Shown in pieces: positions 1 to 64,000 of a DNA stretch of 64,000 nucleotides. How positions within the stretch are numbered: position 1 is the first letter of the stretch; the number at the start of each line of letters is the position of its first letter. Location of the stretch: positions 236,018 to 300,017 of the forward strand of contig NZ_KB892438.1 in the NCBI RefSeq assembly GCF_000373805.1, in the 5' to 3' direction. The position numbers and the translations under genes were made by a program. Source of the DNA: Corynebacterium pilosum DSM 20521 = CIP 103422 (GTDB lineage Bacteria; Actinomycetota; Actinomycetes; Mycobacteriales; Mycobacteriaceae). Below the pieces are notes generated by a model. That model worked only from the letters and a program-made list of their open reading frames with translations. It searched no databases and had not been told where the DNA came from.

Positions 1-510
1 CTCAGCGTAGTTGCCCATGCGGCCGGCGCCGGCGTCGAAAAGCGTGGCCATCACCGTGTCCACGTGTGCGGCCGGAATGTGTACGCCCCACTTGTCGCGG
101 GCGCGCGGGTCCACCACCTTGATGGGGCGGCCGGGTGTGATGCCCACCAGGTCAGCCAGCTTGTCGTTCACGCCGGGACGCGCCGAGTCCGCGTTCGTGT
201 GCGCGGTGTAGAGGGCGCAGCCACCCTTGAGCAGGGTGTGGATGACCTTGCCCTTCGGCGTGTTCGCGGCCACCGATTCCACCCCGCGCAGCAACAACGG
301 GTGGTGCACGACCAACAACTGGGCGCCGGCATCCACGGCGGCCTCGGCCACCTCCTGGGTGCAGTCGAGCGCGAACGCGACACGGGTCACCTCGTCGTCA
401 GGATCGCCGCAGACCATCCCCACGGCGTCCCACGATTCAGCCAGGTGGGGCGGGTACGCGGCGTCGAGGGTGCGGACAACATCACCAACGGTCAAACCTG
501 TTTCAGTCAT
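1..510 (-). CDS. Nif3-like dinuclear metal centre protein (DUF34), 3' end outside window
   Basis: The first 170 codons of a Nif3/YbgI/YqfO family (DUF34) protein are present; the gene leaves the window at base 1. It starts at the ATG complementary to 508-510 (MTETGLTVGDVVRTL). Family hallmarks visible are ESWDAVGMVCGDP near the N-terminus, a VVHHPLLLRG segment carrying the metal-binding His pair, and YTAHTNADSA, all used in the family to bind two metal ions. The enzymatic role of the family is not settled; GTP cyclohydrolase-like activity has been proposed for some members. It is divergent from the HAD phosphatase gene that follows. Confidence 0.85.
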   Translation of the reverse strand, partial: MTETGLTVGDVVRTLDAAYPPHLAESWDAVGMVCGDPDDEVTRVAFALDCTQEVAEAAVDAGAQLLVVHHPLLLRGVESVAANTPKGKVIHTLLKGGCALYTAHTNADSARPGVNDKLADLVGITPGRPIKVVDPRARDKWGVHIPAAHVDTVMATLFDAGAGRMGNYAE

Positions 511-566
511 GTGCCCCATCCTAGAGCAGCGGGCGGACATCACCCGAGTGTGGTTTGCTGGAGGGC

Positions 567-1214
567 GTGACTACTGTACTTCTTGACGTCGACGGCACCC
601 TCATCGATTCCTTCCCCGGAATCCGCGCCGGCTTCCTTCATGCCCTGAACCAGGTGGGGTGGCCGGCCCCGTCCGAGGAGCGGATCAGCCGCATCGCCGG
701 CCCGCCCATGGAGGAAACGATGGCAAGCCTGGGCATGGACCAGCCGACGGTGGATCGCGCCTTCAACGCCTACATGGACTACACGCGCAGTGGCGGCTGG
801 GCGGAGGCGAAAGCCTATCCCGGGGTCAAAGAGCTGCTGGAGCAGTGGTGCGCAGACGGTTTCCGATTGATCACGGCGACGTCGAAAGGCGAAGGCTTTG
901 CCCGCGCCATCCTGGAGCGCGAAGAAATGCTGGACCTGTTTGAATTCATCGGCGCGGCCGAGGAATACGGCACCCGCCGCGGGAAGAAACAGGTGATCCA
1001 GTACGTCAAAGATAATGTCAACCTAGAAGGCGAGCCGGTCCTGATGGTCGGAGACCGTTCCCACGACATCGAGGGGGCGGCCGCATTTGGCGTCGATACG
1101 TGTGCCGTGACCTGGGGCTATGGCACTGCCGACGAGTGGGCGCGGGCGAAGTACATCGCGAAAACCACCGAAGAACTCGATCAGATTATAAGGAAGTTTC
1201 ATGCTGCACATTGA
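567..1214 (+). CDS. HAD-family hydrolase, phosphoglycolate phosphatase-like
   Basis: HAD superfamily phosphatase of about 215 residues. Motif I is at the extreme N-terminus (LLDVDGTLID, two catalytic Asp), motif II is the Thr/Ser in LITATSKGEG, motif III Lys is near RRGKKQ, and motif IV is VGDRSHDIEGA. The cap insertion after motif I fits the Gph/PGP subfamily, so the likely substrate is a small phosphomonoester such as 2-phosphoglycolate. I take the GTG at 567 because the HAD core then begins at residue 4 as in homologues; a GGAGG lies just before it, unusually close. A TTG at 555 is an alternative. The end overlaps the next gene by 14 bases, suggesting translational coupling. Confidence 0.85.
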   Translation: MTTVLLDVDGTLIDSFPGIRAGFLHALNQVGWPAPSEERISRIAGPPMEETMASLGMDQPTVDRAFNAYMDYTRSGGWAEAKAYPGVKELLEQWCADGFRLITATSKGEGFARAILEREEMLDLFEFIGAAEEYGTRRGKKQVIQYVKDNVNLEGEPVLMVGDRSHDIEGAAAFGVDTCAVTWGYGTADEWARAKYIAKTTEELDQIIRKFHAAH

Positions 1215-1671
1215 TTTTGTTTGCACGGGCAATATTTGCCGCTCCCCGATGGCCGAGGTGATCGTCCGCGACGCCCTGGTGCGCGAAGGACTAGCTGACC
1301 AGGTGAACGTTACGTCGTCTGGCATTGGTGGCTGGCACGTAGGCAACCCCGCCGACGAGCGCGCCGTACAAGAACTGCGCGATCACGGCTATGACGGTTC
1401 ACGCCACCGCGCCAGCCAGTTCGGCGGCGACCGTTTCGACGCAGACCTCCTCATCGCCCTGGATACCGGGCACGTCTCCGAACTCGTGGCGCGCGGTGTG
1501 CCTGAAGAGCGCGTACGCCTGCTGCGCTCTTTCGATCCCGAATCCCCCGATCAGGCGAGCGTAGCCGACCCCTACTACGGCGGCCCCGAAGGTTTCACCA
1601 CCACCCGTACCCAAATTGAGGCGGCCACCCCGGGCATTGTGTCGTGGGTTCGGGAACAGTTGCAAGCCTAG
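1201..1671 (+). CDS. Low molecular weight protein-tyrosine phosphatase
   Basis: 156-residue cytosolic LMW-PTP. The P-loop VCTGNICRSPMAE gives the C-x5-R signature with Cys8 as nucleophile and Arg14 binding phosphate; the general acid loop is DPYYGG near residue 122. The family removes phosphate from tyrosine residues, and actinobacterial members act in signalling and cell-envelope control. It overlaps the upstream HAD phosphatase gene, and a SURF1-like gene follows after 15 bases with its own promoter-like sequence. The size is normal for the family. Confidence 0.93.
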   Translation: MLHIDFVCTGNICRSPMAEVIVRDALVREGLADQVNVTSSGIGGWHVGNPADERAVQELRDHGYDGSRHRASQFGGDRFDADLLIALDTGHVSELVARGVPEERVRLLRSFDPESPDQASVADPYYGGPEGFTTTRTQIEAATPGIVSWVREQLQA

Positions 1672-1686
1672 GTACAGTAGGTATTT

Positions 1687-2676
1687 GTGAGCACTACCGC
1701 GAGAAGGACGAACAGTTCGGCACAGCCAGCCAACTCAGCCTGGTGGAAAAAGTTCCTAACACCCGGCTGGGTGATCACCGCTGTCCTGATCATCATCTTC
1801 TCCTATTTCGCGTTCAGCTTCCTCGCCCCCTGGCAGTTGGGGAAGGACGACGCGATCGTCGAACGCAATGAGCGCATCGCTCAGGCCTTCGAAGTGGATC
1901 CGGTGCCGGTGACAGACATCGTCGCACCTGATGGCACGTGGGACCGCGACAACGAATGGACACGCGTCACCCTCACCGGCCAATACCAGCCCGCCGACGA
2001 AATCCTCTTGCGGCTGCGCCCCGTTGAGTCGATTCCAGCCTTCCACGGCATGGTCCCCTTCGAACTGGACAACGGGCAGACCATTTTGGTCAACCGCGGC
2101 TGGGTCGAAGCCATCGACGGCACCCAAGTCCCAGAGTTCGAACCCGCCCCGTCCACGCCCGTCACCATCACCGGTCTGATCCGGGTCGACGAAGGCATCC
2201 ACCACAATCCGCCGCTGGAAGATCAGGGGTACACGCAGGTGTACTCGATCAACACGGAGCAGATCTCTTCGCTTATCGACGAAGACCTCGCCGAACCGTG
2301 GATCCAGCTGCTTCCAGACGAAGCTGGCCTGTTGAACGCTCAACCACTACCCCAGCTTGACCGCGGCAACCACCTGTCCTACGGGCTGCAGTGGATTGCT
2401 TTCGGAGTGATGGCTCCTCTGGGCCTGCTGTACTTCATCCGCGCGGAGTTCAAGGAGCGTCGCCGGGTTAAGGAAGAGGAAGCAGAACTCGCCGGGGTCG
2501 AAGCTGCACCGAGCGCCGGCCCGGATCCCCACCCGGAGAACGATGAGGCCCCTGCACAAGACGAGGTAATGGCCGATAATGGGTCTAGGCAGGCGCAGCG
2601 CATGCGCAACCGCTACGGAGATTCGCGCCGCAACCACTGGGCGCGCAACACGCAGCGGGACGAAGAACGATTCTAA
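1687..2676 (+). CDS. SURF1-family cytochrome oxidase assembly protein
   Basis: 329-residue membrane protein with the SURF1 layout: one TM helix near residues 27-50 (VITAVLIIIFSYFAF), a long extracytoplasmic domain, a second TM helix near residues 233-252 (SYGLQWIAFGVMAPLGLLY), then a charged C-terminal tail. The domain contains the family motifs LAPWQLG and ILVNRGWV. SURF1 proteins assist assembly of the haem aa3-type terminal oxidase. Translation starts at GTG 1687; TACAGT at 1673-1678 could be a -10 box for a leaderless or near-leaderless transcript. The Pro/Glu-rich tail after residue 260 is longer than in SURF1 proteins of Proteobacteria. Confidence 0.88.
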   Translation: MSTTARRTNSSAQPANSAWWKKFLTPGWVITAVLIIIFSYFAFSFLAPWQLGKDDAIVERNERIAQAFEVDPVPVTDIVAPDGTWDRDNEWTRVTLTGQYQPADEILLRLRPVESIPAFHGMVPFELDNGQTILVNRGWVEAIDGTQVPEFEPAPSTPVTITGLIRVDEGIHHNPPLEDQGYTQVYSINTEQISSLIDEDLAEPWIQLLPDEAGLLNAQPLPQLDRGNHLSYGLQWIAFGVMAPLGLLYFIRAEFKERRRVKEEEAELAGVEAAPSAGPDPHPENDEAPAQDEVMADNGSRQAQRMRNRYGDSRRNHWARNTQRDEERF

Positions 2677-2691
2677 GGAATAGGCGACACA

Positions 2692-3498
2692 ATGAGCTTT
2701 CTCAAGCGTTTGTTCAGCGGAGACGACAATGAAGACCAATCACCCAATCACCCTGAGCTGGACCCGCAGCTGAAAAAGCCAGTCGTCAAGCCTGAACATG
2801 AAGCGGCCTTGATTGAGCCGCACGCCGGGCCCGCTATCGCCGGCGAGAATCTCAACGACCAAACACTGCCTGAAGATTCCGCGGAACCAGTGGCGCGGAT
2901 CGACAGCATTGGCGCCGACGAACTGACTGCGGATGATGCGCGCCTGATCGTCTCTGCCATACAGACCCTAGAGAAGGCAGGCCTCACGCCGCGCGCGGAG
3001 GTGGAGCCGGAGGACATCGAAGACGCGCTTAGCGACGATGTCGAACTCTTTCGCCGCCGGCCAATAGTCAGCCTCTTAGCCTCCCGCGATCCCGCCGGCG
3101 AGCTGATGTTTAACCGAGTTTTCGCAGATGACGATCAGCTGTTGCGTTGCTCTAACGATGACCTTCTGGATTTCCTCGAGGAGGCCTCCACAGCTGCGGG
3201 CAGCGACGCGTACATCTCCGATGTTGTCTTCTTCGAAGACACCGAAGACCCCACCCGTGGTTCCATGCGCTTCCAAGTCGGCGAGTGGAACGTTCGCGAT
3301 ATCGAATACCACCTTGACCCTGACTTCGGCGCCGTCGATGCCGAGGCCGACCTGCTCGAAGCCGTCGCAATGGACGGACAGGTAGCCACAACCTTCGAGG
3401 GCGCGTTCCACCGCCACGCAATCACCTTGTGGCTAGACCCCACCACCCCAGAGTCGGCTGATCTGGTCGCGGCGATTGAGGCTGAACTCCAGCGCTAA
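2692..3498 (+). CDS. Hypothetical acidic protein
   Basis: 268 residues, strongly acidic, with no signal peptide or TM helix. Residues 1-85 look disordered (KPVVKPEHEAAL, LNDQTLPEDSAEP). Residues 90-268 look globular with alternating strands and helices (VSLLASRDPAGELMFNRV, DAYISDVVFFEDTED). I do not recognise a family with confidence. It begins 15 bases after the SURF1-like gene with AAGGA before ATG 2692, so it is probably co-transcribed. It is the last gene before an intergenic stretch rich in palindromes. Confidence 0.75.
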   Translation: MSFLKRLFSGDDNEDQSPNHPELDPQLKKPVVKPEHEAALIEPHAGPAIAGENLNDQTLPEDSAEPVARIDSIGADELTADDARLIVSAIQTLEKAGLTPRAEVEPEDIEDALSDDVELFRRRPIVSLLASRDPAGELMFNRVFADDDQLLRCSNDDLLDFLEEASTAAGSDAYISDVVFFEDTEDPTRGSMRFQVGEWNVRDIEYHLDPDFGAVDAEADLLEAVAMDGQVATTFEGAFHRHAITLWLDPTTPESADLVAAIEAELQR

Positions 3499-3556
3499 AC
3501 CGACGCGGGGTTGGCCGCAGGCGCTTCCGCCATACTCCACGGGGGCAGTAGTGGCC

Positions 3557-3615
3557 ATCTTGCACCGGTCCATTTCAAAGTGCCTGGTCATCGGAAGGTG
3601 GACCTGGTGCAAGAT
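3557..3615. repeat. Palindromic intergenic element, family 4 (single copy here)
   Basis: Inverted repeat with arms ATCTTGCACCGGTCCA (3557-3572) and TGGACCTGGTGCAAGAT (3599-3615), differing by one inserted base, around a 26-base centre. It lies between the hypothetical gene and tRNA-Val, 35 bases before another palindromic element. Size and design match the other hairpin repeats of this window. No T-run follows, so it is not an obvious terminator. Confidence 0.7.
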
Positions 3616-3649
3616 TGCTGTTTTCGCCTCCAGGGCACCCTCGAACCAT

Positions 3650-3741
3650 AAACTGTTGGATCTGAACTGTTGGAACAGGGGCGTTTGAGGGTCCCCAGTG
3701 GCTAAAAACGCCCAGTTCCAACAGTTGAGCTTCAGCAGTTT
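3650..3741. repeat. Palindromic intergenic element, family 3, copy A
   Basis: 92-bp hairpin element. The left arm (3650-3676) contains AACTGTTGGA twice and the right arm (3715-3741) contains GTTCCAACAGTTGAGC. A second copy with nearly the same arms, same orientation and almost the same length (91 bp) lies at 41596-41686, while the centres have diverged. That marks this as a dispersed family whose arms are conserved. Confidence 0.85.
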
Positions 3742-3776
3742 GGGCGCTAAGCCATCCCTAGCCCCACACGCGCGAC

Positions 3777-3810
3777 GAAGCCCCTCTCCGGACAATCGGA
3801 GAGGGGCTTC
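3777..3810. terminator. Strong hairpin downstream of tRNA-Val
   Basis: Perfect 14-bp stem (3777-3790 with 3797-3810) and a 6-base loop, five bases past the 3' end of the minus-strand tRNA-Val gene. The position fits transcript termination or 3'-end formation, though no T-run follows on the minus strand. Confidence 0.6.
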
Positions 3811-3814
3811 AAGT

Positions 3815-3890
3815 TGGTGCGCCATGACGGGCTCGAACCGCCGACCTACTGGGTGTAAACCAGTTGCTCTTCCAGCTGAGCTAACGGCGC
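3815..3890 (-). tRNA. tRNA-Val(TAC)
   Basis: Read on the minus strand from 3890: acceptor GCGCCGT pairs with ATGGCGC, D-arm GCTCAGCTGGAAGAGC, anticodon stem ACTGG/CCAGT with loop TTTACAC (anticodon TAC, reads GTA), and T-arm with GGTTCGAGC. Discriminator A and an encoded CCA (3815-3817) follow. All arms pair. Confidence 0.95.
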
Positions 3891-3949
3891 GCTGCTTGAA
3901 AACATTAGCACGACTGACGTCATGCAACAAAACAGCAGCTCAGGGATGG

Positions 3950-4354
3950 TTAACGGCCGCCCATTTCTAGGCAAGAACCCTGCCATTCGCCGACTTTCTC
4001 GGCGCGTGTTTGCACCATGCCAGCAAGCTGAGCAGATTCAGAGATGTCTCCAGGGTTGACCGCCCCCGGCTTGTTCGCTCCTGGCGTGAGAAGCCAGATA
4101 CACCCCTCTTGGTCTAGGTTGCGGGCTGCATCCATGAGTGCGTCGACAAGATCGTAGTCGTCGGAACGGTACCAGAGCAGGACCACGTCGCACAGTTCAT
4201 CTGTTTCTTCGTCCAGGAGTGCCTCACCGATTGCTTCCTCGATAGCTTCTGAAATCGAGGAGTCAGCGTCTTCGTCCCAACCTAGCTCCTGGACGATGTA
4301 GTCGTCCTGGATGCCTAGTAGCTGTGCATAATCATTGACACCGGCGGCGCCCAC
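3950..4354 (-). CDS. DUF3052 family protein
   Basis: About 134 residues, cytosolic. The sequence (DYAQLLGIQDDYIVQELGWDED, then VVLLWYRSDDYDLVDALMDA and WLLTPGANKPGAV) matches the DUF3052 family, which in mycobacteria and corynebacteria is found beside aceE, as here. Function is unknown. I chose GTG 4354 because AAGGAGGA lies about 9 bases upstream; an in-frame ATG at 4384 precedes that Shine-Dalgarno sequence and is unlikely. The gene is divergent from aceE across a 241-bp spacer that must hold both promoters. Confidence 0.85.
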   Translation of the reverse strand: MGAAGVNDYAQLLGIQDDYIVQELGWDEDADSSISEAIEEAIGEALLDEETDELCDVVLLWYRSDDYDLVDALMDAARNLDQEGCIWLLTPGANKPGAVNPGDISESAQLAGMVQTRAEKVGEWQGSCLEMGGR

Positions 4355-4595
4355 TGTGTGTTGTCCTCCTTGAGAGTTGTGCATAATAGCTAAAGGATAA
4401 CGGTTCTAATGATTCTTTTCTCGCTTTGAAGCGTTAAATTCGGGGTTTTGTTGTCCCCCAGTTTTCGGTACCCGGGCACAGCTATTCACCAAGGGGTGGG
4501 TTTTAGCGAGATTGTTGCACCAATAGGGGTACAAAACAGTTTTATTAAGTAGGCTAGAGGAACCGCATTTACTCGACTTTTTGGGAGGATTGTTC

Positions 4596-7328
4596 ATGGC
4601 TGATCACGAGGCACAGAACGCCGACTCTAACTTTCCGCTGATTCGCGACGGTGTCGCGTCATACCTGCATGACTCTGACCCAGAGGAAACTCGGGAATGG
4701 ATGGATTCCCTGGACGGGCTTCTCGACGAGTCCTCTCCCGAACGTGCTCGTTACCTGATGCTGCGCCTCTTGGAGCGTGCCTCTGCGAAACGTGTCCCAC
4801 TGCCATCTCTGACCTCCACTGACTTCGTGAATACGATCCCAACGGAGCTGGAGCCAGAGTTCCCAGGCGACGAGGAAATTGAGAAGCGCTACCGCCGCTG
4901 GATGCGCTGGAATGCTGCCATCATGGTGCACCGCGCTCAGCGCCCTGGCATTGAGGTCGGCGGGCACATCTCCACCTACGCTGGTGCGGCCCCTCTCTAC
5001 GAGGTGGGCTTCAACCACTTCTTCAAGGGCAAGGACGCCCCTCAGGGTGGCGACCACATCTTCTTCCAGGGCCACGCTTCCCCTGGTATGTATGCTCGCG
5101 CCTTCCTCGAGGGTCGTCTCACCGAGGATGACCTTGACGGCTTCCGCCAGCAGGTCTCCCGCCCGCAGGGTGGTATTCCTTCCTACCCGCACCCGCATGA
5201 CATGCCGGAGTTCTGGGAGTTCCCGACCGTGTCCATGGGTATTGGCCCAATGAACGCGATCTACCAGGCACGTTTCAACAAGTACCTGCAGGACCGTGGG
5301 ATTAAGGACACTGACCAGCAGCATGTTTGGGCATTCCTCGGCGACGGCGAAATGGATGAGCCTGAGTCCCGTGGTCTGATCCAGATGGGTGCTCTCTACG
5401 GCTTGGACAACCTGACTTTCGTCGTGAACTGTAACCTGCAGCGCCTCGACGGCCCTGTGCGCGGTAACGGCCAGATCATCCAAGAGCTGGAGTCCTTCTT
5501 CACCGGCGCCGGCTGGAATGTGATCAAGGTGGTCTGGGGCCGCGAGTGGGATGAGCTGCTGAACAAGGACGAAGATGGTGCTCTTGTCAACATCATGAAC
5601 ACCACCAAGGATGGCGACTACCAGACCTTCAAGGCCAACGATGGTGCCTACGTCCGCGAGCACTTCTTCGGCCGCGATGAGCGCACGCTGAAGCTGGTCG
5701 AGGACATGACTGACGACGAGATCTGGGCGCTGCGCCGCGGCGGCCACGATTACCGCAAGGTCTATGCCGCTTATGACCGTGCTTTGAAGACCAAGGGCAA
5801 GCCAACCGTCATTTTGGCCCACACCATTAAGGGCTACGGCCTGGGCCACAACTTTGAGGGCCGTAACGCGACCCACCAGATGAAGAAGTTGACCTTGGAC
5901 GATCTGAAGCTGTTCCGCGACAAGCAGCAGATCCCCATTTCTGATGAGGAACTGGAGAAGGATCCGTACCTGCCGCCGTACTACCACCCTGGTGAGGACG
6001 CGGAAGAGATCAAGTACATGCTGGAGCGTCGCAAGGAGCTTGGCGGCTCGCTGCCAGAGCGTCGCGTGCAGTACACCCCGCTTGAGGTCCCAGAGATGAG
6101 CACGTTTAAGTCTCTGCTGAAGGACTCGGGTAAGCAGGAAGTGGCCACCACCATGGCGCTGGTGCGTACTTTCAAGTCGCTGATGCGCGATAAGGAGATC
6201 GGCAAGCGCGTCGTCCCAATCATCCCGGACGAGGCCCGCACCTTCGGCCTGGACTCCTGGTTCCCAACGCTGAAGATCTACAACCCATACGGCCAGAACT
6301 ATGTGCCGGTGGACCACGATCTGATGCTGAGCTACCGCGAGGCCACCGACGGCCAGATCCTCCACGAGGGCATCAACGAGGACGGCTCCACCGCCTCCTT
6401 CATCGCGGCTGGTACCTCCTACGCCACCCACGGCGAGCCGATGATTCCGATGTACATCTTCTACTCGATGTTCGGTTTCCAGCGCACCGGCGACGTTTTC
6501 TGGGCGGCCGCCGACCAGCTGACCCGCGGTTTCATCATCGGAGCTACCGCCGGCCGCACCACGCTGTTCGGCGAGGGCACCCAGCACATGGATGGCCACT
6601 CCCCGATCATCGCGTCGACCAACCCGAACGTGATCCAGTACGACCCAGCATTCGCCTACGAGCTGCCGTACCTGATCCGCGAGGGCGTGGACCGCATGTA
6701 CGGACCGGATCGCGGCGAGGATGTCATGTACTACCTCACCGTCTACAACGAGCCGACCCACCAGCCTGCTCCGCCAGAGAACTTGGACGAGGAAGGCCTG
6801 CACAAGGGCATCTACCTCTTCGACGATAAGTCGGACGAGGGCGAGCACCAGGTCTCCCTGCTGGCTTCCGGTATCGGTATGCAGTACGCGCTGCGTGCCC
6901 AGGAGCTGCTGAAGGAAGAGTTCAACATTGGCGCGTCCATCTACTCGGTCACCTCTTGGGTGGAGTTGGCCCGCGATGGTGCAGCAAAGAACGTCGAAAA
7001 GCTCCGCAATCCTGCTGAGGATCCAGAGGAGCCATTCGTGACGAAGCAATTGAAGCAGACCTCCGGCCCATACGTCGCTACCTCGGACTTTGCGACGGAC
7101 TTGCACGAGCAGATCCGCCCATACGTCCCAGGCGAGTACTACGTGCTGGGTGCCGACGGTTTCGGTTTCTCCGACACCCGCGAGGCTGCTCGCCGCTACT
7201 TCAACATCGACGCGGAGTCCATGGTTGTCGCAGCGCTGATCGGCCTGGCTGAGGAGGGCAAGATCGATATCTCGGTCGCCGCCGACGCAGCCAAGCGTTA
7301 CAAGCTCGACGATCCAACCTCCGTCTAG
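4596..7328 (+). CDS. aceE: Pyruvate dehydrogenase E1 component, homodimeric type
   Basis: 910-residue E1 of the pyruvate dehydrogenase complex: thiamine diphosphate-dependent decarboxylation of pyruvate and transfer of the acetyl group to the E2 lipoyl domain. The ThDP/Mg site motif begins with [10 protein letters not shown] near residue 249 and ends at the Asn of VVNCN about 28 residues later. Other family segments are [18 protein letters not shown] and [19 protein letters not shown] 4596 is preceded by GGGAGGA at ideal spacing; an upstream in-frame start at 4581 overlaps that site and is rejected. In corynebacteria E1p works with an E2 shared with 2-oxoglutarate dehydrogenase, which explains the lack of a neighbouring E2 gene. 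A terminator follows. Confidence 0.98.
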
Positions 7329-7337
7329 GAGCTAGGC

Positions 7338-7349
7338 GCTTAACGACGA
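7338..7349 (+). repeat. Intergenic copy of the GCTTNNCGACGA word
   Basis: GCTTAACGACGA between the aceE stop and its terminator. It is part of a 20-bp stretch (7336-7355) that recurs exactly at 34025-34044. One of at least 36 matches to GCTTNNCGACGA in the window. Confidence 0.75.
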
Positions 7350-7354
7350 GCACC

Positions 7355-7391
7355 TCCGCCCCACATCGCCACTCGCGCGGTGTGGGGCGGA
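7355..7391. terminator. Terminator between convergent aceE and hydrolase genes
   Basis: Stem TCCGCCCCACA (7355-7365) pairs with TGTGGGGCGGA (7381-7391), followed on the plus strand by CCTTTTAT. The two flanking genes converge here, so it may serve both. Confidence 0.75.
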
Positions 7392-7395
7392 CCTT

Positions 7396-8373
7396 TTATC
7401 GAACCAAACCCACGAGCCGCTGGATCGCCGCAGTGACCACGTCCGGAGCTTCCAGCGGGAGCATGTGCCCAGCGTTCGGGATGACCTGCAGGTAGGATTC
7501 CGGCCAAATGTCCTGAATGCGTTGAGCCTGACTCAACGGCGTCACATCGTCCTGCGCGCCCACCAGCACGTATCCCGGCACGCCTGCCAGCGCAACACCT
7601 GCCTGCAGCTCTTCGTGTTCTTGCAGGTCGTCGAAGAAACCCACGTAGGTTTCTAGCGGGGTTTCGTGGATCATGGCGGCGTGGAAGTCGATCAGTTCAT
7701 AATCGGTGTCGCGGTGGAAGATGGTCACCGCCAGCCCCGGGGCGATGATCTTGGTGACCTCGTTGCGGAATTTATCGGCCTCTTCGGGCGCGGCCTCGAC
7801 GGCGTTATAGACGGCGTCGGCGGCCGGGGTGGCCAGGATCTGCGGAATCCCCTGGTCACTCAGCGCCTCCACGGACGCATTAATCAACACCGCACCCGCC
7901 GCGGTGAACTCGTGCCCATAACGACGAATCAGGCTCAGCGCCACCAGCCCACCAAGCGAATGGCCGACCACGATCACAGGCCCGCGCACCTCACGCTCAC
8001 GCATCACGGCCCACACATCGTCGGCTGCCTCGTCGACGCTGCACCGCTCCGGTCGCACCGCACCGGTTTGGCCATGGCCCCGCAGATCCATCAGAATCTG
8101 GCGCACTCCGCTGCCACGCAGCGCATCAACCTGCTGGTAGAACGCCTCCGCGGCAAGAGTGAAGCCGTGAATATACACCACGGTTATATCGGCATCCGGC
8201 TCGCCCACCTCATACCAGTGGACGGGGATATCGTCGTTAAGCACGATGCCCTGCGCGGACAGGTTCGTCAGGCCGGGCTTGCGCTCTTGGGCGTGCAGGC
8301 GGCCACGCGCGAGGGCGAGGTTGCGGCGCCCGCTGGGGGTCAGTGCGCGGGCGTAGTCGGCGGGGTTTCGCAT
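7396..8373 (-). CDS. Alpha/beta-fold hydrolase
   Basis: 325-residue alpha/beta hydrolase. The oxyanion region is VVYIHGFTLAAE, the nucleophile elbow is VVGHSLGGLV (Ser), the acid is in VLVGAQDDVTP and the catalytic His in VIPNAGHMLPLEAP, in the canonical order. There is no signal peptide, so it is probably cytosolic; substrate unknown. I start at ATG 8373 (MRNPADYARALTPSG); the reading frame continues upstream to 8460 but that would overlap the divergent acyl carrier protein promoter. Pairing with an acyl carrier protein gene could mean an acyl substrate, which is only inference. Confidence 0.85.
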   Translation of the reverse strand: MRNPADYARALTPSGRRNLALARGRLHAQERKPGLTNLSAQGIVLNDDIPVHWYEVGEPDADITVVYIHGFTLAAEAFYQQVDALRGSGVRQILMDLRGHGQTGAVRPERCSVDEAADDVWAVMREREVRGPVIVVGHSLGGLVALSLIRRYGHEFTAAGAVLINASVEALSDQGIPQILATPAADAVYNAVEAAPEEADKFRNEVTKIIAPGLAVTIFHRDTDYELIDFHAAMIHETPLETYVGFFDDLQEHEELQAGVALAGVPGYVLVGAQDDVTPLSQAQRIQDIWPESYLQVIPNAGHMLPLEAPDVVTAAIQRLVGLVR

Positions 8374-8397
8374 GCGAATGACTTTAGCGCAGCTGGG

Positions 8398-8403
8398 TAG
8401 ACT
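8398..8403 (+). promoter_or_regulatory. -10 box of a leaderless acyl carrier protein transcript
   Basis: TAGACT is followed by exactly 7 bases and then ATG 8411, so transcription should begin at or next to the start codon. No Shine-Dalgarno sequence precedes that ATG. Confidence 0.6.
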
Positions 8404-8410
8404 GGCTGGC

Positions 8411-8719
8411 ATGGAGCTTTCGCAACGCTTGAACCTTGGCAAACTTGCAGACCTGGGCACTGCGCCTGACCAGCCCGGCGCGGACGCGTCGCTGGATACG
8501 ATGGGTCAGGTCGCAGCGCTGATCGAATCGGTGGCCGGGGTGGAGGCGGACGAGGTCACGGCGGAGTCCACCGCGGATAGTTTGGGGATTGATTCGCTGG
8601 CGCGCATTGAGCTGATCGTGCGCGCGGAGGAGCAGTTTGGGGTGCGTATCGACGAAGAAACCGCGTTGAGCTTTGACACTATTGGTGATCTGGTTGCTTA
8701 CCTCGCGGACAACGAATAG
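8411..8719 (+). CDS. acpM: Acyl carrier protein
   Basis: 102-residue ACP. The 4'-phosphopantetheine attachment Ser is in LGIDSLARIEL, and the four-helix pattern with acidic helix II (RAEEQFGVRIDEE) is typical. A 30-residue N-terminal extension before MGQVAALIESVAG makes it longer than E. coli ACP. In mycolic-acid bacteria, an ACP beside aceE is usual and serves FAS-II or other acyl transfer. Start ATG 8411 is leaderless. A NagD-like phosphatase follows after 19 bases, probably in the same transcript. Confidence 0.92.
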   Translation: MELSQRLNLGKLADLGTAPDQPGADASLDTMGQVAALIESVAGVEADEVTAESTADSLGIDSLARIELIVRAEEQFGVRIDEETALSFDTIGDLVAYLADNE

Positions 8720-8738
8720 TTAGGCCAAGATAGGGAGT

Positions 8739-9584
8739 ATGAATGCTCCCATTTCCTATCTGACTGACATGGACGGCGTCCTCATCAAAGAGGGCGAGCT
8801 GATCCCCGGCGCCGACGCTTTCATCGAGGCGCTGCGCGATAACAATATTCGCTTCATGGTGTTGACGAATAACGCGATGAGTACCCAGCGCGATCTGTCG
8901 GCGCGCTTAGCGACGATGGGCCTGGATATTCCGGAGAACAATATCTGGAGCTCTGCTGCCGCCACCGCCAGCTACCTGTCTTCGCAGGTACCGGTGTCCA
9001 CGGCCTATGTGATTGGCGAGACCGGGTTGACCACTGCGATGCATGAGTCTGGGTGGATCTTTACGGATAATGATCCGGAGTTTGTGGTGCTGGGTGAAAC
9101 GCGGACCTATTCTTTCGAGGCGATCACCACTGCGTGCAACCTGATCATTGGTGGTGCGCGTTTCATCTGTACTAACCCTGATGTCACGGCGCCTGGTCCG
9201 CAGGGTGTGCTGCCTGCGACGGGTGCGGTGGCCGCGATGATTACGGCGGTGACTGGGAAGGAGCCGTACTATATCGGCAAGCCAAACCCGGTGATGATGC
9301 GTTCTGCTCTCAACCACATCGGCGCCCATTCTGAGCGCGCCGTGATGATTGGCGACCGGATGGATACGGACGTGAAGTCTGGCCTAGAGGCCGGCATGCG
9401 CACGATTCTTGTGCGCTCAGGCATTTCCGACGACGCCGAGATCCAGCGCTACCCCTACCGCCCCACCACCACTATTGGTTCAGTAGGCGACTTGGCGGAT
9501 CACATCTTGGACCCGTTCGGGGACGGCCACTATATCAACATGGCCAACCGTGGCGACGAGTACCAGGACTCCCACTCCGACTAG
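8739..9584 (+). CDS. HAD-IIA family hydrolase, NagD-like
   Basis: 281-residue HAD phosphatase of the IIA (NagD/PNPP) group. Motif I is SYLTDMDGVLIKEGE, motif II is MVLTNNAMS, the large C2-type cap lies between II and III, motif III Lys is in YYIGKPNPVMM, and motif IV is VMIGDRMDTDVKSG. Members dephosphorylate nucleotides or sugar phosphates; the physiological substrate here is unknown. It is downstream of the acyl carrier protein gene on the same strand. Confidence 0.92.
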   Translation: MNAPISYLTDMDGVLIKEGELIPGADAFIEALRDNNIRFMVLTNNAMSTQRDLSARLATMGLDIPENNIWSSAAATASYLSSQVPVSTAYVIGETGLTTAMHESGWIFTDNDPEFVVLGETRTYSFEAITTACNLIIGGARFICTNPDVTAPGPQGVLPATGAVAAMITAVTGKEPYYIGKPNPVMMRSALNHIGAHSERAVMIGDRMDTDVKSGLEAGMRTILVRSGISDDAEIQRYPYRPTTTIGSVGDLADHILDPFGDGHYINMANRGDEYQDSHSD

Positions 9585-9593
9585 GCCTGGTAC

Positions 9594-9953
9594 TTAGGCC
9601 TCCACCACGCTGGCGCGGAAGCCGTAGTCGTGTGCCAGCTGCTCGAGCGCTGCGGTGAATTCGGATGCCTCGGGAGCCGTGATGACTTCGCGGCAGCGCA
9701 ACCCGCGGGCGCCAAAAGTGGTGGTGTCGCGCTGCCAGCGGGTGAACCAGGTGATGTCCCAGATGTCGATGCCTGGGGTGTTCTCTATTTCTGCTGGTGG
9801 CAGGTAGTCGGCCATGAGGTTTTCGACGGTGCCGCGCAGGTGTACGGGCATGCCGGTGATCTGCAGGACGTAGGTGCGCTGCTGCGCTGCGTAGTGGTGC
9901 TCCGCCTCGTCCGTGATCCTCGCGGGGGCAGGTGCGGCCAAAGTGGTGGTCAT
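9594..9953 (-). CDS. Hypothetical protein
   Basis: 119 residues starting MTTTLAAPAPARITDEAEHH, with GGAGGGA suitably placed before ATG 9953. Rich in Glu and aromatic residues (GIDIWDITWFTRW); no signal peptide or TM helix. I do not recognise the family. An upstream in-frame start at 9995 would add a poorly coding leader and ignore this ribosome site. It converges on the HAD-IIA gene with 9 bases between stops. Confidence 0.7.
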   Translation of the reverse strand: MTTTLAAPAPARITDEAEHHYAAQQRTYVLQITGMPVHLRGTVENLMADYLPPAEIENTPGIDIWDITWFTRWQRDTTTFGARGLRCREVITAPEASEFTAALEQLAHDYGFRASVVEA

Positions 9954-10201
9954 GTGGGGATCCCTCCGTAAAAGAAGTAGGCACAGATGCCACATCCCGC
10001 ACGAAGCATGGCGGGATGCGTTTCTATGAGACGAGGTTCGTCTTCCCCAACGGCCTCAATAATCTCACTGTTGTGGTTTCGATTCTGGCTTCACTCCCAC
10101 CCCATCGGCAACCCTAAAGTTGCACTTCATCCCCCGTTTATTCAACCTTCACTTGAGGTTGAGCGCGCGATTTTTGCGCGACGCACTCGTCGTAACGCGC
10201 G

Positions 10202-10207
10202 TACGGT
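10202..10207 (+). promoter_or_regulatory. -10 box of a leaderless gabD transcript
   Basis: TACGGT is followed by 7 bases and ATG 10215, with no Shine-Dalgarno sequence. The 260-bp spacer upstream (9954-10214) otherwise shows only a GC-rich inverted repeat near 10165-10190 and no gene. Confidence 0.55.
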
Positions 10208-10214
10208 GGGGGCC

Positions 10215-11693
10215 ATGAGCAATCACAAAGACAAACTTCAAGAGATCGTGAACAAGGTAGACACCCGCCTCTACATCGGCGGCCAGTGGCGCGAGGGCTC
10301 GACCGGCGAGACCTTCGACGTCATTAACCCCGCCACCGGCGACACCTTAGCAACCATGGCATCGGCGACCTCTGACGACGCCGTTGCAGCCCTCGACGCA
10401 GCATGCGCCGTACAGAAGGACTGGGCGCGCACCGCCCCGCGCGAGCGCGCCGAGATCCTGCGCTGCGCCTACGAGTTAGTCATCGAACGCACCGAAGACT
10501 TCGCCACCTTAATGACCGCCGAAATGGGCAAGCCCTACGCCGAAGCCGAAGGCGAGGTGACCTACGGCGCCGAATTCCTGCGCTGGTTCTCCGAAGAAGC
10601 GGTGCGCCTCAAGGGCGAAACCTTCGAGATCCCCGAAGGCGGCAACCGCGTGATCACCCAGCGCAAGCCGGTCGGACCCTGCCTGCTGATTACGCCGTGG
10701 AACTTCCCGCTGGCGATGGCCACCCGCAAGGTCGGCCCCGCCGTGGCCGCCGGCTGCACGATGGTGCTCAAGCCCGCGAAGCTCACCCCGCTGACCGCGC
10801 AATACTTCGTCCAGACCATGGTCGAGGCCGGCCTTCCAGAGGGCGTGCTCAACATCGTCGCCTCCAACTCCGCCTCCTCCATCTCGGAGCCACTGATGGC
10901 CGATAAGCGCCTGCGCAAAGTCTCCTTTACCGGCTCCACCGCCGTGGGCAAGCAGCTGCTCAAGGGTGCTGCCGACAACGTGCTGCGCACCTCCATGGAG
11001 CTGGGCGGCAACGCACCGCTGCTCGTTTTCGACGACGCTGACCTCGACGCCGCCGTCGACGGTGCCATGTCCGCCAAGATGCGCAATATCGGCGAGGCCT
11101 GCACCGCCGCCAACCGCCTCATCGTCCACGAGTCCATCGCAGAAGAGTTCTCGAAGAAGCTCGCTGACCGCTTCCGCGAACTGAACGTGGGCAACGGCCT
11201 GGACGAGGGCGTGGATGTCGGCCCGCTCGTCGAAAAGTCCGCCGTGGAGAACGTGCAGGAGCTTGTCGACGACGCCCTGGAACTGGGGGCCACTGCCACG
11301 GTCGGTGGATCCCGCATCGAGGGCGACGGCTTCTTCTTTGAACCCACCGTGCTAACCAAAGTGCCCACCCAGGCGCGCGTGTTCAACGAGGAAATTTTTG
11401 GGCCCGTCGCCCCCATCTACACCTTCGCCGACGAAGAGTCCGCCTACGAGATGGCCAACGACACCGAATACGGCCTCGCCGCCTACGTGTTCACCAAGGA
11501 CTCCGGACGCTTGTTCCGCGCCTCCGAGGCTTTAGAGTTCGGCATGGTCGGCTACAACGTCGGTGTCACCTCCAACGCGGCGGCACCTTTCGGCGGTGTC
11601 AAGCACTCCGGCCTGGGCCGCGAAGGTGGCGCCGAGGGCATCGAAGAGTACACCGAGCTGCAGTACATCGGGTTCAAGGACCCGTACGCTTAG
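10215..11693 (+). CDS. gabD: NAD(P)-dependent succinate-semialdehyde dehydrogenase
   Basis: 492-residue aldehyde dehydrogenase of the succinate-semialdehyde class, oxidising succinate semialdehyde to succinate. Visible motifs: cofactor region ITPWNFPLAMATRKVGPA, SFTGSTAVGKQL, the general base Glu in MELGGNAPLLVF (near residue 260), the nucleophile Cys in NIGEACTAANRL (near residue 294), and the C-terminal GGVKHSGLGREGG. I use ATG 10215 at the leaderless promoter; an open frame runs upstream to 9987 but is non-coding in character. No aminotransferase or GABA permease gene is adjacent. Confidence 0.9.
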   Translation: MSNHKDKLQEIVNKVDTRLYIGGQWREGSTGETFDVINPATGDTLATMASATSDDAVAALDAACAVQKDWARTAPRERAEILRCAYELVIERTEDFATLMTAEMGKPYAEAEGEVTYGAEFLRWFSEEAVRLKGETFEIPEGGNRVITQRKPVGPCLLITPWNFPLAMATRKVGPAVAAGCTMVLKPAKLTPLTAQYFVQTMVEAGLPEGVLNIVASNSASSISEPLMADKRLRKVSFTGSTAVGKQLLKGAADNVLRTSMELGGNAPLLVFDDADLDAAVDGAMSAKMRNIGEACTAANRLIVHESIAEEFSKKLADRFRELNVGNGLDEGVDVGPLVEKSAVENVQELVDDALELGATATVGGSRIEGDGFFFEPTVLTKVPTQARVFNEEIFGPVAPIYTFADEESAYEMANDTEYGLAAYVFTKDSGRLFRASEALEFGMVGYNVGVTSNAAAPFGGVKHSGLGREGGAEGIEEYTELQYIGFKDPYA

Positions 11694-11703
11694 CCCCGAG
11701 AAG

Positions 11704-12531
11704 TTAGCTGGCGAGCATCTCGTCGATAAGCGCCGTGTTCGTCTCCTGCCACAAAGGCTTGGCCCAGTCGCCGAATTTTTCGTCGGTCAGGCAGACCATG
11801 CCGGTACCGGCGAGTTCGTGCTCGCTCCACGCGGGGATCAGCCAGGCATAGGAGCCGCGCATGCCGAAGTGGCCGACGGTATCGGCGGGCATGTTGTCGC
11901 CCGTCCAGTGCGGTGACTTCTCGCCTTTGATTTCGAAGCCCAGCCCCCACGGGTTGGGTTTTTGCATGCCGTAACCAGGGACGATGCCAATCAGGTCCGG
12001 GTATTGCACGGTAAAGGCCTCGCGCACGGTCTGCTCCGCAAGCAGCTTCGGCTCCAGCAGTTCCTGCAAAAATAGCGACATGTCGGCTACCGACGATCGC
12101 CCGTCATGGCCCGGCGAGCCCCAAATCTCCGTGTCTTTCATCCCCAACGGCTTGAACACGCCCTCGCGCGAATAGTTCTGGAAGGACATGCCGGTTTCTT
12201 CCTGCACGATATAGCCCAGCCACTCGAAGCCGGCGGAGGAATAAATGCGGCGCTCCTCCACGCCTTTGCGCACCTTCATCTCGCTCATCGCCACGCCAGA
12301 AGCGTGCGCAAGCAGGTGGCGCACCGTCGAGCCCTCGGGCCCGGCCGGGGTGTCCAGCTCGAACACGCCCTCCTCCACCGCCATCAAAAAGGCGTACGCG
12401 GCCAAGGGCTTGGTCACGCTCATCAGCTCGAAGACGCGGTCTTGATCACCGTAAGATGCCTCGTGCGTGCCGACGATCGCCGCCGCAACATTGTCGGGCG
12501 GCCATGATTCGAGGTGCTTGTGAAGATCCAT
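11704..12531 (-). CDS. Serine hydrolase, beta-lactamase/DD-peptidase fold
   Basis: 275-residue penicillin-binding/beta-lactamase family protein (EstB/class C-like). The SxxK active site is LMSVTKPLAAY near residue 40; the second motif is YSSAGFEWLG (Tyr-Ser-Ser in place of Tyr-Ser-Asn); the third motif position has HFGMRGSYAW instead of K-T-G. No signal peptide, so an intracellular esterase is more likely than a cell-wall enzyme. The start is ATG 12531, seven bases after a TAGGAT box; a GTG six bases upstream is an alternative. Confidence 0.85.
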   Translation of the reverse strand: MDLHKHLESWPPDNVAAAIVGTHEASYGDQDRVFELMSVTKPLAAYAFLMAVEEGVFELDTPAGPEGSTVRHLLAHASGVAMSEMKVRKGVEERRIYSSAGFEWLGYIVQEETGMSFQNYSREGVFKPLGMKDTEIWGSPGHDGRSSVADMSLFLQELLEPKLLAEQTVREAFTVQYPDLIGIVPGYGMQKPNPWGLGFEIKGEKSPHWTGDNMPADTVGHFGMRGSYAWLIPAWSEHELAGTGMVCLTDEKFGDWAKPLWQETNTALIDEMLAS

Positions 12532-12538
12532 GCCCACG

Positions 12539-12544
12539 ATCCTA
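12539..12544 (-). promoter_or_regulatory. -10 box of a leaderless serine hydrolase transcript
   Basis: On the minus strand TAGGAT is followed by 7 bases and ATG 12531. No Shine-Dalgarno sequence is present. Confidence 0.5.
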
Positions 12545-12561
12545 GCCTGCGTGGAGAGCGC

Positions 12562-13548
12562 CTAGTCCTTGTGCTTGGCTGAGTCCTCGGTGGCGTCGGT
12601 GTCTTCGTCGTTGGAGTCTTTTGTGCCCAGCGTCCACTGTTCGTCCGAATCGGTCCGGGCGTCGTCGTCAAGCAAGACGTCCAACGCGTCCTCGAACTCC
12701 TGGCGTTCCTCCGCGGCGGTCTTTTCGGCCTGATCGGCGCTCTGTGGCGTTTCCTCATCGCCCTGGCGGCGCTTGCGTCGTTGCAAATCTTTCTCCATTT
12801 GCTCATGCCTCCAGCTGCGCACGCGCGAAGGCTCGATGCGCCTACCGACGCGACGGCCGCGGTCTTCTGCCAGCTTCATCAACTCGCGGACCTGAGAGGC
12901 CGTCATGTTCACCGGGGCGAAATCCGAACGCGCGGGGATATACCAACCGCGCCAGTAGGACAACATGGCCAAGGCGATGGCGAAGAGTGGTGAGATCGCC
13001 ATGCCCAGCAGGTTCAGGCCGAAGGCGTCAAAAATCACCATGGACACCGCAGAGACCAGGGCGGGCACCGCGTAGAGCTGCTGGGAGGTGAAGATGCTGG
13101 GAACGCTGCCGATCACGACGTCGCGAACCATGCCACCGCCGACGGCCGTGACCACCCCCATGAACACGCACGCGACCACCGGCAGGTTATAACTCAGCGC
13201 CTTCACGCAGCCGGTGACGGCCCAAAAGCCTAAGACGATGGCGTCGGCGTGGAACTTGAACAGTTCCCACAGCTTGCCTTTGAAATCGGTGAGCGCCGCG
13301 ACCAGCGCGCCGCCGAACGCGAGGATCAGGTATTCCTCGTTCGCCATGGCGGCCACCGTCCCCTGGCCGATCATCATGTCGCGTAAAATACCGCCACCCA
13401 GTGCGGTAAATAGCGAGAGGAATAAAAACCCGATGATGTCGAAGTTACGCTTGCGCGCAATCGTGCCGCCGACGATTCCCATGAGGAATACGCCGGCGAG
13501 GTCAAGAAATCGATACAGAGCTTGAACGTTAGGTGCGAGATCTTCCAC
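12562..13548 (-). CDS. TRIC-type cation channel family protein (UPF0126)
   Basis: 328-residue integral membrane protein with about seven TM segments in the first 210 residues and a charged cytoplasmic tail of about 115 residues. The two internal repeats carry the family motif GGGILRD and GGGMVRD. Bacterial TRIC homologues form trimeric monovalent-cation channels. The acidic/basic C-terminal tail (RRKRRQGDEE, DALDVLLDDDARTD) is an extension not found in short homologues. GTG 13548 is chosen because TACACT lies 7 bases upstream (leaderless); an upstream frame to 13584 would overlap that box. Confidence 0.85.
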   Translation of the reverse strand: MEDLAPNVQALYRFLDLAGVFLMGIVGGTIARKRNFDIIGFLFLSLFTALGGGILRDMMIGQGTVAAMANEEYLILAFGGALVAALTDFKGKLWELFKFHADAIVLGFWAVTGCVKALSYNLPVVACVFMGVVTAVGGGMVRDVVIGSVPSIFTSQQLYAVPALVSAVSMVIFDAFGLNLLGMAISPLFAIALAMLSYWRGWYIPARSDFAPVNMTASQVRELMKLAEDRGRRVGRRIEPSRVRSWRHEQMEKDLQRRKRRQGDEETPQSADQAEKTAAEERQEFEDALDVLLDDDARTDSDEQWTLGTKDSNDEDTDATEDSAKHKD

Positions 13549-13599
13549 GCATACCAGTGTAAGGGTGCCGCCGAAAGGTGGCACGAAGTGGTCTTCGGG

Positions 13600-15084
13600 C
13601 TAACGCACGTCGACGAACTTCTTCAGCACCCAGGAGCGCACCGCGATCAGCGCAAGCCCGATCACGATGGCAAGCACGCCGATGGTGATAAAGAAAGAGC
13701 GCTCCGCATCGGCAGAGGTTGGGTCATAGAACCCGCCCAGGGTGCCCGAGAGCGCGGTACCAGCGGAGACGGCCATCAGCCACACCGCGAACAGGCGAGA
13801 TTCGAAAGCTTGGGGTGCCACCTTCGTCGCCAAGCTATTGCCCACCGGCGACAGCAAAAGCTCACCCATGGTGAACAGGAACAGTATCCATACGACGACC
13901 CACAGCGGCGTGGAGTTCTCCCCACCACCAGCGAAAGGCAGGAAGAAGAATAGCGAGCAGCCGATGATGATATTGGCCACGCCGAACTTCACCGGCGAGG
14001 ACCACTGGCGCTTGCCCAGCTTCGTCCACATCGCGGCGAACACGCCCGAGAAAATGATGATGAAGATCGGGTTGAAGGACTGCACCTGGCCCGGCTGCAG
14101 CTCAATGCCGAAGAAGTTGCGGTCCAGGCGCTGGTCCGAGTACACGGCCAGGATGGTGAACTGGGACTGGAAGATCGCGAAGAACGCGATGCCACCGATC
14201 AGCAGCGGGATGTAGCCCACCAGCCGCGACTTCTCCAGCGGCGTGGTCAGCTCAGAGTTGTACATCTGGACCAGCAACACCACGATCGCAGCCACCGCAA
14301 TGATGGCAGTAATCGTCGATAGCCACTCCACGCGCACCACACCCGTGGCGATCAGCGAGACAGCAACCACGACCAGCACCAGGGCGCCAACGCCCCACTT
14401 CCAGTAGTCGGAAGCCGGCAGCGGGTTGGGCACCTTGTGGCCGGCCTCTTTGATCGTCGTCTTGCGCATGCCCATGTACTGCAGCAGGCCGATCGCCATA
14501 CCGACCGCCGCCAGACCAAAGCCCCAGTGGAAACCGGCCATGCCGAAGACCCAGCCGGTCAGCAGCGGGCCAAACAGGGCGCCGATGTTCACGCCCATGT
14601 AGAAGATGGAGAAGCCCGCGTCACGACGAGGGTCCTCGCGCGAGTACAGCTGGCCAAGCACCACCTGGGCCGACGTCTTCACACCACCGGAACCCAGCGC
14701 GATGGACACCAGGCCCAGTGCCAGACCAAGGTAGCTAGGGATCACCGCAAGCAGAATGTGGCCCACCATCACGATGACCGCCGACCACATCAAGGTGCGC
14801 TCCGGGCCGAGGATGCGGTCCGACACCCAGGAGGCCACCAGCGAGCACATGTACACCAGCCCGCCATAGGCGCCGACAATCGACAGCGCCTGGGCCTCGC
14901 TCATCCCTAAACCGCCCTCGCTGACGGAATAGTAGAGGTAGAACGCGAGGATCGACTGCATGCCGTAGAAACTGAAACGCTCCCACAGCTCCACGCCGAA
15001 CAGGTTCGCGAGCCCCCACGGCTGACCAAAGAACCGCTTCTCTTCGCCGCCCGCTCGCGTGGACGGATCAATCACACTACTCAT
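13600..15084 (-). CDS. POT/PTR family proton-dependent oligopeptide transporter
   Basis: 494-residue transporter with about 14 hydrophobic segments. The signature VELWERFSFYGMQSILAFY contains the ExxERFxYYG-type motif of TM1 that couples protons to peptide uptake; GGVKTSAQVVLGQLYSRED matches the second PTR signature region. It should import di- and tripeptides through the cytoplasmic membrane. It is followed by the TRIC gene on the same strand and is divergent from codA. Confidence 0.92.
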   Translation of the reverse strand: MSSVIDPSTRAGGEEKRFFGQPWGLANLFGVELWERFSFYGMQSILAFYLYYSVSEGGLGMSEAQALSIVGAYGGLVYMCSLVASWVSDRILGPERTLMWSAVIVMVGHILLAVIPSYLGLALGLVSIALGSGGVKTSAQVVLGQLYSREDPRRDAGFSIFYMGVNIGALFGPLLTGWVFGMAGFHWGFGLAAVGMAIGLLQYMGMRKTTIKEAGHKVPNPLPASDYWKWGVGALVLVVVAVSLIATGVVRVEWLSTITAIIAVAAIVVLLVQMYNSELTTPLEKSRLVGYIPLLIGGIAFFAIFQSQFTILAVYSDQRLDRNFFGIELQPGQVQSFNPIFIIIFSGVFAAMWTKLGKRQWSSPVKFGVANIIIGCSLFFFLPFAGGGENSTPLWVVVWILFLFTMGELLLSPVGNSLATKVAPQAFESRLFAVWLMAVSAGTALSGTLGGFYDPTSADAERSFFITIGVLAIVIGLALIAVRSWVLKKFVDVR

Positions 15085-15196
15085 TCCTCAATATTTACTC
15101 TTCAAACATTAAAAGGCCTATTCCTCACACGCCCGCCACCCCACACACTTTTCGCTACAGTGCCTACTAAACACCCCTTGCACGAAAGGACCCACC

Positions 15197-16486
15197 ATGC
15201 TGATCACCAACGCCCGCCTGCCCAAACACGACGGCCTCTGGGATATCAGCATCGAGGGGACCAGGATCTCGTCGATAAGCGAATCCTCAAGCCAGACCCC
15301 GCGCGACCCGCAGGTGGGCGACGAAAACACGCCCAGCCCCCAAGTCGAGTTCTCGGGCGAGCGTATCGACGCCGCCGGACGCCTTGTCGCGCCGCAATTC
15401 ATCGAGGCGCACGTGCACCTTGATTACGCGAACACCAATGGGATTCCGCGGCCGAACCACTCCGGCACGCTCTTTGAGGCGATCGAGATTTGGGGCGAGC
15501 GCAAAGACGGTGGCCTGCACAAACAGGAAACGATTTATAACAACGCCAAGCAGGCCGCGCTGTCCGCGATGAGCCACGGCGTGGGCTATATCCGCACACA
15601 TGTGGACGTCACCGACCCCACCTTTGCCGGCCTGGACGCGCTGGTGCAGCTGCGCGAGGACCTGAAGGATCAGGTGTATATCGAGCTGGTCGCCTTCCCC
15701 CAAAACGGGATGTACGCCTATGAAGGCGGCGCGGCGCTGGTCGAGCAAGCGCTGGAGCGCGGGGCGAGCGTGGTCGGCGGGATCCCCCACTTGGAACCCA
15801 CGCGCGAGCTGGGTGTCCAGTCCGTGAAGCATGCCTTTGATCTTGCCGAAAAGTTCGGCGCGCGGGTGGATATCCACTGCGATGAGATCGATGACCCGCA
15901 GTCCCGATTCGTGGAGGTCATGGCCGCCGAGACCACTCAAAGGTCCATGCAGGAGCACGCCAACGTCTCCCACGCGGTGGCGATGAGCTACTACAACCCC
16001 GGCTACATGCAGCGCCTGCTGCCGAAACTGCGCGAATCGCAAGTCACTTTTGCCGTGTGCCCGAATGAGAACCTGCACCTGCAGGGCCGCGGTTGGCAGA
16101 ACCCTGTCCCGCGCGGTGTGGCCCCGGTGCGCGAGCTGACGGAGCAGATGATCCCGGTGGCGTTTTGCCAGGATTCCATGGCGGACCCTTTCTATCCGCT
16201 GGGTAATGGGGATTTGATGCGCATCGTCGATACTGGCCTGCACGTTTCCCACATGCTCACCCCGCAGCACATGGATTCCTGCTTGGACTTCATCACCACC
16301 AACCCCGCCTATAATTTGGGCATTACGGATCACTATGGCATTGAGCCCGGCAAGGACGCCTCCCTTGTGATCATCGACGCCGCCACCCAGCAGGAGGTGC
16401 TGCGCCAGGGCTCCACCATCGTCTATTCCATGCACAAGGGCCGCGAGATCTTCCGCGCGAAGCCGGCAGAGGTAACCTGGGCCTAA
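15197..16486 (+). CDS. codA: Cytosine deaminase-type amidohydrolase
   Basis: 429-residue amidohydrolase of the cytosine deaminase group. Metal and catalytic residues in order: EAHVHLDYAN (His pair near residues 71-73), the substrate loop HSGTLFEAIEIWGERK, HCDEIDDPQSRF (near 226), and QDSMADPFYPLGNGD (Asp near 325). It would convert cytosine to uracil, or deaminate a related pyrimidine or triazine. GAAAGGA precedes ATG 15197. No codB-type permease gene is adjacent; the next gene, a GNAT acetyltransferase, starts 2 bases after the stop. Confidence 0.88.
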   Translation: MLITNARLPKHDGLWDISIEGTRISSISESSSQTPRDPQVGDENTPSPQVEFSGERIDAAGRLVAPQFIEAHVHLDYANTNGIPRPNHSGTLFEAIEIWGERKDGGLHKQETIYNNAKQAALSAMSHGVGYIRTHVDVTDPTFAGLDALVQLREDLKDQVYIELVAFPQNGMYAYEGGAALVEQALERGASVVGGIPHLEPTRELGVQSVKHAFDLAEKFGARVDIHCDEIDDPQSRFVEVMAAETTQRSMQEHANVSHAVAMSYYNPGYMQRLLPKLRESQVTFAVCPNENLHLQGRGWQNPVPRGVAPVRELTEQMIPVAFCQDSMADPFYPLGNGDLMRIVDTGLHVSHMLTPQHMDSCLDFITTNPAYNLGITDHYGIEPGKDASLVIIDAATQQEVLRQGSTIVYSMHKGREIFRAKPAEVTWA

Positions 16487-16487
16487 T

Positions 16488-17090
16488 ATGCAGATTCGTG
16501 ATTTCCAACCATCCGACACCCCATTCGTCTTCGACCTAATCAACGAGGGTTTCCACGTCGATCACCGCTTCAGCTCGCGCGTGGGCACCTTCCTAGACAT
16601 TTACCTCAATTCCGCCACTTTGAGCGCCACGCATTTCCGCATTGCGCTTATCGACGATCAGCCTGCAGGATTGTTGATCGGCCGCATTAAGGGGGATCCG
16701 GTGTTGCCGGGCCGGTTGAGGAAAATGGGTGCGATCGTGCGGGACTTGGCGCGCATTGTGCCTGTGTTTGCGCGCGAATGGCCCGGTATTAAGGACTGGC
16801 TGACCGAGATGATTGTGTCCTTTGGCCTAATGCGCGATATGCAGGCACGCAATATCGAGCCGGACAATGAGGTGATTCTGTTCGTCGTTGGCTCTGAGAC
16901 CCGTGGCAGTGGCGTTGGCAAGGCACTGTTCCAAGAGTTTGGGGAAAAGGCCGGCGAGTTCTATTTGTACACCGATTCCCTGTGCACCTGGCCGTTCTAT
17001 GAGAAGCGCGGAATGAGGCGAGTGGCCCAAGCCCGGCGCGATTCCCCGCTTTATGAGGACCCCGTGGACCACTTCATCTACGCGTACTAA
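16488..17090 (+). CDS. GNAT-family N-acetyltransferase
   Basis: 200-residue protein starting one base after the codA stop codon, so translation is probably coupled. The acetyl-CoA binding region is NEVILFVVGSETRGSGVGKA (R/Q-x-x-G-x-G/A motif), followed by helix LFQEFGEKAGEFYLYTD and the terminal beta strand FYEKRGMRRVAQ. An insertion at residues 70-115 is longer than in minimal GNAT domains. Substrate unknown. Confidence 0.83.
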   Translation: MQIRDFQPSDTPFVFDLINEGFHVDHRFSSRVGTFLDIYLNSATLSATHFRIALIDDQPAGLLIGRIKGDPVLPGRLRKMGAIVRDLARIVPVFAREWPGIKDWLTEMIVSFGLMRDMQARNIEPDNEVILFVVGSETRGSGVGKALFQEFGEKAGEFYLYTDSLCTWPFYEKRGMRRVAQARRDSPLYEDPVDHFIYAY

Positions 17091-17102
17091 CCCCGCCCGC
17101 GC

Positions 17103-17163
17103 GATTTGGCCGACAAATCCTTCCCTTTTTCTAAAAATCGTTCGATTCGTCGGCCGAATGTGC
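17103..17163. repeat. Palindromic element, family 1, left of the DUF559 gene
   Basis: Hairpin with arms TTTGGCCGACAAAT (17105-17118) and ATTCGTCGGCCGAA (17145-17158). The side facing the gene continues GAATGTGC. A second copy at 18170-18229 lies in inverted orientation on the other side of the gene, with the same outer and inner ends. Confidence 0.8.
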
Positions 17164-17231
17164 TCTTTCCCGGCGCGCACCGAGTCTGTCAGTTAGATTG
17201 AGGAGACACGGATCAACGTTTCGGGGGAAAC

Positions 17232-18159
17232 ATGGGAAAAATCTATACACGGGAAGAACTGTGCGCTCATGTGGGCATCGGGGTGCGGGCGTTTCGGACC
17301 CTTTTGAGAAGCGGTGAGATCACCAAACTTGACCACGGCTTTTATGCCTTAGGTAGACTGAGCGCGAATGAATTCGCGGTCGCGTTGCTAAAGATCCACC
17401 CCGAATGGGTCCTGACCGGGGTGTCCGCCTACCAGTTCCATAACAAGGCGCGCCTCACCTTCCCTCTTCAATTTCGCGCGCCCAGGACCGTGAAAACGCG
17501 CTCAAACGCTAAATTTCGCGTGCGCGGGCACCGGCACACGGTTGCCACGCAATTCGGGCAGACCCGAGTGGTGCCGCCAATTGTTGCAGCCTGGGATGCC
17601 AGGGAGCAGATCTCCGCGCACGATTTGGCCGATTTCCTTGAAAACGCCTACGCAAAGAAGCAAGGCAAGCACAACCTTGAACTGCATTTGTCCTGGATGG
17701 GGCACGTGCCCAAAGACCTTCGCGCGTATATTTCGACCCTTTCCATCGGCACAGATAGTAAGACCGAGCGAAAGTTCTTTCACGCTCTAAAGCGTAGAGG
17801 CCTGGACTTTGAACAAAACGTGCTCATTGGCCCGTATATGTGGGACTTCCGGAGCAAAAGGTTCAAACGGCTATTGATTGAGATCGGGGCGTTAAAAAAC
17901 TCACCGCGATCTTTCCACCACTGCCGGGGAGAAGGCGCATATCAGGGACTCTTGGAAGCTCAACGATGCCGCCCTCAATGGCTATGTTGTTCTTCAATTC
18001 ACCGCGAAATGCATTGATGAAGAGCTGGAGCGCTGCCTCGACATGGTTGAGGACACCATTGCCGTCATGGAGGGTGCCTCCCCGCGGCGCGAATGGGCAC
18101 CGGTGTGGCGCTGGCATTCGTGGATACAAAGGCTCGACCGGTTCGGCTGGGCCGCCTAA
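17232..18159 (+). pseudogene. AbiEi-like / DUF559 (Vsr-like nuclease fold) gene, frameshifted
   Basis: One gene in two frames. The first 220 codons (MGKIYTREELCAHVGIGVRAF) give an N-terminal winged-helix of AbiEi type, then the start of a DUF559/Vsr-like domain (KRRGLDFEQNVLIGPYMWDF, RLLIEIG). The sequence shifts at a run of six A at 17894-17899; with five A the frame continues as KTHRDLSTTAGEKAHIRDSW and KLNDAALNGYVVLQFTA, ending RLDRFGWAA at the TAA 18157-18159. The restored product is about 308 residues, as expected for the family. These proteins combine a DNA-binding domain with a nuclease-like fold; some are called type IV antitoxins. Whether the shift is real or a read error is open. 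Two matching palindromes bracket the gene. Confidence 0.75.
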
Positions 18160-18169
18160 ACCACCAAAG

Positions 18170-18229
18170 GCACATTCGGCCGACAAAACGGGGGATTTTT
18201 GGGGATTTCACCCGTTTTGTCGGCCAAAA
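18170..18229. repeat. Palindromic element, family 1, right of the DUF559 gene
   Basis: Hairpin with arms CGGCCGACAAAACGGG and CCCGTTTTGTCGGCC. Beginning GCACATTCGGCCGACAAA, it is the inverted counterpart of 17103-17163. It begins 11 bases after the restored stop codon and ends 15 bases before the next gene's stop, so it may also act as a terminator hairpin. Confidence 0.8.
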
Positions 18230-18243
18230 AGCGCGTTACAGGC

Positions 18244-19047
18244 TTAGGGCAGGTGCGGGCCCCACGATTTTAGGGTGGTTCCCTCCACATCGAGCAACAC
18301 GCGGCCCGACGACACCGTGACCAACTGGGCGTGCACCCCAAAAACATCCCTCAGCGCATCGGGGTTCAAGATCTCTTCGGCCGGGCCGGCGTCTAGGAGG
18401 ATTCCGCCCTCACCGATGAGTGCCACGGAGTCGCAGAACCTAGCGGCCATCGCAATGTCATGGATCGCGATCAGGATGATCACGCCGTGCTCGCGGGCGA
18501 AGTGGTTGAGCAGGCTCATCAGGTTGTACTGGTGCTGCAGGTCAAGGTGGTTATTGGGCTCATCCAACAGCATGTGGCTGGCCTGTTGGGCCATTGCACG
18601 CGCCAGCATCACCCGTTGGACCTGCCCACCGGATAGTTGGGAAAGGGGTCGGTCAGCCAGGCTGGTCACATCGGTGTGGCTCATGGACTCGTCGACGATT
18701 TCCTCGTCCCGCTCAGTCATCCCACCCCACAAGCCCTTGCCGGCAGTACGGCCAAGGGTAACGATATCGCGCACCGTCATAGAGATCGGCGGGCCAGAGT
18801 ACTGGGCGATATAGGAAAGCACTTCCACGCGCTCTGATCTTGAATAAGAACGCAATGGTTGATCGTCGTAAAGCACCGTGCCAGAAAAGTCCTGGACACC
18901 GGCGATGGCGCGCATCAAGGTGGACTTGCCGGCGCCGTTGGGGCCTACGATGCCGTAGACGCCCGGTGTGTCGAAGTCGAGCGAGATGTCGCTGACCACT
19001 GTCTTTGAGCCGTAGGTGACGGCGAGGTCGCGTACGGTGATGGTCAT
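18244..19047 (-). CDS. Iron-siderophore-type ABC transporter ATP-binding protein
   Basis: 267-residue ABC ATPase of the FecE/FhuC group. Walker A is GPNGAGKST, the signature is LSGGQVQRVMLARAMA, Walker B is MLLDEPNNHLDL, and the switch His is in AIHDIAMAA. ATG 19047 has AAGGA upstream and overlaps the stop of the permease gene by 4 bases (ATGA type). A longer open frame through the permease gene is a shadow. It energises uptake by the FecCD-type permease encoded upstream. Last gene of the minus-strand metal-uptake cluster. Confidence 0.93.
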   Translation of the reverse strand: MTITVRDLAVTYGSKTVVSDISLDFDTPGVYGIVGPNGAGKSTLMRAIAGVQDFSGTVLYDDQPLRSYSRSERVEVLSYIAQYSGPPISMTVRDIVTLGRTAGKGLWGGMTERDEEIVDESMSHTDVTSLADRPLSQLSGGQVQRVMLARAMAQQASHMLLDEPNNHLDLQHQYNLMSLLNHFAREHGVIILIAIHDIAMAARFCDSVALIGEGGILLDAGPAEEILNPDALRDVFGVHAQLVTVSSGRVLLDVEGTTLKSWGPHLP

Positions 19048-20060
19048 CGTTGACGATCCTTTCGGCGCAGCACGACGAAGAACAGGGGCACGCCAATCAG
19101 GGCCGTGATCACGCCGACGGGGATCTCCTGGGGTGCGAAGGCAACGCGGGCGCACGCGTCGGCGATCACGAGGAAAATCGCGCCGACCAGGGCGGAGAGT
19201 GGGATCAGGGAGCCGTGCTTCGGGCCGACGATGATGCGCACCGCGTGGGGAACGATCAGGCCGATGAAGCCGATGGCGCCCACGGCGGAGACGGTGGCGG
19301 CGGTCAGGAGGCTCACGACGATCAACACCACGTAGCTGACCGCTTTGACGGGCACGCCCATGGTGTAGGCGATGTCGCCGCCTAGGGCCATGGCGTCGAG
19401 GTAGCGGGCGAGGGCCCAGAGGATCGCTAACCCGATGGCGCCTACGATCGCGACGATGATCAGGCTGTCCCACCGGGCGGCGCCCAACACGCCGAGCAGC
19501 CAGAATAGTGCGCTGCGGGTGGCGTCTGCGTCACCGAAGGCGGTGGTGATGAGTTGGGTGAGGGCGTCGAAAAGGAAGCCGACCAACACACCGGTGAGGA
19601 CAAGGCGCGTGGCGTCTTCGGCTCGCCCGCCGATCAGGCCCATCAGGACGGCGAAGGCTAAGAGCGCGCCCACTGCCGCGCCGCCGGCAATGCCCCACTG
19701 CCAGGAGGAAAAGATCAGGGCCACCACGGCACCGGTGGAAGCACCGGCAGAGATGCCCAGGAGGTAGGGTTCGGCAAGGTCATTGCGCGTGATGGCCTGC
19801 ATGACCACACCGCACACGGCGAGGATCGCGCCCACAAGAGCGGCCATGAGCACGCGAGGGAGGCGCAAGTCCACCAGGATCGATTCGCGCAGGGTGGAGG
19901 GCCGCGGAAAGGCGGGGTCTACGAACATCCCGGTGGAATGAGTGGCCCAGCCACGGATCTCGGCCAGGCTGACGGAGCTGACCCCCATCGTCATGGACAC
20001 AACCATGACGATAAGAAGGAGAACAGCACCGATCAGCCCTGTAATGACGGCACGTTTCAT
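19044..20060 (-). CDS. FecCD/BtuC-family ABC transporter permease
   Basis: 338-residue polytopic protein with about 9-10 TM helices; family segments are LRLPRVLMAALVGAILAVCG, the GISAGAS loop, and GFIGLIVPHAVRIIVGPKH, where the cytoplasmic loop contacts the ATPase. Such permeases move Fe-siderophores, haem or cobalamin. It lies 10 bases after the substrate-binding lipoprotein gene and overlaps the ATPase gene, so the three form one operon. Confidence 0.93.
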   Translation of the reverse strand: MKRAVITGLIGAVLLLIVMVVSMTMGVSSVSLAEIRGWATHSTGMFVDPAFPRPSTLRESILVDLRLPRVLMAALVGAILAVCGVVMQAITRNDLAEPYLLGISAGASTGAVVALIFSSWQWGIAGGAAVGALLAFAVLMGLIGGRAEDATRLVLTGVLVGFLFDALTQLITTAFGDADATRSALFWLLGVLGAARWDSLIIVAIVGAIGLAILWALARYLDAMALGGDIAYTMGVPVKAVSYVVLIVVSLLTAATVSAVGAIGFIGLIVPHAVRIIVGPKHGSLIPLSALVGAIFLVIADACARVAFAPQEIPVGVITALIGVPLFFVVLRRKDRQR

Positions 20061-20070
20061 CGATGCTGGA

Positions 20071-21102
20071 TTACTTGTCGTCGAGGACGCCGTCGCGCAG
20101 CGCCTTGGCGATCTCCACGATCGCCTCGTGGGAACGCGCGGAGGCAGAGGTGGTTACGCCATCGATGACGATGTAGCGCTCATTTTTCACAGCGTCCAGG
20201 TTTTGCACGGCCGGGGTGGATGCCAGCAGCTCTGCCTTCTCTTGCCACGTGTCACCAGGGGAACCGCGCAGCGCCAAATCGCCCAGGATGATCACGTCTG
20301 GGTCGGCCTCAGCGATGGCCTCCCAGGAAACGGTGGGCCACTCTTCGTCGACATCTGCGAACACGTTGGTCATGCCAAACTTTTCGCCCATTTCGCTGAC
20401 GATGGAAGGGCCGCCGGCAATATATGGATCGGACTCGTACGCCGAGTACAGCATCATGAACGTGGTGCCCTCGGGTGCCTGGGTGTCCGCGGCCTCCTGC
20501 AGCGCTTCGTCCTGCTTCTTGATCAGCGCCTGCGCGCCTTCCTCCTGGCCGAAGATCTGGCCAAGCTCGGTGAAGTCACGCTCCAGCAGCTCGAACTGGT
20601 CCTTGCCCTTGTTCTCGCCGTAGTCGCGGCATTCGGTGTTGTTGTTATAGGTGGGAACACCCAGCTGGGACCATTCCTCACGGGTACCCGCGCTGGCTTC
20701 TTCCCACGAGGTTGCGAAGGGAGAGAAGATAAAGTCAGTGTCCGCCGCGCGCAGCTGCTCGGAGTTCGCGGGATCGTCGCTGATCATGGTGAGGTTTTCG
20801 GTGGCTTCTTCAAAACCGGCTGGCGGGTAGGACTTGTGGTGGCTATGGCCTGCGATCTGGTCTTCAGCACCGATCATCAGCAGGGTATCCGTCGCGCCCT
20901 GTTCCATGGTGGTCGCGCGCTGCGGCGGGGTTTCCACCGTGAACTCGGTGCCGCAGTTGTCGATGGTCACCGGTTCGAAGTCAGCAGCGCTTTCCGACGA
21001 CGCTCCCGCATTATTGTCTGCTGCCTCTCCCCCGCAGGCCACTAGGCTAATAGCGGTGGCGACGGTGAGCGCACCGAGAACCGATTTTTGTACTCGAGAC
21101 AC
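20071..21102 (-). CDS. Iron-siderophore-type ABC transporter substrate-binding lipoprotein
   Basis: 343 residues with a lipoprotein signal (MSRVQKSVLGALTVATAISL, lipobox LVAC with Cys 23) and a FepB/BtuF-like class III binding domain (VETPPQRATTMEQGATDTLL, VVILGDLAL region). The segment AGHSHHKSYPP is His-rich near the putative ligand cleft. The protein would be tethered outside the membrane and deliver an iron chelate or related ligand. A DtxR-like box lies 38-56 bases before the start, which supports iron regulation. Confidence 0.9.
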   Translation of the reverse strand: MSRVQKSVLGALTVATAISLVACGGEAADNNAGASSESAADFEPVTIDNCGTEFTVETPPQRATTMEQGATDTLLMIGAEDQIAGHSHHKSYPPAGFEEATENLTMISDDPANSEQLRAADTDFIFSPFATSWEEASAGTREEWSQLGVPTYNNNTECRDYGENKGKDQFELLERDFTELGQIFGQEEGAQALIKKQDEALQEAADTQAPEGTTFMMLYSAYESDPYIAGGPSIVSEMGEKFGMTNVFADVDEEWPTVSWEAIAEADPDVIILGDLALRGSPGDTWQEKAELLASTPAVQNLDAVKNERYIVIDGVTTSASARSHEAIVEIAKALRDGVLDDK

Positions 21103-21139
21103 GAGAAAACTCCTTCAATTCAAACGTTCAATTGATCTT

Positions 21140-21158
21140 ATAGGTGAACTCTACCTAA
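21140..21158 (-). promoter_or_regulatory. Candidate DtxR-type iron box
   Basis: Minus-strand TTAGGTAGAGTTCACCTAT keeps both half-sites (AGGT and ACCT) of the 19-bp DtxR operator TWAGGTTAGSCTAACCTWA. It stands just upstream of the Fe-siderophore-type operon and overlaps the last codons of the preceding ABC gene. A motif match only. Confidence 0.5.
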
Positions 21159-21771
21159 AGGTACGTCCATGGCCAACTTCGGACAGTTCGTCCAGCGCAA
21201 CTACCCGATCACACACGTGGCGCAGCAAATCATGGTCGTGGGAAATCACTAACAGCCCCAGCGAACGGTGCTGGACCTCGTCGATAAGCCCGGCCCAAAT
21301 ATCGGCCTGGAGTAGCGCATCCATCATCGTGGTGATCTCATCGGCCACCACGAACTGGGTACGCGGATCCAGTGAGCGGGCGATATTAATGCGTTGCAGC
21401 TGACCGCCAGAAACCTCCAGCGGGTAGCGGCGCAGCCAGTCCTGTTCCACACCCATGCGGTTCAAAGTTTCTAAAGGGATCCCGCGAACTACTTTGTCCA
21501 GGCGCCAGCGCGCATCAATAGCGCGCTCCGGGTGTTGCTGGATCAGCTGCACCGGCAGGTACTCGCCCTGGCGCAAAGGCTGCCCGTTCACGGTGACTTC
21601 GCCGGAGTCCGGTTCCAACTGGCCGGCCATGATCCGGGCCAGCGTCGATTTGCCGGCGCCGCTATAGCCGTGCAGTCCCACCACTTCCCCGGCGGGGACC
21701 TCTAGGGTGGCGTTATTGAGGATCGGCACGTCCGAGTAACCAAAACTAATATTGCTCGCAAGAAGGCTCAT
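21151..21771 (-). CDS. Dpp/Nik-type ABC transporter ATP-binding protein (second ATPase)
   Basis: 206-residue ABC ATPase. Walker A GYSGAGKST, signature VSGGQLQRINIARSL, Walker B FVVADEITTMMD, switch His in VISHDHDLL. It is shorter than DppF/OppF because the C-terminal oligopeptide-transporter extension is missing. The start overlaps the stop of the partner ATPase gene by 4 bases. A longer frame upstream is a shadow. Together the two ATPases would power the DppB/DppC-like permeases upstream. Confidence 0.88.
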   Translation of the reverse strand: MSLLASNISFGYSDVPILNNATLEVPAGEVVGLHGYSGAGKSTLARIMAGQLEPDSGEVTVNGQPLRQGEYLPVQLIQQHPERAIDARWRLDKVVRGIPLETLNRMGVEQDWLRRYPLEVSGGQLQRINIARSLDPRTQFVVADEITTMMDALLQADIWAGLIDEVQHRSLGLLVISHDHDLLRHVCDRVVALDELSEVGHGRTFR

Positions 21772-22484
21772 CGCAGTGCTCCCCAGAATTGGTTGGCGGG
21801 TTGGGCGTCCCACAGCGCCTGGGTATAGGGCGTGAGTTCGCCGGACAGGTCGCCGGGGACGGTATCGACAAGTTCCCCGTCGCGGATGACGGCGATGCGA
21901 TCGGACACGCGGGTGGCGGCGATCATGTCGTGGGTAATGAACAAAATGGCACAACCTTCGTCGCGAAGCTCGCAGAAAAAGTCCAGCACCAATTCGGTGG
22001 TTGCGGGGTCCAACCCGGGCGTGGGTTCGTCGGCGATGAGCAGGCGCGTGAGCTTCGGGTTGACCGTGGCCAAGGTGGCGCGGCGCAGCATGCCGCCGGA
22101 GAGTTCGTGCGGGTACTTATCGACGACATCCTCGCCCAGTCCGAAACGTGCCAGCTGGCTTACCGGATCCAGGCCATCCATGGCGATGAACCTGCCCATC
22201 GTGAGCGTGGGGTCGAAATGGTTCACGCCCTGGGGGACGTAACGCATGGTCTTATGGTCCACAACGATCTCGCCATCGACATGGGCGTTGACGGGCAAGA
22301 GGCCCAGGATCGCGTCGGCAAGCAAGGACTTACCACCGCCGGAAGCGCCGACGACGCCGAGGATTTCGCCTGCCGCGATCTCGACGGTCATGTTGCGCAG
22401 CGGTGTCGCGTGGCGGCGCTGGAACATGCCGGCGTACTGGTGGAAGGAGACGCTCAAGTTTTTCACGGTAAGTGCGTTCATCAT
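21768..22484 (-). CDS. Dpp/Nik-type ABC transporter ATP-binding protein (first ATPase)
   Basis: 238-residue ABC ATPase of the DppD/NikD group. Walker A is GASGGGKSL (Leu after Lys-Ser), signature ELSGGMLRRATLATV, Walker B LLIADEPTPGLDP, switch His FITHDMIAA. The signature has Met in place of the usual Gln (SGGMLRR), as in several NikD-like proteins. It sits 7 bases after the permease gene and overlaps the second ATPase gene. Confidence 0.9.
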   Translation of the reverse strand: MMNALTVKNLSVSFHQYAGMFQRRHATPLRNMTVEIAAGEILGVVGASGGGKSLLADAILGLLPVNAHVDGEIVVDHKTMRYVPQGVNHFDPTLTMGRFIAMDGLDPVSQLARFGLGEDVVDKYPHELSGGMLRRATLATVNPKLTRLLIADEPTPGLDPATTELVLDFFCELRDEGCAILFITHDMIAATRVSDRIAVIRDGELVDTVPGDLSGELTPYTQALWDAQPANQFWGALR

Positions 22485-22491
22485 GGGCCTC

Positions 22492-23340
22492 CTATTGGTG
22501 CCTAGTCGCCGGGGCGAGCAGGCCGCGGAGCAGCTGGCTGCAGGCCTCCAGCAGTAGGACGAGCACGAGCAGCATCACGATCGGGCCGGCGACCAGCCAC
22601 CACTGCCCATTGGACAAGAAGCGAAGGCCTTCGCTCAAGATGATGCCCAGTGACGGGCGGCTTGGGTCGAACCCGAAGCCGAGGAAGGTCAGGGAGGACT
22701 CGTGCAAGATGGAGTGCGGGACCATGTACACGTAGCCGACCAGGATGTGCGGGACCAGCGCCGGGAGTAAGTGGTTGCCCACCACCCATCCGCTGCCGTG
22801 GCCGCGGGCGCGCGACATGGCCACGTAGGGTTCCTCGCGGACTTTGAGGATCTCGCCGCGGATCAGGCGGGCCAGCGGCGCCCATTGTGTGAGCCCCACG
22901 CCCAGGATGACACCGAGCGTGCCACCGCCGACGGCGAAGGAGATCAGCAGGGAGGCCACGATGTGGGGCACGCCCAGGGTCATGTCGACCAGCCAGTTGA
23001 CCAGCCAGTCCGTCCACTTTGGTCCGATGGCGGCAAGGACGCCGAAGATGACGGAGACGACCACGGATACCGTCGCGGTGATGGCCGCCACCCGCAGGCT
23101 GAGGGTGAGGCCCTTGACGGTGCGGGCCATCATGTCGCGGCCCATCCAATCCGTGCCCAGCCAGAACTCACCGCTGGGCGGCAGGTTGCGTTGGCCCGCG
23201 GTGGGGCGGACCGAGGATTCTGGGTAGCTGGCGGCCAGAATCAGGATGAATGCCAGCCACGCAATGGCCAACACCAAGAACACGGCGAAGAGGACACGGT
23301 TGTTAAGGGTGCGTCGAGGCCGGTACAGCGTTGAGGGCAT
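22492..23340 (-). CDS. Dpp/Nik-type ABC transporter permease C
   Basis: 282-residue permease with about six TM helices. The OppC-type N-terminal segment (GEFWLGTDWMGRDMMARTVKG) and the EAA loop region (EPYVAMSRARGHGSGWVV, then PALVPHILVGY) are evident. Its start overlaps the 3' end of the permease B gene by 38 bases, a strong sign of co-translation. It forms the membrane channel with permease B. Confidence 0.92.
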   Translation of the reverse strand: MPSTLYRPRRTLNNRVLFAVFLVLAIAWLAFILILAASYPESSVRPTAGQRNLPPSGEFWLGTDWMGRDMMARTVKGLTLSLRVAAITATVSVVVSVIFGVLAAIGPKWTDWLVNWLVDMTLGVPHIVASLLISFAVGGGTLGVILGVGLTQWAPLARLIRGEILKVREEPYVAMSRARGHGSGWVVGNHLLPALVPHILVGYVYMVPHSILHESSLTFLGFGFDPSRPSLGIILSEGLRFLSNGQWWLVAGPIVMLLVLVLLLEACSQLLRGLLAPATRHQ

Positions 23341-24343
23341 CTCCTGGCTCCTTTCCGTGCTTCTCTTGTGCCTGTTTGCTCTTTTTCATCCTGGGTTCCA
23401 GCGCGACGGCGATAATGTCCGCAAGCAGGTTGCCCACGAACACCACCACGGCGGTGATCACCACGGCACCCAGCAGGAGCGGCACGTCCCCGTTCAACCC
23501 CGCTTGGGTGATGGTGGACCCCAGCCCGTGGTAAGAGAACACCGTCTCTGCCAGCACAGAGCCGCCGACTAACGACGACAAGGTGGTGAACTGCAGCATG
23601 ATCGCAGGAACGATGGTGTTACGGATGCCTTGGCGCCACACAATCGTCGCGGTGGACATCCCGCGCGAGCGGGCGAAACGCACCACGTCCGAATCCATGA
23701 ACGCGACCATCGCCTGGCGGGTGTGCAGGGTCACTGAGGAAATACCCACCAACGCGACCGTGATGGCCGGCATCAAGGCGTGCCGGAAGCGGTCGGCGAA
23801 GGTGACCTCGTCGGAAAGCATACCCAGCGGTTGCGACATGCCGATGGGCACCCAGCCCAGGTAGACGGCGAAAATCATGATCAGCACCAGCCCGACGACG
23901 AAGGTGGGCGTGGAGGTGAGCAGGTAGGTGATCGCGACGATGATGCGATCCAGGATGCCGCCTTTGCGGGCACCCGCCAGCACGCCCAGGCCGTAGCCGA
24001 TGACCGCGGAGAGCACCCAGGATACCGCCATGAGGATCAGCGAGTTACTTACGGCGTAGGCCAAGATATCGGCAACGTCGCGGCGGTAGATATAGCTGGT
24101 GCCCATGTCCCCGGTGAGAAGGCCACCGAGCCAACCGAAGTAGCGCTGCCACCACGGCTGGTCCTGCCCCCATAGTGCTGCGATCTGGGCGATCTGCTCG
24201 TCGCTTATGCCTTGCAGATCATTGATGTACTGCGCGATGGGGTCTATAGGCGAAAACTCCACCAGCAGGAAGGCCACCAGCGTGACGCTGAATAGCAATC
24301 CTGCTAGGCGGAGTATCGCGAATGCTAGCCGTTTCAGCTCCAT
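23303..24343 (-). CDS. Dpp/Nik-type ABC transporter permease B
   Basis: 346-residue DppB/NikB-type permease with TM1 at residues 8-27, a periplasm-facing loop typical of the family, and five further helices. The EAA-like loop is VRFARSRGMSTATIVWRQGI, and the C-terminal segment is VLAETVFSYHGLGSTITQA. It overlaps the binding-protein gene upstream by 10 bases and permease C downstream, so the order binding protein-B-C-D-F is an intact importer operon. Confidence 0.92.
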   Translation of the reverse strand: MELKRLAFAILRLAGLLFSVTLVAFLLVEFSPIDPIAQYINDLQGISDEQIAQIAALWGQDQPWWQRYFGWLGGLLTGDMGTSYIYRRDVADILAYAVSNSLILMAVSWVLSAVIGYGLGVLAGARKGGILDRIIVAITYLLTSTPTFVVGLVLIMIFAVYLGWVPIGMSQPLGMLSDEVTFADRFRHALMPAITVALVGISSVTLHTRQAMVAFMDSDVVRFARSRGMSTATIVWRQGIRNTIVPAIMLQFTTLSSLVGGSVLAETVFSYHGLGSTITQAGLNGDVPLLLGAVVITAVVVFVGNLLADIIAVALEPRMKKSKQAQEKHGKEPGDALNAVPASTHP

Positions 24344-25971
24344 TCCTCCACGTTGCGGAAGATCTGGAGGCCGTGGCCGTGGCCATGGATCAGCTCGCCG
24401 CCGAGGTCAACGTCGTCGGCAACGAAGAAGAGGTGGTCACGGCGCAGGATCCACGCCATGGAGACATCACCTTCTGGCGAAGCGTTGGCGCCGGCTTCCT
24501 GGCCTGCCTTCCAGTCCTCAATGGAGGCCTCGAAGTCCGCAGCGGTACGAGCGGACTCGAAGTGCTGGTCAACCTCCGGGTTGGAGTAGTTCGGCATGTT
24601 GTTGTAGGCGGTGTCGATCGCGTCAGTGGCGTAGGCGTCCCACAGTTCCTTCGGCGAGAGCGAGCCGAGCGCGAAGACCACGGACTTGGTCTTGCCCTCC
24701 TCATAGATCTCATCCCAGGTGACGTGCTCCGGCTCGAACTTGATGCCGAATTCCTCAGCCTGGACGACGATGGCTTCGCCCAAGTCAATACGAGTGAGGT
24801 CATTGGATGGAACCATCAGCGGGATGACCGCCTCCTGGCCGTCCTTGTCCACGGTGCCGTCACCGTTGGTGTCCTCCCAGCCAGCTTCCTTCAGCAGTTC
24901 CAGTGCCTGCTCGGCCTGGCCGTCGTCGAAGGAGAAGTCCACCTCCCATGGCAGGTCATCCGCCACGGACCAGGCAGGCTTGCCGTAGCCGTTGAGGACC
25001 AGCTCGCTGAGCTCCTCGCGGTCCAGGCCCAGGGTGATTGCCTTGCGGATTGCTGGGTCTGCGGTGACGTCGTTGCCGACCTCAACCTCTTCGCCCACAG
25101 TAATACCCGTGTTGCCGGATTCGGTGACAGGCAGAGTCAGCGCGAACGTATCGACGGACGGGCGTGCGTCCAGCTCCATGCCCTCAATCTGCTGGTCAGC
25201 GTTGTTGTGCGAGACCTTCAGCACGTCCACCTGGCCCGCGTTGGCAGCCGCGATCGCAGATTCCTCGTCTGCCAGCAGGAAGGTGAGCTTCTTGTAGTGC
25301 AGGTCCTCTGGGTAGTGCTCGTTGGCCTCCATGATGACCTGCTCGCCGACCTGCTTTTCGACGATCTTGTATGGGCCCGAGCCGATCGGGTCATCCGAGT
25401 AGTCCGGACCATAAGCGTGCTCCGGCACGATACCGATCAGTGCCGTCAGTGGGCCAAAGAGGCTGTCTGGCTCATTCAGCTCGAAGACGACGGTGTTGTC
25501 ACCCTTAGCGCGGACCTCCTTGACGGTGGAGACGTCAAAGTTGGTGCCATCGTCGATAAGCATTTCGTAGGTGAACACGACGTCCTCGGCGGTGACTGGC
25601 TCACCGTCGGAGAACTTGAAATCGTCACGAAGCTGGAAGGTCCAGGTGGAGCCGTCGACCTCGTAGGACTCGGCGAGGTCGCCGACAAGCTCCATGTCAT
25701 TCGTCCACTTCAGCAGGGAGGAGTGCAAGACCTTGTGCTCATTGTGGGTGCCCCAGCCCTTGGCGGGGTCGAATTCGGACTCGCCGAAATCGCCAAGCGC
25801 GAGGACGAGCTCATCGTCGGCGCGCTCTGCGGACACACCGGAGGCAGCGGAGCCGGACGCTGCCGCGCCCGAATTCGCATCGGTATCGGTGGACTCGGAG
25901 TTGCTGCAACCAGAAATCGCCAGAGACGTTGCGGTCAGGACTGCGCACGCAGCCAGGATGCTTTTACGCAT
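24334..25971 (-). CDS. Dpp/Nik-type ABC transporter substrate-binding lipoprotein
   Basis: 545-residue class II solute-binding lipoprotein (SBP_bac_5). The signal peptide ends in lipobox ISGC (Cys 22), then a Ser/Ala/Asp-rich linker, then the binding domain (DDFKFSDGEPVTAEDVVFTY, the family signature; IGSGPYKIVEK). The C-terminus has ELIHGHGHGLQIF, a His cluster that could coordinate a metal, so nickel or another metal chelate is as likely as peptide. AAAGG precedes ATG 25971 and a good promoter lies at 26003-26031. Confidence 0.9.
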   Translation of the reverse strand: MRKSILAACAVLTATSLAISGCSNSESTDTDANSGAAASGSAASGVSAERADDELVLALGDFGESEFDPAKGWGTHNEHKVLHSSLLKWTNDMELVGDLAESYEVDGSTWTFQLRDDFKFSDGEPVTAEDVVFTYEMLIDDGTNFDVSTVKEVRAKGDNTVVFELNEPDSLFGPLTALIGIVPEHAYGPDYSDDPIGSGPYKIVEKQVGEQVIMEANEHYPEDLHYKKLTFLLADEESAIAAANAGQVDVLKVSHNNADQQIEGMELDARPSVDTFALTLPVTESGNTGITVGEEVEVGNDVTADPAIRKAITLGLDREELSELVLNGYGKPAWSVADDLPWEVDFSFDDGQAEQALELLKEAGWEDTNGDGTVDKDGQEAVIPLMVPSNDLTRIDLGEAIVVQAEEFGIKFEPEHVTWDEIYEEGKTKSVVFALGSLSPKELWDAYATDAIDTAYNNMPNYSNPEVDQHFESARTAADFEASIEDWKAGQEAGANASPEGDVSMAWILRRDHLFFVADDVDLGGELIHGHGHGLQIFRNVEEWS

Positions 25972-26002
25972 TTTTCAACCTTTCATGATGGGATTGCCAG
26001 TG

Positions 26003-26031
26003 ATCCTAACATTCAATCAAACCCTTGACAA
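26003..26031 (-). promoter_or_regulatory. Promoter of the Dpp/Nik-type importer operon
   Basis: Minus-strand TTGTCA (26026-26031) and TAGGAT (26003-26008) are separated by exactly 17 bases. Transcription would begin near 25996, leaving a leader of about 25 bases with AAAGG before ATG 25971. Confidence 0.65.
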
Positions 26032-26088
26032 TGAGGCGATATGACCGCAACTTTACACATGCCACTAGCTGGGATTTCCCAAAAAGGT

Positions 26089-28284
26089 CTATCGGAAATT
26101 CCGCCACAGCAACCCGAAGAGAGCCGCGACCGCACCCATGCCTAGGACCGGGGCCAGCCACGACCACATGCTTGACGACGAGCTACCGCGCGCGCTGCCC
26201 GCCTCCTGCTCCGGCACGTCCTGGTCCGGCACCTCATACCCGGCCCCTCGCCCACAGAGAAGACCAGCTGCTGCGGGGCGGACTCATAGCGCGCCCCATC
26301 GGCGCCCTTTGCGGCGTAGCTGACATCAAAGGCATAGACGCCCGGCGCGCTAAAGGCCCAGTTGGTGTGCACGTGGGCGGGATAGTCGGTCTCGATCGCG
26401 TGGTCGCCGGCAGAGGAATCGGCAAGCACGTCGAGCTGACCAAAGCCTTGGTCGGTGAACACTCCCCACTGCGCTCCTTCGGGCACACTGACTGGCTCCA
26501 GTCGCAGGTCCACCCCGCCCTCAAACTTCGAGTAGTCCAGCGCCTGGGTGTTGTAGCCCGGCCAGATCAGTTCCCGGTTCTGGGTTTGCGGCAGCAGGTA
26601 GAACTCCGACCCCAAGAAATCCAGACGGTCCTGCTCCAGCACGCCGCGGCGCACAGTCCGCGCGCCTTCGGGGACGTCTAGGACGACATCATCAAGCGTC
26701 CGCATCACAGCCCCGTCCGCGTGGATTCCGGTCTCATCCTTCTGCCCTACAGTCAGGCCATCGTCGTGACCTGCAAGGATGTCCACATGCCCATGGTCGA
26801 GCACCAGCTTGTCGCCGCAGAATCGCGGTTCGCGTGACTTGGCCGGCGGTTGCGCGACATCGCTCAACGTGCCCTCCGCGATCACTGGCGCCTCAAGGTT
26901 CAGGGACTCCGTCAGCACCAGTTCAGCCGAGCCCGCGTGCACGGTCGGGTGCGCGTCCACCCGAAAACGCACAGTGGAGCCCTTCATCCACTCACCGTAA
27001 GGGATCAGCAGATCCGCCTGCCCACCATTAAAACCACTGTTGACCTCATACGTCGCTACCGTATCCTCCTGCGAGTCGTACACCCCGCCGGTAATGAACC
27101 CTGCCAGGTTCCGATCCCCCTCCAGCCGCATGCGCATCGCCCCTTCTCCGGCGGGCTCCAGCCTGGCGCGCAGCACCCCAGAATCCAGGTGCACCTCCTC
27201 CGCACTCTGCAGGACACGCTCAGTCCCCGTGCTATCCACCCAGGTATCGGCACTTTCCGACGTCTCCCCTACCGCACCTTGTTCGTAGCGCAGAGGATCG
27301 GAGATCCACCGGGCACCGGGTTCGCCGTGGTCCGGAGTGAACACCGCCTGGATATCAGACTCCAGCGGACCGAGAGCTTCGTCCCACTGCGCGCGGCCAT
27401 CCACTACGTCCAGATCCGTGAGGAAGTAGCCGTCAATCAATAAGGTCAGCGTGCCATCGCCAGCACCTGGGGCGTGAAAGCCGATGGTGGTGTTGTGCTT
27501 TTCTGCAGCTGCAGAAAGTGACAGCGTATACCCTTCGGTTGAGCCGGCTGGGGCTTCGTCGTAACGCGCACGCAGCGAGGGCGTGGGATCGGGCTTGGGC
27601 GCCTGGCCGCCGACCTGGACTGCGAGCTTCTGCGGTTGAGAGGCGATGAGGTTGCCCTCGAGGTCACGTGCGGTCGAGCGGTACGTGAGCACGTAGCGGC
27701 CCGGCTTGGTAAACAGGGTGGAATTGTGCGTGTGCAAGCCCTTGTGCAGCTTGACGGATTTCGGCGAGACCGGCCCCGTGCCCAGGAGCCGCTCCGGGCC
27801 GGACTCATCGCCGTAGTCCGCGAAGAGTTCAACCTCTCCCGGCCCCTCGACCGCCAGCAGATCCATGGACGCGACTCCGCCCGCAAACTCCTCTGCAGGT
27901 AGCTGCACGTCCGCGCCGTAGCCCCACCAGATGGGATCCTGATTCCCGCCCGGCGTGCGCGGCGCCGTGTAGTAGACTTCACCGGGTTTACCCACATCAG
28001 CCATGGTGTTATTGGCCGGAAGCTCGTAGAGGTACTGCTGCTGCCCCGTACGCGCGTGGTAGCCCTTCCCCACCCACAGCGCCGCCTGGTCGAGCGGCGT
28101 GTTCTCCAAGGCGTGCAGGTCAAAGGTCTCGCCTGTCCAGTAGGTCTTGGGCGCATCGATGTGCATGCGCGTGCCTAGCGCTTTGCCGTCATCAGGCCCG
28201 GCGGATGCAGGGGGGCGTAACGACGAGCGATCCGAACAAAGTGGTGGCTGTAAGCACAGCGAGGTAACGAGTGGAGCGAGCCAC
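26089..28284 (-). pseudogene. Surface-anchored protein with two compensating frameshifts
   Basis: Cell-surface protein of the actinobacterial choice-of-anchor type (TIGR03769-like domains). GTG 28284, with AAAGGA upstream, begins a signal peptide MARSTRYLAVLTATTLFGSL. The frame shifts at a run of six C near 28210-28216 into the long central frame, and again at a G run near 26245, which restores a tail with TM anchor WLAPVLGMGAVAALFGLLW and stop at 26089-26091. Two domain copies are visible, each with a His-rich strand (KGLHTHNSTLF and YPAHVHTNWAFSAPG). The total length is a multiple of three. It sits directly upstream of the Dpp/Nik-type importer, as such proteins often sit beside metal or haem importers. 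The shifts could be read errors. Confidence 0.75.
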
Positions 28285-28394
28285 GTGGAGTCCTTTCTTG
28301 CGGTCCTGCGACTGATGCGCATGACGTCAATTAAGGACTATAGTTAATGAGTTCCATTTTCATTACTTGAGGCTTCTGGGTACTCCCCAATCGC

Positions 28395-28880
28395 TCAGAT
28401 CCTCACCTCCAGCCGACGCAAGAATTCAATCGTGCCTATACATTCGATGGCAAAGTGTGACGCGACATCTGGAATTTTCACCTTTTTCTTGCCCCCAGGC
28501 GCTGGAACCTCGATCGTAACAATCGCCCTTTTATACCTATAGGCCGCTGCAACAAGCCAAGAATCCGCGCACTCAAGAAACTCATCTACAGCCGGCGAGT
28601 TGTATTTAGGGTGACGATCTTCCTCTACCCATTGAGCCACTTCTGCATAAACAGCAAAGTCGCCCTCATCGATCTGCACGACCTGATCCTGCTTTAGATG
28701 TTGTTCATACCAAGCCAAGCTAGGGTGTTTCCACGCCCTTAATTCTTTGTCGACTTCCTCGTGGAAAAAGACCAATTCTGAAAACAGCGTAGTTTCTAGC
28801 GCTTTCCATAAAGATGGGAACACATCCTCGGGGTACAAGGTCGCAAGCTCGCCCAAGAAATTCGTATCAACGAGGTACAT
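28395..28880 (-). CDS. PIN-like domain protein, DUF4411 family (candidate toxin)
   Basis: 161-residue DUF4411 protein with a PIN-like nuclease fold: N-terminal strand MYLVDTNFLGELA with the first acidic residue, then the conserved ADSWLVAAAYRYKRAIVTIE with further acidic and hydrophobic positions. PIN proteins are usually RNases. It starts at ATG 28880, 15 bases after the ImmA/IrrE-family gene, the standard order of this two-gene module. A homologous module lies at 50827-52493. Confidence 0.82.
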   Translation of the reverse strand: MYLVDTNFLGELATLYPEDVFPSLWKALETTLFSELVFFHEEVDKELRAWKHPSLAWYEQHLKQDQVVQIDEGDFAVYAEVAQWVEEDRHPKYNSPAVDEFLECADSWLVAAAYRYKRAIVTIEVPAPGGKKKVKIPDVASHFAIECIGTIEFLRRLEVRI

Positions 28881-28895
28881 CCTCCACTCCACTTC

Positions 28896-30032
28896 TTAGG
28901 TGCTCAGGTTCCGCGTCTCGACCAACTTCATGAATGACTCATAATTGGCAGCTCCTAAGTATCGAGCAGCATCGCGTTGGGAAATTTGACCGTTTTCAGC
29001 AGCTTGCGTGACCGTATCGTAGAACCTTCCTCCGACACGCGCCCTAACAAGCACGTGGTGCGGCGGCGCCCCACCTGAATCTTTTCGGGAATCCCGTGGA
29101 TCTCCTTTTATAAGGGGCAGAACCTCGTTGGCTTCTTCTTGGCTACATAACTTGAGCTCTACGAGACGCCACAACATTGCTTCTCTACTCATTCCGAAAC
29201 GCTGACCCAGGTTTTTAACTTCCTCCATTAAAAGCCTGCCGGAATTATGCTCATTTTTCACAGCGCCGGCAGGCACTATGAATTCAGCAGCAAACTTGTT
29301 GCACCAACGCTCCACCTCAACGTTTTTAGAGTGGTCGGAAAGGCCTGGCGTCGCCGAGACAACATGTCCAAGTTCGTGGGCCAAGCTGAATAACTGGGCC
29401 GTCTTGGAATCCCGGGTGTTAATAAAAACAAGGCAGAAACCATCGTCCACGATTGTGAACCCACGGAACTCCTCAACTGCCAAGGGCCGTTTGGTTGAAT
29501 TCTCCACAATGGAGTTCCGCGCAACTAGAATCCCGTTACTCTCCATGAGCGCGACGAGTGTTCGCACTTTATGGCTCCCTGCGATCGGCGAAAAAGCTTC
29601 AAGGCCGAGTGATTGCCGTGCCGCATTCGCCGCTGTTTCTGCTCCAGTTCCTTCGATTACGGAGGAAAGGAGCGAAGGAGGCTGGACACCTTCTCGCATT
29701 GCGTACTCCGAGTACCAAGCAAGCCTTTGTTGAGCTTTGGTGACTACTTCTTGTAGGTCCGGACTCAATTCATCAATTTCCGAATTGTTAACGGTGCGAA
29801 AATCAGGAAGCCCCACATCTTCACCAGTTGGCTCATCCAATAAAAGACGGCCGAAAGGAAGCCGCGCTGCCTTTGCTAGCGCGCGGGCTTGTGGGAGTGT
29901 CGGCTTCTCTTTTCCTTCAAGCCATTCTTCAAACTTGGGGAATTTCTTGGATAACTCGTTGTCGGTTAAGCCAGTTCGTCGCGTTGCCCACGTCAGCACC
30001 GAAGGCGAAATGGCAACTCGTGGTGAACTCAT
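28896..30032 (-). CDS. XRE/ImmA-IrrE metallopeptidase-like protein (candidate antitoxin)
   Basis: 378 residues: an N-terminal XRE-type helix-turn-helix (SPSVLTWATRRTGLTDNELS, FEEWLEGKEKPTLPQARALA), a middle helical region, then an IrrE/ImmA zinc peptidase domain with HEXXH in FSLAHELGHVVSA and a downstream Glu in VERWCNKFAAEFIVPA. Such proteins pair with a DUF4411 PIN-like protein and are thought to control it, and probably to repress their own promoter. ATG 30032 has AAGGAGGA upstream; two earlier in-frame starts overlap or precede this site. Confidence 0.85.
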   Translation of the reverse strand: MSSPRVAISPSVLTWATRRTGLTDNELSKKFPKFEEWLEGKEKPTLPQARALAKAARLPFGRLLLDEPTGEDVGLPDFRTVNNSEIDELSPDLQEVVTKAQQRLAWYSEYAMREGVQPPSLLSSVIEGTGAETAANAARQSLGLEAFSPIAGSHKVRTLVALMESNGILVARNSIVENSTKRPLAVEEFRGFTIVDDGFCLVFINTRDSKTAQLFSLAHELGHVVSATPGLSDHSKNVEVERWCNKFAAEFIVPAGAVKNEHNSGRLLMEEVKNLGQRFGMSREAMLWRLVELKLCSQEEANEVLPLIKGDPRDSRKDSGGAPPHHVLVRARVGGRFYDTVTQAAENGQISQRDAARYLGAANYESFMKLVETRNLST

Positions 30033-30215
30033 TACCATTTCCTCCTTCAAGGCGCTGACGTAGAACGCTTTTGCCGATGCGGTACCAGTGCGTCCTTAAG
30101 AAGAACTACAGTGCAGCGCCTGATCTCAAGGGTTCAAGATTGAACACCTTGTGACGCATTAGGGCCTGCCTTTAGCTTCCACCAAAAGCAATCTGCCCCG
30201 CGTAGCACCGACCCC

Positions 30216-30785
30216 TTACTGCGCAAACACAGTATTGACCGCGTACTGCGCCTGCTCCGGCGTGAACTTGTCTCCGTACTCGCTGGTCAGCTGATCATAG
30301 AGCCCATCGGGCGACATGCCGCTGAACTCGAGGTAGCTCTCAGCCGATTCCACAGCCTCAGCGTTCCAGTCTGCGCCCACATTATCGACGGCATACCGCG
30401 CAGCCTCCGGCGAAAACTTATCAGCATACTCACTGGTCAGCTGATCGTAGAGACCATCGTAGGAAAAACCAGAGAAGCTGAGGTAGTTCTCCGCGGAGCG
30501 CAGCGCCTGGCGGTACTCCATCGGAACATCTGCCCCCGCCGGAGCCTCAGCCTCAGCGCCGTCTTCTTCCTCTTGCGCGGGCTGGTCTGCAACGTTCTCA
30601 CCGGCGATCACTTCCGACGATGCCACGCTTTCCTCACTTGTTGACGAGACCTGCTGTTCACTGTCGACACTGCAGGCCGTGGCACCAAACAGGACCATTA
30701 CAGCCACAGCGATGCCGGCACCCTTCTTCAGCACAGGCTGTTTGTCGGTCTCTTGTGCGCCACCAAGATTAAAAGGACTGGACAT
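30216..30785 (-). CDS. Ltp-family host cell surface-exposed lipoprotein
   Basis: 189 residues. A signal with lipobox FGATAC gives a lipid-anchored Cys. After a Glu/Ala-rich linker come two copies of the Ltp repeat (PF07553 type): ALRSAENYLSFSGFSYDGLY and AVESAESYLEFSGMSPDGLY, each followed by DQLTSEY...DKF and an AxxYAV segment. In streptococcal phage TP-J34 the Ltp lipoprotein blocks superinfecting phage DNA injection; here a related role is only inference. AAGGAGA precedes ATG 30785. Confidence 0.85.
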   Translation of the reverse strand: MSSPFNLGGAQETDKQPVLKKGAGIAVAVMVLFGATACSVDSEQQVSSTSEESVASSEVIAGENVADQPAQEEEDGAEAEAPAGADVPMEYRQALRSAENYLSFSGFSYDGLYDQLTSEYADKFSPEAARYAVDNVGADWNAEAVESAESYLEFSGMSPDGLYDQLTSEYGDKFTPEQAQYAVNTVFAQ

Positions 30786-30928
30786 AGTATTTCTCCTTGC
30801 GAGTAGATGTTCTGACTGACAAAAACACCGTATGAAACCCGTCTGACATCCAAAGCCCAATAATCGCACATACTTGCTAATGAAAACTATCTACGCTCCT
30901 ATTCTGGCTACTCTTTCCGGTTGTTAAA

Positions 30929-32839
30929 CTATTTCAGAAAGAGCAAGAGCAGCAAGGAAATCATGATTAGCGTAACCGAAAGACCAAATTTCAACCACGA
31001 TTCGAGCGCCACAAGTCCAGGGATCGCCAGAACTACTGCAAAGACGGCCAACCACACTTGGACTTCCTCCCCTTTACGCGCCGCGCGGTCGCGCTCTTCC
31101 TGCTCTTGCGCTTCCAGGTTAAGGCGGTGGCCAGAGTAAAGGGAGGAATACACTTCCTGGCGCGTATCAAGTTCGTCAACAAAATCCTCGTACATGTCCT
31201 CCGCGCCTGTCGCAGTTCGCATCCCACGGAGCACCCTGGTGTCGGCTTCATATTTTGCTACGGAGTTGCGCCAGATTCGGTCGCGGAAGCGGACGAAGTC
31301 AGCTTGAACTTCCCGGAATTCGCTCATTTCTGCGGTGAGTTCCTCAAGCTCCTTCTTGCCGATTTCCTTGCCCTGAGTACGCTGATTCACGCTGGTGAAC
31401 CGAAGCTCCCGAAGCTGAACACCCAAGGCCGTCAGCACGACGTGGGAGCGCATCACCAGCATGACCAAGTCAGTAAACCTGGTGGGCGCGAGGACGAAGA
31501 ATTTGAAATCCCCGTTATCAGGGTGGTCACGACGAACAAGCGCAAACCCGTGTTCGTCAACCCAGGAACGCCAGTGAAGATACGGGTGCGTAGGCACAGT
31601 GGGCTTCGGCGCCGAGGTGAAATCTGGCGTGCCGGCCACAAAGTTGTCAGCACCGGAGGCCAGTGCCCACGCCCACACTGTTTCTTTTGGCCATGGGATT
31701 TCACACTCATCAGAGTTCGCGTACCCCTCCGTGGCCAGGGGCGGATAGTTTTTCACCTCACCATTGGGAACTACCACGACAGACCTCAACGTAGGCATCA
31801 CGGGAAACTGCGCGTTTGGGCGCCTGGAGGCCGAGTTCAACGTGATGACATTCGAACGATTAATCGTGACCCGCAGATTATCCCCCGACTCAACGCCTTG
31901 CGGATTAACCGCATCACTCAGTGCACATTCAATTTCATTCGACACTTTGTCCAGGACGCGATACTCCGTCAGCTCCACCAAATCCGCGGCCGAATCACTG
32001 TCACCCGAATCGGTCCACAGGTAGTTCCGCCGACGTTGCAACGCTTGAGACGTAGATTCCAGCACAAGGTCGGAAGCATTTTCCAGAGCGAGCGTAACGA
32101 CGATAAAACGGTTGAAAATGTCACCACTGTCAGTGCCTGGGTCTTTAAATTCTGCTAGCTCCAAACTCACCACTCGGAGGCTGCCGTCGCGCGCCTGCAT
32201 CGCTTCCTCACGGGTCACACGCTCACTACTAGGCGCGTTAGCACCCCGCGCCTTGAGACCATAAAGTTGCCATGCCACGTCGGCCGCGCGCTCCGTGCGC
32301 GAGTACGTAATGTTATAAAAGCGCGCACATTGTCGCACCTCTTCAAGCGATTGCTTTTTCGCTTGCTTCGATGCGTGCGAGGCCCCAACTATCTCCTCAT
32401 GGATGATGTCTTCGTCCGCCGCCACAGCGCCCAAAGTCTCTTCGAGAATTCCGTTATAACGCCGTCGCGCCGACTCATACAGCGCCTTAGGCATAAATTC
32501 GGATACCCCTTCACGGCAGCCCTCTTTACGCACCCCTTCTTCGTCTGGCGGATTAATCCACAGCCCCGTCTCCCCGCACTTGTACGGCATCGACAACTGA
32601 CGAATTCCTTGTGCCCTGCCTCGACCAAACCCAGCTTCCCGCAGCGCACCCTCATCGAAAAACTCCGCATTCTGCAGTTCATCCGGCAGCTCGTTTTCCG
32701 GAATCGCATAGGTGAGCGTAAAAAGCGCAATCCTCCACTGCGGAAGCTGGCCATCCTCTACCGAGTAATTTTCTGGAAGATGACTTACTTCGCCCCAGCT
32801 TTCATAATTGGGTGTCGACTTTCCGTCCGATTGAGCCAT
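30929..32839 (-). CDS. Large uncharacterised membrane protein, CorA-like C-terminus
   Basis: 636 residues. A long N-terminal region without signal peptide begins WGEVSHLPENYSVEDGQLPQ, followed by a domain with FNRFIVVTLALENASDLVLE. The C-terminal third is helical coiled coil (ELEELTAEMSEFREVQADFV) and ends in two TM helices (VWLAVFAVVLAIPGLVAL and SVTLIMISLLLLLF) joined by a six-residue loop, ESWLKF. This architecture resembles CorA-type transporters, although the GMN motif is absent. I do not recognise a family. It lies among defence-type genes. ATG 32839 has GGTGG upstream. Confidence 0.65.
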   Translation of the reverse strand: MAQSDGKSTPNYESWGEVSHLPENYSVEDGQLPQWRIALFTLTYAIPENELPDELQNAEFFDEGALREAGFGRGRAQGIRQLSMPYKCGETGLWINPPDEEGVRKEGCREGVSEFMPKALYESARRRYNGILEETLGAVAADEDIIHEEIVGASHASKQAKKQSLEEVRQCARFYNITYSRTERAADVAWQLYGLKARGANAPSSERVTREEAMQARDGSLRVVSLELAEFKDPGTDSGDIFNRFIVVTLALENASDLVLESTSQALQRRRNYLWTDSGDSDSAADLVELTEYRVLDKVSNEIECALSDAVNPQGVESGDNLRVTINRSNVITLNSASRRPNAQFPVMPTLRSVVVVPNGEVKNYPPLATEGYANSDECEIPWPKETVWAWALASGADNFVAGTPDFTSAPKPTVPTHPYLHWRSWVDEHGFALVRRDHPDNGDFKFFVLAPTRFTDLVMLVMRSHVVLTALGVQLRELRFTSVNQRTQGKEIGKKELEELTAEMSEFREVQADFVRFRDRIWRNSVAKYEADTRVLRGMRTATGAEDMYEDFVDELDTRQEVYSSLYSGHRLNLEAQEQEERDRAARKGEEVQVWLAVFAVVLAIPGLVALESWLKFGLSVTLIMISLLLLLFLK

Positions 32840-33022
32840 GATTGGTTCCACCTCTCGCCGCAAAAGCGCTTTCCGCGTCACACTAGTTCCTTGACGGAGT
32901 ATCCGCAGCGCGAAACTCTGTCAACGCTCAACCTAACCGGCCTCCATCCCGGTTCCGAGGAATCTGGGGACCGCTCCCCGCAACGGCTCACTAATTGTGG
33001 CAATCCACCAACCGGAGCCGCC

Positions 33023-33034
33023 GCTTATCGACGA
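33023..33034 (+). repeat. Intergenic exact copy of GCTTATCGACGA
   Basis: One of 12 exact copies in the window and one of two exact copies outside coding sequence. It lies in the 229-bp spacer 32840-33068, which otherwise holds nothing I can identify. Confidence 0.8.
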
Positions 33035-33068
33035 GCCGACGGCCCTGAAGCATCTAGTTAGGGCAGAG

Positions 33069-33533
33069 TCACGCCTGGTAAAGACCAGCTTCCTCTGCGT
33101 CTTCTACGAGTAGGTCAAGAATTCTAACTTGCCGCTCTTTGTGCGCCTGCCGATACTCGACAAGGTCTGTTAGCAGTATCCGCCGATGACGACTTTCCGG
33201 CATCTTTTCATAAGGGATCCGGCCTTTCTCCAATAGCTTGATCAAGGTCGGTCGAGAAATCTCGAGAAAATCCGCTGCTTCTTGCGTAGTAAGCTTGGTG
33301 TCAATCGGGGTCAAAGTAATCGCACGCCCGTGCGCCATAGCGTCAACTACCCCCACAAGCACTTTGGATACCTGCTCCGGGATAGCAGTCTCATGACCAT
33401 CTGGCCCTATTAAAACAGCGTCTCCGCAAGCACTCTCAAGGATGCCTGCCAACTCATGGAGCTGCTCCATATCGTCGGAGTCTGGAGGGAGTATTACCGC
33501 TTCTTTTCGATCATTATCAGATGTGGCAATCAT
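33069..33533 (-). CDS. Excisionase/MerR-type helix-turn-helix protein (orphan antitoxin-like)
   Basis: 154 residues. The C-terminal half holds an excisionase-family DNA-binding domain: TTQEAADFLEISRPTLIKLL followed by wing YEKMPESRHRRILLTDLVEY. The N-terminal half is a short alpha/beta region. Proteins like this are usually the antitoxin of a PIN-domain pair, but no PIN gene follows downstream, so the partner appears lost. It starts 57 bases after a second DNA-binding protein gene, probably in one transcript. Confidence 0.75.
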   Translation of the reverse strand: MIATSDNDRKEAVILPPDSDDMEQLHELAGILESACGDAVLIGPDGHETAIPEQVSKVLVGVVDAMAHGRAITLTPIDTKLTTQEAADFLEISRPTLIKLLEKGRIPYEKMPESRHRRILLTDLVEYRQAHKERQVRILDLLVEDAEEAGLYQA

Positions 33534-33590
33534 AGTTACAGAACTCCACCTATTCGCAATAATCGAAATACGAGCAGGGGTAAACACTTT

Positions 33591-34010
33591 CTACCCCAGT
33601 TCCTTCTCCAGCTCCCGCCTCATCTCTGCAGTCGGCGGTGTCACCTTCAGTGGTATCCCCTCATCTGCAAACCAGTCCACAAGCTCCTCGAGCAACCACA
33701 TCTTGTGTGATCTCAAATTCGCAAACACTGCCGGAAACCCTTTCCGGCGTGTCCATTTACGCACCTCGTCCCGATCCTTCCCGGTCAGCGCCGCCAGCTC
33801 AGGAACCGACACCACCCACGGCGAGACCCGCAGCACCCGAGCCCCACTCCCCCACACCACTTCCACAGTCCGCGCGACTACGTCTTCCGCAGACGCCGTC
33901 ACCCGAATCCGATCGATCCCGTGCTCCCGCACTAACACAGCACCCTCGCTGGCCTCGACATATTCGGGATCAGCGGTGCCATCCTCTACGAAAATCTCAG
34001 CTGTAATCAC
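33591..34010 (-). CDS. Uncharacterised DNA-binding-like protein
   Basis: 139 residues starting at GTG 34010, seven bases after TACGGT (34018-34023), so probably leaderless. The middle and end have a MerR-like helix-turn-helix pattern (SVPELAALTGKDRDEVRKWT, then WLLEELVDWFADEGIPLKV). The N-terminal 55 residues form an alternating strand/helix region of unknown family (VLVREHGIDRIRVTASAED). Its position upstream of an antitoxin-like gene suggests a common regulatory role. Confidence 0.65.
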   Translation of the reverse strand: MITAEIFVEDGTADPEYVEASEGAVLVREHGIDRIRVTASAEDVVARTVEVVWGSGARVLRVSPWVVSVPELAALTGKDRDEVRKWTRRKGFPAVFANLRSHKMWLLEELVDWFADEGIPLKVTPPTAEMRRELEKELG

Positions 34011-34026
34011 GCCGCCCACCGTACGC

Positions 34027-34038
34027 GCTTAACGACGA
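34027..34038 (+). repeat. Intergenic copy of the GCTTNNCGACGA word
   Basis: GCTTAACGACGA immediately upstream of the 33591-34010 gene. It belongs to a 20-bp stretch (34025-34044) identical to 7336-7355 after aceE. Confidence 0.7.
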
Positions 34039-34251
34039 GCACCTGCTCCAAATCCACCCACCCAAAGCTGGTCACCTCAAGCCATCAGTCAGTTGTACCC
34101 TCTCCCCAGCCTCCATCCTCAAAAATCGGCAGGAGGGAGAGTGAATCCGGCAGCCCTGCCAAAGGACACAACCACTGAGAGCATCAGAAAACCCGCGTTC
34201 TGCAAGGCTTCCCACACAGGAACTAGAACCTATCCTCCCTCACCCAGCGCG

Positions 34252-34637
34252 CTATTGACCCCTGTCGTCGTAGATCGTGTTCCAGTGGGGTCGTTTTCGG
34301 GCAATCAGTTTCGAAGCTTTTACACGCCCAATGCTCGGTTCCTTCCACAGCAGCGTCTCAAGCCGCCACAACGGTGATTCCGGGCCCGGTTGGAACGCAT
34401 CTTTCAGCTGATCACCGAAGAAAGTCATAGCCAGCAGGTCGCCAACCTCATCGCGAAATGCTCCGGGGGTGCAGGAATGTTTACGCTTAAACATGAAACC
34501 GCGACAATGTCCTCAGCAATAAAGGCATTGGGCGAGGGATCTTGATCCCACCGGCCAAAGTACTCACCAGTGAACTGACCTTCCCGCGACAGTGCCAACC
34601 TCCGCCAGTAATACGCCCCGCAAATGGACGATGCCAC
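34252..34637 (-). pseudogene. DUF6308-like gene, frameshifted
   Basis: Two overlapping frames make one protein. The first (GTG 34637) reads QFTGEYFGRWDQDPSPNAF and IAEDIVAVSCLSVNIPAP; the second continues GAFRDEVGDLLAMTFFGDQL and WRLETLLWKEPSIGRVKASK. The switch is at a run of five C near 34470. The joined sequence fits DUF6308, an actinobacterial family of unknown function. The end, IYDDRGQ at 34252, looks early, so the gene is also probably truncated. The spacer 34039-34251 shows nothing I recognise. Confidence 0.6.
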
Positions 34638-34783
34638 GCTGCGTCATGCCTCCTGAGCTGATCTCCTCAAACCATTGACCGCACACCATCAACCCACGGC
34701 CCTACATTCATCGCACCGATCGCCGGCGCCGGGTCCGCAAACTCAACAGTAGAGTTCCGCCCAGCGCGGCATTCAGCCTGCAG

Positions 34784-35157
34784 TCAGTTCAAGTTCCCCG
34801 CCACAGAATCCCTGTAGCCACGCACGTCAGCCGGTACCATCGCCGATGCCCAGTCCATCCCCCACTCGGTCACGTACGCGTGGGTCCCAGTCATGGGCAC
34901 AGCGTGGTAGACGAAACCGTGGTCCGCCATTCGATTGTTCGTGCAGTCACTCGGCTGCCACTGGTGCTCGGCCAGTGTCTCACGCTAGTCCAAGCCATAG
35001 TATCGAGCGTTTGCGGAGACTTCATCATTGCCAACGCGGGCAGCTCCTCGCGGGTGAGCTGGTAACGAGAGTACGTGCCATCACTAAAGGCCTGCGCGGC
35101 TCGTGCGGGTACAGCGCCAATGACGGGAAGTGTCGCAGCAAGAGCAAAATTTTTCAT
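34784..35157 (-). pseudogene. Secreted protein remnant, possibly phospholipase A2-like
   Basis: ATG 35157, preceded by GAAGGA, opens a signal peptide (MKNFALAATLPVIGAVPARA) and about 40 more codons. A shift near 34985 leads to a second frame with HQWQPSDCTNNRMADHGFVY ending at TGA 34784-34786. In a third frame, around 34912, CAHDWDPR follows naturally after GFVYHA. DC-x-N...GF...C-x-HD is reminiscent of prokaryotic phospholipase A2, but at least two frame changes are needed, so this identity is tentative and the gene is certainly broken as given. Confidence 0.4.
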
Positions 35158-35229
35158 GGCCAGTGTCCTTCGTGAGCGGAGCATCTATGCTCTGGTTCTC
35201 CCACCGCACATAGCGCTCCGTATCCCGAT

Positions 35230-35241
35230 CGCTTTACGACG
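35230..35241 (+). repeat. Intergenic copy of the GCTTNNCGACGA word
   Basis: GCTTTACGACGA in the 109-bp spacer between two decayed genes, where no coding constraint applies. Confidence 0.65.
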
Positions 35242-35266
35242 ATACCCTCGCCCCAGAGCAGCTCAT

Positions 35267-35742
35267 TTACTTGTCTGCAGGTACCTGCATAATCTCGATT
35301 CCGTTCCCGCTAACCTTGGCTCCCTCCCTAGTCTCGTTGTGCCCAACCCACAGGTACTCCTCGGTCCCCATAAAGTAAAAGTCCGGAAAGTAAATCTGGT
35401 TTTCGTCCGCAAGCTTCTGTGCCTCTGGCGTGGTGTAATCCGCTGGGACCTCAACCATCCGAAATATTCCATCGCTCCCTACTCTGACCCCGACCGGCTT
35501 CCCGTCCTCTGAGAACGACGCGCAGAACAGCTCGTCTGCTGCCCCCCACGGGTCGTCACCTCACACTGGGCATCACCTGGCGCACCAATATCGTAAGTCC
35601 CGAACTGAGAGTCGCCCGATCTCTGAAACTCCTCCGGATCCAGCGACGGCAAAGCGCAACAGGTTTCTTCCGTCTGGCTGCACCCGCCGAGGCCCAAAGC
35701 TAACGCGAGAAGCCCAAGCATCCCCACGAACTTTCGTGCCAT
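35267..35742 (-). pseudogene. Lipoprotein gene, frameshifted
   Basis: ATG 35742 starts a lipoprotein (MARKFVGMLGLLALALGLGG, lipobox LGGC) continuing LDPEEFQRSGDSQFGTYDIG and DAQCEVTTRG. At a run of six G near 35540 the frame changes; the other frame continues GAADELFCASFSEDGKPVGV, IFRMVEVPADYTTPEAQKLA and ends QVPADK at 35267. The restored length is about 158 residues. Family unknown. One base appears missing from the G run. Confidence 0.65.
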
Positions 35743-36461
35743 AACTTGGAGCATATCGCAGGTATCACTGTCTCGCGCAGCGTCTCCGCCACGGCCGACG
35801 TGTTTCGAAACCCCTAAACAGTCGGCAAAACACCGCTCACATAATGGCACTCATTTGAATTAGAGCGCCCCTGTCCTCTGAACTGCTGGCCCTATTTCAT
35901 TTCTTTGTTCCCAAAGCAGTCCTGGGCCCCTCTTCAAATCTACAAGCCGATCGAGAAAACCGACATACTTTCCTCTACAATCATTAGCGAGATGGGGTTT
36001 CATTGTCGAGTCTCGAACCCCCTTCTCTTCATCAGTCTCCTCGACGGGTGAAAATTCCATTGGTCTGGTCGCCGATACTGACTGTCTGCGACCAGACCTC
36101 CTCTTTTCTTTTGCCGTACCCCGACCTCATGGCAGATTGCAGTCCCGTAGCACCTTCAGTGACAGCTGACAGATCAGTCGCCACATAGTTGGCACTTGTG
36201 GTGTGGCACCACAAACCATGAGCAAGAAAGAGACCTCGCAGTTGCCTTCGCCATCCACTGCGAACTGCCCTCCACAAAGAAGCCGATGACGGCCTAGCAA
36301 ACCGCCCCCGGGTTGCTCGCTTCTTACCGGCCCAACATCATTGAGAACACAACCCAAGTATGAAGAAGGCCCCACCACCCTAGAACACTGTTCTAGGCCG
36401 GTGAGGCCGACTGTCAACCATGTCGCGACGGATGCTGTCAAGTATGTCCCGACTGATCACA
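35743..36461. other. Gene-free accessory stretch next to tRNA genes
   Basis: About 720 bases with short, unconvincing open frames on both strands. It contains two perfect palindromes, TTGTGGTG-tgg-CACCACAA (36196-36214) and CCTAGAA-cactg-TTCTAGG (36379-36397), and a 24-bp imperfect tandem repeat at 36411-36458. No intact gene or transposase is visible. Together with the decayed genes before it, this looks like an eroded insertion. Confidence 0.5.
36411..36458. repeat. 24-bp imperfect tandem repeat beside tRNA-Ile2
   Basis: Two adjacent 24-bp units beginning CTGTCAA with ATGTC and CGAC in common (36411-36434, 36435-36458). Spaced CTGTCAA-ATGTC blocks resemble the terminal regions of IS481-type insertion sequences, so this may be an IS end scar; no transposase remnant was found. 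Confidence 0.45.
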
Positions 36462-36538
36462 TGGTGGGGCCAGCGGGGCTCGAACCCGCGACCAATGGAT
36501 TATGAGTCCACTGCTCTAACCGACTGAGCTATAGCCCC
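36462..36538 (-). tRNA. tRNA with CAT anticodon, probably tRNA-Ile2
   Basis: Read from 36538: acceptor GGGGCTA pairs with TGGCCCC, D-arm GCTCAGTCGGTTAGAGC, anticodon stem GTGGA/TCCAT with loop CTCATAA (anticodon CAT), T-arm GCGGGTTCGAGCCCCGC, A73 and encoded CCA. The body resembles the AUA-reading tRNA-Ile2 of other bacteria (lysidine at C34) more than initiator tRNA; elongator tRNA-Met is the alternative. Confidence 0.85.
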
Positions 36539-36725
36539 ATCGCGTAAACGCGTCCACGTAATCATACCGGCCCTCCAATTCATTTTGAGAATCACCTTGA
36601 CAGAGCCAAATCCAAGGACACACTTAAGCGCCGGAAAGCCCTTCTTACCTGGCGATTTGTAATTGCCCGAAGCTTAGGGCTAAAGTTACTAACCGTTGCA
36701 CAGAGCAAGACAGCAACACAGCTAT

Positions 36726-36798
36726 TCCCCTATAGCTCAGTTGGCAGAGCGTTCGACTGTTAATCGAAAGGTCACTGGTTCGAGCCCAGTTGGGGGAG
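36726..36798 (+). tRNA. tRNA-Asn(GTT)
   Basis: Acceptor TCCCCTA pairs with TGGGGGA, D-arm GCTCAGTTGGCAGAGC, anticodon stem TTCGA/TCGAA with loop CTGTTAA (anticodon GTT), T-arm ACTGGTTCGAGCCCAGT, G73. CCA is not encoded. Confidence 0.95.
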
Positions 36799-36804
36799 CA
36801 AACA

Positions 36805-36826
36805 CCCGGAACAGAAATGTTCCGGG
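36805..36826 (+). terminator. Terminator after tRNA-Asn
   Basis: CCCGGAACA (36805-36813), loop GAAA, TGTTCCGGG (36818-36826), followed by ATTTCGTCTTT. A compact perfect stem six bases past the tRNA. Confidence 0.8.
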
Positions 36827-36859
36827 ATTTCGTCTTTCCAATAACAAGGACTTCCCGCA

Positions 36860-38068
36860 ATGGCCAAGCCCACGGAACACGCGCAAAGTATTCCAACGCC
36901 CATCCTGCTCACCCTCGCCCTGTGCAGTGGCTTCTCCCCCTTTGCCATTGATACCTACATCGCCGGGCTTCCCGAAATCACCGAGGACCTCCAGACCACC
37001 GCATCACTCACCCAGGCGACACTGACAGGCTTCCTACTCGCACTGGGTCTCATGCAATTGGTCATTGGACCATGGTCTGATCAACTCGGACGGCGCAAGC
37101 TGATGCTGATCGGACTCTTCGGCGCTGCAGCAGCCTCAGTAGTATGCGCTCTGGCTCCCAATATTTGGGTCCTGATCGCGGCGCGTGTACTCCAAGGAGC
37201 TTTCGGCGCAGCCGGTGTGGTTTTGGCGCGTGCAGCCGTGGGCGACCTAGGGCAAGGCATTGGTGTGGCCAAAGCCTTTGCAATGCTAATGTCCATTCAG
37301 TCCTTAGCACCACTGGCAGCACCCATCGTCGGTGGGTTGATGATCCCCTCACTCGGCTGGCGCAGTGTCTTCTGGTTCCTAGCAGTGTTGGCCGGCATCA
37401 TGTTCGTCAGCGTGCTGGTTATCGTTCCAGAAACTCTTCCAAAGGAGGAACGCAGCACAGGTGGCGTGCGGGCCTCCCTACGCGATGTGGGCACCCTTTT
37501 GAAGAAGCCGGCCTATATGGCTCCGCTGACTGTGTTTGTGGCTACGTTCGCGGTGATGTTTGCCTACATCGCAGCCTCGTCATTTGTGCTACAACGCATC
37601 GGAAGCTTGGGACAAGTGGGTTATTCCGTGGTGTTCACCGTCAACGCTTTAGGGTTTTTCGCCATGAATATGCTCAGCCGCGTGCTGGTTCCTAAAGTGG
37701 GGCCTACGCGACTGGTATGTGGTGGCGTGATCCTTACCGTGGTGTCAGTGGTGTGGCTGGCACTGGGAGTCTTCGCGTTTTCCACCGCGTCCTGGGCCAT
37801 GATTCCAGGCTTCTTTGGGGTGGTGGCGGCCGCAGGCATCATCTTGCCTAACGCCTCGGCACTGTGCGTCGAAGCCTCCGCAGACCGTCGTGGCGCTGGT
37901 TCAGCGCTGATGGGCGCGGTGCAGTTCAGCTTCGCCGCGGTGATCGCCCCACTTACGGGGATTGGCGATGGCACCACAGCTGTGCCGATGCTCCTCGTGA
38001 TGGTACTTGGGGCGGTGGCACAAGCATGGTTTCTGCGGACACTGCTGCGCCAACATAGCCAACTTTAG
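36860..38068 (+). CDS. MFS drug-resistance transporter, Bcr/CflA family
   Basis: 402-residue major facilitator with 12 TM helices. The N-terminal segment FSPFAIDTYIAGLPEITEDL is typical of Bcr/CflA pumps (cf. D-x-Y-x-P-x-x-P), the loop 2-3 motif is PWSDQLGRRKLMLIG, and motif C-like LAPLAAPIVGGLM follows. Members expel chloramphenicol, bicyclomycin or sulfonamides in exchange for protons. It starts after the tRNA-Asn terminator and stands alone on the plus strand. Substrate cannot be told from sequence. Confidence 0.9.
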   Translation: MAKPTEHAQSIPTPILLTLALCSGFSPFAIDTYIAGLPEITEDLQTTASLTQATLTGFLLALGLMQLVIGPWSDQLGRRKLMLIGLFGAAAASVVCALAPNIWVLIAARVLQGAFGAAGVVLARAAVGDLGQGIGVAKAFAMLMSIQSLAPLAAPIVGGLMIPSLGWRSVFWFLAVLAGIMFVSVLVIVPETLPKEERSTGGVRASLRDVGTLLKKPAYMAPLTVFVATFAVMFAYIAASSFVLQRIGSLGQVGYSVVFTVNALGFFAMNMLSRVLVPKVGPTRLVCGGVILTVVSVVWLALGVFAFSTASWAMIPGFFGVVAAAGIILPNASALCVEASADRRGAGSALMGAVQFSFAAVIAPLTGIGDGTTAVPMLLVMVLGAVAQAWFLRTLLRQHSQL

Positions 38069-38160
38069 ACTTCTGGAAAGATTCTACAATCGACACGAAG
38101 CGGTCGTATTTTGCGAGTTCGCACCTTACGCAGCAATAATCCCGAGCTAAGGCTATACAG

Positions 38161-39024
38161 CTAGATAAACGCAGCAATCACGCCCACACACGCCACCAGC
38201 AGCAATGGGACTTCGGCCATCCCCACATCGCGCGCAGTCCACTTCCGGCCAGAAGCAGCAGAACGCGGCAGCCACCAGGCGCGAAACAGCGCGATCACCA
38301 TCGTCGCAACAGTAAAGAAAGTGGCCACCGCACCCGGTGTGCCCCACACCACCACAAGCACCACGAGGGCCAGCGCCACCGCATGATAGATCACCGAGAC
38401 CCAGTACACGGTGATATTGCCGCGTTCGCGGATCATGGTTTTCACCATGGGAATCGTGCCCGAAAAATACAGCGCCAAGAAGATGGCCGCACCCCAGGCA
38501 GCAGGAACCACGTTGCCGATGGTGGTGTCCTGGCCACTCATGGCCAACACCGGCACAAGAAGAGCGGAGGCAATCGTCGTCGATACGCCCGAGACCATCG
38601 AGCGCGCCCTCCCCCTCAAGGTCTCCCACACGGCGATAGCTACCAGGGGGCCGAAGAACGCGGCCCACCACACCAACTGCGGCTGGGCAACCAGCGCCAC
38701 GACGATCCCGACAAGAGAAACCGCACCGTGGACGAACACGGGCGGCGCATACTGCTTCTTCCGCTCAGGCGTTCGCGCCTTCGCCACAAGCCCGAAGGCA
38801 AAGAAGGCGAAGTAGCCGAAGAACCACGCCACCAGGATCGCGGGCACAGCGACGAAAGGATGCCAGGAAAGATCGTCGTCACGCACCATGGCGATGATCG
38901 CAGCGACAGTACCCAGCACGGCCGGCGCAATCAGCATCGCCCACGCCCCATGCTGGTTGGGCACCCACGGGCTGATGCCACGCTTCCGTTTCTTCGGCTT
39001 GGCACTGCTTAAGGCGACGCTCAC
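38161..39024 (-). CDS. YwiC-like family membrane protein
   Basis: 287 residues, nine or so TM segments. The opening GISPWVPNQHGAWAMLIAPA is the YwiC-like family signature and KQYAPPVFVHGAVSLVGIV is conserved too. Function is unknown; in Bacillus the family is near nitrate-respiration genes. GTG 39024 has GAGGAG eight bases upstream; the in-frame start at 39048 lies before that site and is not preferred. Confidence 0.83.
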   Translation of the reverse strand: MSVALSSAKPKKRKRGISPWVPNQHGAWAMLIAPAVLGTVAAIIAMVRDDDLSWHPFVAVPAILVAWFFGYFAFFAFGLVAKARTPERKKQYAPPVFVHGAVSLVGIVVALVAQPQLVWWAAFFGPLVAIAVWETLRGRARSMVSGVSTTIASALLVPVLAMSGQDTTIGNVVPAAWGAAIFLALYFSGTIPMVKTMIRERGNITVYWVSVIYHAVALALVVLVVVWGTPGAVATFFTVATMVIALFRAWWLPRSAASGRKWTARDVGMAEVPLLLVACVGVIAAFI

Positions 39025-39128
39025 GCAGACAACTCCTCTAATTATCAAACTTTTGGCGGATACCGCCTACTCTAACACCGCGACAGGGCCGACAGCGAGG
39101 TAGAGGGCAACGTCTGTATCATGGCAGC

Positions 39129-39374
39129 ATGATTCAATTCGTCGTCGGAGCAGCTGCCGGGTATGTGCTCGGCACGAAAGCAGGCCGCAAACGCTACCAC
39201 CAGATCAAGGACGCCACCGCCAAGGCCGTCAACTCGCCAGTGACCAAGCAGGTGGTGCGCTCCACCCGCAAGGCCCTGGCCGACCGCCTGGACCCCAACC
39301 CGCGCATGAAAGAGGTCAAGAACCTGCGCAAGGATACGGGTGGCGATCAGATCCTCGAACCCGACGAGGACTAG
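39129..39374 (+). CDS. Small YtxH-like protein
   Basis: 81 residues: a short hydrophobic N-terminal segment with glycines (FVVGAAAGYVLGTKAGRKRY) then a basic amphipathic helix, as in YtxH-type envelope or stress proteins. TATCAT six bases before ATG 39129 suggests a leaderless transcript. It converges with ppx, the stops touching. Function unknown. Confidence 0.7.
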   Translation: MIQFVVGAAAGYVLGTKAGRKRYHQIKDATAKAVNSPVTKQVVRSTRKALADRLDPNPRMKEVKNLRKDTGGDQILEPDED

Positions 39375-40322
39375 CTACTCCGCTAGTTGGGCCACGATCC
39401 CATCGAGGATGTCCTTCTCGCTGATCACAAAGCGATCGACGCCAGTGAGCTTCTCGATGCGCCCCATGATCTCCTCCACGATCACGCTGCCCGAACCAAT
39501 CACATCCGCCCTCCCCGGATGAATCACCGGGTGCGCCGCGCGCGCATCCGACGGCGCCTCCACCAGCTGACGCGTAATCAACCGCAGCGCACCAAAATTG
39601 AGCTGGCTCATATGGATCTCGCGCGGATCATACTCCTCCAGCCCCTGGGCCAGCGCAGAAATCGTCGTAAAGGTCCCCGCGCACCCCACAAACGTCCGCG
39701 CCTTCGAAAACGGCACCAACACCGTCGTCTCATCCAGACGCTCATTGATGTAATCCCGCGCGATGTCCTGCTCGCTCGGCGTCGGCGGATCCGACAACAT
39801 CATCCGCTCCGTCAACCGCACACAGCCCATCTGCGTCGAGTGCGCGCCCAGGATCTCGCCGTCGTGCGTGCCGACGATAAACTCTGTGGAACCGCCACCA
39901 AGATCGATCACGCAATATGGCCCCTGCGTATCCGGAATGTCATAGGTGGCGCCCCGGAAAGACAGGGCTGCCTCCTCTTCCCCACTGATCACCTCTGCCT
40001 GGGCGCCCGGCTGGATGCGACCCAGAAGTTCGGCGGTCATGTTGAAGAACTCGTCCCTGTTGGAGGCATCGCGGGTAGCGCTGGTGGCGACCATCCGCAC
40101 CGTATGCACGTTCTCAAACTCCATCAGGTTGACGTAGCGCTCTAGGGCCTCGCGGGTGCGTTTGCGCGCCTGCGGGTTGAACTCCCCTGTGGCGTCCACG
40201 CCCTGACCTAGGCGAACGATCTCCATCTCACGCGCGATCTCTTTGTGCTCGGAGGTAGAGACGTCGCTGATCAGTAGGCGGATGGAGTTGGTGCCGCAGT
40301 CGACGGCCGCAACACGGGTCAC
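39375..40322 (-). CDS. ppx: Ppx/GppA family exopolyphosphatase
   Basis: 315 residues, ASKHA fold. The phosphate-1 loop is AAVDCGTNSIRLLI, the phosphate-2 loop is VIDLGGGSTEFIVG, and the conserved Glu is in VISGEEEAALSF. It removes terminal phosphates from polyphosphate and/or hydrolyses pppGpp; short one-module members such as this resemble mycobacterial Ppx1. GTG 40322 overlaps the stop of the DUF501 gene (GTGA), so the two are coupled. The order here reflects the conserved actinobacterial enolase-downstream block. Confidence 0.92.
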   Translation of the reverse strand: MTRVAAVDCGTNSIRLLISDVSTSEHKEIAREMEIVRLGQGVDATGEFNPQARKRTREALERYVNLMEFENVHTVRMVATSATRDASNRDEFFNMTAELLGRIQPGAQAEVISGEEEAALSFRGATYDIPDTQGPYCVIDLGGGSTEFIVGTHDGEILGAHSTQMGCVRLTERMMLSDPPTPSEQDIARDYINERLDETTVLVPFSKARTFVGCAGTFTTISALAQGLEEYDPREIHMSQLNFGALRLITRQLVEAPSDARAAHPVIHPGRADVIGSGSVIVEEIMGRIEKLTGVDRFVISEKDILDGIVAQLAE

Positions 40323-40888
40323 AGCAGCTCCTCCCCCGTCGTCTCCTTCGTGTGCGCGTTGACGGCGTCCACGATTCCGAGGTCCTGCGCGGTGGGCCAG
40401 TCCTGCGGGATCGCGGTACCGCGCAGGGCTGGGGTGTGGTCGGCGGCCAGCGCTACCGCTTCGGTGCCGAGACGGAAGTGCTCTGGACCTTCGGCCAGCG
40501 CGTAGGCGATAAGAACGTGCAGACACTTCACACGATCCGGCATCCCGCCGCCCGAGAAGTCAGTCCCCAAATCCTCCAGCTTGTTCCGCTCTGCCAAGTA
40601 GTGCTGGTGGGCGGCCAGGTAATCGTCGGCAAGCGACTGATCCGTCGAAAGACGTGCTTCCATCCACTTCATCACCTGCGCCACCTCTAGGCGCGACGCC
40701 TCGGCGGTCAGGCGCGGATCCGTGAGGTAATACAGCGTGGGGAAAGGGGTGCCGTCCGGCAACTTCGGGGCCGTCTTCACCACGGCGGGCTGACCATCGG
40801 GGGTGCGATAAGAAATCTCCACCACCCCGCGGGCCGGGCGACCCAACTGCTCTTTGATTATGTCAAGATCTGCTTGCGCGACATTCAT
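40319..40888 (-). CDS. DUF501 family protein
   Basis: 189 residues of the DUF501 family: RPARGVVEISYRTPDGQPAV, LPDGTPFPTLYYLTDPRL, EASRLEVAQVMKWMEARL and the C-terminal GGMPDRVKCLHVLIAYALAE. The gene is conserved between the DivIC/FtsB-like gene and ppx across actinobacteria. Function unknown. It overlaps ppx by 4 bases. Confidence 0.9.
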   Translation of the reverse strand: MNVAQADLDIIKEQLGRPARGVVEISYRTPDGQPAVVKTAPKLPDGTPFPTLYYLTDPRLTAEASRLEVAQVMKWMEARLSTDQSLADDYLAAHQHYLAERNKLEDLGTDFSGGGMPDRVKCLHVLIAYALAEGPEHFRLGTEAVALAADHTPALRGTAIPQDWPTAQDLGIVDAVNAHTKETTGEELL

Positions 40889-40917
40889 GCACGCTATTGT
40901 TCCACAGCGCTTGGTTC

Positions 40918-41526
40918 TTAGGGCTCTTGAGGTTCCTCAGCTGGTGCCCGCGGGATCTCCCCCTGAGGTGCGGCAGGGGCCTCGTCGATAAGCGACTCCG
41001 GATCCGCCAACGAATCCCACGCAACCTCAGCCCACGAACGCGGGGGCGGGGCGGCCGTATCGCGATCCGTAGTGACCGCCTGATCCTCATCCATGCGCGG
41101 ATCGATGATGCGCCACGCGGTCTCCCCCGGCTCAATCATGCCCAAGCGGCGACGGGCCTCCTGCTTAATGTAGTCCTCATCGCTGTACTTATTGATGCCC
41201 TCGATCAGCTCATTGCGCTGCTGCTCCTTCGCCGCGATCGACTCATTGAGCCGCGCGATCTCGCTGCGGCCTTCGTAGTACGTGCGCATAGGCACCGCGA
41301 TGGCGATCAGCACAACGAGCACCACCGCGATGATCACCGCGATGCCGATGTAATCGCCCTTCAGGGAAAAGGCGCGGGCCTGCTTCTTGCGCTGCTCCCT
41401 GTCCTCGCGCTGGGCGGCCTTGCGTGCATCACGGCTGGCGACCGGCACCTGGGTAGGCGTGCGGCCCAGACGGCGGCTGCGCGGGTTGCGCTCAGTGCGC
41501 GGGTTGCGTGATGCTGATGTGGACAT
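40918..41526 (-). CDS. ftsB: FtsB/DivIC septum formation initiator protein
   Basis: 202 residues: basic N-terminal cytoplasmic region, one TM helix near residues 58-78 (GIAVIIAVVLVVLIAIAV), then a leucine-zipper-like coiled coil (SEIARLNESIAAKEQQRNEL) and DEDYIKQEARRRLGMIEPGE, the FtsB/DivIC signature. It would belong to the FtsQ-B-L divisome subcomplex. The Pro/Ala-rich C-terminal extension is typical of actinobacteria. TAAACT six bases before ATG 41526 suggests a leaderless start. Confidence 0.9.
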   Translation of the reverse strand: MSTSASRNPRTERNPRSRRLGRTPTQVPVASRDARKAAQREDREQRKKQARAFSLKGDYIGIAVIIAVVLVVLIAIAVPMRTYYEGRSEIARLNESIAAKEQQRNELIEGINKYSDEDYIKQEARRRLGMIEPGETAWRIIDPRMDEDQAVTTDRDTAAPPPRSWAEVAWDSLADPESLIDEAPAAPQGEIPRAPAEEPQEP

Positions 41527-41595
41527 AGTGACAGTTTAGTTTACGCGGTTGGTAGGTGCGGGGGCGGTTCGGCGCGCTGGGACCTCTTTCTTGCC

Positions 41596-41686
41596 AAACT
41601 GTTGGAGCTGAACTGTTGGATTAGGGACCAAAACTGCGGATCCGCACCAAAAATCCCCCTGATCCAACAGTTGAGCTTCAGCAGTT
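41596..41686. repeat. Palindromic intergenic element, family 3, copy B
   Basis: 91-bp hairpin. The left arm AAACTGTTGGAGCTGAACTG continues to 41621 and the right arm spans 41662-41686 (ATCCAACAGTTGAGC...). The centre contains GCGGATCCGC, extending the hairpin almost to its tip. Arms match copy A at 3650-3741 closely. Confidence 0.85.
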
Positions 41687-41787
41687 CAGAACCTGACAGG
41701 CGGACGCTTGTCGGGTCAACTTATGCGTGTCTTATCCTTTCTTTGGTACCGTGGGGCCACCCGAGCCTTACACGAAAGGAATTCAGT

Positions 41788-42381
41788 ATGAACCGCAAGC
41801 TTATTTCCGGAATCGCAGCAAGCGCACTGGCCCTGGGCATTTTGGGCGTTCCGGCCGCCTACGCTTATGAACCCGGCAACGAGCCAGTGACCGAAGAAGA
41901 AATCGCACAGGGACTGGAGGAGATCTCTTTTGAGTCCTCCGACGGCACCTACGTCCTGCCAGGTCAGACCATCGAACTGACAGCTGACGCGGTTGGCGAA
42001 GGCATTCAGATCCGCAACGCCTACATCGAGACCGCACCCGGCGAGACCAGCGTAAAGTGGAATGTGAAGCGTTCCGTCAATGACGAGGGCCTCCCAGTAC
42101 TCTCGATCACCGCACCGGCGGCACCTGAAGAGCAGTCTGGCGCTATCCAGGAGTACGGCGAGTACAAGGTGCACGTGCGCACCTCGAACTGGAACAGCTA
42201 CTACTTCACTATCAACTTCGCACCTGAGCTGCCAGAGGTCGAAGAACCAGCCGAGGAGCCAGGCGTTGAACCTGGTGTTAACCTGTCCTCCGGATCTTCT
42301 ACCCTACTGCCTACCCTGAGCAGCAAGCTTGAAGGCCTGCTCCCCTCCTTGGGCTCATCTTCCATCACGCTTGACCAGTAA
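41788..42381 (+). CDS. Secreted protein of unknown function
   Basis: 197 residues with a clear Sec signal peptide (MNRKLISGIAASALALGILG, cleavage likely after AYA), a beta-rich domain (LPGQTIELTADAVGEGIQIR) and a Pro/Glu-rich then Ser/Leu-rich tail. No lipobox, LPXTG or C-terminal TM helix, so it is released or bound non-covalently. GAAAGGA precedes ATG 41788. A terminator follows at 42400-42446. Family not recognised. Confidence 0.8.
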   Translation: MNRKLISGIAASALALGILGVPAAYAYEPGNEPVTEEEIAQGLEEISFESSDGTYVLPGQTIELTADAVGEGIQIRNAYIETAPGETSVKWNVKRSVNDEGLPVLSITAPAAPEEQSGAIQEYGEYKVHVRTSNWNSYYFTINFAPELPEVEEPAEEPGVEPGVNLSSGSSTLLPTLSSKLEGLLPSLGSSSITLDQ

Positions 42382-42399
42382 ACGGTTAAGCGGCTAAGC

Positions 42400-42446
42400 A
42401 AAACCGTCGCTCTTCGGCCTTATTGGTCTGGGGCGGCGGTTTTTTC
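42400..42446 (+). terminator. Terminator of the secreted-protein gene
   Basis: AAAACCGTCGC pairs with GGGGCGGCGGTTTT across a loop containing CTTCGGCC, followed by TTTTTTCG. Confidence 0.75.
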
Positions 42447-42513
42447 GTGCTCGGACGTCGGGCGAGGCTGCAGCCGGTCAGCTGCTTGTAGCGGGTGAAC
42501 GCTCTCCAGTGTG

Positions 42514-42604
42514 CAAACCGGTATAGTCCTCGGACCATACTGCAGGATGCCAAAAGGTTTTCAGTAAGTTAGTCGCACTATGCAGCGAGGACTATATCGG
42601 TTTG
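42514..42604. repeat. Palindromic intergenic element, family 5
   Basis: 91-bp element with 19-bp arms CAAACCGGTATAGTCCTCG (42514-42532) and CGAGGACTATATCGGTTTG (42586-42604), 18 of 19 matching as inverted repeats around a 53-base centre. It lies in the spacer between a secreted-protein gene and eno. One copy only in this window. Confidence 0.75.
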
Positions 42605-42688
42605 TGGAAAGGGGGTGGAAACGGGCCGGAAGCGACCCGGAAACAGACCGAGGAAGAGGAAAAGGACAGTGAAAGAAGAAAAGGCGAA

Positions 42689-42725
42689 ACCGCCTGGCCG
42701 CACCGGAGAAGGTGGGTCAGGCGGT
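42689..42725 (-). terminator. Terminator of eno
   Basis: On the minus strand ACCGCCTG (42725-42718) pairs with CAGGCGGT (42696-42689), followed by TTCGCCTTTTCTTC. A TCGTCGTTAAGC word (42725-42736) abuts it. Confidence 0.7.
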
Positions 42726-42771
42726 CGTCGTTAAGCGGGCGCTCGAAACTCGCGCCCGCGAAACGTGAGAC

Positions 42772-44061
<1,290 letters not shown>

Positions 44062-44168
44062 TCAAAGACTAGAAATTTGTTTTCCGTACTCAATTGTTCC
44101 AGAAAACTGGGTTCGGCGGGTGCCTGAAGCCAATAATACCCTGTTGATGTGACTTTTATTACCAGAAA

Positions 44169-44975
44169 CTATCGAACCGCCGGCTGCGGGATGGCATAAG
44201 CTGCGGCAGCGTCGCGCACCTTCACCACGTAGTCATTGGAATTGTTGTAGGACAAAATGGCCTGAGTCCAGTCCTCCGGCACGGAGAGGTCGCGGCCCCC
44301 GGAACACAAGAGGTTGGCGGCGGCCAGGGCGGCGTCGTCGATCTGCTGCGGTTCAGGCACGCCGTTGCCGTTGGCATCACGGCCGTACTTCTCAAAGGAC
44401 TCAGGAATGAACTGCATCGGACCCACGGCGCGGTCGAATTCGGTATCACCGTCGAGGTGTCCCCCATCGGTGTCCTCGATGCGGGCGAAGCCGGGCGAGC
44501 CATCCAGGGCCGGGCCGACGATGGGTGGGGTGGCGTAACCGTTCGGGTCCAGCTTTCCGCGCGTAAGCGCATCGCCGGTATAGGTGCCGTGGCGGGTTTC
44601 CACCCAGCCGATCCCGGCCAGAGTGTTCCACACCAGGTTGCACTCCGGCCATGCCTCGCGGGCGATCAGCTCCGCGTTGCCGTAGGCGCGAAGAGCCTGG
44701 GGGTCCACGTAAGTTTCAGCCGCGATCGGCGAGGCCCAGTCTGCCAACAGGTCCGCGGTACGGCCGGGGCCGTGCACGTCGATAAGCGGCGGTGGCGTGC
44801 CGGCCTGCGGCGGAACATTGTCCGGTACGGGCTGCCACGAACGGACGGCAGCGCCGGGGCGTAGCGCGCTGAGGACCCAGCCGACTAGCACGACTACCAG
44901 CACGATCGCCAAGACGACAGCAATAACTCCGGCGCAGCCGCAGCCCGCCGTTACCCGCCTTGTCCGATCAGTCAT
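44169..44975 (-). CDS. Membrane-anchored lytic transglycosylase (MltB/SLT-like)
   Basis: 268 residues: N-terminal TM anchor near residues 17-38 (VIAVVLAIVLVVVLVGWVL), Pro-rich linker, then a lysozyme-like domain. The catalytic Glu is in WNTLAGIGWVETRHGTYTG, followed by the MltB-type motifs DRAVGPMQFIPESFEKYGRD and AILSYNNSNDYVVKV. It cleaves peptidoglycan glycan strands. In mycobacteria its counterpart (LpqU) also precedes eno. Transcribed in the same direction as eno. Confidence 0.9.
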   Translation of the reverse strand: MTDRTRRVTAGCGCAGVIAVVLAIVLVVVLVGWVLSALRPGAAVRSWQPVPDNVPPQAGTPPPLIDVHGPGRTADLLADWASPIAAETYVDPQALRAYGNAELIAREAWPECNLVWNTLAGIGWVETRHGTYTGDALTRGKLDPNGYATPPIVGPALDGSPGFARIEDTDGGHLDGDTEFDRAVGPMQFIPESFEKYGRDANGNGVPEPQQIDDAALAAANLLCSGGRDLSVPEDWTQAILSYNNSNDYVVKVRDAAAAYAIPQPAVR

Positions 44976-45125
44976 GAGGGCCGATCATACAGCACCACTT
45001 TTGGCATTCCGACATGACCAGAACCTACCCCCGATCATGTCAGTTCCACCCCAAGAGCACCACGAATCACTTGCGTTGTTATATGATTGCTCCAACCTAA
45101 CCAAAAACATCGAAAGGAACGGTAT

Positions 45126-45545
45126 ATGGCACGAAAAACCCGCATCACCGCGGCCGCAGCTGCAGCGGCACTCACCGTCGGGCTCGCTGCCCCGGCGGGC
45201 GCACAGACCAACCTGCTCGGTCTGATCAGCACCATCAACGCCGGCGTCGAAACCGCAGACTGCGGCGCCCTCGGTGCAGCCCTGCGCGGCATCGGGCTTG
45301 TCGACGACACCACCACCCGTGGCGGCCTCGTCGAAAAGCTGCACAAAGCAGCCAGTGACGACGCATCACTGAAGCTTATCTCCGCCCCCACCATCAACGC
45401 CGTGGGCGACCGTGCCTTGGAATGCAAGATCGTCAAGGCCGACCCTGTCACCCCAGCCAACCAGGCAGTTGCCCTCTCCTCACAACTGTCCTCCCAGGCT
45501 GGCCTGCCGGAGATCCGCAACCTGCTACCAGCGCTCGGTCTCTAA
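45126..45545 (+). CDS. Small secreted protein of unknown function
   Basis: 139 residues with an Ala-rich Sec signal peptide (RITAAAAAAALTVGLAAPAG, cleavage after GAQ region) and a mature part containing two Cys (ETADCGALG, ALECKIV) that could form a disulfide. GAAAGGA precedes ATG 45126. A strong terminator follows. Two GCTTNNCGACGA words (45296, 45328) lie within it. Family not recognised. Confidence 0.8.
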   Translation: MARKTRITAAAAAAALTVGLAAPAGAQTNLLGLISTINAGVETADCGALGAALRGIGLVDDTTTRGGLVEKLHKAASDDASLKLISAPTINAVGDRALECKIVKADPVTPANQAVALSSQLSSQAGLPEIRNLLPALGL

Positions 45546-45566
45546 ACTGATTTACCTGCAACGTGG

Positions 45567-45591
45567 CCCCCGAGATCCTTCTCCTCGGGGG
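45567..45591. terminator. Terminator between convergent secreted-protein and mazG genes
   Basis: CCCCCGAG (45567-45574) pairs with CTCGGGGG (45584-45591), followed by TTTACTCTTT on the plus strand. It ends 2 bases before the mazG stop, so it may serve both genes. Confidence 0.8.
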
Positions 45592-45592
45592 T

Positions 45593-46201
45593 TTACTCTT
45601 TGCGCTTCCCCTCCTGCCACAGCCGGTCCTGCGTCTCCTCATCCACGATGCCCGTGGACCCATCAAATAGATAAGGCGAACGCGAACGCATCTTATTAGT
45701 AAAGGCCTCTGCCACATCACCGAAGGCGAAGGCGCCTCGTCGAGAAGCGATCTCCGCGTGGAACAGCACCTGCAGAAGCACATCGCCTAGCTCTTTGCAC
45801 AGTTGATCGTCGTCAAGCCCGCGCTCGACCGCCTCAATAAACTCCCCCACCTCTTCGCGCAAATAAGGCAGAAGCGACTCGTGCGTCTGCGCGATCTCCC
45901 ACGCGCCCCGATCGCGGGCGTGGCGCATCGTCTCCACGGCCTCCTGCACCCGATCATTAAGACTAGGAACCTCGATGATCGCCTCCCCGCGCGCCCGACG
46001 CTGCGCCACCTCCGGCGCCCGCGGATCCGTCGTGAGCAGCGTGCCCCACCCCGTCAACGACACCCGCGTCGGCACATCCTGCAACGCCCAACGCACCGAC
46101 ACCGGCACCTCCCCCGTGCACTCCACAGGCGACTCCAACTGGCTCACCACACCCAACGGAACCTGATCGGGCCAACGCGGATCTAGCACAATAACCGTCA
46201 T
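45593..46201 (-). CDS. mazG: MazG-type nucleoside triphosphate pyrophosphohydrolase
   Basis: 202 residues. The C-terminal MazG domain has the metal-binding EExxE...ExxD pattern: LREEVGEFIEAVERGLDD and CKELGDVLLQVLFHAEIA, with a preceding ETMRHARDRGAWEIAQTHES that replaces the KLR.PCPWD region. It hydrolyses non-canonical or damaged NTPs to NMP and pyrophosphate. The N-terminal 75 residues are an extension present in actinobacterial MazG. ATG 46201 is seven bases after TATGAT (leaderless); an earlier in-frame start overlaps that box. Confidence 0.88.
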   Translation of the reverse strand: MTVIVLDPRWPDQVPLGVVSQLESPVECTGEVPVSVRWALQDVPTRVSLTGWGTLLTTDPRAPEVAQRRARGEAIIEVPSLNDRVQEAVETMRHARDRGAWEIAQTHESLLPYLREEVGEFIEAVERGLDDDQLCKELGDVLLQVLFHAEIASRRGAFAFGDVAEAFTNKMRSRSPYLFDGSTGIVDEETQDRLWQEGKRKE

Positions 46202-46208
46202 GCAGATC

Positions 46209-46224
46209 ATCATATGCCTAAGCT
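46209..46224. promoter_or_regulatory. Head-to-head leaderless promoters of mazG and nadC
   Basis: Minus-strand TATGAT (46209-46214) lies 7 bases before the mazG ATG 46201; plus-strand TAAGCT (46219-46224) lies 7 bases before the nadC ATG 46232. The two -10 boxes are only 4 bases apart, so RNA polymerase cannot occupy both together. Confidence 0.6.
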
Positions 46225-46231
46225 AGATACC

Positions 46232-47089
46232 ATGATTCAACCGCTCAACGAAGCCGCGGCAAAGCAGGCAATCCGCCGGGGAATGGACGAAGACCTCCAC
46301 TACGGCCCCGACATCACATCCATCGCAACCGTCGCCGACGACGCCCGCGCCGTCGCCGAAATCAGGTCGCGCGAGCCCGGCGTGCTGGCGGGGCTCGATG
46401 TGGTCGCGTGGACCTTGGAGACGCAGACCAACGCCTTTGAAGTAGAGAGGCTTATCGACGACGGCGTGGCCGTGGGCCCGGGCGATGTTGTTGCGCGGAT
46501 TGCTGCGCCTACACGGGAGCTGCTCACCTGCGAGCGCACGTTCCTGAATTTGTTGGGGCACATGAGCGGCATCGCCACTGCCACCCGGGACTGGGTCGGC
46601 GAGCTGGCCGGCACCCGCGCGCGCGTACGGGACTCCCGCAAAACCCTGCCTGGCATGCGCGAGCTGGACAAATACGCGGTGCGGTGTGGCGGCGGCGTGA
46701 ACCACAGGATGGGGCTTGGCGACGAGGCACTGATCAAAGACAATCACGTGGTCGCGGCCGGATCTGTCGTTGCTGCCTTCCTGGCGGTGAAGGAAAAGTA
46801 TCCTGACGTGTTCTGCGAAGTGGAGGTAGACACCTTCGAGCAGTTCGAATCCCTGCTGGAATATGAGCCTGAGATGATCCTGCTGGACAACTTCACTGTG
46901 GAGGAGGTGGCGCGCGCCGTGGAGGTGCGCGATGCGCGGGCCCCTGAGCTACTGCTGGAGGCCTCTGGCGGGCTGACTATTGATGTTGCCGTTGTTTATG
47001 CGGCTACCGGGGTTGATTTTCTGGCCGTGGGCGCACTGACGCACTCCGCTGTGGTGCTGGACCTGGGGCTGGATTTTCTTGAGCAGTAG
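46232..47089 (+). CDS. nadC: Nicotinate-nucleotide pyrophosphorylase (quinolinate phosphoribosyltransferase)
   Basis: 285 residues, the usual NadC length. Active-site segments: TCERTFLNLLGHMSGIATAT, RDSRKTLPGMRELDKYAVRC, GGGVNHRMGLGDEALIKDNH, and VEVDTFEQFES. It makes nicotinate mononucleotide from quinolinate and PRPP in NAD synthesis. nadA and nadB are not in the window. I start at ATG 46232 because TAAGCT is exactly 7 bases upstream; an ATG at 46214 lies before that box. Confidence 0.93.
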   Translation: MIQPLNEAAAKQAIRRGMDEDLHYGPDITSIATVADDARAVAEIRSREPGVLAGLDVVAWTLETQTNAFEVERLIDDGVAVGPGDVVARIAAPTRELLTCERTFLNLLGHMSGIATATRDWVGELAGTRARVRDSRKTLPGMRELDKYAVRCGGGVNHRMGLGDEALIKDNHVVAAGSVVAAFLAVKEKYPDVFCEVEVDTFEQFESLLEYEPEMILLDNFTVEEVARAVEVRDARAPELLLEASGGLTIDVAVVYAATGVDFLAVGALTHSAVVLDLGLDFLEQ

Positions 47090-47093
47090 GGCT

Positions 47094-47156
47094 GCGGTCG
47101 ATGGATCTTGCTAAAAGGCGGGTTTTGGGCCTGGTTTTGCAAGATTCATCGACCGC
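47094..47156. repeat. Palindromic element, family 2, downstream of the DUF559 gene
   Basis: 63-bp hairpin starting GCGGTCGATGGATCTTG and ending GATTCATCGACCGC. It starts 4 bases after the nadC stop and ends 10 bases before the DUF559 gene's stop. A nearly identical direct copy lies on the other side of that gene (48140-48201), and an inverted copy at 63116-63178. Confidence 0.9.
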
Positions 47157-47166
47157 GGGGAGGGGG

Positions 47167-48051
47167 TCAAAACTGGAAATGGCGGGGCAGCGGGCGCAGA
47201 GGCTCGGGGTAAGAGTGCACGGCGCGCTCCACCATCCTGATGAAGGGGCAACTACCCTGTGCATCCGGCTTCATATCGGCCCACTTCGCGCGCCTGATCA
47301 CAAAACCGCAGTTCTGGATCAGGTGCTCCCGGATCCTCTCCTGAACCACGGTGTCAACAGGGTCTTTGCCATAGACCATCGTGTACTTTGAGCGTCCATC
47401 CAGCTCCAGCACGAGGAAGCCGTTGATTAGGATGTCGGCATAATAGGTGACTAGCTGCCCGGTCTCGGTAATAATGGTGATCTTAACCTCATACTCAATG
47501 CTATGAATCCAGGGAAAGTTGCCGGTCAGCAGGCGATACCTTCCCACCGACTCTAAAGGGCTGCGCGTGGAGGCCTCACTCATTAAGATCATCTCCCTCA
47601 ACCCCGGCACCCCGCTATGAGAGGGGTAATCGTCGGCAAGCGATAAAAAGCGTTCCTCGGTGATCTGGGGGCTGCGGGCGCGCAGCGAGTCAAGGACGAC
47701 GAGGGAGTCGAGGTCGCCGTAGAGTTTCTGGATGTGCAGCAGCGTGGGAAACAGCGGGGCGAGCCTAAAGCCGTTCAGTATTTTGACCTGGCTGGTTGAG
47801 ATGAAGCCGGTGGTATAGCGCCTGCTGTGCTTCCAGCGCGAGCGGGCGGGGGCGTTGACGCCGTCGGGGTGGATGAGGTCGAGGGTTGTGAGCGGCGTGT
47901 AAGTTTTTAGGCCGCGGATCCGGGCGCCGGCGAGGCCTGTGATCGCGGCGGAGCGGAGTCCGCGGTAGTTTGCTGTGATGAATTGCAGCTCGGCTGTGCT
48001 GAGTGTGCCGTCTGGATTGCCGTAAATGGGTGTTAGCGTTTGTGTTTTCAT
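47167..48051 (-). CDS. DUF559 (Vsr-like nuclease fold) protein, AbiEi-like layout
   Basis: 294 residues. The N-terminal winged-helix-like region (LSTAELQFITANYRGLRSAA, ITGLAGARIRGL) and middle region resemble AbiEi-type proteins; the C-terminal DUF559/Vsr-like nuclease domain has Glu in SPLESVGRYRLL, Asp in YYADILINGFLVLELDGRSK with a D-x(n)-E-x-D pattern, and ERIREHLIQNCGFVIRRAKW. Enzymatic activity is unproven for this group. ATG 48051 is chosen; upstream frame to 48135 crosses a DnaA-box-like palindrome. The gene is bracketed by two direct copies of a hairpin repeat. Confidence 0.75.
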   Translation of the reverse strand: MKTQTLTPIYGNPDGTLSTAELQFITANYRGLRSAAITGLAGARIRGLKTYTPLTTLDLIHPDGVNAPARSRWKHSRRYTTGFISTSQVKILNGFRLAPLFPTLLHIQKLYGDLDSLVVLDSLRARSPQITEERFLSLADDYPSHSGVPGLREMILMSEASTRSPLESVGRYRLLTGNFPWIHSIEYEVKITIITETGQLVTYYADILINGFLVLELDGRSKYTMVYGKDPVDTVVQERIREHLIQNCGFVIRRAKWADMKPDAQGSCPFIRMVERAVHSYPEPLRPLPRHFQF

Positions 48052-48102
48052 ACACACAGCATGAGGCACGGCGCGCGGGGCCGCAGACAGCCCTAAAAAA
48101 CC

Positions 48103-48127
48103 TGTGGATAACTCGGAGTTGTCCACA
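48103..48127. promoter_or_regulatory. Inverted pair of DnaA-box-like sequences
   Basis: TGTGGATAA (48103-48111, a perfect DnaA box) and TTGTCCACA (48119-48127, one mismatch from TTATCCACA) face each other 7 bases apart. It could be a DnaA site or simply an operator of the DUF559 gene, whose start is 52 bases away. Confidence 0.45.
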
Positions 48128-48139
48128 AAACTCATAGGC

Positions 48140-48201
48140 GCGGTCGATGGATCTTGTTAAAAGGCGGGTTTTGGGCCTGTTTTTGGAAGATTCATCGACC
48201 G
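48140..48201. repeat. Palindromic element, family 2, upstream of the DUF559 gene
   Basis: 62-bp hairpin, a direct repeat of 47094-47156 with only a few differences, located between the DUF559 gene and the dnaG stop codon (10 bases away). Confidence 0.9.
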
Positions 48202-48211
48202 TAACCGAAGG

Positions 48212-50101
48212 CTAGTTCCTGAAGGCGCGGTCGTTGAGCTCCCGGCGCGCCTGCTCCAGCGCCACCAGGTCGGAGAAGAGGGAGTTGTAGGCCATCTCGT
48301 CGTCGCTGGGCCGCATGCGCTGCAGCTGGGATTTCAGCTGGGCGATCTGGTCCCCCACCCGGGCTTCCTGCAGTCGGGAGAGCACGGAGTCGGTGTAAAT
48401 CTCCAGGTCATCGGCGTGAATGGGCTCCACGGCCAGCTCGGAGACGAGGTTGCGGCCGGCCAGGTCAAACATCTCGGCGGCGACGGTGGCCAGCCAGCTC
48501 GGCCCGCCCTCACCCGCGGCCGCGGCCCCACCGGCGCGCCCGATGGCCTCGCGCACCAGGGAGTAGGCGTGGTTGGAGAAGGCGTCCGGGTTGATGCCGT
48601 CGAAGTAGTCGCCGGCCAGCTGCGGGTATTGCAAGGCCAGCTTGAGGGCTTCGCGCTGGGGCCACAGGACGGGGTCGTCTGGGTCGGGAGCCACCAGGGA
48701 GGCAGGCTCGACGCCGCTAGCTTCCTCGGTGTCGCGGCGCACGATAATACGGTCGCGCTTCTGGGTGGGGTTTTTCGCTTCTCGACGAACCTGCTCCAGC
48801 ACTTCTACGGGGTCCCAACCCACCCAGCCGGCCAGTTGGCGGGCGTACTCGGACTGCAGCGCGTTGTCCCTGATGCCGGCGACAACGGGGACGGTGCGGC
48901 GCAGCGCCTGCAGACGGGACTCGGCGGTGTCCAAAGGATAATCAGAAAGCAAAGAGTCGATGACGAACTCGAACATCGGCACCCGATTGGCCACCAGGTC
49001 GCGCACGGCTGAGTCGCCGCGCTCCAGCCGCAGGTCACAGGGGTCCATGCCATCAGGGGCGACGGCCACAAAAGACTGGCCGGTAAATTTCTGGTCGCCC
49101 TCAAAAGCGCGCATGGCGGCTTTCTGACCAGCTTCGTCCCCGTCAAAGGTGTAGATCAGCTCACCGCGGAAGTAATCGTCGTCAAGCATCAAACGCCGGA
49201 TCATGGAAAGGTGATCGGCACCGAAAGCCGTGCCACAGGAGGCGACGGCGGTGGTGACCCCGGCGGCGTACATGGCCATCACGTCGGTGTAGCCCTCGAC
49301 GACGACAGTCTGGTGCTGCGCGGCGATGTTCTTCTTGGCCAGGTCCAGGCCGAAGAGCACCTTGGACTTGTTGTACAACATGGTGTCCGAGGTGTTCATG
49401 TACTTGCCCATCTTGTCGTCCTCGAACAACTTGCGGGCGCCGAAGCCGATCACGTTGCCGGCCATATCTTTGATGGGCCACAGCAGGCGGCGGTGGAACT
49501 TGTCGATGGGACCGCGCCTGCCCATCGAGGACAGGCCCGCGTCGACAAGCTCCTTTGCCTCGAAGCCCTTGCGCAGCAGGTGCTTGGTCAGGGTGTCCCA
49601 GCCGCCGGGCGCGTAGCCGCATTCGAAGGTGTAGATGATGTCCTGGCCGAAGCCGCGCTTGAGCAGGAAGTCGCGGGCGGGTGCGGCGTCGGGGGTTTCT
49701 AGTTGCTCGCGGTAGAACTCGTGGGCGGCCTTGTTCGCGGCGATGAGGCGGGCGCGGGTGCCGGGCTTGACGTCGCGGGCGCCGGTGGATCCGCCCTGGT
49801 AGTTGATGTGGTAGCCGATGGTTTCGGCGACGGACTCCACGGCCTCGGGGAAGGTGAGGTGCTCCATTTCCATGAGGAAGGAGAAGACGTCGCCGCCTTT
49901 GCCGGTGGAAAAGCAGTGGTAGTAGCCGCGCGCTGGGCGGACGTGAAAAGAGGGGGTCTTCTCGTCCTTGAACGGAGAAAGCCCCTTCATCGAGTCATGC
50001 CCGGCCGGTTTGAGATGGACGTACTCCCCCACGATCTCCTCGATGTGGGCGCGCTCGCGGATCGCCTCGATATCCGAGTCCGGAATTCTGCCCTTAGCCA
50101 T
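48212..50101 (-). CDS. dnaG: DNA primase without a complete zinc-binding motif
   Basis: 629-residue DnaG that makes RNA primers for replication. TOPRIM core motifs are VVEGYTDVMAMYAAG and YTFDGDEAGQKAAMRAF; the N-terminal core has EIVGEYVHLKPAGHDSMKGL. In the CHC2 zinc finger, the usual Cys-His pair (CPFH) is SPFK, and the distal CFGCG is CFSTG, so only one of four ligands remains while the surrounding DEKTPSFHVRPARGYYHCF is conserved. The C-terminal helicase-binding region is present. ATG 50101 (MAKGRIPDSD) is used; an ATG 9 bases earlier is possible. A longer frame reaching 50647 is a shadow. Confidence 0.95.
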   Translation of the reverse strand: MAKGRIPDSDIEAIRERAHIEEIVGEYVHLKPAGHDSMKGLSPFKDEKTPSFHVRPARGYYHCFSTGKGGDVFSFLMEMEHLTFPEAVESVAETIGYHINYQGGSTGARDVKPGTRARLIAANKAAHEFYREQLETPDAAPARDFLLKRGFGQDIIYTFECGYAPGGWDTLTKHLLRKGFEAKELVDAGLSSMGRRGPIDKFHRRLLWPIKDMAGNVIGFGARKLFEDDKMGKYMNTSDTMLYNKSKVLFGLDLAKKNIAAQHQTVVVEGYTDVMAMYAAGVTTAVASCGTAFGADHLSMIRRLMLDDDYFRGELIYTFDGDEAGQKAAMRAFEGDQKFTGQSFVAVAPDGMDPCDLRLERGDSAVRDLVANRVPMFEFVIDSLLSDYPLDTAESRLQALRRTVPVVAGIRDNALQSEYARQLAGWVGWDPVEVLEQVRREAKNPTQKRDRIIVRRDTEEASGVEPASLVAPDPDDPVLWPQREALKLALQYPQLAGDYFDGINPDAFSNHAYSLVREAIGRAGGAAAAGEGGPSWLATVAAEMFDLAGRNLVSELAVEPIHADDLEIYTDSVLSRLQEARVGDQIAQLKSQLQRMRPSDDEMAYNSLFSDLVALEQARRELNDRAFRN

Positions 50102-50164
50102 GTGCCCCATGGTATACCGCGCGTCAATTCGAAATCGGGGCGGCTGCCGTGCACAATGTTTGGC

Positions 50165-50575
50165 ATGTCTCACCCCAATCGGAAGACGAACAAGGCGATC
50201 CCTACCCTGGTCACCGGTGTCGTCATCGTTGCTGCCGGCATCTTCGGCATTGACCTGGCTACGGATCAAGACGCAGAGCAGGCCACGTGCGCCGTCGCCG
50301 AACTTCCCGCGGAGGCCACCGACACCATCGCGGACATTTATGCCGGCGGGCCCTTCGACTACCCAGACAACGACGGCGCCCATTTCGGCAACTATGAGGG
50401 GCACCTTCCCGACGAAAGGTCGGACTTTTATCGCGAGTACACAGTGGAAACGCCCGGTTTGAATCATCGTGGGGCCCGGCGTATCGTCACCGGCGGAGAC
50501 CCAGCCGACAATCCCGAGGTGGTCTACTACACCGATGACCACTATGAAACTTTCTGTGAGGTCAACGATGCATAA
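50165..50575 (+). CDS. Exported guanyl-specific ribonuclease (barnase/RNase Sa family)
   Basis: 136 residues. An N-terminal hydrophobic segment (IPTLVTGVVIVAAGIFGIDL) exports or anchors it; the mature part is a microbial RNase domain: GPFDYPDNDGAHFGNYEGHL, then catalytic Glu in DFYREYTVET, Arg in RGARRIVTGG and His in YYTDDHYETFCEV. Cys in the first and last parts of the domain could form the RNase Sa disulfide. It cleaves RNA after G. CACAAT 7 bases before ATG 50165 suggests a leaderless start. The stop overlaps the start of a barstar-like gene by 8 bases. Confidence 0.88.
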   Translation: MSHPNRKTNKAIPTLVTGVVIVAAGIFGIDLATDQDAEQATCAVAELPAEATDTIADIYAGGPFDYPDNDGAHFGNYEGHLPDERSDFYREYTVETPGLNHRGARRIVTGGDPADNPEVVYYTDDHYETFCEVNDA

Positions 50576-50819
50576 CCGCCGCTTCAACCCCGTCCTCGTC
50601 ACCAGCCCCGTGCGCACGCGCAGCGACCTCTTCGGCGCGCTAGCCAACGTGCTCTACCCCGCCGAGCGCCGCGCACCCACCAACCTCGACGGGCTAGCGG
50701 ACCTCCTGCGCGAGACCCGAGTGCGGCGGGTGATCGTTTCGCATTGGGAGCTTAACGACGACGACAGCCGCCAACTTTCCCGCGTGTTCAAAGACGTGGG
50801 CGTGGAACTGGTGCGGTGA
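50568..50819 (+). CDS. Barstar-like ribonuclease inhibitor
   Basis: 83 residues, cytosolic, overlapping the RNase gene by 8 bases. The segment RSDLFGALANVLYPAERRAP and TNLDGLADLLRE matches the barstar helix-loop that plugs the barnase active site (cf. FP.YYG.NLDALWDCL), though the Tyr is replaced; VRRVIVSHWELNDDD resembles the following strand. Position and size fit the immunity partner protecting the cell from its own RNase. Binding is inferred. Confidence 0.75.
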   Translation: MHNRRFNPVLVTSPVRTRSDLFGALANVLYPAERRAPTNLDGLADLLRETRVRRVIVSHWELNDDDSRQLSRVFKDVGVELVR

Positions 50820-50826
50820 GCTGGGC

Positions 50827-51318
50827 TCACACCGTGAGCGTGAGGCCTAGCGTGCGGAACATGGTAAAAGGGTCTACACACTGCACCCCTACTTGCGCGG
50901 CAGCGTCAGGAATCAGGACGCGCCGTTTCGAGGCTGGGTTGCTTCGCTCGAAGGTGACAAGTGTCGCCTCCAGCTCAGCGGCCTGCGAAGTGATAAAAAG
51001 ATCCGCGGACCGCGCGAATTCAGTTTGAGCCGAGGCGTAGAACTCCACGGGAGCGTACGCTGCCCAGTTGACCAAAGTGGCCATGTGATCCCAAGCATCT
51101 TGACCTGGGAGCCGCCACGCTTGAGTGGGGACTTCCTGCTTAGCCCACTCCGCCAGTTGATCGGTACCAGCCTTTAGCTCATCAAATACCGCTTGTACGC
51201 TGGCAATATTCTCAGAGTGTATCTGCTGCAAGAACCAGTCCCAGAAACCGGGAGCAAGATCGAACCCGTAATAGGTCCGAGCCGCGTTGATCATCACGTT
51301 GGCATCTACCAGGAACAT
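50827..51318 (-). CDS. PIN-like domain protein, DUF4411 family (second module)
   Basis: 163 residues. Starts MFLVDANVMINAARTYYGFD and has SADLFITSQAAELEATLVTF, the DUF4411 acidic pattern, and IPDAAAQVGVQCVDPFTMFR at the end. Same family as the protein at 28395-28880, clearly diverged. It follows the ImmA/IrrE-like gene by 2 bases. A PIN-type RNase toxin is the likely role. It converges with the barstar-like gene, 7 bases apart. Confidence 0.82.
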   Translation of the reverse strand: MFLVDANVMINAARTYYGFDLAPGFWDWFLQQIHSENIASVQAVFDELKAGTDQLAEWAKQEVPTQAWRLPGQDAWDHMATLVNWAAYAPVEFYASAQTEFARSADLFITSQAAELEATLVTFERSNPASKRRVLIPDAAAQVGVQCVDPFTMFRTLGLTLTV

Positions 51319-51320
51319 GG

Positions 51321-52493
51321 TCAGTTGTCCTTGTTGTGCAGGAAGTTGGCGTAGGAATCGAACGAGCTCATCGACTTGATCCCCGTGAGGCTGAGGGCCT
51401 CGGTAGGCAGGATGGCTCCGGCAGCGAGCTCGTTGATGACGGCTCTGGAAAACGTCTCGCCGATGCGGAGCCGGCGGTTAAATCGAGAATCCCCACCGCC
51501 CTTTTTCTCGCGATCGTTGCGGGATTGGATGTCACGTAGCCTTTTCAGCTCTTCGCGATAGGTCACCGGAAAGTCTTGGAACAAGAAAATTTGGTGGTCC
51601 CGGAGAGCGAGAAGAATGACAAGCGTGCCGCATTTGTAGACGCGCGCCAGCTGTTCCAACAAGTCAACATTAAATTCCTTGCCGCGAACACGCTCGCGGA
51701 GATCATCGGCAGGTACCAGGAATTCAGAGGCTGTGTCGTTACACCATTTCTCGATCTCACTGCGCGGCGCAGACATACCGCGGTGGTTACCGATTCCCCC
51801 CGTCCCCAGCCAGACGTGGGCGAACTCATGGGCGAGAGTGAAAATTTGAGCGTTCAACGTTTGTTTCACTTCCCCCTTCTGATTCGAGTTGATAAAGACC
51901 AGGGGGGCTACTTCGTCGACAAGCGAAAAGCCGCGGAATTCAGTCGGATCAAGGGGCTTGTGCACGTTGTCCCCCACCATGGAATTCACGACGACGAGGC
52001 CCCCAAGCTCCTCGAACGCGGTGATGAGGGACGCGCGTGCATCACTGGTCGAACCCCGACGCTGGTCTACGTCCCAGTTCAAGGCATGGCACATGAGCGC
52101 GGCAGCACGTTTTGGCGGGAGGTCAGACGCCTCGCCGACGAAATCTAGCGCCCCGTGGCCAAGGTTCAGCTTGTACTCGCGAAACCAGTTTTGTCGCTGT
52201 TCGCATGTCAATAGCACTTGGCGAAGCTCGGCCGATGCCTCACCGTGCGCCTGTGTGCCCTCGCGGAAATCATTCGTGGAAAGTGGGAAATCTGGCTCCT
52301 GGTCAAGAAGGAAAAATCCAAAGGGGACACCTACCCGCGACGCAAACCTTTCGAGCTCGCGGAAAGTCGGCTGCTGCGTGCCCTCGAGCCACTCGATGAG
52401 ATGCGGGGTCTTCTCGATCGCAGCATCAGGATCAGTAGCCTGATCAAGCGCCCACTGCACCATATGGGGTCTAGCTGGAACACGTGTCACCAT
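51321..52493 (-). CDS. XRE/ImmA-IrrE metallopeptidase-like protein (second module)
   Basis: 390 residues. N-terminal helix-turn-helix (HLIEWLEGTQQPTFRELERF, ASRVGVPFGFFLLDQEPDF) and an IrrE/ImmA peptidase domain with HEXXH in IFTLAHEFAHVWLG and a downstream Glu in EIEKWCNDTASEFLVPADDL. Homologous over its length to 28896-30032. GGGGAG lies upstream of ATG 52493. Together with the DUF4411 gene it forms the second copy of this two-gene module in 24 kb. Confidence 0.85.
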   Translation of the reverse strand: MVTRVPARPHMVQWALDQATDPDAAIEKTPHLIEWLEGTQQPTFRELERFASRVGVPFGFFLLDQEPDFPLSTNDFREGTQAHGEASAELRQVLLTCEQRQNWFREYKLNLGHGALDFVGEASDLPPKRAAALMCHALNWDVDQRRGSTSDARASLITAFEELGGLVVVNSMVGDNVHKPLDPTEFRGFSLVDEVAPLVFINSNQKGEVKQTLNAQIFTLAHEFAHVWLGTGGIGNHRGMSAPRSEIEKWCNDTASEFLVPADDLRERVRGKEFNVDLLEQLARVYKCGTLVILLALRDHQIFLFQDFPVTYREELKRLRDIQSRNDREKKGGGDSRFNRRLRIGETFSRAVINELAAGAILPTEALSLTGIKSMSSFDSYANFLHNKDN

Positions 52494-52538
52494 GGCACTA
52501 CTCCCCTCTCCGGCTGCTTAAAGCAAGTCTAAATCAAA

Positions 52539-53810
52539 CTAGCCAAAGAAGCCGCTGAGCTCGCTGGAGCGCTTCGCGATGCGCTCCAGGCGCGACTCCG
52601 TCATCGACGCGATCTGGTCAACGATCACCCGCGCGCGCTGCTGGTCGGTCTCGGATTCCATCCACCACTGCTGGTAGATCGTGTCCAGGGAGCCCGGCGC
52701 GCCGGCGGTGAGGTAGTCGTGGACGCGGTTGATGCGTTCGCGCTGGCGGTCCTGGCGGGCTTTGTGGGCGTCCTGGTCCATCACGTAGAGTACGGCGATG
52801 GCTTTGAGGAGGGTAACTTCGGCGTTGGCTTCGGCGGGGATGATGAGGTCGCCGTGCATGCGGCCGAGGGTGCCCTGGCCGGATTCGAGGGTGGCGGTGG
52901 TGACGGCGCCGACGTAGCGGCCCACCAGCTCGCTGGTGAGTTTTTTCAGTTGGGTCCAGCCGCGCAGGGTGTAGTCATAGTCGGCGGCATCGGCGACGAT
53001 CTGCAGGCCGCGCAGCCTGTCGGCGGCGTCCAGGAGTTCCTCGGCGGTGCCCCCGAAGGCGGCGGCCCCCTTGTCGGCGAGTTGCGCCAGCTCCACGAAG
53101 TCCCACAGCACCTTTAGGGTGATGCGCCCGGAGATGATGCCGTCTTCCACGTCGTGGACGGAGTAGGCGATGTCGTCGGAGAAGTCCATGACCTGGGCTT
53201 CCAGCGCTGGACGACGATCGGTGTGGCCTCCGCGGATCCACTCCAGAATGTGGGCGTCTTCGTCGTAGGCCGAGTATTTCCGGTTACGGCTCCCGTCCGG
53301 GTTGGTGGCCGGCCACGGGTATTTGCACGCCGCGTCGAGGGCTGCCCTGGTGAGGTTGAGTCCATAAGAGTGATCGTCGTAAAGCACCTTCGGCTCAAGG
53401 CGGGTGAGGATGCGCAAGGTCTGTGCGTTACCCTCGAAGCCGCCGGCGCTGGCGGCCAGGTCGTTGAGTGCGCGTTCGCCGTTGTGGCCGTAGGGCGGGT
53501 GGCCGATGTCGTGGGTGAGCCCGGCCATGTCGCACAAGTCTGGGTCCAGGCCCAGGCCGGAGCCGATGCCGCGCGCGATCTGCCCGACTTCCAGCGAGTG
53601 CGTCAGGCGGGTGCGCGGGGTGTCGCCGTCGCGTGGGCCCATGACCTGCGTCTTGTCCGCTAATCGACGAAGCGCCGCGCTGTGCAGAACGCGCGCCCGA
53701 TCCCGCGAGAATACGCTGCGGTGATCGGCCTCTGTGTGCTCAAACAGGGACCCCTTCTCCCCTTCGGGGGCGAAGCGGGTGGCGTCGGCGGCTGAGTACT
53801 GGTAGGTCAT
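52539..53810 (-). CDS. dgt: Deoxyguanosinetriphosphate triphosphohydrolase-like protein
   Basis: 423 residues of the HD-domain dNTPase family. Metal ligands: RLTHSLEVGQIARGIG (first His), GLTHDIGHPPYGHNGE (HD pair plus His), and the later Asp in MDFSDDIAYSVHDVEDG. It splits dNTPs into deoxynucleoside and triphosphate. ATG 53810 (MTYQYSAADATRF) is preferred to a frame extension reaching 53885 into the divergent gene. dgt beside dnaG is a conserved actinobacterial pair; here two accessory modules separate them. Confidence 0.92.
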   Translation of the reverse strand: MTYQYSAADATRFAPEGEKGSLFEHTEADHRSVFSRDRARVLHSAALRRLADKTQVMGPRDGDTPRTRLTHSLEVGQIARGIGSGLGLDPDLCDMAGLTHDIGHPPYGHNGERALNDLAASAGGFEGNAQTLRILTRLEPKVLYDDHSYGLNLTRAALDAACKYPWPATNPDGSRNRKYSAYDEDAHILEWIRGGHTDRRPALEAQVMDFSDDIAYSVHDVEDGIISGRITLKVLWDFVELAQLADKGAAAFGGTAEELLDAADRLRGLQIVADAADYDYTLRGWTQLKKLTSELVGRYVGAVTTATLESGQGTLGRMHGDLIIPAEANAEVTLLKAIAVLYVMDQDAHKARQDRQRERINRVHDYLTAGAPGSLDTIYQQWWMESETDQQRARVIVDQIASMTESRLERIAKRSSELSGFFG

Positions 53811-53883
53811 AACAAACCCCAGCTTAGCTGGGAATTTCTGGTGCTCTGGGCGGACACAGCGGGCAGTCGGTAACCTTGTTGCC

Positions 53884-55908
53884 ATGATCGCGCGAAATTA
53901 TCACACACTGTTGGCGGCCCCACTGCTCGGCGGAGCCATCGCACTTGCCACCACGCCGGCCGCTTTTGCGCTGGCCGATGGCGCTGCGGGTGGTCCGGTA
54001 GGGGCCTCGTCGATAAGCGTGCAGGCGCAGGGCCCGCAGCTGACGTCCAAGGTGACGGACACCGTGGGCATCCTCGACGCGACGGAAGTCAATGAGATTG
54101 AGACCGCGATTCGCGATCTGCAGACGCAGAAGCAGCGCGACGTGTTCGTGGTGTACCTGGAGGATTTCGGCGGGCAGGACCCTACGACGTGGGCGGAGCA
54201 GGCGGTGGCGGCCAACGGTGGTGGCAATACTGCGGTGATCGCAATCGCGCCGAACGCGCGCCAGTACGGGCTGTGGGCCGGTGGGCAGTGGAGTGATTCC
54301 GAACGTACCGCCATGAATGAGGCGCTGTACCAAGCGCTGGTCAACGATGATTTCGCGGGCGCTCCCCTGGTCGCGATCAATGCGGTGTCCTCTGGCGGCG
54401 GCTCCGATAAAAACGCGGCGTGGCTGCTGGCCGGGGGCGGAGCGGCGGCCGCTGCAGGTGGTGGCATCTGGGCGTACTCGCGGCGCAAGAACAAGAAGGA
54501 GTCCGAGGCGATGCTGGAGGACTCGCGCGCGATCGACCCCTCCGATACGCGTCGCTTGGCGCAGTTGCCGATCGCCACGTTGGAGCAGCTGGCGCACGAC
54601 ACCTTGGTCAGCGTCGACGAGTCCATCCGGCTGGGCCAGGAAGAGCTGAAGGTGGCCAATGCCGAATTCGGCGCCGAGCGCGTGCGCCCGTTTACCGCCG
54701 CGATGAATCGCGCCAATTCGGAGATGCAGCGCGCCTTCGAAACGCAGCGCCGCCTGAACGATTCCATCCCGGAGACCGAGCCGGAAAAGCGCGCGATGCT
54801 CGTCGACATCATCTCCTCTGCCGGCCAGGCCGACCAGGAGCTGGAGAAGCAGTCGGGCGAATTCTCCAAGATGCGCAACCTCCTGATCACCGCGCCGGAG
54901 ACGATCGACCAGATCACCCAGCGCACCGTTGATCTGCGCGCCCGCATCGAGCCGGCTCGCGAGGTGCTGGCGCAGCTGCAGTCCAAGTACTCCGATGACA
55001 TGCTGGATTCCATCGCCGACAACGTGGAGCTTGCCACCGCCTCCCTGGATGAGGCCGAGCAGAACCTCGACCGCGCCCGAGAGCTCGAGGCACGACCCGC
55101 CGGCGAACAGGGTGCGCTGATCGACGTGATCCGCACCGCGGAGCACTCCATCGAAGTTGCCGACAACATGCTGGCTGCCATCGAGCACGCCGAGATAAAC
55201 ATCCAGACCGCGCAGGCGAATTTGCCGGCGCTTATCGACGAAGTGGCCGCCGAAATTGAGGAGACCTCACAGTTAGAAGCCGCGACCTCCACTGGCGCGC
55301 GCATCGATGTGGACCGCCTGCGTGCTGTACGCGAGCGCGCCACTGAAGGTCTGGCGACCGCACGGTCCATGGCGTCCGCTGATCCCCTGCGTGCCTATAC
55401 TGATCTGACGCACATCGACGCCGAACTCGACGAAGTCATAGCCGAAGCCAAGGGCGTGGCCCAGGACCAGCAGCGACTGTTGGGCATCTTTGACCAGCAG
55501 ATCAACGTTGCCGCCGCCCAGATTCAGGGTGCTGAAGACTTGATTGGCTCCTACGGGCGCATCATCGGTTCGGAAGCCCGCACCCTGCTGGCCCAGGCCC
55601 AGCGCGAACACGCCCAGGCCCTGAACCTGCGGATCTCCAACACCCGCCAGGCCGTCGACCTTGCACGACAGGCCACCGAGACCGCACGACGCGCCGCCAA
55701 CGCTGCGAAAAACAACATCAACCAGCACCGTCAGCACCAGGCCGCGTCCACCTTTGGTGACGTGGCCCAAGGCATCATCATTGGCTCTCTGCTCTCCGGC
55801 GGCCGTGGCGGAGGCTTTGGCGGCGGCGGTTTTGGCGGCGGGGGCGGAGGCTTCGGTGGCGGTGGAGGCGGCGGGGGTCGCGGCGGCGGCTTCGGCGGCT
55901 CCTTCTAG
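53884..55908 (+). CDS. TPM-domain membrane protein with glycine-rich tail
   Basis: 674 residues. A signal peptide (MIARNYHTLLAAPLLGGAIA) leads to a TPM (YgcG) domain, residues 50-165 (VGILDATEVNEIETAIRDLQ, VIAIAPNARQYGLWAG), then a TM helix near 180-197, a coiled-coil region of some 430 residues (MQRAFETQRRLNDSIPETEP), and a C-terminal stretch of about 35 residues that is almost all Gly with Phe. TPM proteins are implicated in photosystem or membrane-protein repair elsewhere; the role here is unknown. TAACCT 7 bases before ATG 53884 suggests a leaderless transcript. Confidence 0.88.
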   Translation: MIARNYHTLLAAPLLGGAIALATTPAAFALADGAAGGPVGASSISVQAQGPQLTSKVTDTVGILDATEVNEIETAIRDLQTQKQRDVFVVYLEDFGGQDPTTWAEQAVAANGGGNTAVIAIAPNARQYGLWAGGQWSDSERTAMNEALYQALVNDDFAGAPLVAINAVSSGGGSDKNAAWLLAGGGAAAAAGGGIWAYSRRKNKKESEAMLEDSRAIDPSDTRRLAQLPIATLEQLAHDTLVSVDESIRLGQEELKVANAEFGAERVRPFTAAMNRANSEMQRAFETQRRLNDSIPETEPEKRAMLVDIISSAGQADQELEKQSGEFSKMRNLLITAPETIDQITQRTVDLRARIEPAREVLAQLQSKYSDDMLDSIADNVELATASLDEAEQNLDRARELEARPAGEQGALIDVIRTAEHSIEVADNMLAAIEHAEINIQTAQANLPALIDEVAAEIEETSQLEAATSTGARIDVDRLRAVRERATEGLATARSMASADPLRAYTDLTHIDAELDEVIAEAKGVAQDQQRLLGIFDQQINVAAAQIQGAEDLIGSYGRIIGSEARTLLAQAQREHAQALNLRISNTRQAVDLARQATETARRAANAAKNNINQHRQHQAASTFGDVAQGIIIGSLLSGGRGGGFGGGGFGGGGGGFGGGGGGGGRGGGFGGSF

Positions 55909-55916
55909 GTCTGCTG

Positions 55917-56399
55917 CTAGATCAGGGTGCGGCGCACCGGGGAGTCCACCAGCACCAGCCCCCAAGTGAGGAACACCAAGTCTAGGGTCGGTACCTCGTC
56001 GATGGCGGGGCCGTCGACGACCTCCACCTTCCCGGAGATCAGGGGTTTCACGCGGGCGGCCACGTGGCCGGCCGCGTTGAGGATCTCGCGTTCCTTGCTC
56101 CACCAGTTCACGCGGTTCAGGGAGTAGGGGCGGTCGTCGCAACGCGCAGCCAGCTGCGAGACGGTGAAGCTTTGCTGGGTGATGGTGTACAGGGTGCCGT
56201 CGTCGGCGGTGGCGCGGACGGTGAAGTGGCGCGGGCCGGGAGTGGACTCGATGAGGAGGCGTTTGCGGCCCATGATCAGCACGTCGGAACGGACGTGGGC
56301 GATGTGCACCGAGTTGGAGTCAAGCAGTTCGTTGCCGCGCCACACCCAGGTGCCTTCGCCGCCGCCGGTGAAGATGCCGGCCTTGTCCGCTGCGTCCAC
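55917..56399 (-). CDS. Hypothetical protein, related to its upstream neighbour
   Basis: 160 residues, beta-rich, ending in a hydrophobic segment (LDLVFLTWGLVLVDSPVRR). The C-terminal half has the same pattern as the neighbouring 56411-56914 product: a strand with AAGHVAARVKPLISGKVEVV followed by P-x-LDLVFLTW, against AAGEKVAQFSGR and LPLVDIVALAW. A Tubby/LURP-like beta barrel would fit; this is inference. It starts 11 bases after the previous gene in the glyS transcript. Confidence 0.65.
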   Translation of the reverse strand: MDAADKAGIFTGGGEGTWVWRGNELLDSNSVHIAHVRSDVLIMGRKRLLIESTPGPRHFTVRATADDGTLYTITQQSFTVSQLAARCDDRPYSLNRVNWWSKEREILNAAGHVAARVKPLISGKVEVVDGPAIDEVPTLDLVFLTWGLVLVDSPVRRTLI

Positions 56400-56410
56400 C
56401 GCTTACTCCT

Positions 56411-56914
56411 TTAGAAGATGAGCACCAGCACGGCCACGATGGTCAGCAGGACCAGGGTGGCGATCAGGGCCTTGGAGCTGCCCATCGTTTTGTTCTCCAG
56501 CGCCAGCCGAGAGACCCAGGCCAGGGCCACAATATCGACCAGCGGCAGGTCGGTCTCCCCTTCGAACTCGAGGTTAGCCACGCGCACGCCGTGGTTGCGG
56601 CCAGAGAACTGGGCAACCTTCTCCCCTGCTGCGTTGTCGATGATCCAATCAGCGGAATCCTCGTTGACCAGCAGGTACTGGCGGCCGTCGACCATGAGGG
56701 GCACTTCGCGCTCCCCTTTCCACGGCCCGGACTTGACCAGCTCTGTGCCGTCGACACACGCCACCGCGCCGCTCACGGGTGTGGCAGCGAGGTCCCAGCG
56801 CACGCCGTCGACAAGCGCCGAATCCGGCCCGAACTCGGCCAGCACTTCAGGCCCGGCCTCGGCCAGCAGCTTCGGGTTGTCGCGGTCTGTGCGGTCCCAG
56901 GAAACCCAGTGCAT
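56411..56914 (-). CDS. Hypothetical protein with C-terminal TM helix
   Basis: 167 residues: a beta-rich cytoplasmic domain (GVRWDLAATPVSGAVACVDG, REVPLMVDGRQYLLVNEDSA) and a C-terminal TM helix (KALIATLVLLTIVAVLVLIF), so probably tail-anchored. The start ATG overlaps the glyS stop by one base (TAATG), indicating coupled translation with glyS. Paralogous in outline to 55917-56399. Function unknown. Confidence 0.7.
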   Translation of the reverse strand: MHWVSWDRTDRDNPKLLAEAGPEVLAEFGPDSALVDGVRWDLAATPVSGAVACVDGTELVKSGPWKGEREVPLMVDGRQYLLVNEDSADWIIDNAAGEKVAQFSGRNHGVRVANLEFEGETDLPLVDIVALAWVSRLALENKTMGSSKALIATLVLLTIVAVLVLIF

Positions 56915-58296
56915 TAGCAGCCCGCCAGTCGCTGGGCCAAGTACTCTTCCAGGTCGGCGATCTTGACGCGTTCCTGCTCCATGGTGTCGCGCTCGCGGAC
57001 GGTCACGGCGTCGTCGTCAAGCGTGTCAAAGTCATAGGTCACGCAGAACGGGGTGCCGATCTCATCCTGGCGGCGGTAACGGCGACCGATCGCACCGGAG
57101 GTATCGAAATCCACGTTCCAGAACCCGCGCAGCTTGTCCGCCAGCTTCGCGGCAGGCTCGGACAGCTCCGGCTTCTTCGACAGCGGCAGCACCGCAACCT
57201 TCACCGGCGACAGGCGACGGTCCAGCTTCAGCACGACGCGCTTATCGACGCCGCCCTTCGCGTTCGGCGCCTCATCCTCGTGGTATGCGTCGATCAGGAA
57301 GGCCATGAGCGCGCGGCCCAGACCGGCGGCAGGCTCGATGGTGTACGGGATCCACCGCTCCTCGGTCTCCTGCTCGTAGTAGCTCAGGTCCTCGCCGCTG
57401 CCCTCGGAGTGAACGCGCAGGTCATAGTCGGTACGGTTAGCGATGCCCTCCAGCTCGCCCCACTTCGAACCGGCGAAGTTGTAGGCGTACTCAATATCGA
57501 CGGTGCGCTTGGAGTAGTGCGAAAGCTTCTCCTCCGGGTGTTCATAGAGGCGCAGGTTCTCCTCGCGGATGCCCAGGTCGATGTACCACTGGTGGCGGTT
57601 GTCGATCCAGTACTGGTGCCACTGCTCATCCGTGCCCGGCTTGACGAAGAATTCCATCTCCATCTGCTCGAACTCACGGGTGCGGAAGATGAAGTTTCCC
57701 GGGGTGATCTCGTTGCGGAAAGACTTACCGATGTTCGCGATACCGAACGGCGGCTTCAGACGCGCCGAAGTCATCACGTTCTTGAAGTTGACGAAGATGC
57801 CCTGCGCGGTCTCTGGGCGCATGTAGTGCAGGCCCTCTTCGTCGTTGACTGGCCCCAGGAAGGTCTTCATCAGGCCGGAGAACTCGCGCGGCTCGGTCCA
57901 GTTGCCTGGCTGGCCCGTCTCCGGATCATTGATGTCCGCAAGGCCATTGGCTGGTGGGTGGCCGTGCTTCTCCTCGTAGGCCTCCAGCAGGTGGTCTGCG
58001 CGGTAGCGCTTGTTGGTGTGCAGGGACTCCACCAGCGGGTCGGTGAAGACCTCAACGTGGCCGGAGGTTTCCCACACCTGACGCGGCAGAATAATGGAGG
58101 TGTCCACACCCACCACGTCCGCGCGCGACTGCACCATGTGGCGCCACCACTGGCGCTTGATGTTTTCCTTCAGCTCAACGCCGAGCGGACCGTAGTCCCA
58201 CGCGGAGCGTGTACCGCCGTAAATTTCACCGGCGGGATAGACCAACCCGCGACGCTTAGCAAGGTTAACGACGGTATCAATCACGGACGCAGCCAT
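56914..58296 (-). CDS. glyS: Glycyl-tRNA synthetase, alpha2 type
   Basis: 460-residue class II synthetase that charges tRNA-Gly. Motifs: [20 protein letters not shown] at the N-terminus, [13 protein letters not shown] region (MRPETAQG), motif 2 [20 protein letters not shown], motif 3 [20 protein letters not shown], and a C-terminal anticodon-binding domain ([20 protein letters not shown]). Homodimeric type as in other actinobacteria, with no alpha/beta subunit split. Two hypothetical genes follow in the same transcript. Confidence 0.97.
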
Positions 58297-58627
58297 GGAA
58301 AATGGTTCTCCTCTGGTAGGGGGATTAAAACTTTTCCCCAGTCTAGCGTGGCCGGTTTCGTCGTTCAGCGCTCCCCCCGGTGTTCGCTTCGCTTATCGAC
58401 GAAAGATGCCGAACCGCTACCCCTTGCAACGCAATTTTGGACGGTCGTTTATTATGGGAACCAAAGAATATATATCTCAAGCGGTTTGAGGCACACAGCA
58501 GCCCGAGGATCCCCCTTCGGCTGGCGCATTGATTTCTCCTCATTTGTTCTTAAGCTGGGCAGCAGGACCGCGGTGCGTCTCCCATATTCAACGCCCGGGA
58601 GGCAGCACGCCAGGAAGGGAGCCGACG
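58297..58627. other. Regulatory spacer between glyS and the ArsR-type gene
   Basis: 331 bases without a convincing gene. It holds an exact GCTTATCGACGA (58391-58402), an AT-rich stretch near 58447-58480 (unusual in this genome and a likely promoter), and a small inverted repeat CTCAA-gcggt-TTGAG (58479-58493) that could be an operator for the metal regulator downstream. Confidence 0.5.
58391..58402 (+). repeat. Intergenic exact copy of GCTTATCGACGA
   Basis: Second exact copy outside coding sequence; it sits between glyS and the ArsR-type regulator gene. Confidence 0.8.
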
Positions 58628-59086
58628 ATGGGCAAGGAAATGCCAGTCGCAATGGGTGACACTGAGTACGCTAGCAAAGTGATCAGCGCGCTCGATTCAC
58701 CCTTGCGTGTTGACATTCTCCTCCTCCTGCACAAGCGCGATCACGTGGTCCATGAACTCGTGTCTACCCTGTCGAAATCTCAGCCCCTGATCAGCCAGCA
58801 TCTGCGCGTGCTGAAGAAGGCTGGTTTGGTGCAGTCTACAAGGACAGGACGGGAGGTTGTCTACAGCCTCAGTGTGCCTGAGACGATCGACCTGATCCGG
58901 GATGCAGAGCAAGTAGGTAAGTTGGCTCAGCAGAACGACGAGCTGGCCGCTCGTCGTGAAGCGAAAAAGCGTAACGCGGACGCGGGGACCGCCACGGGCG
59001 CTGCCGCCATTATCGGCGTGCCGCAGGACAATCTGCCGGCCCGGGACCCCGGCCTGATCCCCCAAACGCCGTCGCCAAAGAAATGA
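58628..59086 (+). CDS. ArsR/SmtB-family metal-responsive regulator
   Basis: 152 residues. Winged helix with VHELVSTLSKSQPLISQHLR (recognition helix) and VLKKAGLVQSTRTGREVVYS (wing). The dimer helix after DTEYASKVISALDSPLRVD matches SmtB-like repressors. The position directly upstream of zur and next to glyS is the conserved mycobacterial/corynebacterial arrangement, in which the SmtB-type protein responds to zinc and controls zur. Start ATG 58628 has GGGAG upstream. The 40-residue C-terminal tail is Ala/Pro-rich and probably disordered. Confidence 0.88.
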   Translation: MGKEMPVAMGDTEYASKVISALDSPLRVDILLLLHKRDHVVHELVSTLSKSQPLISQHLRVLKKAGLVQSTRTGREVVYSLSVPETIDLIRDAEQVGKLAQQNDELAARREAKKRNADAGTATGAAAIIGVPQDNLPARDPGLIPQTPSPKK

Positions 59087-59170
59087 CCCGGTAAAATCCG
59101 GTGCACTCCTGGTAAAGTGGCGAAGGATTAGGTAACACCAAGATCCTGCCTCTGCGCAGCAAGGAGAATC

Positions 59171-59596
59171 ATGTCGACTCGTAACAATGTCCCAAAGCTG
59201 GGTGCGCGCAATACCCGGCAGCGCACCGCCGTGGTGAATTGCCTGCGCGAGATTGACCGTTTCGCATCAGCCAAGGCCATCCACCGCGAACTCGAAGACC
59301 GCAACGAAAAAGTAGGCCTGACCACCGTGTACCGCACGCTGCAGTCCCTGGCCGAGATCGACGCCGTGGATGTCCTACACATGGCCAGCGGCGAAACCCT
59401 CTACCGCCACTGCCTCACCGACGACCACCACCATCACCTGGTCTGCGGCGAGTGCGGCTCCACCGTTGAGATCGAGGGCGGCCCCGTGGAGCAGTGGGCG
59501 AAAGATACTGCCGCCGCACACGGCTACACGCTGACCGGGCACGATGCCGAAATCTTCGGCACCTGCCCCCAGTGCCAGAAGCGCGCCTCTACGTAA
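59171..59596 (+). CDS. zur: Fur-family zinc uptake regulator
   Basis: 141 residues. N-terminal winged helix (RNTRQRTAVVNCLREIDRFA, VGLTTVYRTLQSLAEIDAVD) and C-terminal metal-binding/dimer domain with DDHHHHLVCGECGSTVEIEG and TCPQCQKR, giving two C-x2-C pairs for structural zinc and a His cluster for the sensing site. It should repress zinc-uptake genes when zinc is plentiful. GCAAGGAG precedes ATG 59171. Its end overlaps the convergent VIT-family gene by 8 bases. Confidence 0.92.
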   Translation: MSTRNNVPKLGARNTRQRTAVVNCLREIDRFASAKAIHRELEDRNEKVGLTTVYRTLQSLAEIDAVDVLHMASGETLYRHCLTDDHHHHLVCGECGSTVEIEGGPVEQWAKDTAAAHGYTLTGHDAEIFGTCPQCQKRAST

Positions 59597-60653
59597 GCAC
59601 CGCGCCGAACGCCACACCCAGCACGTACGTCACCGCCGCAGCACCCAGCCCGATGAGCAGCTGGCGGATCGCCCGCGACAGCGGCGGCTTCCCAGAGAGC
59701 ACACCCGTCACGCCACCGGTGAACAGCAGGGCCAGCGACACCAGCACCAGCGCGACCACCGCGCCGACCGTCGGCGACGCCCCGAAAATGAACGGCACCA
59801 AAGGGACGAAAGCGCCCACGCTGAAGAACACAAAAGAAGAGGCCGCGGCCGTCCACGCGCCGCCGGCCCCGTGCTGGGAGTCATCGTCGAAAGCCTCAAA
59901 CTGGGTGCCCTGCACGGCCGCGATGTAGTGATCGGCGGCGCGTTGCTCCGCTTCCTCCGGCGAGTAGCCGCGCGCCCGGTACACCAGCGCCAGCTCATTT
60001 TCCTTCACGTCCAGGCTGGGCAGCATCTCGCGGGCGGTGGGGTCCGGGGTGGAGGCCTCCAGCAGCTCGTTCTGAGATTTCACCGACACATACTCGCCCG
60101 CAGCCATCGACAGCGCACCCGCCAGCAGGCCCGAAATGCCCGTCAGCAGGATAAAATTCGAGGACACTCCCGACCCCATCACGCCGATCACCAGGGCGAC
60201 GTTGCTCACCAGACCGTCGTTGGCCCCGAACACGGCGGCGCGGAAGTTGCCGCTCATGCGCTCGCGGCCCTTCTGCGCCAGGGCGCGCACCACCTCTGCG
60301 TGCATCGCCTCATCGGCGGCGATCTGGTCGGAGGCATCCACATCGTCTAGGTACGGGGAACGCTGCTCCGCCGACTGCATCAGCGCCAACGCAAACACGG
60401 ACCCAAAATGCCGCGCCAGAAACGCCATGAACCGGGTGGACAGGTCGGGCTGTTGCGGCATGCCCACATAGTCGCCCAGCTTGTCGCGCCAGTACTGCTC
60501 GTGGCGGGATTCGGCATCGGCCACGCGCAGCAGGATCTCGCGCTCCTCCCCCTCCCGCTTGTGGGCCAGCTCGCGGTACACGGCGGCCTCCGCCCGTTCG
60601 TTCGCGAGGTAGCGACGCCAGCGTTTGATCTGGGCCTTCGTCGGCTCGGTCAC
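59589..60653 (-). CDS. Ferritin-like domain fused to VIT1/CCC1 transporter
   Basis: 354 residues. The N-terminal 130 residues form a rubrerythrin/ferritin-like helical domain with diiron-type Glu/His ([44 protein letters not shown]). The C-terminal part is a VIT1/CCC1 membrane domain with five TM helices and the family segment [20 protein letters not shown] and [16 protein letters not shown]. Such fusions export or store iron/manganese. The start overlaps the uppS stop by 4 bases. Location beside zur links it to metal homeostasis. Confidence 0.88.
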
Positions 60654-61387
60654 TTCACACCACCGAAACGGCGGTCACGGCGCGCGTACTCCAGCACCGC
60701 GTCATACATGTCCTGCGGCGTGAAGTCTGGAAAGAGTTTGTCCTGGTACACCATCTCCGCATAGGCCGACTGCCACAGCAAGAAATTCGAGGTCCGCTGC
60801 TCACCCGAAGGCCGCAGGAACAGGTCCACATCGGGCATGTCGGGGCGGTACAGGAAGTTGCTAAAGGTGTCCTCGTTGATCTGCTCCTTGCGCAGATTCC
60901 CGGCGCGGGCTTCGTCGACAAGCATGCGTGCGGCGTCGACAAGCTCGGCCCTCCCGCCATAGTTGACGCACATGGCCAGCGTCATCGCGGTGTTGTTTTT
61001 CGTGAGCTCCTCGGCGGCCTCCAGCTCGCGGATCACGCTGCGCCACAGGCGCGGGCGGCGGCCGGCCCACACGATGCGCACGTTCTTCTCATGCAAGATG
61101 TCGCGCTGGCGGCGCAGCACGTCGCGTGAAAAGCCCATGAGGAAGCGCACTTCCTCGGCCGTGCGCCGCCAGTTCTCCGTGGAAAACGCGTAGGCGGACA
61201 GCCACTTCACGTCGCCGAGTGCGAGGCAGGCGTCGACGCAGTCCATCAGCACGGCCTCGCCACGCTTGTGGCCTTCGGTGCGCGCCATGCCGCGGTTCTG
61301 TGCCCAGCGGCCGTTACCGTCCATCACCAGCGCGATGTGCTTCGGGATGAACTCTGCCGGAATATCAGGTGGAGGTGTAACAGTCAC
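60650..61387 (-). CDS. uppS: Isoprenyl (decaprenyl/undecaprenyl) diphosphate synthase, cis type
   Basis: 245-residue Z-prenyltransferase. [20 protein letters not shown] holds the catalytic Asp and diphosphate-binding region; [10 protein letters not shown], and the C-terminal signature [20 protein letters not shown] complete the active site. It makes the polyprenyl carrier used for peptidoglycan and arabinogalactan. GTG 61387 lies six bases after TAGACT, so a leaderless start is likely; a GTG at 61393 is the alternative. Follows recO in the same direction. Confidence 0.94.
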
Positions 61388-61396
61388 CCCCACAGT

Positions 61397-62134
61397 CTAA
61401 GCCTGCTCCATGATTTTCAAAGACTTCACACCCTGCTCCGCATGCCACTGCAGGTGCACGCTGGTCAACCTGTGCACTTGAGCCGCGATGGCGCTTGTCG
61501 ACGATTGCAGCGCCGCCTCCACGTGCCCGTGTTGCAGCAGCCACATCACATGCAACGCCTCCGGGTCGATCTCCGCCGATCCCTGCGGCCGACAGTTATT
61601 ACACACCGCCCCGCCGATCCCAGCATGGAACACGCGGTGCGGCCCCGGCTTCTGGCAGTTCGCGCAGTCAAAAAGGCTTAGGCCCCAGCCGGCGTTCTCT
61701 GTTGCGCGCAGAATGAACTTATCGACGACCAAACTGGGGTGCTGCGCTTCTTGGAGTTCGGCGAAGCTGGTGGTTACTTCGTCGAAAAGAAAAGGGTCCT
61801 CGTGGCCCTCATAGGCCAGCTTCTCCGCGGATTCGAGGATGGCGCAGCCGGCGGCGTACTTGTCGAAATCGTCGATGATGCCGGAGCCATAGTAGGCCAC
61901 GGTGTCGGCACCAGTGATCGTCGCTAAATTCCTGCCCGGGTAAAGCTGCACGTCAATATCGACGAAGGGCTGCAGGCGCGACCCGAAGCGGGACTTCGCG
62001 CGCCGCACCCCCTTCGCCACCCCGCGCACCAAGCCGTGGTGGCGGGTGAGCAGGACGATGATGCGGTCTGCCTCGGCGAAGTCATACGTGCGCACGACAA
62101 CGGCGCGATCGCGGTACGACTCCCTCGACGCCAT
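61397..62134 (-). CDS. recO: DNA repair protein RecO
   Basis: 245 residues. N-terminal OB fold (DRAVVVRTYDFAEADRIIVL, GLVRGVAKGVRRAKSRFGSR) and a C-terminal helical domain with a zinc site: LFDCANCQKPGPHRVFHA and GGAVCNNCRPQG give four Cys. RecO loads RecA on SSB-coated gaps with RecR. era is immediately upstream, the era stop adjoining the recO start. Order era-recO-uppS is conserved. Confidence 0.93.
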   Translation of the reverse strand: MASRESYRDRAVVVRTYDFAEADRIIVLLTRHHGLVRGVAKGVRRAKSRFGSRLQPFVDIDVQLYPGRNLATITGADTVAYYGSGIIDDFDKYAAGCAILESAEKLAYEGHEDPFLFDEVTTSFAELQEAQHPSLVVDKFILRATENAGWGLSLFDCANCQKPGPHRVFHAGIGGAVCNNCRPQGSAEIDPEALHVMWLLQHGHVEAALQSSTSAIAAQVHRLTSVHLQWHAEQGVKSLKIMEQA

Positions 62135-63070
62135 CTAAAAACCCAACCTCCCTAGGCTCTTCGGGTCCGACTGCCAGTTCTTCAAGATCTTAATCCGCAG
62201 GTCAAGGTGCACGTTGCGGTCCAGCAGCTGCATGATCTGCTTGCGCGCACGCTGCACCAGGCTGCGGAACCGGCGCCCATCCTTGCCCTCGATGATGCGC
62301 TTCTGGCCCGGGCGCTCCAGGTACAAAACGGCGTGAATGACCAGCTTGTCGGGGCTGTCTTCGTCGGGAAGCACCTCGTCGATCTCCACCGCCACCGAGT
62401 GCGGCAGCTCATCGCGCAGGCCCGAGAGCGCGGCCTCGCGGATCAGCTCCGAAATGCGCGTCTCCGTGTCCTCGTCGGTGACGTGGTCCGTCGGGTAGAA
62501 GCGCGGGCCCTCGGGCAGGTGCTCTGTGATCACGTTGAGCAGCACGTCCAGCTGGGTCTGCGTCGTCGCGGAGACCGGCACCACATCTATTTGCTCGGTA
62601 CCCGTTGCCTCGGTGAGCAGCTCGTGCAGCTCCAGCAGCTGCGCCCCCACCTGGTCCTTGCCAGTTTTATCCAGCTTGGTCACGACGCCAATGATCGGGG
62701 TCCGCGGCGCGATCTTGCGCACATTCTCCACGATCCAGCGGTCGCCCGGGCCGATCTTCTCGTCGGCAGGAATGGTCAGGCAGATCAGGTCCACGTCCGC
62801 GTAGGTTTCCTGCACGACCTCTTTTAGGCGCTCGCCCAGCAGCGTGCGCGGGCGGTGCAGGCCTGGCGTGTCGACGAGCACAATCTGCGCGTCGTCCCTG
62901 TTCACGATGCCCCGGATTGGCCGGCGGGTGGTCTCCGGCTGGTCGGCGGTGATCGCGATCTTCTCCCCGACGAGCGCGTTGGTCAGCGTTGACTTGCCCG
63001 TGTTCGGGCGGCCGACGAAACTCACAAAACCGGACTTAAAACCCTCAGGCGTATCCGTGAACATATCCAT
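62135..63070 (-). CDS. era: GTPase Era
   Basis: 311 residues. G1 GRPNTGKSTLTNALVG, G3 VDTPGLHRPRT, G4 VTKLDKTG, and G5 VPVSATTQTQ; the C-terminal KH domain includes ERPGQKRIIEGKDGRRFRSL. Era binds 16S rRNA 3' end in 30S assembly. ATG 63070 follows TACACT by 8 bases; an in-frame TTG at 63079 overlaps that box. The last bases abut recO. Confidence 0.95.
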   Translation of the reverse strand: MDMFTDTPEGFKSGFVSFVGRPNTGKSTLTNALVGEKIAITADQPETTRRPIRGIVNRDDAQIVLVDTPGLHRPRTLLGERLKEVVQETYADVDLICLTIPADEKIGPGDRWIVENVRKIAPRTPIIGVVTKLDKTGKDQVGAQLLELHELLTEATGTEQIDVVPVSATTQTQLDVLLNVITEHLPEGPRFYPTDHVTDEDTETRISELIREAALSGLRDELPHSVAVEIDEVLPDEDSPDKLVIHAVLYLERPGQKRIIEGKDGRRFRSLVQRARKQIMQLLDRNVHLDLRIKILKNWQSDPKSLGRLGF

Positions 63071-63115
63071 GCTGACCAAGTGTAGCTTCAGCGCGCGCCA
63101 TCACCATTCTTGGGT

Positions 63116-63178
63116 GCGGTCGATGGATCTTCAAAAACAGGCCCGAAAAGGGGCGTTTTAGCAAGAAAGATCGACCGC
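63116..63178. repeat. Palindromic element, family 2, solo inverted copy
   Basis: 63-bp hairpin from GCGGTCGATGGATCTTC to AAGATCGACCGC, the reverse-complement relative of the two copies flanking the DUF559 gene 15 kb away. It lies between era and pdxY, with no nuclease gene near. Confidence 0.88.
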
Positions 63179-63182
63179 GTCC

Positions 63183-64000
63183 CTAGAGTGCAGTGACTTC
63201 AAACTGCATGCGCGGCTGCGCGTAGGTCTCCTGGGCCTCGATCAGCAGCAGCTCGCGCGAATCCTTCTTGTAGGTCAGCTCCAGCAGGTCGAACACACTG
63301 GAGGCGGTCTTTGCCAGGGCGTCGGCCGCGTCGCCGGACTCGATGTAGTGGCCGGTGAACAGGGCCGCGGTCACATCACCCGAGCCATTGCGCTTGAACG
63401 GCAGGTAAGGCGTCTCGACGATCCACTTGCCCTTCTCATCCACCACCAGCATCTCGATGGTGCCCTCGGTGCGGTCTGGGCGCACAACGGAGGTGACCAG
63501 CACGGTCTGCGGCCCCATCGCGCGGGCGGCCTCGACTGCCTCCAGGGTGGAGTCTAGGTCGTGGGCCTCCTTGCCGGTGAGATAGCCCAGCTCGAACTGG
63601 TTGGGAGTGATGATGTCTGCCACCGGCACCACCTTGTCGCGCAGCAGCGGCGGGATGTTGTCGGAGACGTGGCAGCCGGACTTCGCGTTGCCCATCACGG
63701 GGTCGCAGGCGTAGACCGCGTTGGGGTTGGCTTCTTTGATCTGGGCTACGGCGTCGATGATCACCTCTGCGATGTCATCGCCGCCTTGGTAGCCGGACAG
63801 CACCGCGTCGATCTCGCCGAACACGCCGCGCTCCCCCACCCCGCGGACCACCTCAGCCACGTCCGACGCAGGGATCATCGGCCCACCCCACTGGCCGTAG
63901 CCGGTGTGGTTGGAGTAGTTGACCGTGTAGACCGGCCACACTTCGTGCCCCATGCGTTGCAGCGGGAAAACGGCGGCGGAGTTGCCCACGTGCCCGTAGG
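63183..64000 (-). CDS. pdxY: Pyridoxal kinase, N-terminus outside window
   Basis: At least 272 residues of a PdxY/PdxK-type ribokinase-fold kinase; the coding frame reads YGHVGNSAAVFPLQRMGHEV at the window edge, so only the first dozen or so residues are missing. Other segments: YTVNYSNHTGYGQWGGP, VYACDPVMGNAKSGCHV, DIITPNQFELGYLTGKEA and the anion-hole region PYLPFKRNGSGDVTAALFTG. It phosphorylates pyridoxal in the B6 salvage pathway. An internal GTG at 63989 is not the true start. Confidence 0.93.
   Translation of the reverse strand, partial: YGHVGNSAAVFPLQRMGHEVWPVYTVNYSNHTGYGQWGGPMIPASDVAEVVRGVGERGVFGEIDAVLSGYQGGDDIAEVIIDAVAQIKEANPNAVYACDPVMGNAKSGCHVSDNIPPLLRDKVVPVADIITPNQFELGYLTGKEAHDLDSTLEAVEAARAMGPQTVLVTSVVRPDRTEGTIEMLVVDEKGKWIVETPYLPFKRNGSGDVTAALFTGHYIESGDAADALAKTASSVFDLLELTYKKDSRELLLIEAQETYAQPRMQFEVTAL

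Follow-up and report, generated by a model that had tools for sequence, protein, structure and literature searches.

Background

To our knowledge, REP sequences and their RAYT genes are the one well-described case in which bacterial palindromes have a dedicated enzyme gene that they flank. The RAYT is an IS200/IS605-like tyrosine transposase, and the REPs are 20-40 bp long, end in a GTAG/GTGG-type tag and are present in tens to thousands of copies, with solo copies dispersed in the genomes that hold the cognate gene. As set out in two accounts, these systems comprise several gene-palindrome classes per genome, are mostly inherited vertically, and diversify in both partners (PMC3686654, PMC3733652). 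A second point of comparison is the EDxHD homing endonuclease I-Bth0305I, a phage, intron-type enzyme reported to form a dimer on a target just short of 60 bp (PMC3943268). Vsr repairs T:G mismatches, and a Caulobacter protein with a DUF559 domain has been described as Vsr-like in an account whose available sections do not mention palindromes (PMC12907096). Among the open-access papers listed in our searches, none connects DUF559/Vsr-like genes with flanking palindromes. Small hairpins are also discussed as mobile in the case of the fungal mitochondrial double-hairpin elements, in papers that treat homing endonucleases as well. These elements are organellar, and we know of no dedicated gene bracketed by each family of them.

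Results and discussion

A nuclease gene between two copies of a palindrome

The gene considered here is located at 47167..48051 on the minus strand of the window, a stretch of 64,000 nucleotides of Corynebacterium pilosum, and has nadC and dnaG as neighbours. It comprises 294 codons, for which AbiEi-like and Vsr/EDxHD-like domains are predicted. The reading frame is open to 48135, the start of the longest ORF, and 48051 appears the likelier start because of the alignment with homologs and a promoter-like motif, an inverted pair of DnaA-box-like 9-mers at 48103..48127 in the presumed promoter of the gene.

Two near-identical direct copies of a hairpin sequence flank the gene, as the preliminary description had reported. 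Copy A (47094..47156), on the 3' side, is 4 nt past the stop of nadC (47089) and 10 nt away from that of the nuclease gene (47167), the latter spacing being the one given earlier, while copy B (48140..48201), on the 5' side, lies 10 nt past the dnaG stop (48212). The copies are 95% identical over 62 nt and form the longest direct repeat listed for 44-51 kb; their core AAAAGGCGGGTTTTGGGCCT occurs twice in the window with up to three mismatches, against no occurrence in 100 shuffles. As single-stranded DNA both fold strongly compared with shuffles (z -8.3 and -7.0), and a T-run is absent beside both. Solo copies elsewhere, also noticed before, were confirmed: full-length solo copies of the 61-bp palindrome are found at 63116..63178 in the window, between genes that we take from their sequences to be a pyridoxal-kinase-like gene and era, and at C33:95104-95169. 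All four copies in the genome of the window (2.53 Mb; G000) are situated close behind stop codons. The genome with the closest homolog (G036) has a copy behind the same pyridoxal-kinase-like gene, and neither in the window nor in G036 does any other gene lie between the bracketing copies.

Predicted domains of the product

Searches of Pfam, NCBIfam and PADLOC with the nuclease product gave no match at E<=1. The DUF559 label first given to it was therefore dropped for the product itself and holds at the level of the family only, where five of 31 homologs match DUF559 and nine match REase_MTES_1575 at E<=0.1. The Vsr-like nuclease fold that had been proposed is supported by an AlphaFold model (pLDDT 86.2, pTM 0.84; 12 sequences) and its structural matches. 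In this predicted model, residues 164-283 (47203..47562, minus strand) form a Vsr/I-Bth0305I-like nuclease domain, for which VIA-align gives I-Bth0305I as the closest solved fold (3r3p; Z 10.8, 97 aligned residues, 2.7 A), together with 3hrl (Z 10.2), Vsr (1cw0, Z 8.2) and TnsA (Z 6.3), and weaker matches to the restriction enzymes AbaSI (Z 5.7) and PvuRts1I (Z 5.4). Residues 19-159 (47575..47997, minus strand) resemble an AbiEi-antitoxin/nucleotidyltransferase-like domain (AbiEi 6y8q, Z 9.4, 131 aligned residues, 4.0 A; MenT1, Z 7.2). Because a best Z of 7 to 8 is commonplace with VIA-align, weight was put on the matches above Z 9. Foldseek alone returned nothing for the model at E<=0.001, and in a profile search of PDB sequences two entries reached E<=1, an unrelated designed protein (0.21) and 3hrl (0.61). 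The product thus probably joins an AbiEi-like domain, assigned by fold only, to a Vsr/homing-endonuclease-like domain, and the former presumably helps to bind DNA.

In the alignment of 31 homologs, D206, E216, G219, K222 and R241 are invariant, and D218, E238, R239, E242 and R254 are conserved in at least 90%. The conserved set reads D206, E216-x-D218-G, K222 and E238-R-x-R241-E242; an E-D-H-D motif was sought, and the invariant columns contain no histidine. One weak relative was found in viral_contigs.

Three paralogs and three palindromes in one genome

Two more genes of the family are present in G000, and all three paralogs are bracketed by different palindrome pairs. A clustering of hairpins that was blind to genes (161 hairpins from 822,757 bp of the 2.53-Mb genome) produced six clusters with 9, 7, 4, 3, 2 and 2 members. 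It is precisely the three largest that bracket the three paralogs, their remaining members being solo copies, and direct BLAST added a diverged tenth copy to the largest. Solo copies of both sister families are seen in the window as well: two belong to family 1 (3650..3741 and 41597..41686), which brackets the paralog on contig C7, and one to the 91-bp family 2 (42514..42604), which brackets the paralog at C1:231860-232846, a short distance beyond the window. Half-elements of family 2, 28-30 nt long and within ~25 nt of full copies, were also observed on contigs C1 and C2 of G000 (L287:18071-18100, L308:6632-6661 and L309:6615-6642); they look as if they were pairs or decay products.

The elements are constant in length. 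All ten copies of the window gene's family in G000 and G036 measure 61 nt, the ends of the element being CGGTCGATGRATC, with the outer 8 pairs invariant in all ten, the CGGTCGATGRATC-type arms and the A4/T4 blocks mostly retained, and a middle that varies without keeping pairs. The seven family 2 copies all measure 91 nt, with near-invariant arms and the ends CAAACCGATATAG. Compensatory pairing was sought as a sign of a fully base-paired structure of the 61-bp element, and such a structure is unsupported, because pairing is mostly absent at positions 23-39 and the outer 8 pairs show no variation. A hairpin accounts for the uniform length and the two-fold symmetry no better than a dimer on duplex DNA does. 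The palindrome may be, in place of a true hairpin, a duplex site with two-fold symmetry.

Distribution of genes and palindromes in Corynebacterium

Matches to the family occur in 145 of 242 genomes of the genus, with up to nine per genome. The closest homolog of the window protein, at 71% identity (the next best has 39%), is that of G036, where it is located between dnaG and mazG, with a 61-bp palindrome of this kind on either side and four solo copies elsewhere. The palindrome pattern of the window is found in two of the 242 genomes, and these are the same two that possess the close homolog; gene and hairpin thus co-vary. A looser search extended the pattern to five of the 242 genomes, three of them with partial matches of 18-23 nt. 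In the G036 stretch between dnaG and the upstream palindrome there is also a run of 19-bp direct repeats (L051:2613-2722).

We then compared homologs with other genes at 61 loci from 41 Corynebacterium genomes, namely the window, the G036 locus and 59 loci chosen as paralogs or for their homology score. At 48 of the 61 homologs a hairpin is no more than 200 bp away; the figure for the other genes on these sequences is 137 of 616 (p 1.7e-18), and two or more near hairpins accompany 18/61 and 19/616, respectively. The first 20 of the 61 loci were taken from 30 after an initial hairpin scan; six loci had been left out, three with and three without a near hairpin, and their inclusion gives 51/67 (p 2.4e-18). 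A first run, with gene starts set by the homology limits, gave 27/61 vs 89/638 (p 7e-8), and a rerun with longest-ORF starts under six settings ranged from 48/61 vs 137/616 down to 24/61 vs 41/616 (all p<1e-10), 22% of the other genes having a hairpin too at the loosest setting. All three paralogs of G000 have a hairpin pair of their own, and 13 of the 61 homologs (16/67 with the six left-out loci) have no hairpin within 200 bp. Solo copies do adjoin unrelated genes, as REPs do.

Where a homolog has several hairpins, these tend to resemble each other: within-gene pairs are alike in 12 of 20 cases (p<=0.006, judged by 2152 pairs taken between genomes), and in eight of these one hairpin lies on each side of the gene. 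Among control genes, 5 of 28 within-gene pairs score at least 17, one of them at L076, a control locus that contains a distant pair of its own nuclease's family.

The palindromes appear to be private to their genes. Whole-genome searches with five further palindromes found 3-11 places each in their own genome. That of G040 has 8 places at home, two of them short partial matches, and none in 19 other genomes; the palindrome of the second G040 paralog has 6 places (0/21 others) and that of G069 has 11 (0/21 others). The G198 palindrome occurs at 4 places in G198, 3 in G130 and 4 in G199; G069 has a partial match of 22 nt, and 18 further genomes have none. The nuclease genes of G198 and G130 are 84% alike. 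A further palindrome has 3 places each in G061 and G062, with short partial matches in 2 other genomes and none in 18. In the genomes searched, palindrome matches outside the same gene clade are short and partial only. Protein identity and hairpin similarity are correlated (Mantel r 0.40, 0/10000 permutations, a statistic that ignores the shared ancestry of syntenic flanks), and hairpins are alike in 9 of 21 pairs with at least 60% protein identity vs 3 of 1107 pairs below that value.

For 22 solo places in G069, G040 and G036 the context was recorded, and 11 are between genes and 11 inside long ORFs. Ten of these 11 ORFs were scanned; they may be spurious ORFs of GC-rich DNA, since only one contains a Pfam domain (E<=0.001), with the palindrome located ahead of it, and the other nine contain none. 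A syntenic clade of homologs (L062, L067, L069 and L195 in G017, G147, G119 and G218) comprises two loci without a near hairpin and two with mutually unlike hairpins, and is perhaps a settled, immobile branch.

Empty sites and inheritance

Empty sites were found in relatives at both the dnaG site and the solo site between accE and maf. No relative of the window protein (E<=1e-3) lies within 1.5 kb behind dnaG in any of 28 genomes, these being the dnaG ends fetched, other than those of G000 and G036, from the 193 genomes with a dnaG match; in four of the 28, mazG is within ~50 bp of dnaG. The accE-maf solo copy is common to G000 and G036 and absent from the six other genomes searched. Because these sites are empty in relatives, the gene unit and the solo copy seem to have been inserted in a common ancestor. 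Two further observations were made at these sites. In G080 and G053, another long palindrome with GCAAAACCGGCTACC arms is located behind dnaG without a gene of the family (L151:1322-1421 and L175:1317-1394), and in G036 ~0.9 kb of extra DNA, absent from G000, separates the solo palindrome from maf (L236, C1:1932405-1933296).

All four G000 copies of the window's family (family 3) have a same-site counterpart in G036, so that no recent jump is seen. No target-site duplication was identified, and the sites on both sides of the nuclease gene are intact. Eleven loci are linked by synteny, which suggests from gene order that the nuclease gene is mostly inherited in place. Some syntenic loci have differing hairpins (G092/G002, protein identity 84% and hairpin score 9; G210/G173, 72% and score 6), and G093 and G104 have a common palindrome (score 39) in unrelated surroundings. 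Palindrome copy numbers are low, and turnover looks slow.

Beyond the genus and a DnaA-box signal

In an order-wide sample, 271 of 397 genomes, representing 56 of 85 genera, match at E<=1e-15 with a wide profile that may include relatives of other function. Of the 25 best-scoring loci outside the genus, 21 have a near hairpin and 10 have hairpins on both sides. The two sides are alike in nine of these 10 (scores 29.5-51; the 95th percentile between loci is 17.5). Five genera are represented among the nine, two of them by three loci each.

The motif TTATCCACA, the DnaA-box sequence, occurs close to the starts of 25 of 61 genes of the family vs 6 of 616 others, and as an inverted pair in 15 vs 1, counts that were made after the motif had been seen in the data and with four patterns and three window sizes tried. 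Unlike the private palindromes it is common across genomes, and outside the genus it is found at one of the 25 loci. It may tie expression of the nuclease to replication.

Relation to described systems

The comparison with REP/RAYT systems, made in the preliminary description with the proviso of an unrelated enzyme, withstood the two refuting checks named there and is supported by the co-variation across genomes and by the excess of hairpins at homologs. As in those systems, the enzyme gene is flanked by its own palindromes, solo copies are dispersed in genomes with the cognate gene, several gene-palindrome classes share a genome, and descent is mostly vertical while gene and palindrome both diversify. 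In contrast to the tyrosine transposase of RAYTs, the enzyme here is predicted to have a Vsr/EDxHD fold and an AbiEi-like domain; the sites of the window's genome are 61-91 bp long and lack the terminal tag, and 3-11 places per family were found. Since neither enzyme nor repeats agree with the definitions of RAYT and REP, we set the system apart from that kind, and some may prefer to class it as a variant.

The homing endonuclease I-Bth0305I has the closest solved fold to the predicted catalytic domain, and its reported target is of the same scale as the 61-bp element (PMC3943268). It differs in that no intron or intein is seen here, a second, AbiEi-like domain is present, and symmetric sites are intact on both sides of the gene. 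The Vsr, DUF559 and REase_MTES_1575 nucleases are alike in fold and give weak profile matches, but unlike Vsr the window gene has no adjoining methylase. Likewise, the AbiEi-like domain recalls type IV toxin-antitoxin systems by its model fold only, and the window gene, next to nadC and dnaG, differs from these in having no adjacent AbiEii nucleotidyltransferase toxin gene at this locus.

A proposed role for the nuclease at its own palindromic site

The pairing of nuclease and palindrome holds as a general pattern. The explanation that we favour, and consider somewhat probable, is that each nuclease is dedicated to a long site of its own with two-fold symmetry, which it recognises and either maintains or spreads. 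Each gene would specify its own Vsr/EDxHD-type endonuclease, joined to an AbiEi-like domain. This enzyme, probably a homodimer, would recognise a private site of 60-90 bp with two-fold symmetry, copies of which bracket the gene and lie scattered elsewhere as solo copies. The site would be cut as duplex, cruciform or single-strand hairpin and repaired from another copy, which would keep the copies alike and occasionally spread solo ones. In this manner cutting and repair could maintain or move the bracketed gene, a homing-like behaviour that follows a REP/RAYT-like logic.

Inverted repeats are the sites through which AbiEi proteins repress their own promoters, and the palindromes could be operators at which the AbiEi-like protein represses its own gene, with the solo copies as a small regulon and the nuclease fold as a leftover or in another role. 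The nearest fold of the N-terminal domain, that of the AbiEi antitoxin, and the many hairpins 5' of the gene agree with this. We nevertheless judge it unlikely: the catalytic-type residues D206, E216, G219 and K222 are invariant in 31/31 homologs, 60-90 bp is long for an operator, and a copy also follows the stop codon of bracketed genes, which is unexpected for an operator, the four window-family copies of G000 all being directly behind stop codons.

It is decidedly improbable that another enzyme moves the palindromes as miniature elements and that the tendency of nuclease genes to sit between copies reflects nothing more than capture. Standard transposases commonly mobilise palindromic miniature elements, and no insertion by the nuclease was seen; such an enzyme would, however, leave the private pairing of gene and palindrome, within one genome and across genomes, unexpected, and neither the window nor G036 has another gene between the bracketing copies. 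Very little credence can be given to a nuclease-based defence or addiction module whose chromosomal palindromes are decoys, brakes or self-marks. The folds of AbaSI and PvuRts1I and the up to nine matches per genome would fit such a module, but the window product has no PADLOC match at E<=1, and at the window locus the gene adjoins nadC and dnaG rather than a methylase or toxin partner. Ordinary terminators alike by chance, which the position of the four G000 copies behind stop codons might suggest, are rejected as the whole explanation because of the private pairing and the absence from relatives (the accE-maf copy is missing from 6/6 genomes besides G036), and elements of 61-91 bp, repeated in one genome and without a T-run beside either window copy, leave this scarcely credible, although the palindromes may terminate transcription as well.

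The favoured explanation, a nuclease dedicated to its own site, can be extended to a distinct palindrome-propagating class across Mycobacteriales, an extension for and against which we see the case as evenly balanced. Here a dimer would cut its private 60-90 bp site, break repair would maintain, homogenise and disperse site and gene, and enzyme and site would co-evolve so fast that orthologs at the same locus recognise different palindromes.

Conclusions

If this explanation is true, the genes and palindromes described here would constitute a second partnership of palindrome and enzyme, built on an unrelated nuclease, and such partnerships would have arisen more than once. A function would then be at hand for many unannotated nuclease genes, with profile matches in 56 of the 85 genera sampled from the order, not all of which need behave alike. 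The family would also provide many natural pairs of enzyme and site for the recognition of 60-90 bp.
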